From contig JAGXOC010000008.1 of NCBI GenBank assembly GCA_019894665.1, positions 1 to 49,196 on the forward strand: 49,196 nt of DNA, in the 5' to 3' direction. This DNA is from Candidatus Thorarchaeota archaeon. Lineage in GTDB: Archaea > Asgardarchaeota > Thorarchaeia > Thorarchaeales > Thorarchaeaceae. The stretch's first letter is position 1. Every line of letters begins with the position of its first letter. Position numbers and translations under genes: made by a program. This document shows positions 1 through 49,196 of the stretch, in pieces. Under the pieces are notes generated by a model, which ran no database searches, was not told the DNA's origin, and worked only from the letters and a program-made list of their open reading frames with translations.

Positions 1-203
1 TCTTTAGCATCGCCTTTCTGAAGGTCTGCAATCTTCTCATCAATGTGCTTGATATGATCCTCAAGTCTTGATTTGAAGGCCTCTAGACTCTTGACCTTGG
101 TCTCCATACTCTGTTCATAGGGAGCGCAATCGCAACCCATTGAATGCATGAAGGGACCCATGAAATGGCCATGATGTCTTTGACCTCTGTGTTCTCTACA
201 CAT
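1..203 (-). CDS. Partial CDS (3' end outside window): small His/Cys/Met-rich N-terminus followed by coiled coil, MCREHRGQRHHGHFMGPFMHSMGCDCAPYEQSMETKVKSLEAFKSRLEDHIKHIDEKIADLQKGDAK
   Basis: Translated by hand from the reverse complement of 1-203; ATG at 203-201 lies just beyond the PadR stop codon, so it is likely co-transcribed with PadR. Confidence 0.65.
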   Translation of the reverse strand, partial: MCREHRGQRHHGHFMGPFMHSMGCDCAPYEQSMETKVKSLEAFKSRLEDHIKHIDEKIADLQKGDAK

Positions 204-206
204 CTC

Positions 207-785
207 TTACTCTTCACCTCCGTCCTCTTTATCTGAGCTCTTCATCTCGTCGAGTTGTTTTTTGACCCACTCAAGTTCGTGACCCAAGTATGAACGATAC
301 TGTTTTAGGAACTCGAGCTGTTTCTGAGAACAACGGCCGGATTCGCATCTGGCTTTCATAGCTGCAAATCCAATTGGGCTACGTTCACGAACGGTCCGGT
401 CCAATAGAGGTGCAGCCGCCCTCTCGCCTGCTTGACTTACCAGGAAGCGCCAGACTCTTCCCTGAGTACCCCACTCTGTATCCAGATTTTGGAGCGCTAT
501 AGACAGAATCTTTCTTCCATTTGGAGTGAGTCGGTATTCAACCGTATCTGGCCCATCTTCCTGAGAAACATGAGTACCAAGGATGAACTCCTTCTCGACA
601 AGCCGATGGAGTGCTGGGTAGACAGTCCCACTTTTCACCTTCCTTGATCCTAATAGACTTCCAAGCTTTTGGATAATGACATACCCGTGTGCCGGATCTT
701 GTTTTAGTATCGCTAGAATGAGTAATTGGACAGGACTTAGTCTTGTCATGTGGGGCTTATGTCTGCCCATGCTTCCGAAAGTCAT
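207..785 (-). CDS. PadR family transcriptional regulator (real start may be Met at 749)
   Basis: LSPVQLLILAILKQDPAHGYVIIQKL...KVKSGTVYPALHRLVEKEFI is a typical PadR winged-helix signature. Confidence 0.93.
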   Translation of the reverse strand: MTFGSMGRHKPHMTRLSPVQLLILAILKQDPAHGYVIIQKLGSLLGSRKVKSGTVYPALHRLVEKEFILGTHVSQEDGPDTVEYRLTPNGRKILSIALQNLDTEWGTQGRVWRFLVSQAGERAAAPLLDRTVRERSPIGFAAMKARCESGRCSQKQLEFLKQYRSYLGHELEWVKKQLDEMKSSDKEDGGEE

Positions 786-800
786 ATGTCGACACCTACT

Positions 801-839
801 TATGTAGAGCTCTACCTATAGTATGTAGAGGTCTACATA
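801..839. promoter_or_regulatory. Two tandem palindromes, probable PadR operator
   Basis: GTAGAGCTCTAC (804-815) and TATGTAGA-GG-TCTACATA (822-839); centres 21 bp apart; immediately upstream of padR. Confidence 0.75.
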
Positions 840-918
840 TAAATCTTGAGCATAGATGCAAATATGTCACCGATATGCTTAGAAACGTAGGAAACGAGAA
901 TTTCCACAGGTATCAGAT

Positions 919-1890
919 ATGGCAGACGAGTACAAGCGATTCATTGTGCCACTTGCGTTCTCAATAACAGGTATGATTGTTACATTCTGGATCACTCAAT
1001 TTCTTGCGACAGAGATATTGGTGATTCAACCAGTATATGACCTCGTTGCAGCCATAGATGGATCATTGAGTTTCGACATCAATTTCTTGCTGATGATCCT
1101 CATCCCACTTTTCTTACTAGAGTTCTTGATACTGACATTACCATTTGCATTCTTCATGCTACTGGCAGTCAAGGTCTTTCGCGTTGCTACTTACAATATT
1201 GATGTGATGAGAATTGGTCATGGTTTTGACTGGCTCAGGATGGTGAAGAGGGCAGTCGTTCCAGCACTATTCGCATTATCTCTTGGAGAGTTGGTGATTA
1301 GTCTCCTCCAAGGAATCATCTTCCGGATACCACCGATGACAGAAGGAGAAGCTCGTGCAATTGTACCTACTCTACATCCGCTTCTAACAATGTTCGGCTC
1401 ATTGATTGCACTCACAGTCAGTATTGCACTCTTTGCTCCAACCTGGCTTCTCAATGACTCTGGAGTTGTGACGCATGTAAAATCAAAACATCTTGAGTAT
1501 AGACGATGTCCTGATACAGAAGGAGTTGGGAGATGGTATTCGAATCTCATTGGGGGATTTGGAATCCTGGCATTCCCAATTGCAATGTTCAACCGATACT
1601 TCTACCAGAAGTTCTTCATTTTTGGAGTTAACTTGACAATCGGAAATGTTATGGTAAGCCTAGGATGGACTCTCGGTCTTCCATTTATGGTGATGGCGTT
1701 CATTTTGCCTATTATCGTACTAAATGAGCTTACAATCAAATGGACGAGACCCGTTATACAAAGAACCGCAAAAGGAATGGGTGCTAGCGACGTTCAATTT
1801 CAGCGTGTAGAAAAGATTCCGGCTTCGGACCATCAAGAGCCATCTGAGCCTGATGCTCTTTCTGAGTCCAGGGAGCGCATAGATATATGA
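919..1890 (+). CDS. Polytopic membrane protein of unknown function, divergent from PadR
   Basis: Multiple hydrophobic segments across 323 aa; no family recognised. Confidence 0.8.
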   Translation: MADEYKRFIVPLAFSITGMIVTFWITQFLATEILVIQPVYDLVAAIDGSLSFDINFLLMILIPLFLLEFLILTLPFAFFMLLAVKVFRVATYNIDVMRIGHGFDWLRMVKRAVVPALFALSLGELVISLLQGIIFRIPPMTEGEARAIVPTLHPLLTMFGSLIALTVSIALFAPTWLLNDSGVVTHVKSKHLEYRRCPDTEGVGRWYSNLIGGFGILAFPIAMFNRYFYQKFFIFGVNLTIGNVMVSLGWTLGLPFMVMAFILPIIVLNELTIKWTRPVIQRTAKGMGASDVQFQRVEKIPASDHQEPSEPDALSESRERIDI

Positions 1891-2446
1891 TAGCATGAGG
1901 CCGGGATTTCTTGTCTATATTGACGTATCCTTTCCTCATCAATTCCTTCACCAGCTTTCGTAAAGCTGACTTCTTTTCACCTGTATCTTCAGACAGCTGT
2001 TTGTAATCAGTCCTACGGCCTCTTTGGATGACCTTGAGAAGATTGAACTCGGGGATTGAATCTATTACTGCTTTGAAGGATTCGTTTTCACGCCTCATCG
2101 CGTTCTCGTCACCTGAGAGTAAACGGCTTATCTCGTCCCTGAGGTCATTGATCTCCTCAACAAAGGATAGACGCTCGGCTTCGTATCGGGCAACCACTCC
2201 ATTAGAGGTATGGACCAATTCGGCGCTGAGGTCTCCACCCAACCCATCTAGAGCTTCCCGCGAAGCCATTCGTGACTCTCGAATAATACCAATAACGTCT
2301 TCGGTGTCCAACCATTGCCCATCCACCAATGACTCAATCTGCGTGTAGTAGACATCTAATCGTTTTGCCCATATATCGCGAATCTCTTGTAGGACTCCTG
2401 CAATCCTGAGAGTCATTCTTGCCGCGTTATCGTTAGTGGTAGTCAT
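1784..2446 (-). CDS. Coiled-coil protein with C-terminal winged-helix-like domain (ORF extends to 2497; Met at 2446 is a likely start)
   Basis: IPEFNLLKVIQRGRRTDYKQLSEDTGEKKSALRKLVKELMRKGYVNIDKKSRPHAIIYL resembles a wHTH; the region before it is helical. Confidence 0.7.
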   Translation of the reverse strand: MTTTNDNAARMTLRIAGVLQEIRDIWAKRLDVYYTQIESLVDGQWLDTEDVIGIIRESRMASREALDGLGGDLSAELVHTSNGVVARYEAERLSFVEEINDLRDEISRLLSGDENAMRRENESFKAVIDSIPEFNLLKVIQRGRRTDYKQLSEDTGEKKSALRKLVKELMRKGYVNIDKKSRPHAIIYLCAPWTQKEHQAQMALDGPKPESFLHAEIERR

Positions 2447-2587
2447 AGGTGCCACGAATATCTCATTGTAGTCACACAAGATTAGAGCTAGTGTCACTAG
2501 GACAATACAACAGTAGAGCTAGTGACCGGGCTCAGCTACGACCAAGCACTAACAGAATACACCTGTAAGAATTGTTTGAAGGAAGTT

Positions 2588-3295
2588 TCATCTTCTCTTC
2601 ATGATTACAACTACAACGACTATAACAACCGCAGCGCCTACTCCAATTATCAGTATTGGGGCAGGAAGGTCTGGTCCTGGTCCGGGAGGAGTGCATGTTG
2701 AATGATGGTAAGTCTGAGTCCATAGCACATTTTGTACAGCATTGTTTATTCCATCTGTCTGATAGTGATCTTCGGACATACTACTTAGCACATAATCAGC
2801 GGTATAATGAATTTCAGCGTCATAAGTCCAACTAGTTCCTGACGCACTACCATGTGCAGATATTAAGATACTATTTCCAACTCTTGATATACTAAAGTTG
2901 GCCAAAACTGGGCTAAAAGCATTATCAATTTGAGTCATTTGAGATTGAATCCTTTGATCGTCGGCAATATATCGTATGTTTATTCCGTTTGAAGATCTAA
3001 TATTTATTCCATAGGTATCATCTAAGCTTTGGGTGTTTAAGAATACACTAACCGCGGCACCGCCATCCTCACTCATATCAGCAGTAACGTAATCATCTAC
3101 AAAGGTTACATTAAATGTTACACTCATTGTGATCGTTTGATCAATAATAAATTGATTATCGGTGTATTTAGTTGCGTCATACTTCAGATCATCTCCATCA
3201 CAAACACCCCAAGTTAACGCAGTTACTGTATTTGTAAGGCCAATAATCATAAGAACTGCTAATAACGCAAAAGAAATTATTTTAGTTTTCTTCAT
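2588..3295 (-). CDS. Secreted surface protein with signal peptide and C-terminal TM anchor
   Basis: MKKTKIISFALLAVLMIIGLTNTVTA signal peptide; beta-rich body; PGPGPDLPAPILIIGVGAAVVIVVVVVIMKRR C-terminus. Confidence 0.8.
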   Translation of the reverse strand: MKKTKIISFALLAVLMIIGLTNTVTALTWGVCDGDDLKYDATKYTDNQFIIDQTITMSVTFNVTFVDDYVTADMSEDGGAAVSVFLNTQSLDDTYGINIRSSNGINIRYIADDQRIQSQMTQIDNAFSPVLANFSISRVGNSILISAHGSASGTSWTYDAEIHYTADYVLSSMSEDHYQTDGINNAVQNVLWTQTYHHSTCTPPGPGPDLPAPILIIGVGAAVVIVVVVVIMKRR

Positions 3296-3439
3296 TTTTA
3301 GATATTACACCTTTTTTTTAATTCTATTCAATTCCAGATAGCAAATCTCACTCTATCTATTTAGTTGTATTTCGCAGATAATAAACCCAAATTTTCCCTT
3401 AGGCTAAGCTTAGTGTCACAGGGGTATGACCAAGAGTGA

Positions 3440-4303
3440 TTACTCAGATACCCAGAAAATTCGTTCTTTTACTTCTTCAAGTGTGCTAGGCCAGAGATTG
3501 TATGACAGCCCTACATTTGCCATAAGAGGAACGGTCTCGTCAATCATGAAGGACTCGAGGTCGTGGCAGTAGTATAATGGAGTTACATCAACTGTTTTCA
3601 TATGGTTCTCACTTATATCAAGCCAAAGAAGATTTGGGCATTCCCTTAAGGGGCCTACATCAAGCTGAAGTATGCCTGCAGATCTTAGCCATAGACCTTC
3701 CAGTACTTTGCAACTTCTTAACGGAGAAAGATCCACCTCGTCAAAATAATTGCTCTCTAAGAAAAGCTCCTGCAGATTCACACAACCGGATAGTGGTTCC
3801 AAGTCAATATCGTAAATTTCATTGTTATCAAGCCTTAGGAAACGTAGAACCGAACTTCTTCTCAGCGGTGACAAATCTATCTCGTGAAAATCATTTGACT
3901 GAAGGTTTAGTTCTTGAAGTTTCAAGCATGACATCAGTGGTGAGAGATCAATCCTTTGCAATTTGTTGATTTCAAGAGAAAGTGTATCCAAGTTCGTACA
4001 GTTCTCAAGCCCAACTAGGTCTATTGACGAGATTAGATTAGAACCAATTAGAAGTTTCTCGAGACTAGGACATTCCTTTAATGGTTCTAGATCTATAGAT
4101 CGAATCAAATTAGCTGATAGATTAATTTCTCTAAGAGTCTTGCATTGAATTAGTTGAGACAAGTCTATCTCTACTATTTTTCTCCCAGAGAGGTCGACTT
4201 CTGTGACATCATCTTGAGTTTGGAAATAAAGTTCTATTCCATTTTCAATTATGAAGGTTATGTGAATTTCAGTCATGTGATAGACTCCCAGCCTATCTTT
4301 CAC
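3440..4303 (-). CDS. Leucine-rich-repeat protein
   Basis: Repeats of the form (x)xIDLSPLxxCxxLxxLxLxxNx in a 24-residue register. Confidence 0.9.
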   Translation of the reverse strand: MKDRLGVYHMTEIHITFIIENGIELYFQTQDDVTEVDLSGRKIVEIDLSQLIQCKTLREINLSANLIRSIDLEPLKECPSLEKLLIGSNLISSIDLVGLENCTNLDTLSLEINKLQRIDLSPLMSCLKLQELNLQSNDFHEIDLSPLRRSSVLRFLRLDNNEIYDIDLEPLSGCVNLQELFLESNYFDEVDLSPLRSCKVLEGLWLRSAGILQLDVGPLRECPNLLWLDISENHMKTVDVTPLYYCHDLESFMIDETVPLMANVGLSYNLWPSTLEEVKERIFWVSE

Positions 4304-4349
4304 TTTTGTGATGCTGTCATTCGCTTCATAAATCGTCGAGTATTATAAC

Positions 4350-5084
4350 TCATGTTGGTGTGGAAGACTCTTGTGCTTCGTGAGACCATTGAACATTCTC
4401 AAGCTTCTCATTTATCGGATCTGGGAAATAATGGAGGTGTCTGAGTTTGTGATTCGCAATCAGGGTCACTGTTTCATCCAATACTAATGATTCAAGATTC
4501 TCACTGTGAAATAGTACAGAGATGTCAATTGTTTTGAAAGAGTTCTCATTGAGATGAATGTAGCGCAGATCAGTTGAGCGCTCCAATGGACTAAGATCGA
4601 TTTCTTTAAGCAGATTCCCTGACAGCACAAGATATTGTAGTTTAGTTAATCCACTGATTGGACTGAGGTCCAATTCTTTGAGTCTGTTATCGGAAATGTA
4701 GAGCCATCTGAGATCTTTGCATTTACTTAGTGGCGAGATATCAATTTCTGTAAGTCTATTATCAGAAAGTTCAAGAGCTTGAAGATCAGAGCATCGAGAT
4801 AGTGGCTGAAGATCAACGTGAGTCAGTTCGTTTGAAGTCATACTTAATATCTTCAGATTAGAACAGTAAGATAACGGTGTGAGATCAATCTCAGTGAGTA
4901 GATTTGTGTCGAGATTGAGTTTCTCAAGTTTTCCGCATTGCCCCAAAGGTTCCAGACTGATGGTCTTTATACTAGTGTCTGATAGGTCGATTTCTGTAAA
5001 GTGATCATCTTTTACGACCTGATACTTCTCACCGTCTGACGCAACATACCTTATGGTGAAACGTGTCACCTTATTCCTCTCCAT
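4350..5084 (-). CDS. Leucine-rich-repeat protein, paralogue of the 3440-4303 product
   Basis: LTEIDISPLSKCKDLRWLYISDNR-type 24-aa repeats; N- and C-terminal flanks similar to the neighbouring LRR protein. Confidence 0.9.
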   Translation of the reverse strand: MERNKVTRFTIRYVASDGEKYQVVKDDHFTEIDLSDTSIKTISLEPLGQCGKLEKLNLDTNLLTEIDLTPLSYCSNLKILSMTSNELTHVDLQPLSRCSDLQALELSDNRLTEIDISPLSKCKDLRWLYISDNRLKELDLSPISGLTKLQYLVLSGNLLKEIDLSPLERSTDLRYIHLNENSFKTIDISVLFHSENLESLVLDETVTLIANHKLRHLHYFPDPINEKLENVQWSHEAQESSTPT

Positions 5085-5196
5085 TTTTACTTGGAATTAT
5101 GCCTTGATGTCTTTTGTGTTTATGTCAATGAACCATAATAAAGGTCACTCGAAGGGCAATTCGTTCATGCAAAGTACCAATCAATGATATTTCTCT

Positions 5197-5769
5197 CTAA
5201 GTTCTATCTAGATGAGCCCATGGTACTGGGTCAGGTATCGTTTCTACAAACCGACGAAGAATCTCACGAACCCCATCAGGATTGTGGACACCATCAAAGA
5301 CCAAGGCAGGTGCATCGTCATCTTCAGATATGAAGATCTCAACATCACCCATTCCTATCTTACGTTCAGCTGGAGGACCGGAACAGTGAAGCAATGCAAT
5401 TTCATCGTAGAAAACTCTCACTGTTTTCCGTGATAATACGCCTCTCCGCACTCTGACATTCCATGTTGTAATGATGTAAAGCGTGAACCAGCGTCTACTC
5501 TCAGCCCATACAACTAGCAGGATTCCGAAAACCATAGCACCTGCACTTAGTGACCAAGACACTAGATCACCGCCAAGCCCGAAATAGGATGTTACAATCA
5601 TGAATCCAGTACCAATAATGAAAACCATTGTGCCAAATACATAAAAGAAGATGAAAGATGCGCGCTTGGGATATAAGATACTCACTAATCGCTCTCTCTT
5701 TTCTGCTGGAAAGGAGTCTCCAGAACTTGACTCAGTCATACGACTCACTCGGGGGGAGTCTGTGTACAC
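5197..5769 (-). CDS. Membrane protein with bacterial PH-like (YdbS/DUF304-type) domain
   Basis: Two TM segments followed by YIITTWNVRVRRGVLSRKTVRVFYDEIALLHC. Confidence 0.65.
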   Translation of the reverse strand: MYTDSPRVSRMTESSSGDSFPAEKRERLVSILYPKRASFIFFYVFGTMVFIIGTGFMIVTSYFGLGGDLVSWSLSAGAMVFGILLVVWAESRRWFTLYIITTWNVRVRRGVLSRKTVRVFYDEIALLHCSGPPAERKIGMGDVEIFISEDDDAPALVFDGVHNPDGVREILRRFVETIPDPVPWAHLDRT

Positions 5770-5857
5770 AACTTATGAAGATGTCGAATATTCAAATTGA
5801 TGTGATGCTCAATACGCTTCATGCATCGGGCTCTAATTTCCAAAGTATCACGAGCAT

Positions 5858-6250
5858 CTAAGTGGGGTATATTTCCCACAAAGTATCGCAAGCATGCACA
5901 ATGTGGCCTACTAGAGTTTGAATCTCTTCGCCAGTGAGGTCTGTGTCGTTGGTCTCTGCACTGACGATAATATCATCTTCGTCATTGATCGCAAACTTCA
6001 CACCTTTTGCTTTCCATGATTGTTTCAGCATGTCATAAGCAAGTTTCATTCTCTTGGTTTCTTCTACCTCATAGAAGTTAGTGAATGGCGCTACGATGTA
6101 AGCCCATGACTCATCTTTGTTGGTGATGATTTTGATCTTCAAGTCCTTGAAGTGGTCTGTCTTCCACCTCATCATTAGCACATCGTCTTCGCGTTCATAT
6201 TTGATATCGACTGAATCGAGTAGTGAAGCAATATGGTCAACAGAAATCAA
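5858..6250 (-). CDS. YbjN-like / secretion-chaperone-fold protein
   Basis: Small acidic alpha/beta protein: LLDSVDIKYEREDDVLMMRWKTD...NFYEVEETKRMKLAYDMLKQSWKAKGVKFAINDEDDIIVSAE. Confidence 0.5.
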   Translation of the reverse strand: MISVDHIASLLDSVDIKYEREDDVLMMRWKTDHFKDLKIKIITNKDESWAYIVAPFTNFYEVEETKRMKLAYDMLKQSWKAKGVKFAINDEDDIIVSAETNDTDLTGEEIQTLVGHIVHACDTLWEIYPT

Positions 6251-6431
6251 TATGAGAACCTCTGACGCTCGATGCCAGTTGTAACATATTAAGGTGTTTG
6301 GGGCCTGCCGTCTGTATAATTTCTATAGAGAAACTGAAAGTTGCTCAGGTTTATTTGCATTCAAGAGTATTGCTACCCAAGTAGCCGGAAGTGGGGTTTA
6401 CAATTCATTCAAAGGAGTCAATCGATAGAAG

Positions 6432-7325
6432 ATGCAGGATTTAGTAGCAATTGCGGCATTGCTGAGAGAAGTATCGTTTGGTATTCTCATAGCTGGTTTG
6501 TTCTACACTTTTGGAATGTTTGCACTTGGCAGGATTTTCGCTGCAATTTCTGACTATGGTCATGTTGAACATGATGTAGACCACGACGTTGACCACGATG
6601 TGGACCATGATGTTGATCATGATATCGGGCACGAAGTGGAACATGACGTAGATCATGGTTACGACGTCGACCATGGAGAAGTTGAACACGATTTAGACCA
6701 TGACCTCGACCATGATGTAGACCATGTGGATGTCGACCATGAAATTGAGCATGACCTAGACCATGAGGTTGAGCATGATGTGGATCACCATGTCGAGCAC
6801 GACCACGAAATTGATGTGGATCACGGGATTCCTGATGACAAATCAGGATTCTTCGAAACTGAGAGAGGTGCTCCCATGGGTGTCACAATAGGCACTTCAC
6901 TTGTCACCTTTGGTTTTCTGGGGTCTCTTCTCTACTATGAGGGTATCATGGTTCCATTTCTGGGCAAGATTGCAATTCATATGCTGGGAGTGGTTGCGGT
7001 GGTCTACTCTGTCAGAACTGTCCTTCGTAAGGCATTTGTTGAGTCTGGATTCATGATTGAGCCCAGGCATATTGTGGGTCGTGAGGTCGAGGCGGTTTCA
7101 ACAATAAACGATGGATTTGGTGAGATCAGATTAGAAACTGAGATGGGACTACGCCGCTTTCATGCAAGACCGTTTCAGAAGGGGGTTATTTTTCAAAAGG
7201 GAATGGACCTCTTCATCGTTTCTGCTGATGATAGATTCGTGTATGTCGATCCACGAGAAGATGTAGTCAAATGGATGCAAAAACAGAGCAAGAGAAAACA
7301 GGAAGACAGTAAGCCCGAGGACTAG
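6432..7325 (+). CDS. NfeD/YuaF-like membrane protein with large His-Asp-rich repeat loop
   Basis: TM1, (VDHD)n repeat loop, two TMs, then OB-like segment IVGREVEAVSTINDGFGEIRLETEMGLRRFHARPF; encoded near an SPFH gene. Confidence 0.75.
   Translation: MQDLVAIAALLREVSFGILIAGLFYTFGMFALGRIFAAISDYGHVEHDVDHDVDHDVDHDVDHDIGHEVEHDVDHGYDVDHGEVEHDLDHDLDHDVDHVDVDHEIEHDLDHEVEHDVDHHVEHDHEIDVDHGIPDDKSGFFETERGAPMGVTIGTSLVTFGFLGSLLYYEGIMVPFLGKIAIHMLGVVAVVYSVRTVLRKAFVESGFMIEPRHIVGREVEAVSTINDGFGEIRLETEMGLRRFHARPFQKGVIFQKGMDLFIVSADDRFVYVDPREDVVKWMQKQSKRKQEDSKPED
6561..6824 (+). repeat. Coding tandem repeat (V/I/L)(D/E)H(D/E), 88 residues with 23 His
   Basis: HVEHDVDHDVDHDVDHDVDHDIGHEVEHDVDH...HEIDVDH read directly from the ORF. 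Confidence 0.95.
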
Positions 7326-7349
7326 CTCTTACCTGGTTTCCTCAATGTA

Positions 7350-9296
7350 CTATCTTCGTTTCAGCTTGAAGATTATTGTAATTACCACAATAACTGCAAT
7401 CGCACCCCCACCTACGAGAAGCCACAAAGGAATGATCAGTGGTACCGGTGCATCTTCCGGATTGAATACAGCAACAGCAATTGCTGTTGGTACTTCCTCA
7501 GCTGGAATCCAATGACCTCCCACATATAGAAGATTATTTTTCCCCATTTCTAGGTCAATCTCACCAAAAATACCACTATACAGGTTTCTCCACTGTATGC
7601 TAAGTATGGACTGATTCCATTCTTGTAGACCAGTTGAATCGAATTTGAAGAGCACCCATTGAAGATCAAATCGGAAGATCTTTGCAATGACATATACGCT
7701 CCCCTCACTGCTAACTGTGATTCCATCAGCTTGTAAATAATCAGCCCATAGATCACCGTATTGCTTCACAACACTAGTTGTCCAGACAACTATACCTTCC
7801 TTGGTAATCTTGGTGATATTGAAGTAACCATGTTGATAGAGGCTCTGACTTACAAAGAAATGATCGTCAGTCATTGTAAGCGTGTGGACAATATCGTGAT
7901 ATATCGATTCAACGAAATTGCCATCTTGGTCCCATTCAGTTATTCCTGCGTAGTTCATGTTTAGAGCGAAGATTCTGTTATCACTATCAACAAACACCTC
8001 ATAATATCCAATACCCACATTTTCATGGATGGTTTGCCAAACCAAATCTCCCTCACTATCAGTTTTCAAAATGAAAGCATCAGAACTGTACCCACTAGTT
8101 TGGTTTCCCCGTATTCTATCACCAACGATTATCACTGACCCATCAGCACAGATTGCGAGTTCTAGACCATAGTCATTTCCCCCAAGGTCTATTGTTGTGT
8201 TCCATATTTTGGTTCCCGCACTGTTCCATTTCACGAGGGCAACATCGTATCCTGCACCACCTCGCCCCACAGTATAGATATCGTCGCCTCGAACTGCAAC
8301 GGCATTTCCAATCATCCTGTCCAGAGTCCTTGACCACACAAGTGACCCTAAAGCATCGAATTTTACAAGACAATGTCTCGAAATACTTGCTTCATAATCG
8401 CTCATCTGACCGACTGCGTAAACGGAATTATCATCGCTGATAGCCATATCGGGGCTCCATACTCCATGTGCTCCACCCCAAAAACCAAACCCTACTGGAG
8501 AATATGTATCATACTCAAATTCAGACTCACCAGTTGCAATCTCAAAACGAAGAGAAAACATCTGTAATGTCATAGACCCGTTCAAATAAGACCAGGGACC
8601 ATCTTCACCACTTCCGTAGAAGTGGAGTCTTGGAGAGATTCCTAGCACAACTCGGATTGTATCGGATGGATCATCCTGACCTCCACCATCGTCAATCATT
8701 CCATCAAATAAATTTCGTATTTCCAAGAAATCGAAGTCAAAATTCCAGGTCTGTAAATCATTCCAGTTAAAACCAATTGCCGTTCCCACCTTGGTCCAGC
8801 TTTGAGAGGAGTCTATTATCCAGCAATTCAACTCAACATAGTCGTCATACGCATATTGAGTGAAATTCCCAGTGTGAGTTGAAACAAATTCAACACTCAC
8901 TTTAGCATCAAGAGGGAACTCATTGCTGACCCATTCCACCTCCTGATATGTATAGATGAAATCATTACAATCGGGATAGGTTTCGTCTTCTGCAGCTTTA
9001 AAGTCCAGACTAGTGTTAGCAATGTGGTCGAAAGTAAGATTGACAAAGTTCCTGTCCCCAAGACCAGTACTTGAATGATAATTCGAAGAGAATTCTCCTG
9101 AACTCCCATTTGTTACAACTGATGGTGATCCAGAAAAGTCAGGATCTGGGACTAGCTGCTCTATTGAAACATCTGCATTTGTATTGTCTCTATTTGGTCC
9201 GGTCAATACTTCCATCTGACCAGCTATCAGAGGAGTTCCACCTAGGATTACAATGACTAGTATAATAGTGATTATTCTTGTTGTGCCCAAATTCAC
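7350..9296 (-). CDS. Large secreted beta-propeller-like surface protein with C-terminal TM anchor
   Basis: Signal peptide; repeated LVKFDALGSLVWSRTL / LVKWNSAGTKIWNTTI / ILKTDSEGDLVWQTI / LFKFDSTGLQEWNQSI propeller motifs; LWLLVGGGAIAVIVVITIIFKLKRR C-terminus. Confidence 0.85.
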   Translation of the reverse strand: MNLGTTRIITIILVIVILGGTPLIAGQMEVLTGPNRDNTNADVSIEQLVPDPDFSGSPSVVTNGSSGEFSSNYHSSTGLGDRNFVNLTFDHIANTSLDFKAAEDETYPDCNDFIYTYQEVEWVSNEFPLDAKVSVEFVSTHTGNFTQYAYDDYVELNCWIIDSSQSWTKVGTAIGFNWNDLQTWNFDFDFLEIRNLFDGMIDDGGGQDDPSDTIRVVLGISPRLHFYGSGEDGPWSYLNGSMTLQMFSLRFEIATGESEFEYDTYSPVGFGFWGGAHGVWSPDMAISDDNSVYAVGQMSDYEASISRHCLVKFDALGSLVWSRTLDRMIGNAVAVRGDDIYTVGRGGAGYDVALVKWNSAGTKIWNTTIDLGGNDYGLELAICADGSVIIVGDRIRGNQTSGYSSDAFILKTDSEGDLVWQTIHENVGIGYYEVFVDSDNRIFALNMNYAGITEWDQDGNFVESIYHDIVHTLTMTDDHFFVSQSLYQHGYFNITKITKEGIVVWTTSVVKQYGDLWADYLQADGITVSSEGSVYVIAKIFRFDLQWVLFKFDSTGLQEWNQSILSIQWRNLYSGIFGEIDLEMGKNNLLYVGGHWIPAEEVPTAIAVAVFNPEDAPVPLIIPLWLLVGGGAIAVIVVITIIFKLKRR

Positions 9297-9548
9297 TACC
9301 CATCGAGCCTCAAAACTTAACTAACTAAAAAACACGTTGGTTCTCTGCGCAGATTTATATCCCCTCAAACCATAGAGTACACAAGTGCGTTCGTAGGATG
9401 GTTACCAACTGCTCCGAGAGAGACACGTTGTGAGTGGAGTACACAGACACTCGAATCAGTGCAACGAAGCAAAAGGTGTCAGCTTCACAGAGCGGAAGGG
9501 GAAATTGACGAGGGCACAATCACAGATATGATGTGAGAAGGAAAGCAG

Positions 9549-10889
9549 ATGCAAGCAAGTATAATGGACTGGTTCGCGAATAACTTCGCACTCTCAATAG
9601 GTCTATTGTTCATAGTGATCATACTTCTACTAACGATTTATGTTAGAAAGTATGTACGGATATTTGATCCGAACATCTTCTACGTCCACTTGAGGCGTGG
9701 TAAGCCTAAGAAGCAAGGCGAAGGTGGTATGGTCATACGAATTCCTTTCTTCGATCGCATTCTCGCAGTTGATAGGACTGTACAGCAGCTGAATATCTCA
9801 GCCGAGTCAGTACTCTCAAAGGAGAAACAGAAGATTAAATTGAGCGCTGTTCTTCAGTGGCAAGCAGAAAATGCTATTGCTACTATTAACAACGTGACTT
9901 GGAAAGAGATACCAAGCAGATTGACAGCTATCATCGAGTCGGTCATTCGTACAGCGTGCGCGCAACTATCAGTTGAAGAGATTCTAGAAGAACGTCAATT
10001 AATCATCGAGGCAGTCAAGAAAGAGCTAATAGACATTGTTTCAGAATGGGGTCTGAAGGTTGTCACCGTTGAACTTATCGACGTCGTAGTCGTGAACGAG
10101 TCATTCTTGAGAGATATGTCCAAGCCTCGTGAGGCAGAGATGCATCGTCTGGCGCAGATCGCCCTCATTGAGGCGGACCAGTCAACTGGTACTAGAGATA
10201 TCGAAAGAAGCAAGGTTCTACGTGAGCAAGAAATCGTTCGTGACAAACTGATCGGAGTGCAGGAGCAGTCACAGATTCGTGATATCCAAGAGGCTGAGAA
10301 GCAACGTGAACAGAGTGTTCTTGAGATTTCACTTCAGAAAGACCTGATGCAGAAGAAATACGAAAAGCAACAGGCGGAGGTAGATGCTGCAAGAGACCTC
10401 GAAGTTGCAAAGCTAAGAGCCGAAGCAGAGAAGCAACGAAAGATCAAGGAAGAGGTCGAAGTACAAGCACAGCGAATTATACAGGAAGCCAGTGCTGAAG
10501 CAGAAAAGATCAGCATGGTCGCTGAAGCCGAAGCAGGCCAGATTCTGAAAGTCACAAGCGCTCAGGCTGAAGGTATCAAAAAGACGCTCGAAGCGGCTCG
10601 CGATTATTCACCACAAGCCTTTGCCAGAGACTTCCTACAGATACTACCTGAGATCTACAAGCAGATAGACATCGGCGATGTCACACTGTTCGGAGGCGGC
10701 GGTGGTGCTGGGGGGACGGGCTTAGAAGGCGAAGAAGGTGGCGGTGGTGCCCAAGCTTTCCAGGTGTTCGGTAACGTGTTGATTCCAATGATGCTCATGG
10801 CCCGAATGATGGGTTTTGACTTCAAGGGTCTCATGAAAGATGCTCTGGGTGATATGGCTACTACTGAAGAAACAAAGAAGTCAAAATAG
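9549..10889 (+). CDS. Flotillin/stomatin-like SPFH domain protein
   Basis: N-terminal TM; SPFH core RTVQQLNISAESVLSKEKQKIKLSAVLQWQAENA; long EA-rich coiled coil; Gly-rich segment near the C-terminus. Confidence 0.9.
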   Translation: MQASIMDWFANNFALSIGLLFIVIILLLTIYVRKYVRIFDPNIFYVHLRRGKPKKQGEGGMVIRIPFFDRILAVDRTVQQLNISAESVLSKEKQKIKLSAVLQWQAENAIATINNVTWKEIPSRLTAIIESVIRTACAQLSVEEILEERQLIIEAVKKELIDIVSEWGLKVVTVELIDVVVVNESFLRDMSKPREAEMHRLAQIALIEADQSTGTRDIERSKVLREQEIVRDKLIGVQEQSQIRDIQEAEKQREQSVLEISLQKDLMQKKYEKQQAEVDAARDLEVAKLRAEAEKQRKIKEEVEVQAQRIIQEASAEAEKISMVAEAEAGQILKVTSAQAEGIKKTLEAARDYSPQAFARDFLQILPEIYKQIDIGDVTLFGGGGGAGGTGLEGEEGGGGAQAFQVFGNVLIPMMLMARMMGFDFKGLMKDALGDMATTEETKKSK

Positions 10890-10896
10890 AAATAGT

Positions 10897-10921
10897 CGGC
10901 AGGATAGAATTATCCTCGCCG
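10897..10921. terminator. Hairpin in convergent intergenic region (one of two)
   Basis: CGGC-AGGATA-GAAT-TATCCT-c-GCCG. Confidence 0.55.
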
Positions 10922-10930
10922 GCCGTAAGT

Positions 10931-10960
10931 CCATGGAGCTTCCTATTAGAAGCTCCTTGG
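10931..10960. terminator. Hairpin in convergent intergenic region (second of two)
   Basis: CCATGGAGCTTC-CTATTA-GAAGCTCCTTGG, 12-bp arms with one mismatch. Confidence 0.6.
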
Positions 10961-10974
10961 ATAAGTACCACTGG

Positions 10975-11226
10975 TTACTTTACACGCTTGATGTACCAAA
11001 CGAGTTTATCGCCTTCTTCAACAAGCTCCAGGATTTCATTACCGGTTCGAGAGGACCAAGCAGGGAAGTCCTCTTTGGTGCCAACGTCGGTTGTGATAAC
11101 CTTCAAGATCTCACCGATGTTGATCTCTTGAATGGCTTTCTTTGTTGTGAGAATCGGCATAGGGCATCGTAGCCCACTTGCATCGAATTCCTTTGCAACT
11201 TGATGCTCTGTCATGATCAATCGCAT
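10975..11226 (-). CDS. tusA: TusA/SirA family sulfur carrier protein
   Basis: FDASGLRCPMPILTTKKAIQEINIGEILKVITTD with the CPxP motif. Confidence 0.92.
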   Translation of the reverse strand: MRLIMTEHQVAKEFDASGLRCPMPILTTKKAIQEINIGEILKVITTDVGTKEDFPAWSSRTGNEILELVEEGDKLVWYIKRVK

Positions 11227-11364
11227 TTGAATCGGATTATGCGTGGATTTATGCGTTATGATTCAGTAAATATACATTTACAATTAGTATACATAACGAT
11301 ATTTTCAGTTACACACCCTAAATTTGATACCAGAAAACAGTTCCAATTTAGGCAATTTTAGAAG

Positions 11365-11682
11365 ATGTTATTGGACGTTTCGGAAAACAGGTGTACTACA
11401 TGGCGTTGTTCCAAAATTCTGTTCGTCCTTTTTACGTTAAACGTGAGCGTGATGTTGATGAAGAAAGGTATGGCTGAAAAGGTCAAGGCACTTGGTTTTC
11501 CACCACGGCCTGATCTCATCGAGGCTTTCCTAGAGTCGGGTGGAACTCTCCAAGTCTGTTCAAACTCTGCCGAATTCAGAAGTATTGAACAAGAAGACTT
11601 GCGAGACCCATGAATCGTTATTGCTGGAGCTGCCACAATGATCGATGATGCTCTAAAGCATGATGCGACCATGACTTTCTAA
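11365..11682 (+). pseudogene. Decayed DsrE/DsrF-like gene (N-terminal half missing, internal TGA at 11611-11613)
   Basis: MKKGMAEKVKALGFPPRPDLIEAFLESGGTLQVCSNSAEFRSIEQEDLRDP*IVIAGAATMIDDALKHDATMTF* is DsrE-like on both sides of the TGA. Confidence 0.75.
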
Positions 11683-11693
11683 TAGATTCAAAC

Positions 11694-11709
11694 GAGGGGT
11701 TTGCCCCTC
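11694..11709. terminator. Hairpin GAGGGG-TTTG-CCCCTC followed by a T-rich tract
   Basis: Perfect 6-bp stem, then acacacttcttttt; lies between the converging DsrE-like remnant and the kinase gene. Confidence 0.6.
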
Positions 11710-11737
11710 ACACACTTCTTTTTCGAATATTCTTGCA

Positions 11738-13510
11738 CTATGCAAAATCAGGATAGCAGTTAGTCATGAGTAGGTTCATGACAGAGCTTCGAATTGCACT
11801 CTCTGAGATAAAGCCAGTTAGTTCTTGTTTACAGATCTTGATGTAGGGAAGCATAGGAAGTTCTTCGTCTGCGATATCAACACCGGGATCATCAACGTTA
11901 ATGGATTCCACCATACTCTGAGGCACTCCCATTGAATCAAGAACAGCAGTCAGTATTTCCATTGCAGGGTCACAGAAGACACAGTGATTGGATTTGTAAA
12001 AGGTAATGCATGTATTTCGACCGCAGTGCAATTCAGGCGCTTCAACCCATAGAGGAAGCATCAGTATAAAGCGAGCTCCTTGAGAAGGATCTCCCTTGAT
12101 TCTATCTTCAACTCGAATCTTGCCACCAATGTTCCTGACAATCCGATCAACGAGCGTAAGTCCCAGGCCACGACCAACAATTTGGTCATCAGGACTTCCA
12201 GTTCTTCTGAAGATATATTCCTTAGCGTTATCAGGTACGCCTGGACCTCGATCAGTAAATTCGATACGAACCATCTTCACAGCATCGATAATCTCCGCAT
12301 TGATCTCAAGCACGACAGTGTCTTTTTCATCAAAGGTCATTGCATTGTGAAGTATATTGAAACACACCTGCTCAAGGTACTGGTGTCCAGCCACCTCGAA
12401 CTTACCCTTCTCCATATTCGACTTCAAATCAAGAGTCTTCCATGGGAAGTCGCCGCGAACCATTGATAGAGAGGAGTGTACATAGTCATTGAAGTCGACC
12501 TTAGTTCTAGTTGGAGGGTTATTAGCTAGTCTGAGTAGAGACCTTAGGTTAGCTACCATCCGCGCAGCTCGTCGGACATTCCAGCTTGACTCGTGTAACA
12601 ATGGACGATATTGTTCAGGGATGTCATTAGAATTTTCTAGGAGCCCAGTGGAGAAGAGGAGACTCTGGTTCACATTGTTGAGGTCATGGGTCATCACCTC
12701 TAAGTAGAGGTTGGCCCGATCGCGTTCATCCTGTTCCCTCGCCTCTGCATTCTTTCTTCGGTCAATATCAAGTGCCATCAAAGCAATAGTTGATGATTGG
12801 TCAGAGTACTCAAGTAGATTCGCAGTCACACTGACCCAAGTTGAGCGACCATCAGCGGTCTTCATTTGCATATCGAAATCTTCGACGGTCTTGCCATTGG
12901 CAGCCTCTGAAAGCATCTGGCCAACAATCTCTTTTCCATCTCCATCTGGGAGAAATGAAGAAAAGTTCCTCCGAAGTAGATCGTCTTCCTCATATCCTAG
13001 TAGGCGCGTTGCCGCTTTATTCACCTGCAGTACATTTCCCATCAAACTTAATGAGAAGTAAGATATTGGCGATGAGTCGAACAATGCTCTGTATCTACTC
13101 TCGGATGCATCAACAGCAGCCTCAAGTTCAACCTGGTGAGTGACGTTCCTCACAATCCCCATAATAGCTGGTTTTCGGGAGAAGATGAAGTCGGATGTGC
13201 TTATCTCAACGTGGACAAGACTTCCATCTTTCTTCAAGAATCGCGCTCTGAAAGCGGGTCTCCCACTTTGACCCCAGTTGAAACCCTCTTGAACCTCCGA
13301 GAACTGATGAACAGTAGTAGGTTCCACTAAGTTGATTATTGGCGTGCCCTCAAGATCTGCAAAGTCATACCCCATCATTTCAAGAAATGCAGGATTTGCC
13401 ATGACGATCCTATCATCATGTAAGATGATAATCCCATCATTCGCCAGCATGACCATTCCGAAGTACTCATCTTGGACGTTAGTGACGTTCTTGTCCTTTT
13501 GACCCTGCAA
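11738..13510 (-). CDS. PAS-PAS-histidine kinase with C-terminal thioredoxin-like domain (CVFC)
   Basis: Two PAS domains; H-box EVMTHDLNN; N-box NILHNAMTF; G-boxes DRGPGVP and GRGLGLTLV; then CITFYKSNHCVFCDPAMEIL...LPYIKICKQELTGF. Confidence 0.9.
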   Translation of the reverse strand: MQGQKDKNVTNVQDEYFGMVMLANDGIIILHDDRIVMANPAFLEMMGYDFADLEGTPIINLVEPTTVHQFSEVQEGFNWGQSGRPAFRARFLKKDGSLVHVEISTSDFIFSRKPAIMGIVRNVTHQVELEAAVDASESRYRALFDSSPISYFSLSLMGNVLQVNKAATRLLGYEEDDLLRRNFSSFLPDGDGKEIVGQMLSEAANGKTVEDFDMQMKTADGRSTWVSVTANLLEYSDQSSTIALMALDIDRRKNAEAREQDERDRANLYLEVMTHDLNNVNQSLLFSTGLLENSNDIPEQYRPLLHESSWNVRRAARMVANLRSLLRLANNPPTRTKVDFNDYVHSSLSMVRGDFPWKTLDLKSNMEKGKFEVAGHQYLEQVCFNILHNAMTFDEKDTVVLEINAEIIDAVKMVRIEFTDRGPGVPDNAKEYIFRRTGSPDDQIVGRGLGLTLVDRIVRNIGGKIRVEDRIKGDPSQGARFILMLPLWVEAPELHCGRNTCITFYKSNHCVFCDPAMEILTAVLDSMGVPQSMVESINVDDPGVDIADEELPMLPYIKICKQELTGFISESAIRSSVMNLLMTNCYPDFA

Positions 13511-13665
13511 GTCGTTTTCCGCCTAGGTGTTCCTAGAGTCACTGAATCTGCTCTTTTGCCAAACATGAATCCAGTACTTCCTACATATAGGTTACTTGTG
13601 TAAATCAACGGTGTGCATGGTGTTCCGTAATAGGATTTCTTTTAAGGAGGAACCAATGACATTCT

Positions 13666-13683
13666 AACGTTTGTACAAGCGTT
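13666..13683. promoter_or_regulatory. Probable ArsR-family operator
   Basis: AACGTTTGTACAAGCGTT, 18-bp palindrome with 8 of 9 pairs matching, 3 nt before the ATG of the ArsR gene. Confidence 0.65.
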
Positions 13684-13686
13684 GAA

Positions 13687-14028
13687 ATGAAGTGTGGACC
13701 AATGGCTGCAGTGAAAAAGAAAACTCAAACCCTGATTGAGTTCGAAGACAATGAGTTAGATGACGTGATTGATATTTTCAAAGCATTATCTGATCACTCA
13801 CGAGTTCGTATCATATCAGCACTTACTCGCAAAGAGAGTCTATGCGTTTCAGATATCGCAGAAGTGTTAGATATGCCAATTAGTAGGGTAAGCCACCATC
13901 TAAGCACTTTGAAGATGCTGGGATTTGTTAGACCTAAGCAAGAGGGAAAACAAGTCTTCTACAGCATCGACGATGATTGTATCACTGACATCATGAAGAG
14001 GGCCAGAGACCATGTCGCAGGAAAGTGA
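13687..14028 (+). CDS. ArsR/SmtB-family metal-responsive repressor
   Basis: IFKALSDHSRVRIISALTRKESLCVSDIAEVLDMPISRVSHHLSTLKMLGFVRPKQEGKQVFYSI. Confidence 0.95.
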   Translation: MKCGPMAAVKKKTQTLIEFEDNELDDVIDIFKALSDHSRVRIISALTRKESLCVSDIAEVLDMPISRVSHHLSTLKMLGFVRPKQEGKQVFYSIDDDCITDIMKRARDHVAGK

Positions 14029-15928
14029 GACCACATGTGCAACCTGTGCTGCATCCTCAGGTTCTGAGAGTGAGAAACCTAAGCGCTACAAGTATAGGAT
14101 GGCGGGTCTCTCTGCATCCGCGCTTGTGGGTGGAATCATTCTCGATTTGACAGGATTCGACATCTTGGTAGTATATGGTGTGTTTCTTGTATCAATGCTT
14201 TCTGCAGGGCAGTTCATCATGCCTCGAGGAGCTCGGGGTCTCAGGAAATTTAGACTCGATATACATTTCCTCATGTCATCAGCATCAATTGGAGCTTTCA
14301 TAATTGGCGCGCCTGCTGAAGGTGCTGCTGTCATGTTTCTCTTCTTCATCTCCATGCTCCTTGAAGAAAGAGCTGAAGACCAAGTAAAGAAAGAACTACG
14401 AGAACTTGTGGAATTGGAGCCTCCATCAGCGACTATCAAAATGAATAAGGGTGCAGAAGCGCTTATTCCAACCTCGGAGGTTAGACGAGGAGATACACTT
14501 GTTATCCGCCCAGGTTCTAGGATTGGGCTCGATGGTCTAGTAGTATGTGGAGCAACTTCAGTTAATCAGGCCCCTATTACAGGGGAATCACTTCCTGTGT
14601 CTAAGACAATAGGTGATCAAGTATATGCCGGAACTATCAACCAAGAGGGATACATCGAGGTTGAGGTGACTTCTGAATCAAATGAAACTGTACTCTCAAG
14701 AATAGTAAAATTGGTTGAAGAAGCCAAAAATAAGAAGGCTCCAACTGAGCAATTGATCTCCCGTTTCTCACGAAGGTATACACCAATAATGGTGACACTC
14801 ACTATCTTGCTTGGATTAGGTTCCTTGTATCTTGGCGCAACCATTACAGAAGCAACCTATCGTGCGTTGACTCTATTAGTGATCAGCTGTCCATGCGCCT
14901 TTGTTGTATCAATTCCAGTTAGTATCGTATCTTCAATAGCAGGTTCAGCAAGAGATGGAGTTCTTGTTAAAGGTGGAATCCACATAGAACAGGTCAGTAA
15001 GACAAAAGTTGTTGCATTCGATAAAACAGGGACTCTTACTCTAGGGGCACTATCGGTCAAGGAGGTATGCCTTCATAATAATTATTCAAGAGCAGAAGTG
15101 CTAACAGTGGCAGCTACACTCGAACAGATGTCCGAACATCCCATTGCGAGAGCATTGGTTGCAGTGACGGAGATTGAGGAATACAAGCTTGGAGAGACCA
15201 AAGGATTCTCTGCCATCCCTGGTCGGGGTGTTGATGGTCAAATCGGAGATACCAAGTATTTTGTTGGAAACCGTAGACTCTTAGCTGAACAGCAAATTGA
15301 GTTGGACACGGTAACTGAGCACAGTTGTGGTTTTGGTACAATGGTATACGTTGCCCAAGAACAGGAGCACCTGGGTACCATTATCCTATCTGATTCGCTC
15401 AGAAGTGGTGCAGTTGAAGCTGTTCGCGAACTGAGAGAAATGGGCATTGATACGATAATGCTTACTGGAGATAGTGAAACCGTTGCAAAAGAAATAGCAG
15501 AAGAAGTAGGTATTGACAGATATTTGGCCGAATTGCTGCCTGAGGAGAAGGTCAGAGCAATTGAAGAACTCTCTGAACAAGGTTCATCAATCATGATTGG
15601 TGATGGAATCAATGACGCACCTGCTTTAGCTGCAGCTGATATTGGGATTGCTATGGGTGCGGTTTCCTCTGACGCGGCACTTGAAACATCAGACATCGCT
15701 CTCATGCAACAAGACTTGAGAAAAGTTCCATCCTTGATCAAGAAAGCAAGAAAGACCATGTCAATTGTCCGTCAGAACATCGTAGTTTCAATTTCTGTTA
15801 AGTTGCTTGTTGGTGTTCTAGCGACTTTTGGACTCGTTAACCTCTGGGTTGCAATAGGGATTGGAGACATGGGTCTCACTTTCGCCGTCATAGCAAATGC
15901 ACTCAGACTTGTTCGAAAAGAGCAGTAG
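14012..15928 (+). CDS. Heavy-metal-translocating P1B-type ATPase (Zn/Cd/Pb-like)
   Basis: ISCPCAFVVSIPVSIVSS CPC motif; DKTGTLT; TGES; GDGINDAPALAAADIGIAMG; start overlaps the ArsR gene end by 17 nt. Confidence 0.95.
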   Translation: MSQESETTCATCAASSGSESEKPKRYKYRMAGLSASALVGGIILDLTGFDILVVYGVFLVSMLSAGQFIMPRGARGLRKFRLDIHFLMSSASIGAFIIGAPAEGAAVMFLFFISMLLEERAEDQVKKELRELVELEPPSATIKMNKGAEALIPTSEVRRGDTLVIRPGSRIGLDGLVVCGATSVNQAPITGESLPVSKTIGDQVYAGTINQEGYIEVEVTSESNETVLSRIVKLVEEAKNKKAPTEQLISRFSRRYTPIMVTLTILLGLGSLYLGATITEATYRALTLLVISCPCAFVVSIPVSIVSSIAGSARDGVLVKGGIHIEQVSKTKVVAFDKTGTLTLGALSVKEVCLHNNYSRAEVLTVAATLEQMSEHPIARALVAVTEIEEYKLGETKGFSAIPGRGVDGQIGDTKYFVGNRRLLAEQQIELDTVTEHSCGFGTMVYVAQEQEHLGTIILSDSLRSGAVEAVRELREMGIDTIMLTGDSETVAKEIAEEVGIDRYLAELLPEEKVRAIEELSEQGSSIMIGDGINDAPALAAADIGIAMGAVSSDAALETSDIALMQQDLRKVPSLIKKARKTMSIVRQNIVVSISVKLLVGVLATFGLVNLWVAIGIGDMGLTFAVIANALRLVRKEQ

Positions 15929-15931
15929 AAT

Positions 15932-17509
15932 CTATTTGTATGTGTTCAGAGCACGAAGTGATAATGCTAGAAAGAAGTAAACTAGTGATAATGTAAAGAG
16001 TGGAAGAATCACTAGAATAAGCATGCTGTCGGAGAAAATTGCGACAAGGAGCACCATAATCGCGCCTAGTCCTAGATTGATGATTGGAAATGATAATGCC
16101 AAGGGAACTGGAAGAGTCTTCGGATCATTTGTCATGACAGGAACGTAAGCACCAAAAGCACTCCCGGTCGCGGTGAACAGAATTGTTAGCGGTGCTATCA
16201 GTGTAATTACAGCTAAATATCCTTCAATGTGAATGAAGTAAATCAAAAACCCGCAAGCAGGAATCACGGTAATTGCTACCTCGAACAAGCTCAACAGATA
16301 CTTTGATAGAATGATATCTCTGGGATTGAATGGCGAAGCTTTTAGTAGGTATATATTGTCCCGTTCATCAACAAAGCTTAGCATCGATGTGACACTACCC
16401 ATTTGGACAAATAGTATCATCATCAGGATGAATGCAGGAACTATGGCAAATGCCAAACCTATGGGCACGATAATCGGAGGGAACCAGATAGGCTTCACAA
16501 TATTCAGATATAGTACAAATACTGTACCAACAACCGCATAGATATACTTCCATATTTGCATCGGCGACCGAAGACGACTCCAGAAGTCCTTCATCATTAT
16601 CCAAATCATAGGATCAGTGAATTGGGATTTAGAGAAGTCTATCTCGCCACGGATTATCTTGCTGAATCTACCTTCTGTCTGTTCTCGTCCCTTGTTGTCC
16701 GAGAATAGCTCATAGTATTCATACCCGCAAATATTGGCTGTTAGGAGGAGGCAAACCATGAACCCAATCATGATGAAGATGATACTATACAAAGGAGGAA
16801 TTCCTTGAGAGAAGATTCCAGTGGATTCTGTAAGGAATAGAGCAAGAGCATTTGAGGGTGCCACATAGATTGCGGAAACATTCGACAAAAGCCACGGGTG
16901 TGCTGGGAGGAGTGCGATTGCTCCTAGAGCAATAACTATGAGATGACGCAGACGATGTTGAGTTTTTCGGGATATCCACAACCGAACATAGGAACTCATT
17001 GCACCCAAAAAGTAGTTGATTTCAAGGGAGATAATGATAATGGCAAGTAGAGAAACAGCTGCGAAGAACAGTAAACTGGCTGAGATCAGAAGGGGTAAAA
17101 TTGCTAGGACCCCAATTGTGATGAATGAAATCTTACGAAGGATTCTTCGTGCGTAGCGGCTCAAGAAAATCTGATGGGGTTTTACTGGTGCTGACATCAT
17201 CAGACTTTCATCCTCTAAAGTTAGAACTGCAGCAGGTCCCAGACCAAAATAACCACTTACGACTGATGATGCACTCAGAACTGCTGTAGCTGCAAAAATC
17301 ATACCCATATCGAGAGTTTCCTCAAGTAACACACTGAAATTGAAAAATAACGGTGCAAATGACACAAAAGTGGAGATCACAGAACTGACAAAAAATATTC
17401 CAAAGAAGGTTACGCTATAGAAAAGAAGCATAGAGGGACTAGTGATAGCTGATTTGAATTGATTGCGCAACATGCGAATCTCATTCTTCATGAGTTTGAA
17501 TGTTGACAA
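15932..17509 (-). CDS. ABC-2 type transporter permease
   Basis: 525-aa polytopic protein directly downstream of an ABC ATPase gene. Confidence 0.8.
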   Translation of the reverse strand: MSTFKLMKNEIRMLRNQFKSAITSPSMLLFYSVTFFGIFFVSSVISTFVSFAPLFFNFSVLLEETLDMGMIFAATAVLSASSVVSGYFGLGPAAVLTLEDESLMMSAPVKPHQIFLSRYARRILRKISFITIGVLAILPLLISASLLFFAAVSLLAIIIISLEINYFLGAMSSYVRLWISRKTQHRLRHLIVIALGAIALLPAHPWLLSNVSAIYVAPSNALALFLTESTGIFSQGIPPLYSIIFIMIGFMVCLLLTANICGYEYYELFSDNKGREQTEGRFSKIIRGEIDFSKSQFTDPMIWIMMKDFWSRLRSPMQIWKYIYAVVGTVFVLYLNIVKPIWFPPIIVPIGLAFAIVPAFILMMILFVQMGSVTSMLSFVDERDNIYLLKASPFNPRDIILSKYLLSLFEVAITVIPACGFLIYFIHIEGYLAVITLIAPLTILFTATGSAFGAYVPVMTNDPKTLPVPLALSFPIINLGLGAIMVLLVAIFSDSMLILVILPLFTLSLVYFFLALSLRALNTYK

Positions 17510-17523
17510 ATCTGAAGCACCTC

Positions 17524-18429
17524 TTACTCGGGAATGCCTCCGGTCAGGCTGAGAAAGATTTCTTCAAGGCTATTGGTGTCCGGATGAAGCTTTTGTAACT
17601 CTTCAAGTGTTCCATGCCCTACAACATCAGCCTCGTTCATTATCACAAACCTATCACAAAGGTCTGCAGCAACCTCGAGAATGTGTGTTGAGATTAAAAC
17701 TGCAGAACCTTCATCTCTTAGTCGTCTTAGTAGTTTCTTTAGATTCCAAGCACCTCGGGGATCGAGACCGTATATGGGTTCATCTAATGCCAGAATGTAT
17801 GGGGGTTCTCTCGCAAAGATACCTATCAATAGAGCACGCTGTAGATTTCCTTTAGACAGTGTACCAATGTAGGTATCAATGAACTCTTCAAACTGGAAGA
17901 GTTCCACAAATTCTCTCATCCTAATCAGAGCTGTTTCGTGAGGAACGCGGTAGATCCGAGAAGTAAACATCACATACTCGCGTGCCGTCAAACTCGGATA
18001 ACAAGTCGGCTTTTCAGGAATATAGCCAATTCGCTCCTTTGCGGATATCGCTTCGTCTACGATATCATATCCATCTACCTGGATTGAACCACTGGTTGCA
18101 CGGATGATCCCAGTTAGCATTCTAAGCGTTGTCGTCTTTCCAGCTCCATTCGGTCCTACAAGTCCGACAATTTCACCAGGTTCGACTCTGAGATTGAGTT
18201 TGCGTACCGCGGTCTTCTTACCAAAATTCTTTGTGACACTACTGATCTGTATAGCAGGTGATTCTAGTGCAATGGGTATTTTGGCATCTCTTTTCTCTAA
18301 CTCTTTCAATACTTTGTCGACAAGCCAACTCCGTTTGATGGTTCGCACGACAATTGGCACCTTTAAAACACGAGCAAGACGAAGTAGCTCATCACCAGGC
18401 ATTCTTTCAATATCAGCTCGTATCGTCAC
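17524..18429 (-). CDS. ABC transporter ATP-binding protein with N-terminal SAP/HeH-like extension
   Basis: Walker A GPNGAGKTTT, signature LSKGNLQRALL, Walker B YILALDEP; N-terminal GDELLRLARVLKVPIVVRTIKRSWLVDKVLKEL. Confidence 0.9.
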   Translation of the reverse strand: MTIRADIERMPGDELLRLARVLKVPIVVRTIKRSWLVDKVLKELEKRDAKIPIALESPAIQISSVTKNFGKKTAVRKLNLRVEPGEIVGLVGPNGAGKTTTLRMLTGIIRATSGSIQVDGYDIVDEAISAKERIGYIPEKPTCYPSLTAREYVMFTSRIYRVPHETALIRMREFVELFQFEEFIDTYIGTLSKGNLQRALLIGIFAREPPYILALDEPIYGLDPRGAWNLKKLLRRLRDEGSAVLISTHILEVAADLCDRFVIMNEADVVGHGTLEELQKLHPDTNSLEEIFLSLTGGIPE

Positions 18430-18521
18430 AGACCGTTACACTCCCGCCGAGGTGTCATGGTTATTACATGAGCGCTTTTAACTTCAGTCAATAATAAGTA
18501 AGTGGTCAACGTACGAATGCA

Positions 18522-19244
18522 CTAGGGCTTGCTGATGAAATGCTCAAGCTCGTATGGAATCTGTCTGACTAGTTTTAGATCCCAGTCAACAACTTGAGTT
18601 ACCAGAGGAAAGACCTCAACCCCATTAGCGTGAGCGAAACGAAGAGCATCACCAAATTTGGGATCTGTATTATCATTTGGAGAAAACACCTTGGCATCAG
18701 GTCTCTGAATCACAAAAATAATAGCTGATCGCTTTACTTGATTCTCTTTTAATGCTGCAGCCAGATGTCTAAGATGCCTTGCGCCTCTAGTGGTCGGTGA
18801 GTCTGGAAAGATAGCACGACCCTCCTCAACAAGAGTACATGATTTCACCTCAATGAATGATGCCCCTTTCGTGCTGGTCAGTTTGAAGTCAAAGCGGCCC
18901 TCGAAAGCACGAGGCTCGGGGATCACACTGTCATAATCCTTGAAGAACGGAAGCTCATAGGAACGGAGAAGTCTCTTGATGAATCGATTAGGTAAGTTTG
19001 AGTCTATAGAAACAAGAACTCCATTGTATTCAAGACCAATCATATCGTAGTCGGTCTTTCGGTGAGATGCTTTGTTCTCTCTGAGGAACACTTCATTTCC
19101 AGGAATCATCAGCTCAAGCATTCTCCCAGGATTGGGGATGAATGCTTCCGTGACTTGTCCATCAAGACGTACTCTACCTAGAAACCGGTTTGGTCTGTCT
19201 ATCAGGACAGCCTTTCTGATTCCCGCTGTTTTGGTCATAGTCAT
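18522..19244 (-). CDS. sfsA: SfsA family protein (sugar fermentation stimulation protein homologue)
   Basis: RFLGRVRLDGQVTEAFIPNPGRMLEL...GASFIEVKSCTLVEEGRAIFPDSPTTRGARHLRHL. Confidence 0.93.
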   Translation of the reverse strand: MTMTKTAGIRKAVLIDRPNRFLGRVRLDGQVTEAFIPNPGRMLELMIPGNEVFLRENKASHRKTDYDMIGLEYNGVLVSIDSNLPNRFIKRLLRSYELPFFKDYDSVIPEPRAFEGRFDFKLTSTKGASFIEVKSCTLVEEGRAIFPDSPTTRGARHLRHLAAALKENQVKRSAIIFVIQRPDAKVFSPNDNTDPKFGDALRFAHANGVEVFPLVTQVVDWDLKLVRQIPYELEHFISKP

Positions 19245-19344
19245 TTGTCTCCAATCAACACGTTCGATGATTCACAAGAAAACCTATTACCATTGATGCA
19301 TTAAGGATAATGCTAAAGCGCATTCCTGTGTGCTTTGTTAGGGA

Positions 19345-19599
19345 GTGGCTAGTTTGGCTAAGAAGAAACCTGCTGTAGAACCCCCACTAATAAGGCATGA
19401 TACTGCAAGTAAGTTCATTCACAATTTGTCTCATGATATCACAGGAATCACTCACAACATTATGGGTTATGCGACTCTTCTGGAAGAAGAAAACAACCCT
19501 GATTATATTAAAGGCATAAGCCGGCTTATAATGAAACTTAATGATAAGGTCAAAACTGCAGTTTCAGAAATCGATGACGGGGTTTTGAACGAGAAATAG
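19345..19599 (+). CDS. Small protein resembling a stand-alone DHp/HisKA domain
   Basis: KFIHNLSHDITGITHNIMGYATLLEEENNPDYIKGISRLIMKLNDKV reads like an H-box helix pair with no catalytic domain. Confidence 0.65.
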   Translation: MASLAKKKPAVEPPLIRHDTASKFIHNLSHDITGITHNIMGYATLLEEENNPDYIKGISRLIMKLNDKVKTAVSEIDDGVLNEK

Positions 19600-19605
19600 A
19601 AGTCT

Positions 19606-20706
19606 CTAAAGAAACTCTGTCAGACACAGTTGCTCGGATGCTTCCCGTAACCCAGATACTTTAACACCAACAAGACGGATGGATTTCTCTTGATCTCTGC
19701 GATGATCGAAAATCTCCACAGCCATCCTTTGGAGGACATCGGGGCTATCTGTTTCAACGGGTATGCTCTTACTACGTTGAATTGTTGAATAATCACTAAA
19801 TCGCATCTTGACTGTGACAGTCTTAAATCGAAGTGCTTTCGTTTGGAGTTTCTCTCCAATCCTGCCACACATCTTTCCTAGGGTCTCGTGAAGATATTCA
19901 ATTGCACCGGGTTCAACATCCTCCATGAATGTTCTATCCTTGGAGATTGACTTCCGTACTCTGGGCCCATTATCGATCAAGGGACGCTCATCTATCCCTC
20001 TTGCTCGGTGATAGAGCCAAGTGGACCCACGACCCATTGCAGGCCAAAGCTCAGGAATAGTCATTCGTTGAATCTGTCCGAGGGTCGTGATGTCGAACTT
20101 TTCAAGTCGCTCGGATGTCTTCCGGCCAATTCCATTGATAGCAGTGACTGGAAGTGGTTCAAGGAATTTCAAGACATCTAACGGATCAGGACCAACAACT
20201 GTGATTCCTCGAGGTTTGTTCATCCCAGTTGCAACTTTGGCAACAGACATGCTGGGAGCGGCTCCAATTGAACAAGGCAGTTTAGCATCATGCCAGATTG
20301 AATCTTGGATCCAAGAGGCAAGATTTCTGGGGCTACCAAAGATCTCGACCCCCTCGGTCACCTCGATATATGCTTCATCTATACTCGCTCTTCGTACACG
20401 TCCCCCATCAGCATATTCACGCAGCACTTCCATGAACTCGTCAGCCGCGATGCCATAACTCTCAAACTCGCCATTCACAAAAGTCGCATCAGGACACAAA
20501 CGGTATGCTTGCGAAACGGGCATTCCTGAATGGATACCTTTCGCCCGTGCTTCATAGGAAGCTGCACGAACAACCCCTCGACCGTTTCCCCCTTTTGGAT
20601 CATGGCCTACACACACCGGACGTCCAGCAAGCTCTGGATGGTTTCTATGCTGCTCTACTGATGCGAAAAATGCGTCCATATCTACATGCATAATCCAGCG
20701 TGACAT
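19606..20706 (-). CDS. dinB: Y-family DNA polymerase IV (Dpo4/DinB)
   Basis: MHVDMDAFFASVEQ...PVCVG...SIDEAYIEV...NGIGRKTSERLEKFDI. Confidence 0.96.
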   Translation of the reverse strand: MSRWIMHVDMDAFFASVEQHRNHPELAGRPVCVGHDPKGGNGRGVVRAASYEARAKGIHSGMPVSQAYRLCPDATFVNGEFESYGIAADEFMEVLREYADGGRVRRASIDEAYIEVTEGVEIFGSPRNLASWIQDSIWHDAKLPCSIGAAPSMSVAKVATGMNKPRGITVVGPDPLDVLKFLEPLPVTAINGIGRKTSERLEKFDITTLGQIQRMTIPELWPAMGRGSTWLYHRARGIDERPLIDNGPRVRKSISKDRTFMEDVEPGAIEYLHETLGKMCGRIGEKLQTKALRFKTVTVKMRFSDYSTIQRSKSIPVETDSPDVLQRMAVEIFDHRRDQEKSIRLVGVKVSGLREASEQLCLTEFL

Positions 20707-20908
20707 TTACAACCCAGATAATGTACGTTCAATTACCATTAGCAGTTTCCAATTGACGTTGTTTTCTGGATGGAATCTGCAAGTCTTAGAGAGATGACCG
20801 AATGTAATGCGGGTATATGTCATCTGTCGTACATCCTAGAGAATTCTATATGCACATGGAGATAATTCAACATCCAACACCACCCATCAGCCACTAGCAG
20901 GACTACAC

Positions 20909-23194
20909 ATGAAAGAGCCAGGAACCGCGACAAACAACGATGTCAGTCAAGAAGAGGAAGCTGTACGGTACAGAGCGTTAGTAGACTCCATGAATGATGG
21001 GTTCGGTATCGTCAATGTAGAGGGTATCTTCACCTACGTAAATTCGCATTTTCATAGAATGCTCGAGTATAGCGAAGAGGACATGATTGGAAAAGCACTA
21101 CTTGATTTTGTAGATGAAAAAAATATGAAAATCATACGTGCGAATATCAGACAACGGACGAAGGGTGAAGCAACACGGTATGAAGTTGAGTGGACAAAAA
21201 GTACTGGCGAGCAAGTTCCTACCATAGTATCGGGAGCACCTATAATTGACAATGGTGAAAATCATCTAGGTTCATTTGCTGTCATTACGGACATTACTGA
21301 ATTAAGGGCATCACAAGTGGCGCTGGAAGAGAGTACAGAGATGATGCGAAGAATATTCGAAGAGTCCCAACTTGGAATTGAATTATTCGACTCAGAAGGA
21401 ATTCTCATTGCGGCGAATCGGGCGGCTTTGAAGATCGGGGGCATCTCAGAAATCAAGGATCTACTAGGTTTTAGTCTCTTTGATGACCCTAATGTACCGA
21501 ATGATATCAAGGCAAGCCTGATCAGAGGAAATCCTGTCAACTATGAGGTCGCTTTCGATTTTGATAAAGTGAAAAAAGAAGGTCTCTATGAAACAAGTCG
21601 TTCAGGTACAATGATCTTGGATGCTTGGGTCACACCATTAGGTCTAGAGAATGGCGATGAACTCAAAGGTTACTTGAGTCAGATGCTAGAGATAACAGAG
21701 GAGCGCCAAACTGAAGTAGCTCTTGAAGACACGGAGAAGCTCTACCAGCTTCTTGCGGAGAATGTAACAGACATTATTTTTATTTCAGACCTAGAGCTTA
21801 CTCTCACGTATATCAGTCCTTCAGCTGAGAATCTTCTTGGTTACACAGTAAAAGAACTAGATAGGAAATCTTTGATTGAGCTAATGGCTCCGGAGTCCGT
21901 GTGGACAGCAATTGAAGCTATGAAGGAGGCTCTAGAAGAAGAGAAAGTTGCAGACCAAACATTGACCAGAGGCGAATCCGCACCCCTTGAAATTCAGCTG
22001 AAGCGTAAAGATGGTTCCTCAGTTTGGACCGAAGTCGCCAGAACTTTCACTCGAGATTCTGAAGGAAAGCCAACAGGTGTATTAGGCGTAGCAAGGAATA
22101 TTGAGGAGAGAAAGGAAAGCCAAAAAACTCTAGTAAAATCAGAAGCAAAGTTTCGTTCTTTGGTAGATCAATCCTTCCAAGGAATACTGATTTTGCAGCA
22201 TGTACCTTTACAAATCAAGTTCTCAAATCCAGCTTTTGCAAGTTTTCTTGAAAGGAGTGTAGAAGAAGTTCTCGAATTCTCTCCAAAGGAAATTCAAGAC
22301 ATGATTCATCCAGATGATTGGGAAATAGCCATGACTCGCTTACAAGAGATTTTGGCAGGAGACCCCCCTACCAAGTTACCAATGGTCATTCGTATTTTCC
22401 AAAAGGACGGAGATATGCAGTGGCTTGAGCTCCAAGGGCATCGAATAGAGTTCGAAGGAGATCATGCTCTCCAAATCGTTGCTCTGAATGTGACTGAACA
22501 ACTTGCCGCTGAGAAATACCTTGAAACACAGAAAGAACGCGCAATGCATCTCATTGACCTGATGTCTCATGATTTCAGAAACCAGCTACAAATCATCCTG
22601 GGAAGCACAATGGTCATGGAGATGAAGCTCAAGGACCCAGATGCACGTCGTCTGCTTGGGCAAATTGTTTCATCAGTTGAAAGATGTCAAAGTATGATAT
22701 CGAAGGTCAAAGTAACTGAGCCCTTGATGTCAGTACCCCTGAGAATCAGAAAACTGAATACAACTATTGCATCGGTTGTAGAATCTTATAGTGACCAACA
22801 CATAGATGTGAAGTTTGAGATTTCGATGAATATTGATAACGCTCTCATAGATGCAGACCAATTCTTGGAACAACTACTAGGTAACTTGATTGAGAACGCT
22901 ATTGAACACAACCCTCGGGAAGAAAGGATAGTATGGATTTCACTCAAAGACAGCGGAGAGGGGTATGAGATTGCTATTGGTGATAATGGACAAGGCATAT
23001 CCAGCTCTCTAAAGACAGCAATCTTCGATGTATCAAGGCGTTACGGAGGAGTAGGACTCCATCAGACAAAACAAATCTGTGACAAGTACAGTGCACGTAT
23101 TGATGCCAGAGATCGTGTAAAGGGTGAATCATCAAAGGGTGCAGAGTTTATAGTATGGCTTCCAAAGACTGCTGAGCAAAGAAGTGGTTCATAG
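20909..23194 (+). CDS. Multi-PAS sensor histidine kinase
   Basis: About four PAS domains; H-box LMSHDFRNQLQIILGS; N-box GNLIENAIEH; G-box GDNGQGI; YGGVGLHQTKQI. Confidence 0.92.
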   Translation: MKEPGTATNNDVSQEEEAVRYRALVDSMNDGFGIVNVEGIFTYVNSHFHRMLEYSEEDMIGKALLDFVDEKNMKIIRANIRQRTKGEATRYEVEWTKSTGEQVPTIVSGAPIIDNGENHLGSFAVITDITELRASQVALEESTEMMRRIFEESQLGIELFDSEGILIAANRAALKIGGISEIKDLLGFSLFDDPNVPNDIKASLIRGNPVNYEVAFDFDKVKKEGLYETSRSGTMILDAWVTPLGLENGDELKGYLSQMLEITEERQTEVALEDTEKLYQLLAENVTDIIFISDLELTLTYISPSAENLLGYTVKELDRKSLIELMAPESVWTAIEAMKEALEEEKVADQTLTRGESAPLEIQLKRKDGSSVWTEVARTFTRDSEGKPTGVLGVARNIEERKESQKTLVKSEAKFRSLVDQSFQGILILQHVPLQIKFSNPAFASFLERSVEEVLEFSPKEIQDMIHPDDWEIAMTRLQEILAGDPPTKLPMVIRIFQKDGDMQWLELQGHRIEFEGDHALQIVALNVTEQLAAEKYLETQKERAMHLIDLMSHDFRNQLQIILGSTMVMEMKLKDPDARRLLGQIVSSVERCQSMISKVKVTEPLMSVPLRIRKLNTTIASVVESYSDQHIDVKFEISMNIDNALIDADQFLEQLLGNLIENAIEHNPREERIVWISLKDSGEGYEIAIGDNGQGISSSLKTAIFDVSRRYGGVGLHQTKQICDKYSARIDARDRVKGESSKGAEFIVWLPKTAEQRSGS

Positions 23195-24136
23195 AAGCTG
23201 TGAGAAGAACTCAGTTAAGTCAGTATTTCCTCCACTGATGATAACACCAACTCGTTTGTCGTATAGTTCATCTTTCATTTTGAGTAGTCCAGCCAGTGAT
23301 ACAGCCCCAGAGGGTTCAACAACCATTTTCATCCGTTCCCAAAGAAGTCTCATAGCGCCAACAATCTCTTCTTCTGTTACCGTTATAATTGAATCCACAT
23401 TCTTCTGGATGACCCTAAACGTCACCTCGCCAAGTTGGGTTCTGAGACCGTCAGCAATCGTGTTTGGATTAACACTGGGATAGATCTTACCATCTCTGAA
23501 AGAACGAAAGGCGTCATCAGCGTTTTCAGGCTCTACCGCAATCACTACTGATTTAGGACAAAGATTCTTGGTGGCTATCGAAGTACCACTTAAGAGACCT
23601 CCACCCCCTACTGGGCAGAATATATAATCCAAATCTTCTACTTCTTCAATGAGTTCCAAAGCGGCTGTTCCAGCTCCAGCTATTATCCGTTCGTCATTGT
23701 AAGGGTGAATCAGAACATAGTCATGCTTCTCGATCAGCTCATCAGCTACCTGAACTCTACTCTCAGTTGAGTTCTCACAAAATACAACCTCCGCACCATA
23801 TCCTCGGGTGGCGTTCACTTTGACCTGTGGTGAATTCTTAGGCATCACTATTGTGGCTTTGACTCCTATGAGTGAAGCAGCCAGAGCTAGAGCTTGCGCA
23901 TGATTTCCAGAAGAATGTGCAATGACACCTTTCTTTCGTTCTTCCTCAGTCAATTGTGATACGGTATTGAACGCACCTCTGAATTTGAAAGCACCAGCTC
24001 GCTGAAAATTCTCACATTTGAAGAAGACCTGACAATCAGTCAACTTGTCTATAGTTGATGATGTCATAACGGGGGTCCAAAGAGCATAGTCTCGAATCCG
24101 TTCATGTGCGTCATAGACATCCTGAATCCCGACCAT
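23189..24136 (-). CDS. PLP-dependent threonine/serine ammonia-lyase or serine racemase family
   Basis: FFKCENFQRAGAFKFRGAFN PLP-lysine motif; SSGNHAQALA; PVGGGGLLSG. Confidence 0.92.
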   Translation of the reverse strand: MVGIQDVYDAHERIRDYALWTPVMTSSTIDKLTDCQVFFKCENFQRAGAFKFRGAFNTVSQLTEEERKKGVIAHSSGNHAQALALAASLIGVKATIVMPKNSPQVKVNATRGYGAEVVFCENSTESRVQVADELIEKHDYVLIHPYNDERIIAGAGTAALELIEEVEDLDYIFCPVGGGGLLSGTSIATKNLCPKSVVIAVEPENADDAFRSFRDGKIYPSVNPNTIADGLRTQLGEVTFRVIQKNVDSIITVTEEEIVGAMRLLWERMKMVVEPSGAVSLAGLLKMKDELYDKRVGVIISGGNTDLTEFFSQLL

Positions 24137-24218
24137 GAATACTGACTGACGTGCGTTATAGAAAAACGTTACTCGAAACGTTTAACGCTACGTTTCCCCA
24201 AAGGATTCGAGAAGGACA

Positions 24219-24710
24219 ATGAGAGGAATTCGTAGGAAAGAGAAAGCCATTGAAAACAAGGATGAGATAATTGCCATTCTTCAGAAGGCTCAATACATCA
24301 CCGTAGCAATGAGTGTTAAAGATGAACCATATCTTGTCACTCTGAGTCATGGATATGACGTAGAGAATTACAGTATCTACTTTCACTGTGCCCAAGAGGG
24401 GAAGAAAGTGGATATTCTGAAAGAGAACAACATTGTGTGGGGCCAGGCTCTCGAAGATGCAGGGTATGCAGAGGGTTCCTGTGACCATCTTTATGCGACC
24501 GCTCAATTCAGGGGTCGAGTGACCTTTATCGAAGATCTTGAAGAAAAGGAACGAGCCCTGAAAATCATGATTCATGCTATTGACTCAGATCCTGTAAAAT
24601 TGATTGAGGAGCAGGTTACAGAGAAGTCTGTGAAAAATATCAAGATTGGGAGAATAGACATCGAATATATGTCTGGCAAGAAATCCAAGGAAGTCATCAT
24701 TTCACTCTAG
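24219..24710 (+). CDS. Pyridoxamine 5'-phosphate oxidase-like FMN-binding split-barrel protein
   Basis: VAMSVKDEPYLVTLSHGYDVENYSIYFHCAQEGKKVDILKENNIV. Confidence 0.85.
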   Translation: MRGIRRKEKAIENKDEIIAILQKAQYITVAMSVKDEPYLVTLSHGYDVENYSIYFHCAQEGKKVDILKENNIVWGQALEDAGYAEGSCDHLYATAQFRGRVTFIEDLEEKERALKIMIHAIDSDPVKLIEEQVTEKSVKNIKIGRIDIEYMSGKKSKEVIISL

Positions 24711-25137
24711 ATGAGTCGGTTAGATCCAAGAGTAAAGACACCACTTCATCTACTCTCTCAAATGGGACGAACAGATGGTCGTGGTAGAAGGCTGAAACTG
24801 CATTGACGCTGATTCCAGCTTCTGCTAGATGACCAGTTATAGCTGCTAGAAAACCAACAGCTTCAAGATCTGAATGGATGGAGAGCGTTACGAGACCCCA
24901 TGAAGAGTTGAAATCAAGCTCATTATCCTCAGCAACTACCTTTGTGACAATTACTGTTGATCCCTCACTTTCTCGGAAAACCAATAGTGGATTCTCTAGG
25001 GCTCCCAGTTGATTCTCTTGGATTGAGCAGAAAACATACTCTCCAGGTATAATTTCGGGCTTCATATCCCTAAGGAGAGATTTCAGATCAGATTCTCCCG
25101 ACATTTCGATCAGCCTGCTGTTACTTTGTACCACCAT
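24697..25137 (-). CDS. ACT-domain protein (ACT_3/CASTOR-like)
   Basis: WGLVTLSIHSDLEAVGFLAAITGHLAEAGISVNAVSAFYHDHLFVPFERVDEVVSLL. Confidence 0.85.
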   Translation of the reverse strand: MVVQSNSRLIEMSGESDLKSLLRDMKPEIIPGEYVFCSIQENQLGALENPLLVFRESEGSTVIVTKVVAEDNELDFNSSWGLVTLSIHSDLEAVGFLAAITGHLAEAGISVNAVSAFYHDHLFVPFERVDEVVSLLLDLTDSSRVK

Positions 25138-25663
25138 ATTTCTCCCATGATGTGATCTCCTCTAGAGGGAATCTTGTGCTATTACGTTCCTGATCCCCAT
25201 GACCTAAAGAAATCGAACATACAACACGCATGTCCTTAGGAATTCCAAGAGCTTCTCGAAATTGTGGCTCTATGTCTGTGTCCCGAACACCCATCCAACA
25301 GGTAGCTAATCCTAGAGAATGTGCTGCTAGCAGCATATTCTGTACTGCTTGATGAGGATCTGCAAGATGGTACCTTGGATGTTTTGCGGGATCTCCAAGA
25401 GCGACTATAACAACTGAAGATTCCTTCATGAACCGTCCGTAGTTATGGATGCCTGCAAGCTTAGTCCTCATCTCTTGATTTCGAATTATGATGAAGTGCC
25501 ACGGTTGCTTGTTTGATGCTGAAGGTGCCCATCTACCTGCTTGAAGGATTGTTTGAAGATCCTCCTCTTCAACATCATCGGACTTGTACTTTCTAATGCT
25601 TCTTCGATCTCTGATGGCCTTGATAGTATCCATAGTTTCTAGACTCCTATTTAACTGGGACAC
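25121..25663 (-). CDS. Nitroreductase family protein
   Basis: IRDRRSIRKYKSDDV...AGRWAPSASNKQPWHFIII...LGLATCWMG. Confidence 0.93.
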   Translation of the reverse strand: MSQLNRSLETMDTIKAIRDRRSIRKYKSDDVEEEDLQTILQAGRWAPSASNKQPWHFIIIRNQEMRTKLAGIHNYGRFMKESSVVIVALGDPAKHPRYHLADPHQAVQNMLLAAHSLGLATCWMGVRDTDIEPQFREALGIPKDMRVVCSISLGHGDQERNSTRFPLEEITSWEKYGGTK

Positions 25664-25735
25664 GAACCTGTAATATATTGCGCGCTATCATAAACCTAAA
25701 AGGTGGAATTTCTTCGCGCACGATACATCTGATCG

Positions 25736-27187
25736 GTGAAAATGACTATGAGTGTTAAAACGAAGCGAAAGGAACTCACCAGTGTGGGCGTCGATATAGG
25801 TTCATCAACTTCACATGTCGTGTTTAGCCAAATTGTACTCGAGAAGAATGATAATTCAAGAACCGAGAAGTTTGAGATCAAAGAACGGAAAATTCTCTAC
25901 TCGGGACCAATTCATCTGACTCCATTCAAGGATGCGAGAAATATCGATTTTGAGCATCTCCGAGACTTGCTCTTAAGTGACTATCAGAGTGCGGGGTTTG
26001 CAGTCTCTGACATAGATACAGGCGCGGTCATTATTACAGGAGAAACTGCAAAGAAAGAGAATGCTGAATGGATTGTCAGTGCACTCGCTGGCGAAGCTGG
26101 TAAATTTGTGGCTGCAACAGCAGGACCCAATTTTGAGTCGGTTCTTGCAGCATATGGGTCGGGTGCTGTCACAAAGTCTACTGACACTGGCGAAACAATC
26201 ATGAACGTTGACATTGGTGGTGGTTCATCTAACGTTGCTGTATGCAAGGATGGCCGTGTCGTTGCCACAACTGCAATAAATGTAGGTGGAAGATTGGTTG
26301 CAGTCGATGATAGTCATCGAATCATTCGCTTAGAGGACACCGGCAGGAATCTCGCTGAAGCAGTGGGACTGAGCTTGGAGATTGGACAGGTTCTTTCAGA
26401 TTCAGACAAAAAGAAACTTGCAGATGCTCTTGCTCGGGCACTTCTCGATTGTATCCAGCAGAAACCACTTTCAAAAATCACATCAATGTTGATGATGGCA
26501 CCTCCTCTCGAATATGATGATCAAATAGATTGCATAACATTCTCTGGAGGTGTTGCGGAGTATATCTATGGTAGCGAAGAGAGGGAGTTCAATGACCTTG
26601 GAGTATTTCTTGCCAGAGCAGTAAAAGAGAAGACTGGAGAGTTAAGCTTGCCAGTTGGGAAACCAGAGCACAAGATACGTGCTACTGTCATAGGAGCAGG
26701 TAATTTCAGTCTTCAAGTAAGTGGTTCCACAACATTTCTCTCCTCAGGTTTCAAATATCCGCTTCGTAATCTGCCTGTCATCGAACCACATATTGGTACA
26801 AGAAAACCATCCTCAACAGACGTCAAAGAAGCTATACAGAGAGCACTATCACGATTTGATTTGATAGAAGGTGTTGACCCACTCATTTTGGCCTTCAACA
26901 ATTCCGTTAGACCGTCCTATGACAATCTCAAAGAATTCGCTTTAGGAGTGGTTAGTGCTCTTCCTAATACTATCAAAACCCAGACTCCCATTTTCATGTG
27001 CTTCGACGCAGATATTGGCAACAGTGTGGGAAATGTCATGAAACGAGAGACTGGAATCAATAACGAGTTGCTCTCCATTGACGAGATATTCCTGAAAGAG
27101 GGTGATTTTGTTGACATCGGTGAGCCTATCATTGAGGATGTTGTCGTTCCAGTTGTGATCAAGACCTTGGTCTTCGATTCTGAATAA
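25736..27187 (+). CDS. eutA: Ethanolamine ammonia-lyase reactivating factor EutA-like protein
   Basis: VGVDIGSSTSHVVFSQIVLE; VIITGETAKKENA; MNVDIGGGSSNVAVCKDGRVVATTAINVGGRL. Confidence 0.85.
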   Translation: MKMTMSVKTKRKELTSVGVDIGSSTSHVVFSQIVLEKNDNSRTEKFEIKERKILYSGPIHLTPFKDARNIDFEHLRDLLLSDYQSAGFAVSDIDTGAVIITGETAKKENAEWIVSALAGEAGKFVAATAGPNFESVLAAYGSGAVTKSTDTGETIMNVDIGGGSSNVAVCKDGRVVATTAINVGGRLVAVDDSHRIIRLEDTGRNLAEAVGLSLEIGQVLSDSDKKKLADALARALLDCIQQKPLSKITSMLMMAPPLEYDDQIDCITFSGGVAEYIYGSEEREFNDLGVFLARAVKEKTGELSLPVGKPEHKIRATVIGAGNFSLQVSGSTTFLSSGFKYPLRNLPVIEPHIGTRKPSSTDVKEAIQRALSRFDLIEGVDPLILAFNNSVRPSYDNLKEFALGVVSALPNTIKTQTPIFMCFDADIGNSVGNVMKRETGINNELLSIDEIFLKEGDFVDIGEPIIEDVVVPVVIKTLVFDSE

Positions 27188-27193
27188 TCCATG

Positions 27194-28306
27194 CTATTCT
27201 TTCAAACGCTTACGGACCTGCGAAACCAGAAGATAGGTTATTGGAACCTTGATTGTTTCTTCCACAGGTTTTGGCACATATGGTTCTTGCTCTTTCTCAA
27301 ACCACATTCTGTGTTCGTAGTCTGTCCAGAGCTCCTCCTTCACTGGAACGAATTTACTGAATCTTAGGAATACAAAACCAAGTAGCGGGAGGATTGGCAT
27401 AGGAAGGAACAGGGGGAAAAAGCCCATACCAGGAGGAAATGTAATCAACGCAAAGAGAGTTAGAGCAGCTGAGGGGAGTAACTCTCCCAACAAAGCTACA
27501 GACACTAGTCTTGATTTCGTGATATTACCATTCTGGTACCTGAAGACATCCCGCACAAAGACAAAACGAAGTCCGGCTAAAAGTGCAACGGGGGGTAGTG
27601 AAGCAGCTATTGCAGCTGCAAACTGAAACTCAACATTAACTAGAGCTGTAAATCCATAAATCAGACCCCCGCCATAACCTGAAACAAAATAGAACAGTGA
27701 TGATAGTTGAATTTGATATGACCACCCATAGTTTACAGCGAAGAACATGAATGGACAGAACACAAGACCGAACCAGAGAAGACCTGAAAGAATTTTTTCA
27801 CGTCTGGACCTTTTTCTGAGAGTTGATGTTATGAACCTATAGCTGAGATTTCGATGTTCAGTTGAGATGCTTTGGCGAGTTGTTTCACGTGATATCAGAG
27901 GGAGAATGACAAAGAAGGCAATGGCTAGTATGGGGGTATATACCATCGTATTGTAGAAAGGATCTGACCCCCAGTAAGGATTGGCGAACGGGAGCAGTAT
28001 GAAGCTGAAGACCCAACTCAGGATACAGGCTGCAGCTGTTCTACCACGAATAGATTTCGATATTGGTCGTGAGTTTAGTTGCCACTCAAAAATCAAGCAA
28101 GGCAACAGAATGAGTATACCTGCTACTAGTGAGTTGATTGGATTTAGGGCTATAAATTGATTATCGATAACCGTTAGTAGTATAGAGTGCCACCAAGTTT
28201 CATATGAGTAGAAGAAACCCCGCAAGGGGAATATTAAGACAATTAGTATCTTGATAAGGAAAGCTGCACTCGGCCTCCGCCTACCAGTGACTTCGTTCAT
28301 CTCCAT
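27194..28306 (-). CDS. Polytopic membrane protein of unknown function
   Basis: 370 aa with multiple TM segments; no family recognised. Confidence 0.75.
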   Translation of the reverse strand: MEMNEVTGRRRPSAAFLIKILIVLIFPLRGFFYSYETWWHSILLTVIDNQFIALNPINSLVAGILILLPCLIFEWQLNSRPISKSIRGRTAAACILSWVFSFILLPFANPYWGSDPFYNTMVYTPILAIAFFVILPLISRETTRQSISTEHRNLSYRFITSTLRKRSRREKILSGLLWFGLVFCPFMFFAVNYGWSYQIQLSSLFYFVSGYGGGLIYGFTALVNVEFQFAAAIAASLPPVALLAGLRFVFVRDVFRYQNGNITKSRLVSVALLGELLPSAALTLFALITFPPGMGFFPLFLPMPILPLLGFVFLRFSKFVPVKEELWTDYEHRMWFEKEQEPYVPKPVEETIKVPITYLLVSQVRKRLKE

Positions 28307-28417
28307 ATCAGTTTCTGGATTAATTACCTATTAAGAGTACGTAGATTTCAGTGGGCGTACTATAGAACGTAGGTATCATTCAAATAGTCGATTCTGCAGA
28401 TAGAGATTGAGTCTGTC

Positions 28418-29341
28418 ATGCAAACTACAACCGCGTTACCCCCTCCGGATTTATTTATAGATCCTATTGGATACTTACAGTACTATTTCGATCAACTTTT
28501 CCCATATATTATAGTAGTAGTTTCACTTCTCCTACTCATGTTGCTGTATTTTGTACTTACCCGACTAGCTAAGAGGTCTCTTGTTTCAATTGGAATGGGA
28601 ATTGAAGCATCTACTGGAATTGTCTTGGTTCTCAGGTTGACCTTTTTCTTGGCTGCAGTGATTATTATAGTCAATGCATTTGCAGCGAGCCTTGCAACAA
28701 TTCTTTCTTTAACAGCAATCTTTGGTACCGCACTAGGTCTTGCCTTCTCTCAGGCACTGGGTAACATTGTCAGTGGGTTGTATGTCTTAGCTGCGCGACC
28801 CTTTAGGGTCGGAGATTATGTCAGAGTAGGAGGAGTTGAGGGAATAGTCAGAGAGATCACCTTGAACTACACACGAATACTTCTTGGTGATGAAACAAGG
28901 CAATTACTCCCAAACAACAAGGTTGTGTCCAGTGAAGTCACCAACTTTCGAGTTGCTGTAGCAGATATACTCATCGACAAAGAGAAGCAAATTGAGGAAG
29001 CACAAGGGGAGAAGCAGAAAAAATCTTACCTCAGATCTATTGACAATGCTATAGACATACTGCGCGATATGGCTAGTGATGCTGATGCATATAGGTATAC
29101 ATTCGACATGAACATTCACATGAGCTATGACCAGAAGAAAATGCAGCATCAATTCGATGAGGTTTGTAAGAAATATGAGAAGGTGTTTCTTTCTCGCCCA
29201 TCGTATCAGATATGGGCAAAACCAGCAGCTGCAGTCACCTATCGTTTTACATACATCGTGGATGACCCGATGAAGATAATCAAAATGACCTCTTTGTTCA
29301 TGAGCGACCTTCTCGAGTACTATATTGAGGGTGAAAAATGA
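28418..29341 (+). CDS. Mechanosensitive channel MscS family
   Basis: GTALGLAFSQALGNIVSGLYVLAARPFRVGDYVRVGGVEGIVREITLNYTRI. Confidence 0.93.
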   Translation: MQTTTALPPPDLFIDPIGYLQYYFDQLFPYIIVVVSLLLLMLLYFVLTRLAKRSLVSIGMGIEASTGIVLVLRLTFFLAAVIIIVNAFAASLATILSLTAIFGTALGLAFSQALGNIVSGLYVLAARPFRVGDYVRVGGVEGIVREITLNYTRILLGDETRQLLPNNKVVSSEVTNFRVAVADILIDKEKQIEEAQGEKQKKSYLRSIDNAIDILRDMASDADAYRYTFDMNIHMSYDQKKMQHQFDEVCKKYEKVFLSRPSYQIWAKPAAAVTYRFTYIVDDPMKIIKMTSLFMSDLLEYYIEGEK

Positions 29342-29342
29342 T

Positions 29343-29789
29343 TCATGTAGTATATCGTCGCTCCAAATCCTTGAACCAAGGTGCGACTCTTGCATTATCT
29401 ACCGTATCAGAAGAGGGCAGGTATGGTTTGATATCAATAATTGGCGACCCATGATTGGCATCCATATGGTCTATCTTCAGACGAGAGTGCTTATCATCAA
29501 CTTCTAGAAGCTTGACAATAGTGTGTCCTATTGGGTTAGGTCTTGAGGGAGACCTACATGAGAAGGCTCCTGATGCTTCATCGCCCTTATTTCTTGGAGG
29601 ATAGGATATCAGTGTTGTTCGATCTTCCTCAGAGTCACGTTCATGTATCCACCATAACACAATCAGATGAGAGAAGAGGTCAACATGCAGGGTGGCATCC
29701 CAAATTTCAGAGTTGATGACCAGATAGATTCCGGTGTCATTCTTTTCTACATAACCAATAGGTCGGATTGAATACTCCAATTTACTCAC
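29343..29789 (-). CDS. trmO: TrmO/TsaA family (UPF0066), tRNA methyltransferase-like
   Basis: IRPIGYVEK...FSCRSPSRPNPIGHTIVKLLEVD. Confidence 0.88.
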   Translation of the reverse strand: MSKLEYSIRPIGYVEKNDTGIYLVINSEIWDATLHVDLFSHLIVLWWIHERDSEEDRTTLISYPPRNKGDEASGAFSCRSPSRPNPIGHTIVKLLEVDDKHSRLKIDHMDANHGSPIIDIKPYLPSSDTVDNARVAPWFKDLERRYTT

Positions 29790-29903
29790 CTTATCATTTT
29801 GAGGTGTATGAATTGTCGCAAATTAATCCGACTGTCTAGCAATCAATACGCTTCTCGATGGATTAAAAGGAGCGATTGTTGTGAACCGATTTTGGTTTAC
29901 ACT

Positions 29904-31013
29904 ATGAAAAAGATAGAGATTGGTACTGCAAAAAGCGAGCCAGGAAAACTTACCTATGGATTCGTTGACGCATTGGAGTTGCCAACAGGCACCCAAGACA
30001 AGCTAGCAGTGATGATAGCTCAGGGGAAAGAAGATGGTCCTACTTTCTTCATTACAGCCAATATTCATGGAAATGAGCTCACGGGTATTGGGGTCATTCA
30101 TGATGTGGTCACACAGGAACTCGCAGAGCAATTGAAAGGAACAGTTGTAGCAATCCCATCTTTGAACCCAACAGGCCTTAGATTGTATCAAAGATATCCA
30201 GAGTACCAAGATGCTGATCCAAATCGGCAATTCCCGGAGGGAAGATTCGCAAAGCCCGATCAGGATGATGAGGATAAGAAGTTTCCAAAACCTTACGAAC
30301 AGGTAGCGAATCTGATCTATAGCATTTTAGAAAAATATGCAAATTACCATCTGGATTTTCATAACCACACACTCCGGTCAATCCCTTACTCAATCATGGA
30401 TAGAATATTCTATGACGGTGACGACGAGAAGGAAGAAGCTAAGAAGTTGGCCGCAAAGCAACTTGGAATGATTGAAGCATATGGTGCGGCTGCAATGGTT
30501 GCTTCGGACTTCCCACCAAAGAAATACATCAATCTGAAGTACCACCGCTCCTGTTCAGGTGCGGTTCTGAATTCTCTGAGGATACCGGCGTTTACGGTGG
30601 AAATGGGTAGTAATAATGTCCTTCTCCCAGATATCATTTCAGGTTCTGTTAAAGGTACGAAGAATGTTTTGAGATGGGCAGGAATGTTAGAATCTCCAAT
30701 GGAAAAGGTCACTGAATTCACAGTACCAGCCCCAGAGCATCGTGTCAGACGATTTGAGCATCCGCGATCAGAACACTCTGGAATTGTAAGACTGCTGGTT
30801 GAACCGGGTGAGAAAGTGACTAAGGGCCAAGCAATAGCAAAGATAACAGACATTCATGGGAAACCTCTAGGTGATGGATTCATCCGGACAGACCATGATG
30901 GTTACATGATTGCTCTAAAGGACGAAGTGACCATTTATCCGAACGAACATGTTGCAGAGATGGGCATAAAAGATGAGTATGATATGATTGCACCCATGCC
31001 TCCAAAGAAGTAA
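29904..31013 (+). CDS. Succinylglutamate desuccinylase/aspartoacylase family (ORF opens at 29799; Met at 29904 preferred)
   Basis: FFITANIHGNELTG; LNPTGLRLYQRYPEYQDADPNRQFP; YHLDFHNHT. Confidence 0.88.
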   Translation: MKKIEIGTAKSEPGKLTYGFVDALELPTGTQDKLAVMIAQGKEDGPTFFITANIHGNELTGIGVIHDVVTQELAEQLKGTVVAIPSLNPTGLRLYQRYPEYQDADPNRQFPEGRFAKPDQDDEDKKFPKPYEQVANLIYSILEKYANYHLDFHNHTLRSIPYSIMDRIFYDGDDEKEEAKKLAAKQLGMIEAYGAAAMVASDFPPKKYINLKYHRSCSGAVLNSLRIPAFTVEMGSNNVLLPDIISGSVKGTKNVLRWAGMLESPMEKVTEFTVPAPEHRVRRFEHPRSEHSGIVRLLVEPGEKVTKGQAIAKITDIHGKPLGDGFIRTDHDGYMIALKDEVTIYPNEHVAEMGIKDEYDMIAPMPPKK

Positions 31014-31019
31014 TAGGAA

Positions 31020-32759
31020 TCAACCTGACATCAGGAGCATGGAAGTGAGTTCCACTCTTAAATCGTCTTCAGACACGAATCCAGCGAGCTTCTTCGTTCC
31101 CAAATGAATAGTGGGCAGAGCAGGCAAATCATCCTCATTTATTCCAGAATCTGGATCATCAACATTGATGAGTCGGATGTTTGAGGGACTAATGCTCATC
31201 TCTGTGAGGACCACTTTTAATGAATCAAGGACAGGACCGCAGAAGACACAATGATCTGATTTGTAGAACATAATGGAGGGAATCTTGAGTTCTTCCTTCC
31301 AAGCAGGCAAGAGTACAATGAACTTGCTTCCCTTAGATGCATCTGAGGAGTCTCTATCCTCAACCCACACTCTTCCACCCAGATGTTCAATATATCGATC
31401 AACAACTGTCAAGCCAAGACCTTTTCCTGCAAGCTGTTCCTCTGGCCCTCCAGTTCTCCTGAAAATCTGGTCCTTGTGTTCATCAGGAATCCCAGGTCCA
31501 TTATCTAGGAACTCAATCCGAACCATGTCGCCATCCTCAGTGACATCGGCTTTGATCTCAAGGTCGACTGTTGTACTGGGATCTTCGCTCGCACTGTAAT
31601 GGATTATGTTAAAGAAAATATACCACATGAAGGCATGTCCAACAACATTGAAAGATTGCTCTGGAATGTTTGATTTAACATTGAGTGTCTTCCACTTGAA
31701 GTCTCGTGTAACCTCTCGAACAGCCTTGTTGAAATGGGGTTGAAGTCGGGTCTGGACCTTATTTGGCGGCGCTTGACCCAAGGATATTAGAACACCCATG
31801 TTGGCGATCATTCTACTAGCACTGCGCACACTCCACGCGGACTCGCTGAGCAATCCTCTGAGACGGTCTGGCAGGTCTATAGAGATGCTGAGATCCTCCA
31901 GCGCAAACAGAACATTCTGATTTGTCATGTTTAGGTCACTGCTCATGACTTCCATGTACAAGTTGGCCCTCTCGCTTTCATGTCTTAGTCGTTGTTCCAC
32001 GCCGCGCCGAGTCGTTATGTCAAATGCAGTAAGCCCAATCTCGTTCACTTTCTCAGTACCTGATGTTAGAGGGCTGGAAGAAATGTTAGCCCAGATGACC
32101 TTCCCATCACCCCGTTTCATCTGTATCTCAAGCCCGCTCACGCTCTTTCCACGCAGAGCTTCTTTTACGATATCTGCTCCAGGGTCATAGAGTGGTTCTG
32201 GATCGGGGAGAAATTCTGAGAGAGACCTCCCGATGAGGTTCTCAGCCTCAACGCCAAGAAGCTCTTCAGCTGCTGCATTGACTTGTTCAATATCCCCATT
32301 TCGATTCAATGTGAAATACGCGACTGGCGACATATCATATAGTGTCGCGAAACGTTTCTCGAGTTCCGTTACAGCAGCTTCAAGCTCCATCCGTGATGAG
32401 ATATTGCGCACTGTGGCGATTATTGCGGGTTTTCCTTCAAGTTTGATTTCGGTTGGAGTGATTTCCACATGAAGTACATTCTTGTCCTTTGATGTTAAGC
32501 GTGTGTTGAATCGTGTTGCATTTTCACCTGTGACAAGAGCTTCTATCATTTCTTGATCTCGTTTGCGGGACATTGAATCGATGAGGTCTTCAAAGGCTGT
32601 ATCCAAGAGGTCGTCTTTCTCATAGCCAAGCATATCGGTGAAGGCGTAATTGGTGAGGATGATGTCTTCATCCTGAATGACCACAAATCCATCACGGACT
32701 ACCTCCATCACCTTGTGTAGCCATGAAGTTTCGTGATTCTCATCTGTCACCGGTGGCAC
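31020..32759 (-). CDS. PAS-PAS-kinase-like protein with C-terminal thioredoxin-like domain (CVFC); degenerate H-box and N-box
   Basis: Paralogue of the 11738-13510 product; EVMSSDLNMTNQ in place of EVMTHDLNNVNQ; FFNIIHYSASED in place of CFNILHNAMTFDE; IMFYKSDHCVFCGPVLDSL. Confidence 0.9.
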   Translation of the reverse strand: MPPVTDENHETSWLHKVMEVVRDGFVVIQDEDIILTNYAFTDMLGYEKDDLLDTAFEDLIDSMSRKRDQEMIEALVTGENATRFNTRLTSKDKNVLHVEITPTEIKLEGKPAIIATVRNISSRMELEAAVTELEKRFATLYDMSPVAYFTLNRNGDIEQVNAAAEELLGVEAENLIGRSLSEFLPDPEPLYDPGADIVKEALRGKSVSGLEIQMKRGDGKVIWANISSSPLTSGTEKVNEIGLTAFDITTRRGVEQRLRHESERANLYMEVMSSDLNMTNQNVLFALEDLSISIDLPDRLRGLLSESAWSVRSASRMIANMGVLISLGQAPPNKVQTRLQPHFNKAVREVTRDFKWKTLNVKSNIPEQSFNVVGHAFMWYIFFNIIHYSASEDPSTTVDLEIKADVTEDGDMVRIEFLDNGPGIPDEHKDQIFRRTGGPEEQLAGKGLGLTVVDRYIEHLGGRVWVEDRDSSDASKGSKFIVLLPAWKEELKIPSIMFYKSDHCVFCGPVLDSLKVVLTEMSISPSNIRLINVDDPDSGINEDDLPALPTIHLGTKKLAGFVSEDDLRVELTSMLLMSG

Positions 32760-32785
32760 CTGTAATCCAAACTTTCTACACGGTT

Positions 32786-32803
32786 CTACATAAGTAAATG
32801 TAG
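32786..32803. promoter_or_regulatory. Inverted repeat CTACAT-N6-ATGTAG in divergent promoter region
   Basis: CTACATaagtaaATGTAG between the kinase-like gene and the radical SAM gene. Confidence 0.4.
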
Positions 32804-32917
32804 CTAGTCTTCATTCGATTTTTAAGGTCTTTAGGATACTCGAATATTCCGAGAACGTGTTTTTTCTAAAGGGAAAACCTCCTGAAGATGAGACCTACTG
32901 AAAGTGTGTGAATCAAA

Positions 32918-34204
32918 ATGCGATATGAGTGTGTTAAGGCAAGATCTTTGCTCTCTAAACCACATGTTGCAGATAGTTGGTTCCACATGAACAGAAGCCT
33001 GAATGCATACCGAGGGTGCGAACATGGTTGTGTCTATTGTGATGGTAACTCAGAGTATTATCATGTTGACAACTTCTACTCACACGTCAGAGTGAAGGAA
33101 AATGCAGCAGAAATTCTTCGGAAAGAGCTGAAGAAACTGGGGTTCACTTCCAGAACCGAGCTAGAAACAGAAACCCTCTGGTCTTTTCTGGATGATGAGG
33201 ATGCCAAAAGGATTGCAGAGAAAGTCCCACGAAAGCTCGTGATTGGCGCGTGTGGCGGGGTCAGCGATGGGTTTCAACAAGCTGAACGAGAACACAAGGT
33301 GACTTACCGTATCCTAGAGACTCTCTTGGATTACGGCATGCCAGTCTTTATTCTCACAAAATCAGACCTCGTTCTGGAGTACCTGGATATCCTCAAGGAA
33401 ATACACGAACGCGCCTTTGCTAATGTTGTATTCACGATAACGTGTGCAGATGATGAAGTTCAGAGAGTGTTTGAACCAAATGCAGCAGCAACATCAGAAC
33501 GATTCTCTGCACTCAAGGAAATACGAAAGGCAGGTCTCTATGGAGGTGTGATGGCTACACCAATCATTCCAACCATAGGGGACAATGTTGAGAATATGAC
33601 TAGCCTTGCGAAAGCAACAAGAGCAGCTAATGGTGAGTTCATTCAATTTGGTGGATTGACGCTCAAACCTGGTCGTCAGAAAGAATACTTCATGCGTGTG
33701 ATAGACAGAAGGTATCCCGACAACTGTGAGGCTATAACAAGAATCTACGAGGACAACAACACATACGGACAACCGATCTTTAAACGACTCCCAGTCAGTG
33801 TGATGGTATTGGGTCGACATATATGTAACCAGGTCGGTGTAAGGGATAGAACTGTTCGACAGAAGATTCCCCACGAACACGAATCCAACAATCAGGTCCT
33901 TGGAGTATTACTTGACATCACTTTTCGAATGAACATGTTCTTTGGAATGCCACGAAGTGCAACCAAACCATACTGGGAACTCGCAGTGAGAATTGAGCGA
34001 GGTGTTGATGAACTCACAAAACTGCGTGGTGAAGGAGAACTCAACCAACATCTTATGATCGACAACTCAATGGGAGAAACTGTAGAAGAGATTCTGGACA
34101 CTGGAACCTGTAAGGCACTTGATAATCTCGAGGCGAGAATCGACAGATTAACAGAAACGCAGATTGAAACTGAGATTCGAACGTCACCAGATGAGTTTGT
34201 ATAG
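32918..34204 (+). CDS. Radical SAM protein, SplB-like
   Basis: NAYRGCEHGCVYCDG CxxxCxxC; RKLVIGACGGVSDGFQQAE; TKSDLVLEYLDILKEI. Confidence 0.9.
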   Translation: MRYECVKARSLLSKPHVADSWFHMNRSLNAYRGCEHGCVYCDGNSEYYHVDNFYSHVRVKENAAEILRKELKKLGFTSRTELETETLWSFLDDEDAKRIAEKVPRKLVIGACGGVSDGFQQAEREHKVTYRILETLLDYGMPVFILTKSDLVLEYLDILKEIHERAFANVVFTITCADDEVQRVFEPNAAATSERFSALKEIRKAGLYGGVMATPIIPTIGDNVENMTSLAKATRAANGEFIQFGGLTLKPGRQKEYFMRVIDRRYPDNCEAITRIYEDNNTYGQPIFKRLPVSVMVLGRHICNQVGVRDRTVRQKIPHEHESNNQVLGVLLDITFRMNMFFGMPRSATKPYWELAVRIERGVDELTKLRGEGELNQHLMIDNSMGETVEEILDTGTCKALDNLEARIDRLTETQIETEIRTSPDEFV

Positions 34205-34210
34205 CTAAGT

Positions 34211-35518
34211 TCAAACTTTGTCATGGCGATTTTGATTGTTGGGAGGATGAACATGTGTCAAGACTGCGAACAACAGGATTGAACTCAAAAACATGCCAAT
34301 CCCCGCGATGAAATAGACAACACGTAAGCTGTCTGTAAGTTCCCAAATCAGAGCTCCAAAGAGCTGACCACACATCGCTAATACACCCATTAGTAGATCA
34401 TAGGTCCCCAATGCACGTCCCTTTGTGTCCTCAGAAACAGCCAACACAATGATGCTTCTCTCTGCACCAATCCAAAGGATAAAGGGAAATGCCCAGAAGA
34501 AATTGAGGATGTACATCATCAGAGCCCCGCTACCAATACTGAACCAGATCATAATGAAGCCGTTTCCTATTACACCAGTCAGGAGCGCACGCTTAAGGTT
34601 TCGATCTGCAAAAGTACTCAGAGGATACATAGCTAAAGCTGCAGTCAGTGAGAAAAGACTCCACGTCAATCCGTAGGTGATGGTATCAACATTCCACCCC
34701 CCGACGCTAATATTACCCAAATAGGGAGTCGTCGCAGTCCAACAGAAATACATTCCAAGCATGCCAAAGGTCAGTAGCCAAAACTCTCGCCCCAAACTTC
34801 GGAAAGCAATCTTAGGTCCAGCACGGGCTTTTTTGATGACCTCAGACCCCAATGATTCGTTGATGAGGATTATTGCTGATACGAATGATAGAATCGAGGC
34901 AAAAGCTCCAATCAGATGAAGGTCTCCAGATTGAAATCCGATACTAATGAGAAAAGTACCTGTGAGTGGTCCAAATGCATCGACAAACCAAAGCGGCATC
35001 ATGACCATCATCAAACGTCTTGCAGGATTTCGCCCATCGTCTGCAGCTATCTCATCTGCAGGCATGGCTCTAGCCATAAGTCGAGCAGTACTCATTCCAA
35101 ACCATACCAGGCCATATTGAATTGGCACGATAGGCCAAATTGGGAAGTAAGACAATGTTAGAAGTCCAATGGTCACGGGAATGAAACCCAGCGCAATGGT
35201 CCACCGACGACCAATGAAATCAGCAATGTACCCTGCAAAACCACTCGCAAGAAGACCTGTAAGAGTAGCCACGGAGAATACAACACCAAGTTGCCAAGGT
35301 TCGAAGAGTAGAGTTCCCTCTAGAAATAAACTAAATTCCCATTTCCAAAGAGACGTAGAAAACTGCGCAATGGCAATTACAGCAGCCAATCTCCACAGGT
35401 TGGGGCTTAGGCCGAGTCTACCTGGATGTGAAGCGGGGTTTGCTGCTATCGGTTGCTCATCTGCAGTCCTTTCATCATCTGTCATCGGGTAGCCTCGGAA
35501 TCTGAAGTTCTCGAACAC
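34211..35518 (-). CDS. Major facilitator superfamily transporter
   Basis: About 12 TM segments; GYIADFIGRRWTIALGF MFS loop motif; SEDTKGRALGTYDLLMGV. Confidence 0.88.
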   Translation of the reverse strand: MFENFRFRGYPMTDDERTADEQPIAANPASHPGRLGLSPNLWRLAAVIAIAQFSTSLWKWEFSLFLEGTLLFEPWQLGVVFSVATLTGLLASGFAGYIADFIGRRWTIALGFIPVTIGLLTLSYFPIWPIVPIQYGLVWFGMSTARLMARAMPADEIAADDGRNPARRLMMVMMPLWFVDAFGPLTGTFLISIGFQSGDLHLIGAFASILSFVSAIILINESLGSEVIKKARAGPKIAFRSLGREFWLLTFGMLGMYFCWTATTPYLGNISVGGWNVDTITYGLTWSLFSLTAALAMYPLSTFADRNLKRALLTGVIGNGFIMIWFSIGSGALMMYILNFFWAFPFILWIGAERSIIVLAVSEDTKGRALGTYDLLMGVLAMCGQLFGALIWELTDSLRVVYFIAGIGMFLSSILLFAVLTHVHPPNNQNRHDKV

Positions 35519-35608
35519 GACTGTCTTAAGTCAGTGTCGATGACAACCAATAAAATTGAGACATGCTTGTATTGCAGCATTGCCGCTGAATGGTACAATG
35601 AGCGGCAT

Positions 35609-36220
35609 TCATAATTGATGTGAATTCTTCAATTTCATGCTATCAATTGCGATGAGTCCAACGAAGAGAAGAGCACCAAAGACAGTATACCACTCAGTCA
35701 ATGGACCTCCAACCGTAAGTGCAAAGGCCAAACTTGAGAGCGTTATTCCAAAGCCATAGACTCCAACGATCTTGTTGAATCTGGAGTTCAGCATGAGAGC
35801 GATGGTGATTAGAATGAGCACGAAAAAGATTATCGTGAAGAAAGTACTTGATGCAGTCATATGGGGGGCTCCCTGATCTTCAGAGAACACACCAATTGCC
35901 AGAAGTCCAAAACCTGAGGCAACACCAAGTACCTGACCGATGACCATGATTATTCTTTGAATCGGGTTTTCTATTTGCCAAATCTTCAATCCGATGAAGA
36001 ATGGGACGAGAGCCAATCCTGTCAGTATGCAGCCCCAGTTGTAGAAATATGCTCCAAATGGACTATAGTTGAAATTGCCCAAGCGGCTTAGATAATGATT
36101 GCTTGGTCCAAAGGGAGCTGGATAGAATGCCCAAGACACCATTGTGAATACACAATAGAGAAGGATCACCAATAAACCACTAATTGTGACTAATGGATAA
36201 TTGCGTATACTGAATCCCAT
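35609..36220 (-). CDS. DUF998-like membrane protein
   Basis: HYLSRLGNFNYSPFGAYFYNWGCILTGLALVPFFIGL; six-TM pattern. Confidence 0.65.
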   Translation of the reverse strand: MGFSIRNYPLVTISGLLVILLYCVFTMVSWAFYPAPFGPSNHYLSRLGNFNYSPFGAYFYNWGCILTGLALVPFFIGLKIWQIENPIQRIIMVIGQVLGVASGFGLLAIGVFSEDQGAPHMTASSTFFTIIFFVLILITIALMLNSRFNKIVGVYGFGITLSSLAFALTVGGPLTEWYTVFGALLFVGLIAIDSMKLKNSHQL

Positions 36221-36264
36221 ATCCAGACTCTATGCGCTTCGTCCTAATTAATCCAAGTCATTAT

Positions 36265-37530
36265 TCAGAGAACTGGAACTGAAATGAGGAATGCGGCACC
36301 TTGTCTTTCTTTCTCTTCAAGAAGATCAATTGTGCCTCCATATGATTCTACAATCCTCTTGGAAAGATAGAGACCGAGACCCTTTCCTTCACCTTTGGTT
36401 GTCACACCCTTCATGAAGATTCGATGCCTAATGCTTGAATCAATACCAGGTCCGTTATCACGATAGGTGATGATTAGTGTCTTCTCTACCAGTCCTAGGC
36501 GGATTGTCACAACTGCACTCTCACCTACATAGTCAACGGTGTTTCTCAGCAGGTTCTCCAATACTAATGGAAGAAGAATTCCAGGACGAATATCAGCTGA
36601 GCGAATGTCAGGTTCTATTTGGAGACTAATGTTGGCACCGCCACTTGCTTGCTTAGCTCGGTTAGCCATGGTTTGAAGAGTCTCAAGGAAATCATACTCG
36701 CTTGCACGCCCTACAACTGAAAACAATTTGATTACACGAGACATCCTTTCACTAACTGCAAGGGTTGTCGCCATATACGACTCCTTGTCCAGGGGTATTT
36801 TCATTGTTTCATTGAGAAGCTCAATATGACCTCTTACAATTTGCATGTCATTGCCTAGATCGTGCGTAAGTACTGAAGTGTAGACCTCGAGTTCTCGCTG
36901 ACGTTGTTCAAGGAATTTCTTGTGTTCCTCAAGCTGTGTTACATAGTAATTCAGTGACCATGTAAAAATCAGTACAACAAGGGAGAGGGCTGCTTGATCT
37001 ATAATAGGTTCGAGTGCTAACAGAAATTCGATTTCTGGAAGAAAATTGCAATATACAAGTAATGCAGCTGTTTGCACAGAAATGAATAGTGCCTCGAACT
37101 TAGCTGTAAGCCATTGACTACCGAATAGTGCTGCAATTACTGGCCATATGATCAGATTCAGTGCCACTCTCATATCAGTCTGATTGAATTCCACCGATAA
37201 GAAGAGAAAGGGCATCGACGCTAAGCTTAGAGTTGTGATTATTCCTGCAATCACAGCATACTTGGTTCTACTAATTAGGTAGATCAAGAAGAATATCGCT
37301 GTTGTCATGGAGAACAGTGGAATATTGCCGAATAGATTATCAAGGAATAATTGGATAACTGGAAGACCGATGACAATCAGCAACAGTGAAAAAGACAATA
37401 ACCGGGTCTTCATCCTGAGGACATCAGACTGAATAGCGTCTGATGGTTCAATGAGGATTTGGCGAACTCTCTGGAATACAGAATATTCTTCTGAAACGGG
37501 TTCATCCTCTGACATTGCTACAACTTCCAC
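36265..37530 (-). CDS. Membrane-bound sensor histidine kinase
   Basis: N-terminal TM array; H-box VLTHDLGNDMQIVRGHIELL; N-box ENLLRNTVDY; G-boxes DNGPGID and GEGKGLGLYLSK. Confidence 0.93.
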   Translation of the reverse strand: MEVVAMSEDEPVSEEYSVFQRVRQILIEPSDAIQSDVLRMKTRLLSFSLLLIVIGLPVIQLFLDNLFGNIPLFSMTTAIFFLIYLISRTKYAVIAGIITTLSLASMPFLFLSVEFNQTDMRVALNLIIWPVIAALFGSQWLTAKFEALFISVQTAALLVYCNFLPEIEFLLALEPIIDQAALSLVVLIFTWSLNYYVTQLEEHKKFLEQRQRELEVYTSVLTHDLGNDMQIVRGHIELLNETMKIPLDKESYMATTLAVSERMSRVIKLFSVVGRASEYDFLETLQTMANRAKQASGGANISLQIEPDIRSADIRPGILLPLVLENLLRNTVDYVGESAVVTIRLGLVEKTLIITYRDNGPGIDSSIRHRIFMKGVTTKGEGKGLGLYLSKRIVESYGGTIDLLEEKERQGAAFLISVPVL

Positions 37531-37655
37531 GCGTGATAGATTGCTACTGCTTCCGTTTTATGGAAAATTAAGCTATGTAAGGTTTGGTGGGTTGGTTAAA
37601 ACCTACTAGCGACCTTTCTCTGAGAATGCAATATGGGGTTTATATTCTGACTGAC

Positions 37656-39302
37656 TCAATCCTTGAGAAGTTTAGGAATAAATCTCCATGATGCCACAAT
37701 CATTACAAGAACAATCAGACCTTGTGTGGCTAGGCTGAGGATTTGTGATCCTGTGTAGAGTATAGTAAGACCATATCCCACTAGAGGCACTATACCGATA
37801 AGTGCTCCAACAAATGCAGACACAAAACCCATTGCTTGATCAGAGGTCACATTGACCGCTACAGCCCGTCCTCCACCTCTAATTTTGAATACTGCGCCAC
37901 CTACTGCCATCCCTATTACGTATCCATAGGGCATTTGGACAATAGGTATCAAGAGTAACAAGGGTGAGATTGGAGAATTAATCAGGATGACCAAGTCTAA
38001 GGCAAGCATGCAAAAGATGTAGGGTACAATCATTATCACCGTCTTTGTTCTTAACACTAGTTTCGAACTCACAGGAAGACCTTCATGAACTGACGCTCCT
38101 TGTGTATCAAACATCAGAATGGATACTAGTGAGATACCACCGAACAGATTAGCATACTCTATGGCGGTGAGTGCACTCATGCTTCTAAGGAACCCAAAAG
38201 GACCCCGCCAGTATTGGAGCATTGGGAATAACATGATGATGAGAAAGATTGGAATAGCGAAGATAAATGCTGAACCGATATTTCTTGTTGCCAGCTTTAG
38301 ATCTTTTCGAACCATAGATCGGAGCGGGCTCACGATATCCACCGCTACCTCTCTCAAGAGACCTTGTTTGCTTGTTGAGATTCCACCCAGTGTGACTGCT
38401 CTCAGTGATCGACCACTGCTTCTAAAGGAGAGTACTGCGATCACTGTGTAGAATGCAGTTCCGGCAATTGATGCAAGAATCGTGGTCAACGGGATGAGAG
38501 ACCCAAAGGCTGCTGAGGCAGCCATGAACCCGAACGAGAAGGGGAAAACAAGAGCAAGAATTGTGAAGACTCCAGGACCTACGTCTACAGACAGATTAAT
38601 GATGAATCGCATAAGATCTGGCATATAGCTGCCAAGACTGTAAACACTGATCATTCCAATGACAATACCAATCGACGCGGCGACTCGCACCATGGAAGAG
38701 ATTCGAGATTCGTCAGTCTGATGGGTCTTCTTGTGGAACCACTTTGCTACTCGAATCAGAGCACCAATTGCAATGGACACCGTACTAGCACAAGCAATCA
38801 GTGATACGAGAGCTACCAACGGACCAAAGAGAATCAAGCATCCAACTGGAAAAAGTATCAAAGACAATGCAACAGGACCAATGAATATCCGTACAAAAGA
38901 AAGGAAATTCAGTTGTTCAACTTGTTCTCTTGTCAATGGCAATGTTGAGGGGAGTCTCATCGCACCCGATGAGAAGAGCCCAGAAGTTGTGGTAAGGTTT
39001 AGGAAGAATACTACGACGAAACTCAGTGTCAGATACACAGCAAAACCAACTGCCAAACGTGCATCAGGACTACCAATTTCATTGTCAAACGCGGATGCGG
39101 CCAAAGATATCACAGCAATCAGGATTAGAATAAACCCTGTCATCACAATGCTGATCCTACTTTGAGACTTGATTGCTCGGGATATCTTAGCTGGATCTTC
39201 TTTCACTCGAGCTAGATTTGAGGGATTAGCCTCAAGGAAAGCTTGGAATCGCACCTCACCTGAGATTATCCCAGCAAGTCTCCAGCTCTCGGAGATCTTC
39301 AA
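37656..39302 (-). CDS. ABC transporter permease
   Basis: 548-aa polytopic protein; start overlaps the upstream ABC ATPase stop by 4 nt. Confidence 0.8.
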   Translation of the reverse strand: MKISESWRLAGIISGEVRFQAFLEANPSNLARVKEDPAKISRAIKSQSRISIVMTGFILILIAVISLAASAFDNEIGSPDARLAVGFAVYLTLSFVVVFFLNLTTTSGLFSSGAMRLPSTLPLTREQVEQLNFLSFVRIFIGPVALSLILFPVGCLILFGPLVALVSLIACASTVSIAIGALIRVAKWFHKKTHQTDESRISSMVRVAASIGIVIGMISVYSLGSYMPDLMRFIINLSVDVGPGVFTILALVFPFSFGFMAASAAFGSLIPLTTILASIAGTAFYTVIAVLSFRSSGRSLRAVTLGGISTSKQGLLREVAVDIVSPLRSMVRKDLKLATRNIGSAFIFAIPIFLIIMLFPMLQYWRGPFGFLRSMSALTAIEYANLFGGISLVSILMFDTQGASVHEGLPVSSKLVLRTKTVIMIVPYIFCMLALDLVILINSPISPLLLLIPIVQMPYGYVIGMAVGGAVFKIRGGGRAVAVNVTSDQAMGFVSAFVGALIGIVPLVGYGLTILYTGSQILSLATQGLIVLVMIVASWRFIPKLLKD

Positions 39303-40078
39303 TCGGATAGAGCCTCCCGTAGGACTGATACACCTTCAGCAACTTCTTCCTCTTGCTCTGTTAGCTTCAGAAAGAGAACTTCAAGGGTTGCTCCCTCTCG
39401 TTGAGATTGAGTACGTAGTTCATCCAAAGTACCTTCTGCAACCAGCACACCCTCATCGATGATGCCTACGCGGTCACAAAGACCTTCAGCCACCTCCATG
39501 ACGTGGGTGCTTAGAAGAACAGAGCCGCCATTTTCAGCGTGTATCTTGACAATGTCCTTCATTATCTTTGCAGAACGGACATCGAGACTCGAGAAAGGTT
39601 CGTCCAAAATCAGGAGTTTTGGTCTGTGAAGGAGGGCTGCGATGAGCATCGTCTTCTGTTTATTGCCTTGACTGAGAGTTACAATCATGTTATCATAGTA
39701 TTGCTCAAAGTCCAGAGCTTTCACAAACTCACGCATTCGTTTTGTGATCTTCTCTTGAGAGAGTTTGCGGATTGATGCGATGAAATCAAAGAGCTCTCGA
39801 GGAGTAAGTGAATCATAGAGCTGCTGTTCTTCAGGAACGTAGCCAACGAGATTCTTCACCTCGACTGGGTTTTCTTGCGAATTGATGCCGAAGACACTTG
39901 CATTGCCACTATCCGGATCCAAGAGACCCATGAGCATTTTGATGGTTGTTGTCTTACCTGCACCGTTGGGTCCAAGGAGCGCATAAATCTCACCTTCTCG
40001 GACATCTAGTGTGAGGTCATTAACAGCAACGAGCTCTCCAAAAGATTTCACCAAGTTTTTAATATTCACAGCAGACAT
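39299..40078 (-). CDS. ABC transporter ATP-binding protein
   Basis: GPNGAGKTTTIKMLMGL; LSQGNKQKTMLIAALLHRPKLLILDEPFSSLD. Confidence 0.95.
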   Translation of the reverse strand: MSAVNIKNLVKSFGELVAVNDLTLDVREGEIYALLGPNGAGKTTTIKMLMGLLDPDSGNASVFGINSQENPVEVKNLVGYVPEEQQLYDSLTPRELFDFIASIRKLSQEKITKRMREFVKALDFEQYYDNMIVTLSQGNKQKTMLIAALLHRPKLLILDEPFSSLDVRSAKIMKDIVKIHAENGGSVLLSTHVMEVAEGLCDRVGIIDEGVLVAEGTLDELRTQSQREGATLEVLFLKLTEQEEEVAEGVSVLREALSD

Positions 40079-40264
40079 TATTCTTTGTTCCCCTCTTGTG
40101 TTTTAAGTGACACATTGGTACGAAAATTACGTGTGAGTAGATATAACCCTTCACAACTACGCGATAATTCAAAATCAGGAAACCTCCAAATCTACGAGTA
40201 TTATCGTAACACTCAAGTAATAAATCGCGAAGAAAGGACAGTTGATTCCAAACTTCTTGGAGCG

Positions 40265-40729
40265 ATGAAAATGACCTACACACAAGCCCCTCCGCTCACC
40301 AAAGAGGAAATCGGATTATTTCTGAAAGACGCTAAAACTGCGCGATTATGCAGCTTCAATAAAAACGGCACCATCCATGCTGTCCCCCTCTGGTTCAAGT
40401 ACGGCAATGGACAAATCATCATCGCATCCCCAGAACACAGCCAAAAAACCCGTAACATCCTCAGAAACCCCAACGTCACCCTCCTCGTCGACATCGAAGC
40501 ACCTCAAATACAAGGTGTGATTGTCTACGGCAAAGCGAAAGTCCACACTGATGATTGGACCGAAGAATTCCTTTCTCTCACTACTAAATACATGGCCAAA
40601 AAAGATGCTGAAATATGGAATGAAGGTTTATCCAAAATTGCCAACTGGGTCAAAATCACAATCATCCCCGAACACATTGCATCCTTCGACTACGAAAAAG
40701 ATGACGAATTCAAGAAAATCATGGGATAA
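40265..40729 (+). CDS. Pyridoxamine 5'-phosphate oxidase family protein (ORF opens at 40085; Met at 40265 preferred)
   Basis: KTARLCSFNKNGTIHAVPLWFKYGNGQIIIASPEHSQKTRNILRNPNVTLLVD. Confidence 0.88.
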   Translation: MKMTYTQAPPLTKEEIGLFLKDAKTARLCSFNKNGTIHAVPLWFKYGNGQIIIASPEHSQKTRNILRNPNVTLLVDIEAPQIQGVIVYGKAKVHTDDWTEEFLSLTTKYMAKKDAEIWNEGLSKIANWVKITIIPEHIASFDYEKDDEFKKIMG

Positions 40730-40762
40730 TTTCACTTCCTACTCCGCAGCACAACTGTTCCC

Positions 40763-40891
40763 TTAGACACCCCAGCCGTGGATCCTGTCCACATAACGCA
40801 GCATCTCCTCGTTGCTTTTTCTATGATAGGCATTCGACCAAACAATAGAACTCTCCCAACCATGGTCTACTAATGCATGCTCTTCAAAGAT
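40763..40891 (-). pseudogene. Possible gene remnant without a start codon, IFEEHALVDHGWESSIVWSNAYHRKSNEEMLRYVDRIHGWGV*
   Basis: Protein-like open frame in an otherwise non-coding gap; preceded by TGA and with no Met until late in the frame. Confidence 0.35.
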
Positions 40892-40957
40892 TCAGGAGTA
40901 CACGTGGATTTAACAGTTGCAAGTTACTCGACAAATAATCTCTTGAGTTGAAGAAGC

Positions 40958-42103
40958 ATGCGGCAAAGAATCTTAGGAAAATTAGGCACAAAAGTTTCAG
41001 CACTTGGATTTGGTTGTATGCGCCTTCCAGTCGTTGAGCAAGGTGGCATAATCAATCGGGACGAAGCGATCAGCCTTATTCGAAAAGGAATCGACAATGG
41101 GATCAACTATGTAGACACCGCTTGGACTTATCACAGTGGTGAGAGTGAGGTAGTCCTCGGATTGGCACTAAAGGATGGATATCGAGAACGAGTCACCCTC
41201 GTTACTAAATGCCCTGTAGGTCGAAAGGAGTTCACAGAGTCCGAACATTATGATGAGCATCTGAATGAGCAGCTTCAACGATTGGATGAAGATTATGTAG
41301 ACTTTTACTTGTTTCATGCCCTGAACAAAAAGTTGTATGAAGAGAAGGTGTTGGGTCTCAATCTAATAGAACGTGCGTTGAAGGCTAAAAAAGAAGGAAA
41401 AATCAAACACATTGGATTCTCTTTCCATGACACAACAGAGGTTCTGAAAGAAATCATTGATTCAGGACACTTTGAATTGATGCTTGTGCAGTACAATATC
41501 ATTGACCAGGTTAACCATGAGATGATCAACTATGCAGGTGAGAAGGGTCTAGCGGTAGCAACAATGGGATCTGTAGGAGGCGGACGACTTGCAGGAAAAG
41601 ATCTGCCTGAAGAAATGAGGGAATGGCTAACACCTGGACGTGCAAATTACGTTGATCTAGCGTTTAAGTTCGTACTGAGTAATCCAAATGTATCAGTTGC
41701 ATTATCAGGAATGGGCTCTGAAGAGATGCTTGATGATAACCTTGTCATTAACTCAAGGGAAGATTATGATCAAGTGACTGAGAAAGAAAAGGAATCAATT
41801 GACAGTATCGCTAATAGATTCAAGGAGCTATGTGATCTTGTTTGCACACAGTGCAAATATTGTCAACCTTGTCCAAATGAAGTCAATATTAGCTTCATTT
41901 TCGAGGCTCTTCAACGCTATCAGATCTATGGTTTCAGAGAAGGAGCAAAACATCTCTATTCAATGATTGGAAAAACTCCATGGGCAGTAGGAAAAGATGC
42001 TTCTGCATGCGAAGAATGCGGTGAGTGTTTGGAGAAGTGTCCTCAGCGCATTGAGATTATTGAGCAACTGAAGAAGGCTCATGAGATTCTCATGGCAAGT
42101 TGA
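40958..42103 (+). CDS. Aldo/keto reductase with C-terminal 4Fe-4S ferredoxin-like domain
   Basis: VSALGFGCMRLP; GINYVDTAWTYHSGESE; C-terminal CTQCKYCQPCPNEV and CEECGECLEKCPQ. Confidence 0.95.
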   Translation: MRQRILGKLGTKVSALGFGCMRLPVVEQGGIINRDEAISLIRKGIDNGINYVDTAWTYHSGESEVVLGLALKDGYRERVTLVTKCPVGRKEFTESEHYDEHLNEQLQRLDEDYVDFYLFHALNKKLYEEKVLGLNLIERALKAKKEGKIKHIGFSFHDTTEVLKEIIDSGHFELMLVQYNIIDQVNHEMINYAGEKGLAVATMGSVGGGRLAGKDLPEEMREWLTPGRANYVDLAFKFVLSNPNVSVALSGMGSEEMLDDNLVINSREDYDQVTEKEKESIDSIANRFKELCDLVCTQCKYCQPCPNEVNISFIFEALQRYQIYGFREGAKHLYSMIGKTPWAVGKDASACEECGECLEKCPQRIEIIEQLKKAHEILMAS

Positions 42104-42248
42104 CCGACATACATGTTTCAATGAATGACAAGAACCCCATAACGTTAACACGATTATACAAAAGGTCTGATAACGGTTCTTACACGACCGCATACCATAG
42201 AAAGAAAGAGCGAGCTTGTCAAAGAAAGAAGATGTGGGGATTTACCAT

Positions 42249-42995
42249 TCATGTTTTCCTTGCCACATATACAAGTACACTGACCTTCAAAGCTAGGAAG
42301 TATCCAATTCGTATCAGACGTGTTCTTTGAAGGAGGCGTACTATTCTAGAGGTCATCCGATTCCCGATTGGATTGACGCCATGAAATTTGTGCTGAACAT
42401 ATACATTTGTCAAGTCATCGAAAGAGAAACTGTGTCTTTTGAATAATGATTGTAGTCTTCCTCGGGTGTAAGGCCAGACATTAGAGAAATCGATCTTTTT
42501 AAGCCTCATACAAACAGAGTTCCAAGCCACCCTCGGTAACCAAGTCAATAGGGGTATCAGTGTATGTGGTTCAATTAACTGCCAGCGATTCATCACACTG
42601 ATATATACGAGTCCGTTTGGTTTCAAGACTCGATGAATCTCTGCAAGAACCTGCTCAATGTCATCATAAGATATGTGCTCGAGAACATCATTGAGAAGTA
42701 TTGTATCAAAGCTAGAGTCCCCGAAGGGAAAATGTAAGCCATCATAATGAATGAATTTGGTTCCTGGAAACTGCTTTGAGGCTTGTTTCACAGCTGATTC
42801 ACTAACCTCAATACCAACAGTTTCATACCCGTACTCCGAATAGTAGCCAATGATTGCACCGTTACCAGAACCAACATCTAGTATACTCGATGGTGTATGA
42901 TTAGCCAATCGGAAAACTCTGTCAATATCCCTCACTCTGATACGACGCTTGTCAAGTTTTTCAATTAAATGACGTTTTCCTGATGATTCACTCAT
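42249..42995 (-). CDS. Class I SAM-dependent methyltransferase
   Basis: SILDVGSGNGAIIGYYSEYGYETVGIEVSESAV; DTILLNDVLEHIS. Confidence 0.93.
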   Translation of the reverse strand: MSESSGKRHLIEKLDKRRIRVRDIDRVFRLANHTPSSILDVGSGNGAIIGYYSEYGYETVGIEVSESAVKQASKQFPGTKFIHYDGLHFPFGDSSFDTILLNDVLEHISYDDIEQVLAEIHRVLKPNGLVYISVMNRWQLIEPHTLIPLLTWLPRVAWNSVCMRLKKIDFSNVWPYTRGRLQSLFKRHSFSFDDLTNVYVQHKFHGVNPIGNRMTSRIVRLLQRTRLIRIGYFLALKVSVLVYVARKT

Positions 42996-43120
42996 TATGA
43001 CAGGCCATCACTAAGGTGACGTAAATAAGTTTACTGAATTGACAAACATAATGGAGTCGAGAAGAAAAAAGAGTCGAGGAGAAGAGAAAGAATCTCTCCT
43101 CCGGAATCAAATTGAGTAAA

Positions 43121-44182
43121 TTAAGACCTGCGCTTAACTACGATTATCAAACCAACTACAGCAATAGCGAGTCCAACAGAAATTGGTAAGATGTTGTCTG
43201 CTAGAACCTGTACGATTGGTAGTGGACTTCCAACAAGTAGTAGGTTCTCAAAACCAATCTTGGGGTCGTGAATTATCTCACTACCCTGAGGATAGTTGAG
43301 ATAGATCTCTTGCTCGGTGGATGTGACCTCATGAATGCTGGAGTTGACCGCATGTGTGACTCCATCAATCTCAGCAGACTCCTTCCATGAGAAGAACCCG
43401 TTGAGGTCAGTCATAAGAACGTCAATCGCTGCTTCATCAACTGCTCGACCATCCTCTTCATCCTCTGTCTCACCATCAAATGAAGTCTCCATTTCAGAGC
43501 CGAGCTCAACCTTCAGCGCAAGCAGAGAATCCACATCAGTGAAGTTGAAGTCCCAGATCATGACATCAATCTTCACCTGAGTAGGAGCAATAACACTACC
43601 GTTTACCTCGGTGAAGTCTCCAACTGCATAGACCCTAGCACCAAACACACCATCAGTGGTCAGAACATCAATGATATGTACTGGACCCGCTGCTGTGTTT
43701 TCAAGAGTGTAGACTATAGGCTCAAAGGTGTCAAGTTCTAGTGTCTGAATGTCAGTATCGATGGAGTCATCGTAGACACCATTGCTATTAACATCGAGAT
43801 ACTCGATAAGCTCTCTAAACTGCACCTCGAACTCACGTTCGGTTTCGTTAGTAGCTGTTTCTGTCTCGAATCCGACCTTGAACTCAACACCATTAGGACC
43901 AACCTCCACTTCAATTTTAAAGGAGTCTTCAACTCCTCCAGTTTCAAGTTGAGACTTGATCTCCACATACGTAGATGTTGCGTCGATTGTTACTTCACGG
44001 TCATTAGAATCATCGTCTGCACCACTTGTACTCGTGGTTTCAGTCTCGTCTTCTGTGGTGGTATCCTCCTCAGTGGTCTCATCCTCAGTTGTGGTCGTTG
44101 CGTTGACGTTAACCAAAGATGACACCAGTAAGAAGAGAAACATTCCAAGAAGTGCTTTGTTAAGAGTAGCGTGCTTCATCAT
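43121..44182 (-). CDS. Secreted surface protein with Thr/Glu-rich stalk and C-terminal TM anchor (ORF extends to 44299)
   Basis: MMKHATLNKALLGMFLFLLVSSLVNVNA signal peptide; TTTTEDETTEEDTTTEDETETTSTS; DVNSNGVYDDSID Ca-loop-like motif; ILPISVGLAIAVVGLIIVVKRRS. Confidence 0.8.
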   Translation of the reverse strand: MMKHATLNKALLGMFLFLLVSSLVNVNATTTTEDETTEEDTTTEDETETTSTSGADDDSNDREVTIDATSTYVEIKSQLETGGVEDSFKIEVEVGPNGVEFKVGFETETATNETEREFEVQFRELIEYLDVNSNGVYDDSIDTDIQTLELDTFEPIVYTLENTAAGPVHIIDVLTTDGVFGARVYAVGDFTEVNGSVIAPTQVKIDVMIWDFNFTDVDSLLALKVELGSEMETSFDGETEDEEDGRAVDEAAIDVLMTDLNGFFSWKESAEIDGVTHAVNSSIHEVTSTEQEIYLNYPQGSEIIHDPKIGFENLLLVGSPLPIVQVLADNILPISVGLAIAVVGLIIVVKRRS

Positions 44183-44344
44183 TGAATCACTGAAACGACG
44201 TTCTCTAGTTAGTATATAACGTATGTTAAGTAAATTATCAAAATTGGAAAATAAAAGCCTCTCATAGCACTCTTTTTCTAAATAGAAGGTTCTTAACACT
44301 TCAAAATCGTTCGATAGGCATGGTGATTGTCAATCAACCGTCAT

Positions 44345-45109
44345 TTATTTCGCAGTGAAGCCTCCATCAACAACGATTGTAGCTCCTGTGACAAAGGTGG
44401 ATTCTTCTGATGCAAGGAACAATGCAGTCTGGGCAACCTCGTCAGGATAACCGAATCTACCCAATGGATAATTCTTCAATCTTCTAGCCCGCACATCAGA
44501 AGGATTTCCTTGTTCCTCAATCACCCTCTCCAGCATCGGGGTCTCAATGGCTCCTGGACAAATGCAGTTGACTCTAATGTTGTGTTGACCAAAATCAGTA
44601 GCAAGAGCTTTTGTCAGGGCAATTATCCCACCTTTTGCAGCAGAGTAGGCAGGTGAGAAGGAGCCTACAAGACCTGCTACTGATGAGTTGTTTATGATCA
44701 CACCTTTACCCTTCTCCTTCATCTGTTGAACAGCATATTTACAGCAGAAGAATACAGACTTCAGGTTCACGTTGACATTCCGGTCCCAATCCTCTTCTGT
44801 GGTTTCTAAGAGACCTTTGGCGACTTCTATGCCTGCATTGTTGAACAGAATATCAACACCCCCTAGTTCGCTTGTGGCTTCGAAGAGCGCTTTAATGTCT
44901 GGTTCGTATGACACATCGGTCTTGACAAATGTCATACTTCCTCCAAACGCCTGAATCTTCTCCGCAATAGACTTGCCACCTTCTTCATCGATATCGGCAC
45001 CAACAATTCGCGCACCCTCCTTTGCAAAGAGATTCGCTGTTGCTCTACCGATGCCAGCAGCTACTCCAGTAATTAGGACAACTTTCCCATCTAATCGTTT
45101 CAAGGTCAT
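44345..45109 (-). CDS. Short-chain dehydrogenase/reductase (glucose/3-oxoacyl-ACP-type)
   Basis: VVLITGVAAGIGRATA; FNNAGIEVAKG; YSAAKGG; GATIVVDGGFTAK. Confidence 0.95.
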   Translation of the reverse strand: MTLKRLDGKVVLITGVAAGIGRATANLFAKEGARIVGADIDEEGGKSIAEKIQAFGGSMTFVKTDVSYEPDIKALFEATSELGGVDILFNNAGIEVAKGLLETTEEDWDRNVNVNLKSVFFCCKYAVQQMKEKGKGVIINNSSVAGLVGSFSPAYSAAKGGIIALTKALATDFGQHNIRVNCICPGAIETPMLERVIEEQGNPSDVRARRLKNYPLGRFGYPDEVAQTALFLASEESTFVTGATIVVDGGFTAK

Positions 45110-45933
45110 TCTTCTCCGTGTTGAAGCCAGTATTCTGCAACTTCCTTGGGTGTTGCAATCCAGACATCACCTTTTGATTTCATCAGCTGTATCAATCTAT
45201 CTAGCATCTTACTTCGGGATGGAACCCCCATTATCTGTGGATGCATCGTGAGCATGAAGTATAATCCTTCCTCATAAACTGCTTCAAACTCAGCTGACCA
45301 GATTTCAAAGACCTTTTCCTGACTGCTGATACCACTTTGATATGCAAGAGATGGAAACATGTTGAATCCAAAATGAACCCAATCATCCAACATCCAGCGT
45401 ATAGGTAACTCTACTATCCTCTTGCCTTCAACCTCTACAATGTAAGGGAGATCATCGTTCATCATCGTGCTATTGTACAAGAGACCGTGCTCAACCAAAA
45501 GCGAATATGTATGAGGGCTCATATCTGCTGCAGGTGCCCGATATCCTGCAGGTTTAACCCCTGATATTTTCGCGAGTGCATCGGATCCACGTTCGAGCTC
45601 TTCTTTCTCTTCCGAAAGTGTTGATCTGGCAGGGTTCGTGTGTGAATATCCGTGATGACCAAGTTCATGATCAGCACTATGAATTTCCTTGACTGAATCC
45701 GGGAATCTGTCAGCCACCTCACCGGGCACGAAGAAGCCAGCTCTAAGTTCGTGGCTCTTGAGGAGTTTAAGAATACGGGGTACAGCCGCTCGTGGAGCAT
45801 ACTCACCTATGGAAAGGACAACTGGGTTATCCCGCTCGATATTATTCCGTCGCATTATGTTACGCCATGATGTGTCTGCATCGAAATCAAACGTAAGGCA
45901 AACAACGCATCTTGCTCCATCTTTCCACTCCAT
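45106..45933 (-). CDS. Polysaccharide deacetylase family protein
   Basis: VCLTFDFDADTSW; HELGHHGYSHTNP; GYRAPAADMS; 4-nt overlap with the SDR gene. Confidence 0.92.
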   Translation of the reverse strand: MEWKDGARCVVCLTFDFDADTSWRNIMRRNNIERDNPVVLSIGEYAPRAAVPRILKLLKSHELRAGFFVPGEVADRFPDSVKEIHSADHELGHHGYSHTNPARSTLSEEKEELERGSDALAKISGVKPAGYRAPAADMSPHTYSLLVEHGLLYNSTMMNDDLPYIVEVEGKRIVELPIRWMLDDWVHFGFNMFPSLAYQSGISSQEKVFEIWSAEFEAVYEEGLYFMLTMHPQIMGVPSRSKMLDRLIQLMKSKGDVWIATPKEVAEYWLQHGEE

Positions 45934-45995
45934 TGTTCAATCGCCTACTACTTGTTTAGTCATCCACTAGGAAAAAAGGTTCCTACTGGAATAAA

Positions 45996-46530
45996 CTAGG
46001 ATTTTCTATCAATAACAACAGTGTCTCTAAAATCCGAATGTTCAACACTTGAATCAATGGAATCCCTATGAGATTCAGTCCCGTAATCTCCAATGAGCAC
46101 AGCTATTCCATCAAAAGCAGTGAGAGGACTCGCGGTTATGTCATTGACTCAATCATCTTTGACAAACCAGTTTGATTTACGACTAACACCATCAAATTTC
46201 CAAGATGCTATACATGCTTCTCGAAATGTAACAGTTTCAGACCCAAATACAAGTCTTTCAGGTCCTTCAACAACATCCCGTACAACTCGTCTAATCTTAG
46301 TGGAATCACTTTCTTTGAACATTCTTTTCGGAGGACCTGCAATATAGCGGCGGGATTTTGGGAAGTAGGATACTACTCCACAAGCTGTTAGAAGATAAGA
46401 TAAGGACTACAGCCCTACCAATCGACAGAGCAAACGGTGGATATGATGGTAAGATGCCATAACCGAATAGTATGTTGTAAATGACAATTACTGATAGACC
46501 TGCAATAACAAGTGCAACGGACCGTTTCAA
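45996..46530 (-). pseudogene. Frameshifted and TGA-interrupted membrane-protein gene (two N-terminal TMs, possibly GIDE-like C-terminal domain)
   Basis: MKRSVALVIAGLSVIVIYNILFGYG...AVVLILS // YLLTACGVVSYFPKSRRYIAGPPKRMFKESDSTKIRRVVRDVVEGPERLVFG...NWFVKDD*VNDITASPLTAFDGIAVLIGDYGTESHRDSID...DRKS*. Confidence 0.65.
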
Positions 46531-46578
46531 CCCCTACGCGCCTTCGATTTATCCTTGGTATAGAGAGAGTATAATCCT

Positions 46579-47865
46579 TCACACCAAGGTGAAGAGAAAG
46601 GCTGCTAGAAATGAATACACTGTACTCACAACCAAATGTATCAAACCAAGTGGAAAAGCTATTTTGGTGAACTCAATGAAACTGATTGGTTTACCTTCAT
46701 CAGAGGCCAGACCCACCGCAACCATATTCGGGGCATCACCAAAAGGGATCATGTATCCACCAATGTTTGTTCCAACAATAAGGGCTAGTGGGACAACTGG
46801 ATTGATAGACCCTAAACTCTGACCTAGAGGAGCCAGCAAGGCAGCAATTGGAATATTATCAATTATTGAAAGGACAAGACCGGGGATCCAAATCAGGAAA
46901 CTGATTGCAAGAAATGCATTGTTACCAATCAGGCCTGTGACACCATTAACAAACTCACCTATGACATTCGCATGCTCAAGAGCAGCAACAATTCCAAAGA
47001 GACCTACTAGGAAGAAAATAGTGTCCCATGATAGATGACGGATGAGACCTTTTGCACGCTCGTGCGAGAATACCAACATTCCAGAAGCAACCATCATAGC
47101 TATGAGTGATGCTTCAACTCTTAGAGCACCAATTGTAAACCCAAGAATCAGAATTGACATTGCGATTATTGAGAGATAGAAGTCGTGCTTTGATTTAATC
47201 ATCACACTTGGTTTGATTAGGAAAAGTACGTTCCAATCAGAAGTATCTTCAGACTCCAACTTTTCTCCATAGTGTCGAAGAAGTAATGGTACGGTGATAG
47301 CAAATAGAAGGAGGGACAGTGGAAGCAATACAAGGAACATCAATCCAACTTCAATTTCCGCCCAAACGACAATAACGAGGTTTGGAACTGAACCTACCAA
47401 TGATGGAATCGATGCGAAATTAGCTACAATGACCTCTGATATCAGGAGCGGCCGAAAATCGATATCAAGTGTCTTGCAGACCTCAACGGTGAAAGCCCCC
47501 ATAACAAGCATGGTTGGAAGTGGATCAAGAAACAGAGAGATGACAAATACAAACCCCATGAATGTAATGAAGATACTACGAGGATTACCTCCTGTACGAC
47601 GAATTAGAACTAGCGCGATGTATTGGAACATCCCTGATGATGCTGCGATTGCTACCACAATCAGCATGGCCGTAACAAAGAGGACTGTATCCCATTGCAT
47701 CATAATAACAAATTCTCGGAACTCAAACCCGTAAGCAAGATAGAGAACTGCACCTGCTAGAGACATCCCAAATAGAGCTGCAGCAGTCTCATTGATTCGC
47801 TCGGATAGTATCACGACTAAGGTGACAATCAATATGAGAAGGATTACTCCACCTGCTAGGTCCAT
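46579..47865 (-). CDS. ArsB/NhaD/P-permease-like ion transporter (IT superfamily)
   Basis: FLDPLPTMLVMGAFTVEVCKTLDIDFRPLLISEVIVANFASIPSLVGSVPNLVI; GTNIGGYMIPFGDAPNMVAVGLA. Confidence 0.9.
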   Translation of the reverse strand: MDLAGGVILLILIVTLVVILSERINETAAALFGMSLAGAVLYLAYGFEFREFVIMMQWDTVLFVTAMLIVVAIAASSGMFQYIALVLIRRTGGNPRSIFITFMGFVFVISLFLDPLPTMLVMGAFTVEVCKTLDIDFRPLLISEVIVANFASIPSLVGSVPNLVIVVWAEIEVGLMFLVLLPLSLLLFAITVPLLLRHYGEKLESEDTSDWNVLFLIKPSVMIKSKHDFYLSIIAMSILILGFTIGALRVEASLIAMMVASGMLVFSHERAKGLIRHLSWDTIFFLVGLFGIVAALEHANVIGEFVNGVTGLIGNNAFLAISFLIWIPGLVLSIIDNIPIAALLAPLGQSLGSINPVVPLALIVGTNIGGYMIPFGDAPNMVAVGLASDEGKPISFIEFTKIAFPLGLIHLVVSTVYSFLAAFLFTLV

Positions 47866-47932
47866 CGTACATCATTCAGGACTGTTGCTGTATTAAACCT
47901 CTCGTGATTAGGTAAGTTAGAAAATATCTGGA

Positions 47933-48736
47933 CTACACAGGCAATAGAAATCTTCGAGTGCAGTTCAAACATGCTACTGTCCCATCTTCTGCTCTTGATG
48001 TGATTCGATATGCGTATGATCTTTGACAAAATGGACATTTCCAGGATTTGTGATTAGATGGCACACGCCCTATTTCAGATTTAGTCATTGAATCTTCAAA
48101 TTGAAGGGCAACGGACCTGAATACATACCCATAGAATATCGGAAGGACAACGAAATCAAGAAAGACTGAGAACACAATGCCGAAGCCCGTGAGTGGTATT
48201 AGCGCAAATCCCATTATTAGTAAAAAGAGGAACAACAAACCTCCTTGAATTAGTACACTCACCCAATGTGATTGGCATTTGATTCTCCAGATTGTATCAA
48301 CCAGTCTAAGATTGACACTTCCTATCATTAGAGCCAAAAGCGGAAATGATAAAATCAGTCCAATGAAACCACCCAGCACTGCTAGAACAATAACCATGAA
48401 GCCCCAGAGGAATGAAACCCCTATTCCAATCAATGAAAAGAAAAGTCCATGAACATAGAGCCATGGAAGTGATAATTCAAGTGCTCCACTTTCATAGGGC
48501 TCATATTTTGGTGGTGTATCCACCCATGGTTGTTCTTCAGCATTCATAAAATATCCACATTTTTGACACGATATCCTTCCTTTAGTGTCAACGTGTTTAT
48601 TATCATACAAATTTCGAGCATGACATTTAGGACAGCTTCGATAGAATTTGTTTTCTGGTAGTGACAGTTCCCCTTCCTCCCATCTTTTTTGATTTTTGCA
48701 ACAAGAACTGTAATGGGCTATCGACATAAAAATCAT
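47933..48736 (-). CDS. Membrane protein with N- and C-terminal zinc ribbons
   Basis: CPKCHARN..CQKCGYF at the N-terminus, several TMs, WKCPFCQRSYAYRITSRAEDGTVACLNCTRRFL at the C-terminus. Confidence 0.8.
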   Translation of the reverse strand: MIFMSIAHYSSCCKNQKRWEEGELSLPENKFYRSCPKCHARNLYDNKHVDTKGRISCQKCGYFMNAEEQPWVDTPPKYEPYESGALELSLPWLYVHGLFFSLIGIGVSFLWGFMVIVLAVLGGFIGLILSFPLLALMIGSVNLRLVDTIWRIKCQSHWVSVLIQGGLLFLFLLIMGFALIPLTGFGIVFSVFLDFVVLPIFYGYVFRSVALQFEDSMTKSEIGRVPSNHKSWKCPFCQRSYAYRITSRAEDGTVACLNCTRRFLLPV

Positions 48737-48820
48737 ATGAATAACTTCGATGCGTCACAGTGAAACCTATAACTTGATTCCTGAGAATAAATCCAAACAC
48801 AATATATTGGTGCACACACA

Positions 48821-49196
48821 ATGGCCTCAGGTAAACGGATTGCTACAATGATCATAGGCATGATTGTCATGGTTGGCGGCTTCTTTGGTGGATTCATGCA
48901 GTTCTTTTGGATAGACACGAGTAATGTGGGAACAATTCTGTTCTACGTTATGGTTGTCCCAATGGTGAGTTTTCTGGTTGGAGCTGGGATTATGATTTAT
49001 GGTATGAAGGACAGCATGACAATGAGAGGATTTGGTTTGTTCGGAATGATGGGAGCAGCCACACGTGAAGCACCCAAGGAAAAGACATTCATTCATGTGC
49101 CGCCTCAAAAATGCAATCAATGTAGAGCAAGTCTAAGCTCTGAAGATATTGAGTGGGTGGGTCCACTCTCAATCAAGTGCCCGTATTGTGGAGCTA
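48821..49196 (+). CDS. Partial CDS: small TM protein with C-terminal zinc ribbon (runs off window)
   Basis: Hand translation MASGKRIATMIIGMIVMVGGFFGGFMQFFWIDTSNVGTILFYVMVVPMVSFLVGAGIMIYGMK...PPQKCNQCRASLSSEDIEWVGPLSIKCPYCGA; absent from the supplied ORF track. Confidence 0.8.
   Translation, partial: MASGKRIATMIIGMIVMVGGFFGGFMQFFWIDTSNVGTILFYVMVVPMVSFLVGAGIMIYGMKDSMTMRGFGLFGMMGAATREAPKEKTFIHVPPQKCNQCRASLSSEDIEWVGPLSIKCPYCGA

Follow-up and report, generated by a model that had tools for sequence, protein, structure and literature searches.

Spo0B of the Bacillus phosphorelay is a DHp-type histidine phosphotransferase, incapable of autophosphorylation and equipped with a vestigial CA-like domain. 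ChpT of Caulobacter is a dimeric DHp-type histidine phosphotransferase that resembles a whole kinase and has a CA-like domain (PMC3433190). In archaea, Galperin et al. (2018) listed ‘HisKA, no HATPase’ proteins, mainly from Archaeoglobi and Methanomicrobia, together with REC-(PAS)n-HisKA regulators, e.g. AF_1472; phosphoacceptor, phosphotransfer or RR-phosphatase roles were suggested for the archaeal CA-less HisKA proteins, and no REC-HisKA regulator of that type had been studied as of 2018 (PMC5847659). Asgard archaeal two-component signalling is otherwise little studied biochemically. For stand-alone DHp or HisKA-only proteins, nothing relevant was found in the open-licence literature, which does not by itself prove their absence. 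The locus described here lies in a 49,196-nucleotide stretch from a MAG of Candidatus Thorarchaeota (hereafter the window) and encodes a protein consisting of a short N-terminus and a DHp domain.

The free DHp protein and its locus

The gene (19354..19599, forward strand) specifies a complete protein of 81 residues, read from a TTG codon and beginning with MAKKKPAVEPP; the assignment draws on the open reading frame, the AlphaFold2 hairpin and the orthologs. The initial annotation had described an 84-residue product at 19345-19599. This frame exists, but the GTG at 19345 is probably not its start, which is very probably TTG 19354, since the leader GGGAGTGGnTAG aligns with the REC-DHp relatives up to the TTG codon and a Shine-Dalgarno-like GGGAG (19341..19345, forward strand) sits 8 nt upstream of this codon and overlaps the GTG. 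The same position reads GGGAG in four of five aligned sequences and GGGCG in the fifth; in genome G002, the frame read from the GTG position runs into a stop (GTG GTT TGA). Further upstream, the conserved element GAAAACCTATTACCA (19278..19292, forward strand), common to the REC-DHp relatives, is a possible promoter candidate. At the other end, only 6 nt separate the stop of the frame from the end of the convergent DinB gene; this leaves no room for a relic CA domain and agrees with the earlier remark that nothing follows the DHp.

The protein is a DHp domain preceded by a short basic N-terminus (∼14 residues ahead of helix 1), and its C-terminus corresponds to the DHp-to-CA transition of full-length Thorarchaeota kinases (the ...ADAG... 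position). The assignment follows from family profiles, as Pfam HisKA (PF00512) alone is marginal, with 17.7 bits (E=0.0037) for the window protein and 26.1 bits for the ortholog in G007 against a gathering cut-off of 26.9 bits. With a profile of 13 orthologs, the matches in full Thorarchaeota kinases coincide precisely with the DHp (E to 5e-17); the profile also recovers the free DHps of genus g7 (E from about 1e-18 to 6e-21), one of which (locus L070) passes the HisKA cut-off with 43.5 bits (E=3.3e-11). The AlphaFold2 model, a monomer covering 80 residues from Ala2, is the two-helix hairpin characteristic of HisKA/DHp domains (pLDDT 87), with helices at 14-45, which includes the H-box, and 49-74. 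A fold search with the hairpin alone returned HK853 and ChpT (4fmt, E 1.8) among de novo helical bundles, all with E>0.4, and a PDB profile search gave spurious repeats in pentatricopeptide proteins as top rows and two histidine kinases at E about 0.01. HisKA was the sole Pfam match of the window protein at E up to 10, with no match to HPt (PF01627). A CA (HATPase_c) domain is absent from the window gene and from all 12 other orthologs, and no degenerate CA-like domain was found past the DHp/CA boundary in the family alignments. No PAS/GAF or other sensor domain was found in the window protein, and the orthologs carry at most a REC.

The H-box FIHxLSHDxxG is invariant in 13/13 orthologs of the genus. 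His27 and Asp28, the presumed phospho-acceptor and its acidic neighbour according to the alignments (codons 19432..19437, forward strand), recur in the g7 free DHps, and with Gly31 and 20 others they make up 23 positions invariant among the 13 orthologs. The usual H-box Pro is missing, as it is from the full kinases of the lineage. The profile matches, the hairpin and the invariant H-box uphold the initial annotation's reading of an isolated DHp with a conserved His; the check that it proposed, conservation of this His and its neighbours in other genomes, gave homologues in which both are invariant (13/13).

Orthologs, every one without CA, occur in 13 of the 16 genomes of the window's genus (g1); the three genomes without a detected ortholog are 83-89% complete. 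A survey of 231 genomes of the phylum gave no match at E≤1e-9 outside the window's family; nearly all genomes compared are MAGs. Named relatives within Candidatus Thorarchaeota include SMTZ1-45. In all 12 other orthologous loci the DHp gene converges with DinB (in the window 19606..20706, reverse strand; Pfam IMS, E=2e-43), a DinB/Pol IV-family polymerase gene that serves as the landmark of the locus in g1 and g7 with no functional tie implied. The divergent upstream neighbour SfsA (18522..19244, reverse strand), like the ABC, P-type ATPase, PAS-kinase and PALP neighbours, is conserved wherever the contig reaches in these 12 loci; SfsA was not detected in loci L053 and L050. Beyond DinB, a PAS-rich histidine kinase (20909..23194, forward strand) with an intact LMSHDFRNQ H-box and HATPase_c is kept in 9/9 other g1 loci that extend there. 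CA-less orthologs and a conserved locus in 12 other genomes speak against a truncated full-length kinase gene, a reading that was rejected.

In other genera the site differs. In g2, g10 (G024), g11 and g13, SfsA adjoins DinB on the side of the DHp gene and there is no DHp; g7 (G021), g8, g9 (G033) and g12 have a full kinase convergent with DinB. In genomes G031 and G062 of g7, a free DHp of 74-95 aa lies between a same-strand kinase gene and the convergent DinB, and a transcript shared by the kinase and the DHp is possible. The upstream kinase frame of G062 starts with a REC. In a DHp tree built on only 81 columns, the free DHps of g7 and the DHps of g1 share one side of a branch (support 91/84, not starred), which is suggestive of a single origin of the CA-less DHp in the two genera.

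Receiver-bearing orthologs and loss of the receiver

Eight of the 13 g1 orthologs (G001, G002, G003, G006, G008, G011, G012 and G015) show the commoner form, REC-DHp, with a length of about 203 aa; the other five (the window genome G000, G007, G005, G009 and G013) lack the REC. The receiver of the eight is a clear Pfam Response_reg (72-74 bits), and alignment shows that it keeps the Asp pair, the phospho-Asp, the Thr and the Lys. Mapped onto a tree of seven neighbouring proteins, presence or absence of the REC requires three changes, and the RECs of the REC-DHp orthologs form one clade (100/100). The natural reading is therefore that the receiver was lost within the genus by in-frame deletion on at least three separate occasions; gain is disfavoured because the same domain would have to be inserted repeatedly at one place.

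The junctions look like deletion scars. In the window (19354..19368, forward strand), start codon and Ala run straight into the KKK linker, which in relatives comes after the receiver as GIAKKK or NVSKKK. In G007, MLDD is joined to KTKAAP, and in G005, G009 and G013 start-(E/K)T(R/P) is joined to the linker. Start codon and DHp are kept, and the upstream leader is still recognisable in every junction comparison, most weakly for G007; for the deletion in the window, the evidence comes from a single MAG. Relocation of the receiver within the window genome, of which ∼10% is missing, was considered and set aside: only three REC matches occur (contigs C55, C74 and C222). In the REC tree, the C55 REC and a C74-type protein of G015 (L118) fall outside the REC-DHp clade, and the C222 REC, absent from that tree, is plainly different in sequence from the REC-DHp receivers.

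Phosphoryl transfer and its possible partners

It is tempting to propose, with a probability slightly above one half, that the window protein is a kinase-less phosphoryl-transfer module cut down to its His domain, which acts like Spo0B, ChpT or HPt and derives from a CA-less REC-DHp protein by in-frame receiver deletion. The absence of CA makes self-phosphorylation impossible, and a role in phosphoryl transfer is suggested by the invariant phospho-His, the acidic H+1 residue and the intact receiver of the orthologs. The free DHp would form a homodimer with a four-helix bundle, and His27 would take a phosphoryl group from a phosphorylated receiver or, less likely, from a kinase CA domain in trans; the His-bound group would then probably pass to a receiver. 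REC-DHp relatives could perform Asp-to-His transfer inside one protein; after REC loss, transfer would necessarily proceed via one of the few other receivers of the genome. Among the three roles offered by the initial annotation (phosphorelay hub, trans-acting substrate of CA domains and dimerisation competitor), the hub appears to fit best, given the eight orthologs in which a receiver with a full set of phosphorylation residues is fused to the DHp. CrdS depends on the acid at H+1 for its kinase activity and on the Asn at H+4 (the Thr/Asn position) for its phosphatase activity, each residue being dispensable for the other activity (PMC3510030). The H+4 residue of the DHp family is Gly in 13/13 orthologs (Gly31 in the window) and not Thr/Asn, so that the phosphatase role suggested by Galperin et al. 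is disfavoured; it is lowered and no further, since some full-length kinases of the Thorarchaeota lineage also have Gly at H+4, and this residue would be no proof of a role in transfer only.

Possible donors and receivers are few. The four kinase-like proteins announced earlier for the window all have HATPase_c (11738-13510, 20909-23194, 31020-32759 and 36265-37530); three are plausible kinases and the other appears to be a conserved pseudokinase. In this PAS histidine-kinase-like protein (31020-32759, reverse strand), the phospho-His is replaced by Ser or Asn (Ser in the window copy) and the N-box Asn by Tyr or Phe in 10/10 genus genomes examined, with 61-85% identity of the orthologs to the window copy. 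Its C-terminal region bears a CxxC-type motif (SDHCVFCGP) that resembles thioredoxin-like domains. A paralogue with 41% identity (11738-13510, reverse strand) keeps its H-box (MTHDLNN) and N-box and also has a CxxC in its tail (NHCVFCDP); the two may be an active/inactive kinase couple. The nearest candidate phosphodonor is possibly the PAS-rich kinase beyond DinB. The window genome (90% complete) has three REC matches versus about eight full HATPase kinases, and in the other genus members examined REC matches number 5-14. The three, in C55 (a REC-PAS-DHp-CA kinase), C74 (REC-GAF-PAS) and C222 (148 aa, essentially a single REC), are candidate partners of the free DHp.

A conserved H-box would also be expected of a heterodimerising regulator or a kinase substrate. 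As a regulator, the free DHp would pair with the DHps of full-length kinases such as that of C55 and block or redirect them, the His being minor. DHps are dimerisation domains, a bare DHp is a minimal dominant-negative, and the nearest full-length DHp of the same genome is 31% identical with a similar helix sequence. A pure competitor, however, would need neither the phospho-His, the Asp at H+1 and the surrounding face, invariant in 13/13, nor the full REC phosphorylation set kept by the REC-DHp orthologs, and this explanation seems unlikely. Still more doubtful is a split kinase, in which a separate enzyme phosphorylates the free DHp from ATP and the DHp then phosphorylates a receiver. Such kinases are known in bacteria (PMC3591291), the family retains the acidic H+1 residue on which kinase-type phosphorylation depends in CrdS (PMC3510030), and the g7 free DHp sits behind a same-strand kinase gene; against this, the eight REC-DHp orthologs suggest Asp as the input, and no intact stand-alone CA protein was found in the genome. 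The window kinase devoid of its own His (31020-32759) has a broken N-box and is thus no obvious donor. Two frames with CA only, C222:61045-61353 (L042, 102 aa) and C99:21911-22153 (L044, 80 aa), lack the N-box part, were rejected as free CA partners and are probably fragments or decayed kinases. One of the two lies directly upstream of a small GTPase gene.

Decay is the other alternative: the DHp became dispensable after REC loss and is on its way out. In its favour, a single MAG documents the loss in the window lineage, the small gene ranks with the fastest-evolving of its neighbourhood, and three genus genomes show no ortholog. But these genomes are incomplete, leader and start codon are retained, and the window copy holds 23/23 invariant residues on a branch of 0.17, compared with 0.15-0.29 in REC-bearing sisters. 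For the window, dN/dS is unusable owing to saturated synonymous sites; among G005, G009 and G013, whose REC loss predates their divergence, the DHp shows a dN/dS of 0.05-0.15 (NG86, 62 codons), and the domain is under purifying selection after that older loss. Decay is thus very improbable. Repeated receiver loss with retention of the His domain argues that function resides in this domain. A broader reading has a kinase lineage pared stepwise from REC-PAS-DHp-CA through REC-DHp to DHp, with the receiver dropped repeatedly, the His domain under selection and a dedicated single-domain DHp phosphotransferase as outcome; we give it somewhat less than an even chance. If true, Asgard archaea would have their own counterpart of HPt in this protein, a natural phosphotransfer protein of the DHp type and of very small size.

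Comparison with known systems

CA-less HisKA proteins and REC-(PAS)n-HisKA regulators are already known in archaea (PMC5847659); new are a DHp that stands bare, the repeated loss of its receiver and the conservation of the locus. Like the archaeal ‘HisKA, no HATPase’ class, the window family has a HisKA/DHp with a conserved His and no HATPase, in some members with an N-terminal REC; unlike members of that class, which carry PAS/GAF or other sensors, it has no PAS at all, and the REC is gone in five genomes (PMC5847659). The Thorarchaeota hybrid kinases REC-PAS-DHp-CA, e.g. the C55 kinase of the same genome, have a homologous DHp and an archaeal-type REC homologous to those of the REC-DHp proteins; the window family differs by the absence of sensor and CA, and its DHps form a separate clade (100/99). 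A genus in which the receiver was apparently deleted at least three times and the His domain retained is a natural experiment, and 80-residue constructs together with matched REC-bearing orthologs allow a test of the bare DHp as a phosphotransferase. As small single-domain His carriers, HPt proteins offer a possible working analogy, with a monomeric four-helix fold in place of the two-helix DHp hairpin. The closest working analogues are probably Spo0B and ChpT. Both are of the DHp type, but each has a CA-like domain and the window protein none; the fold match to ChpT is not significant, and the Thorarchaeota protein is a DHp only.
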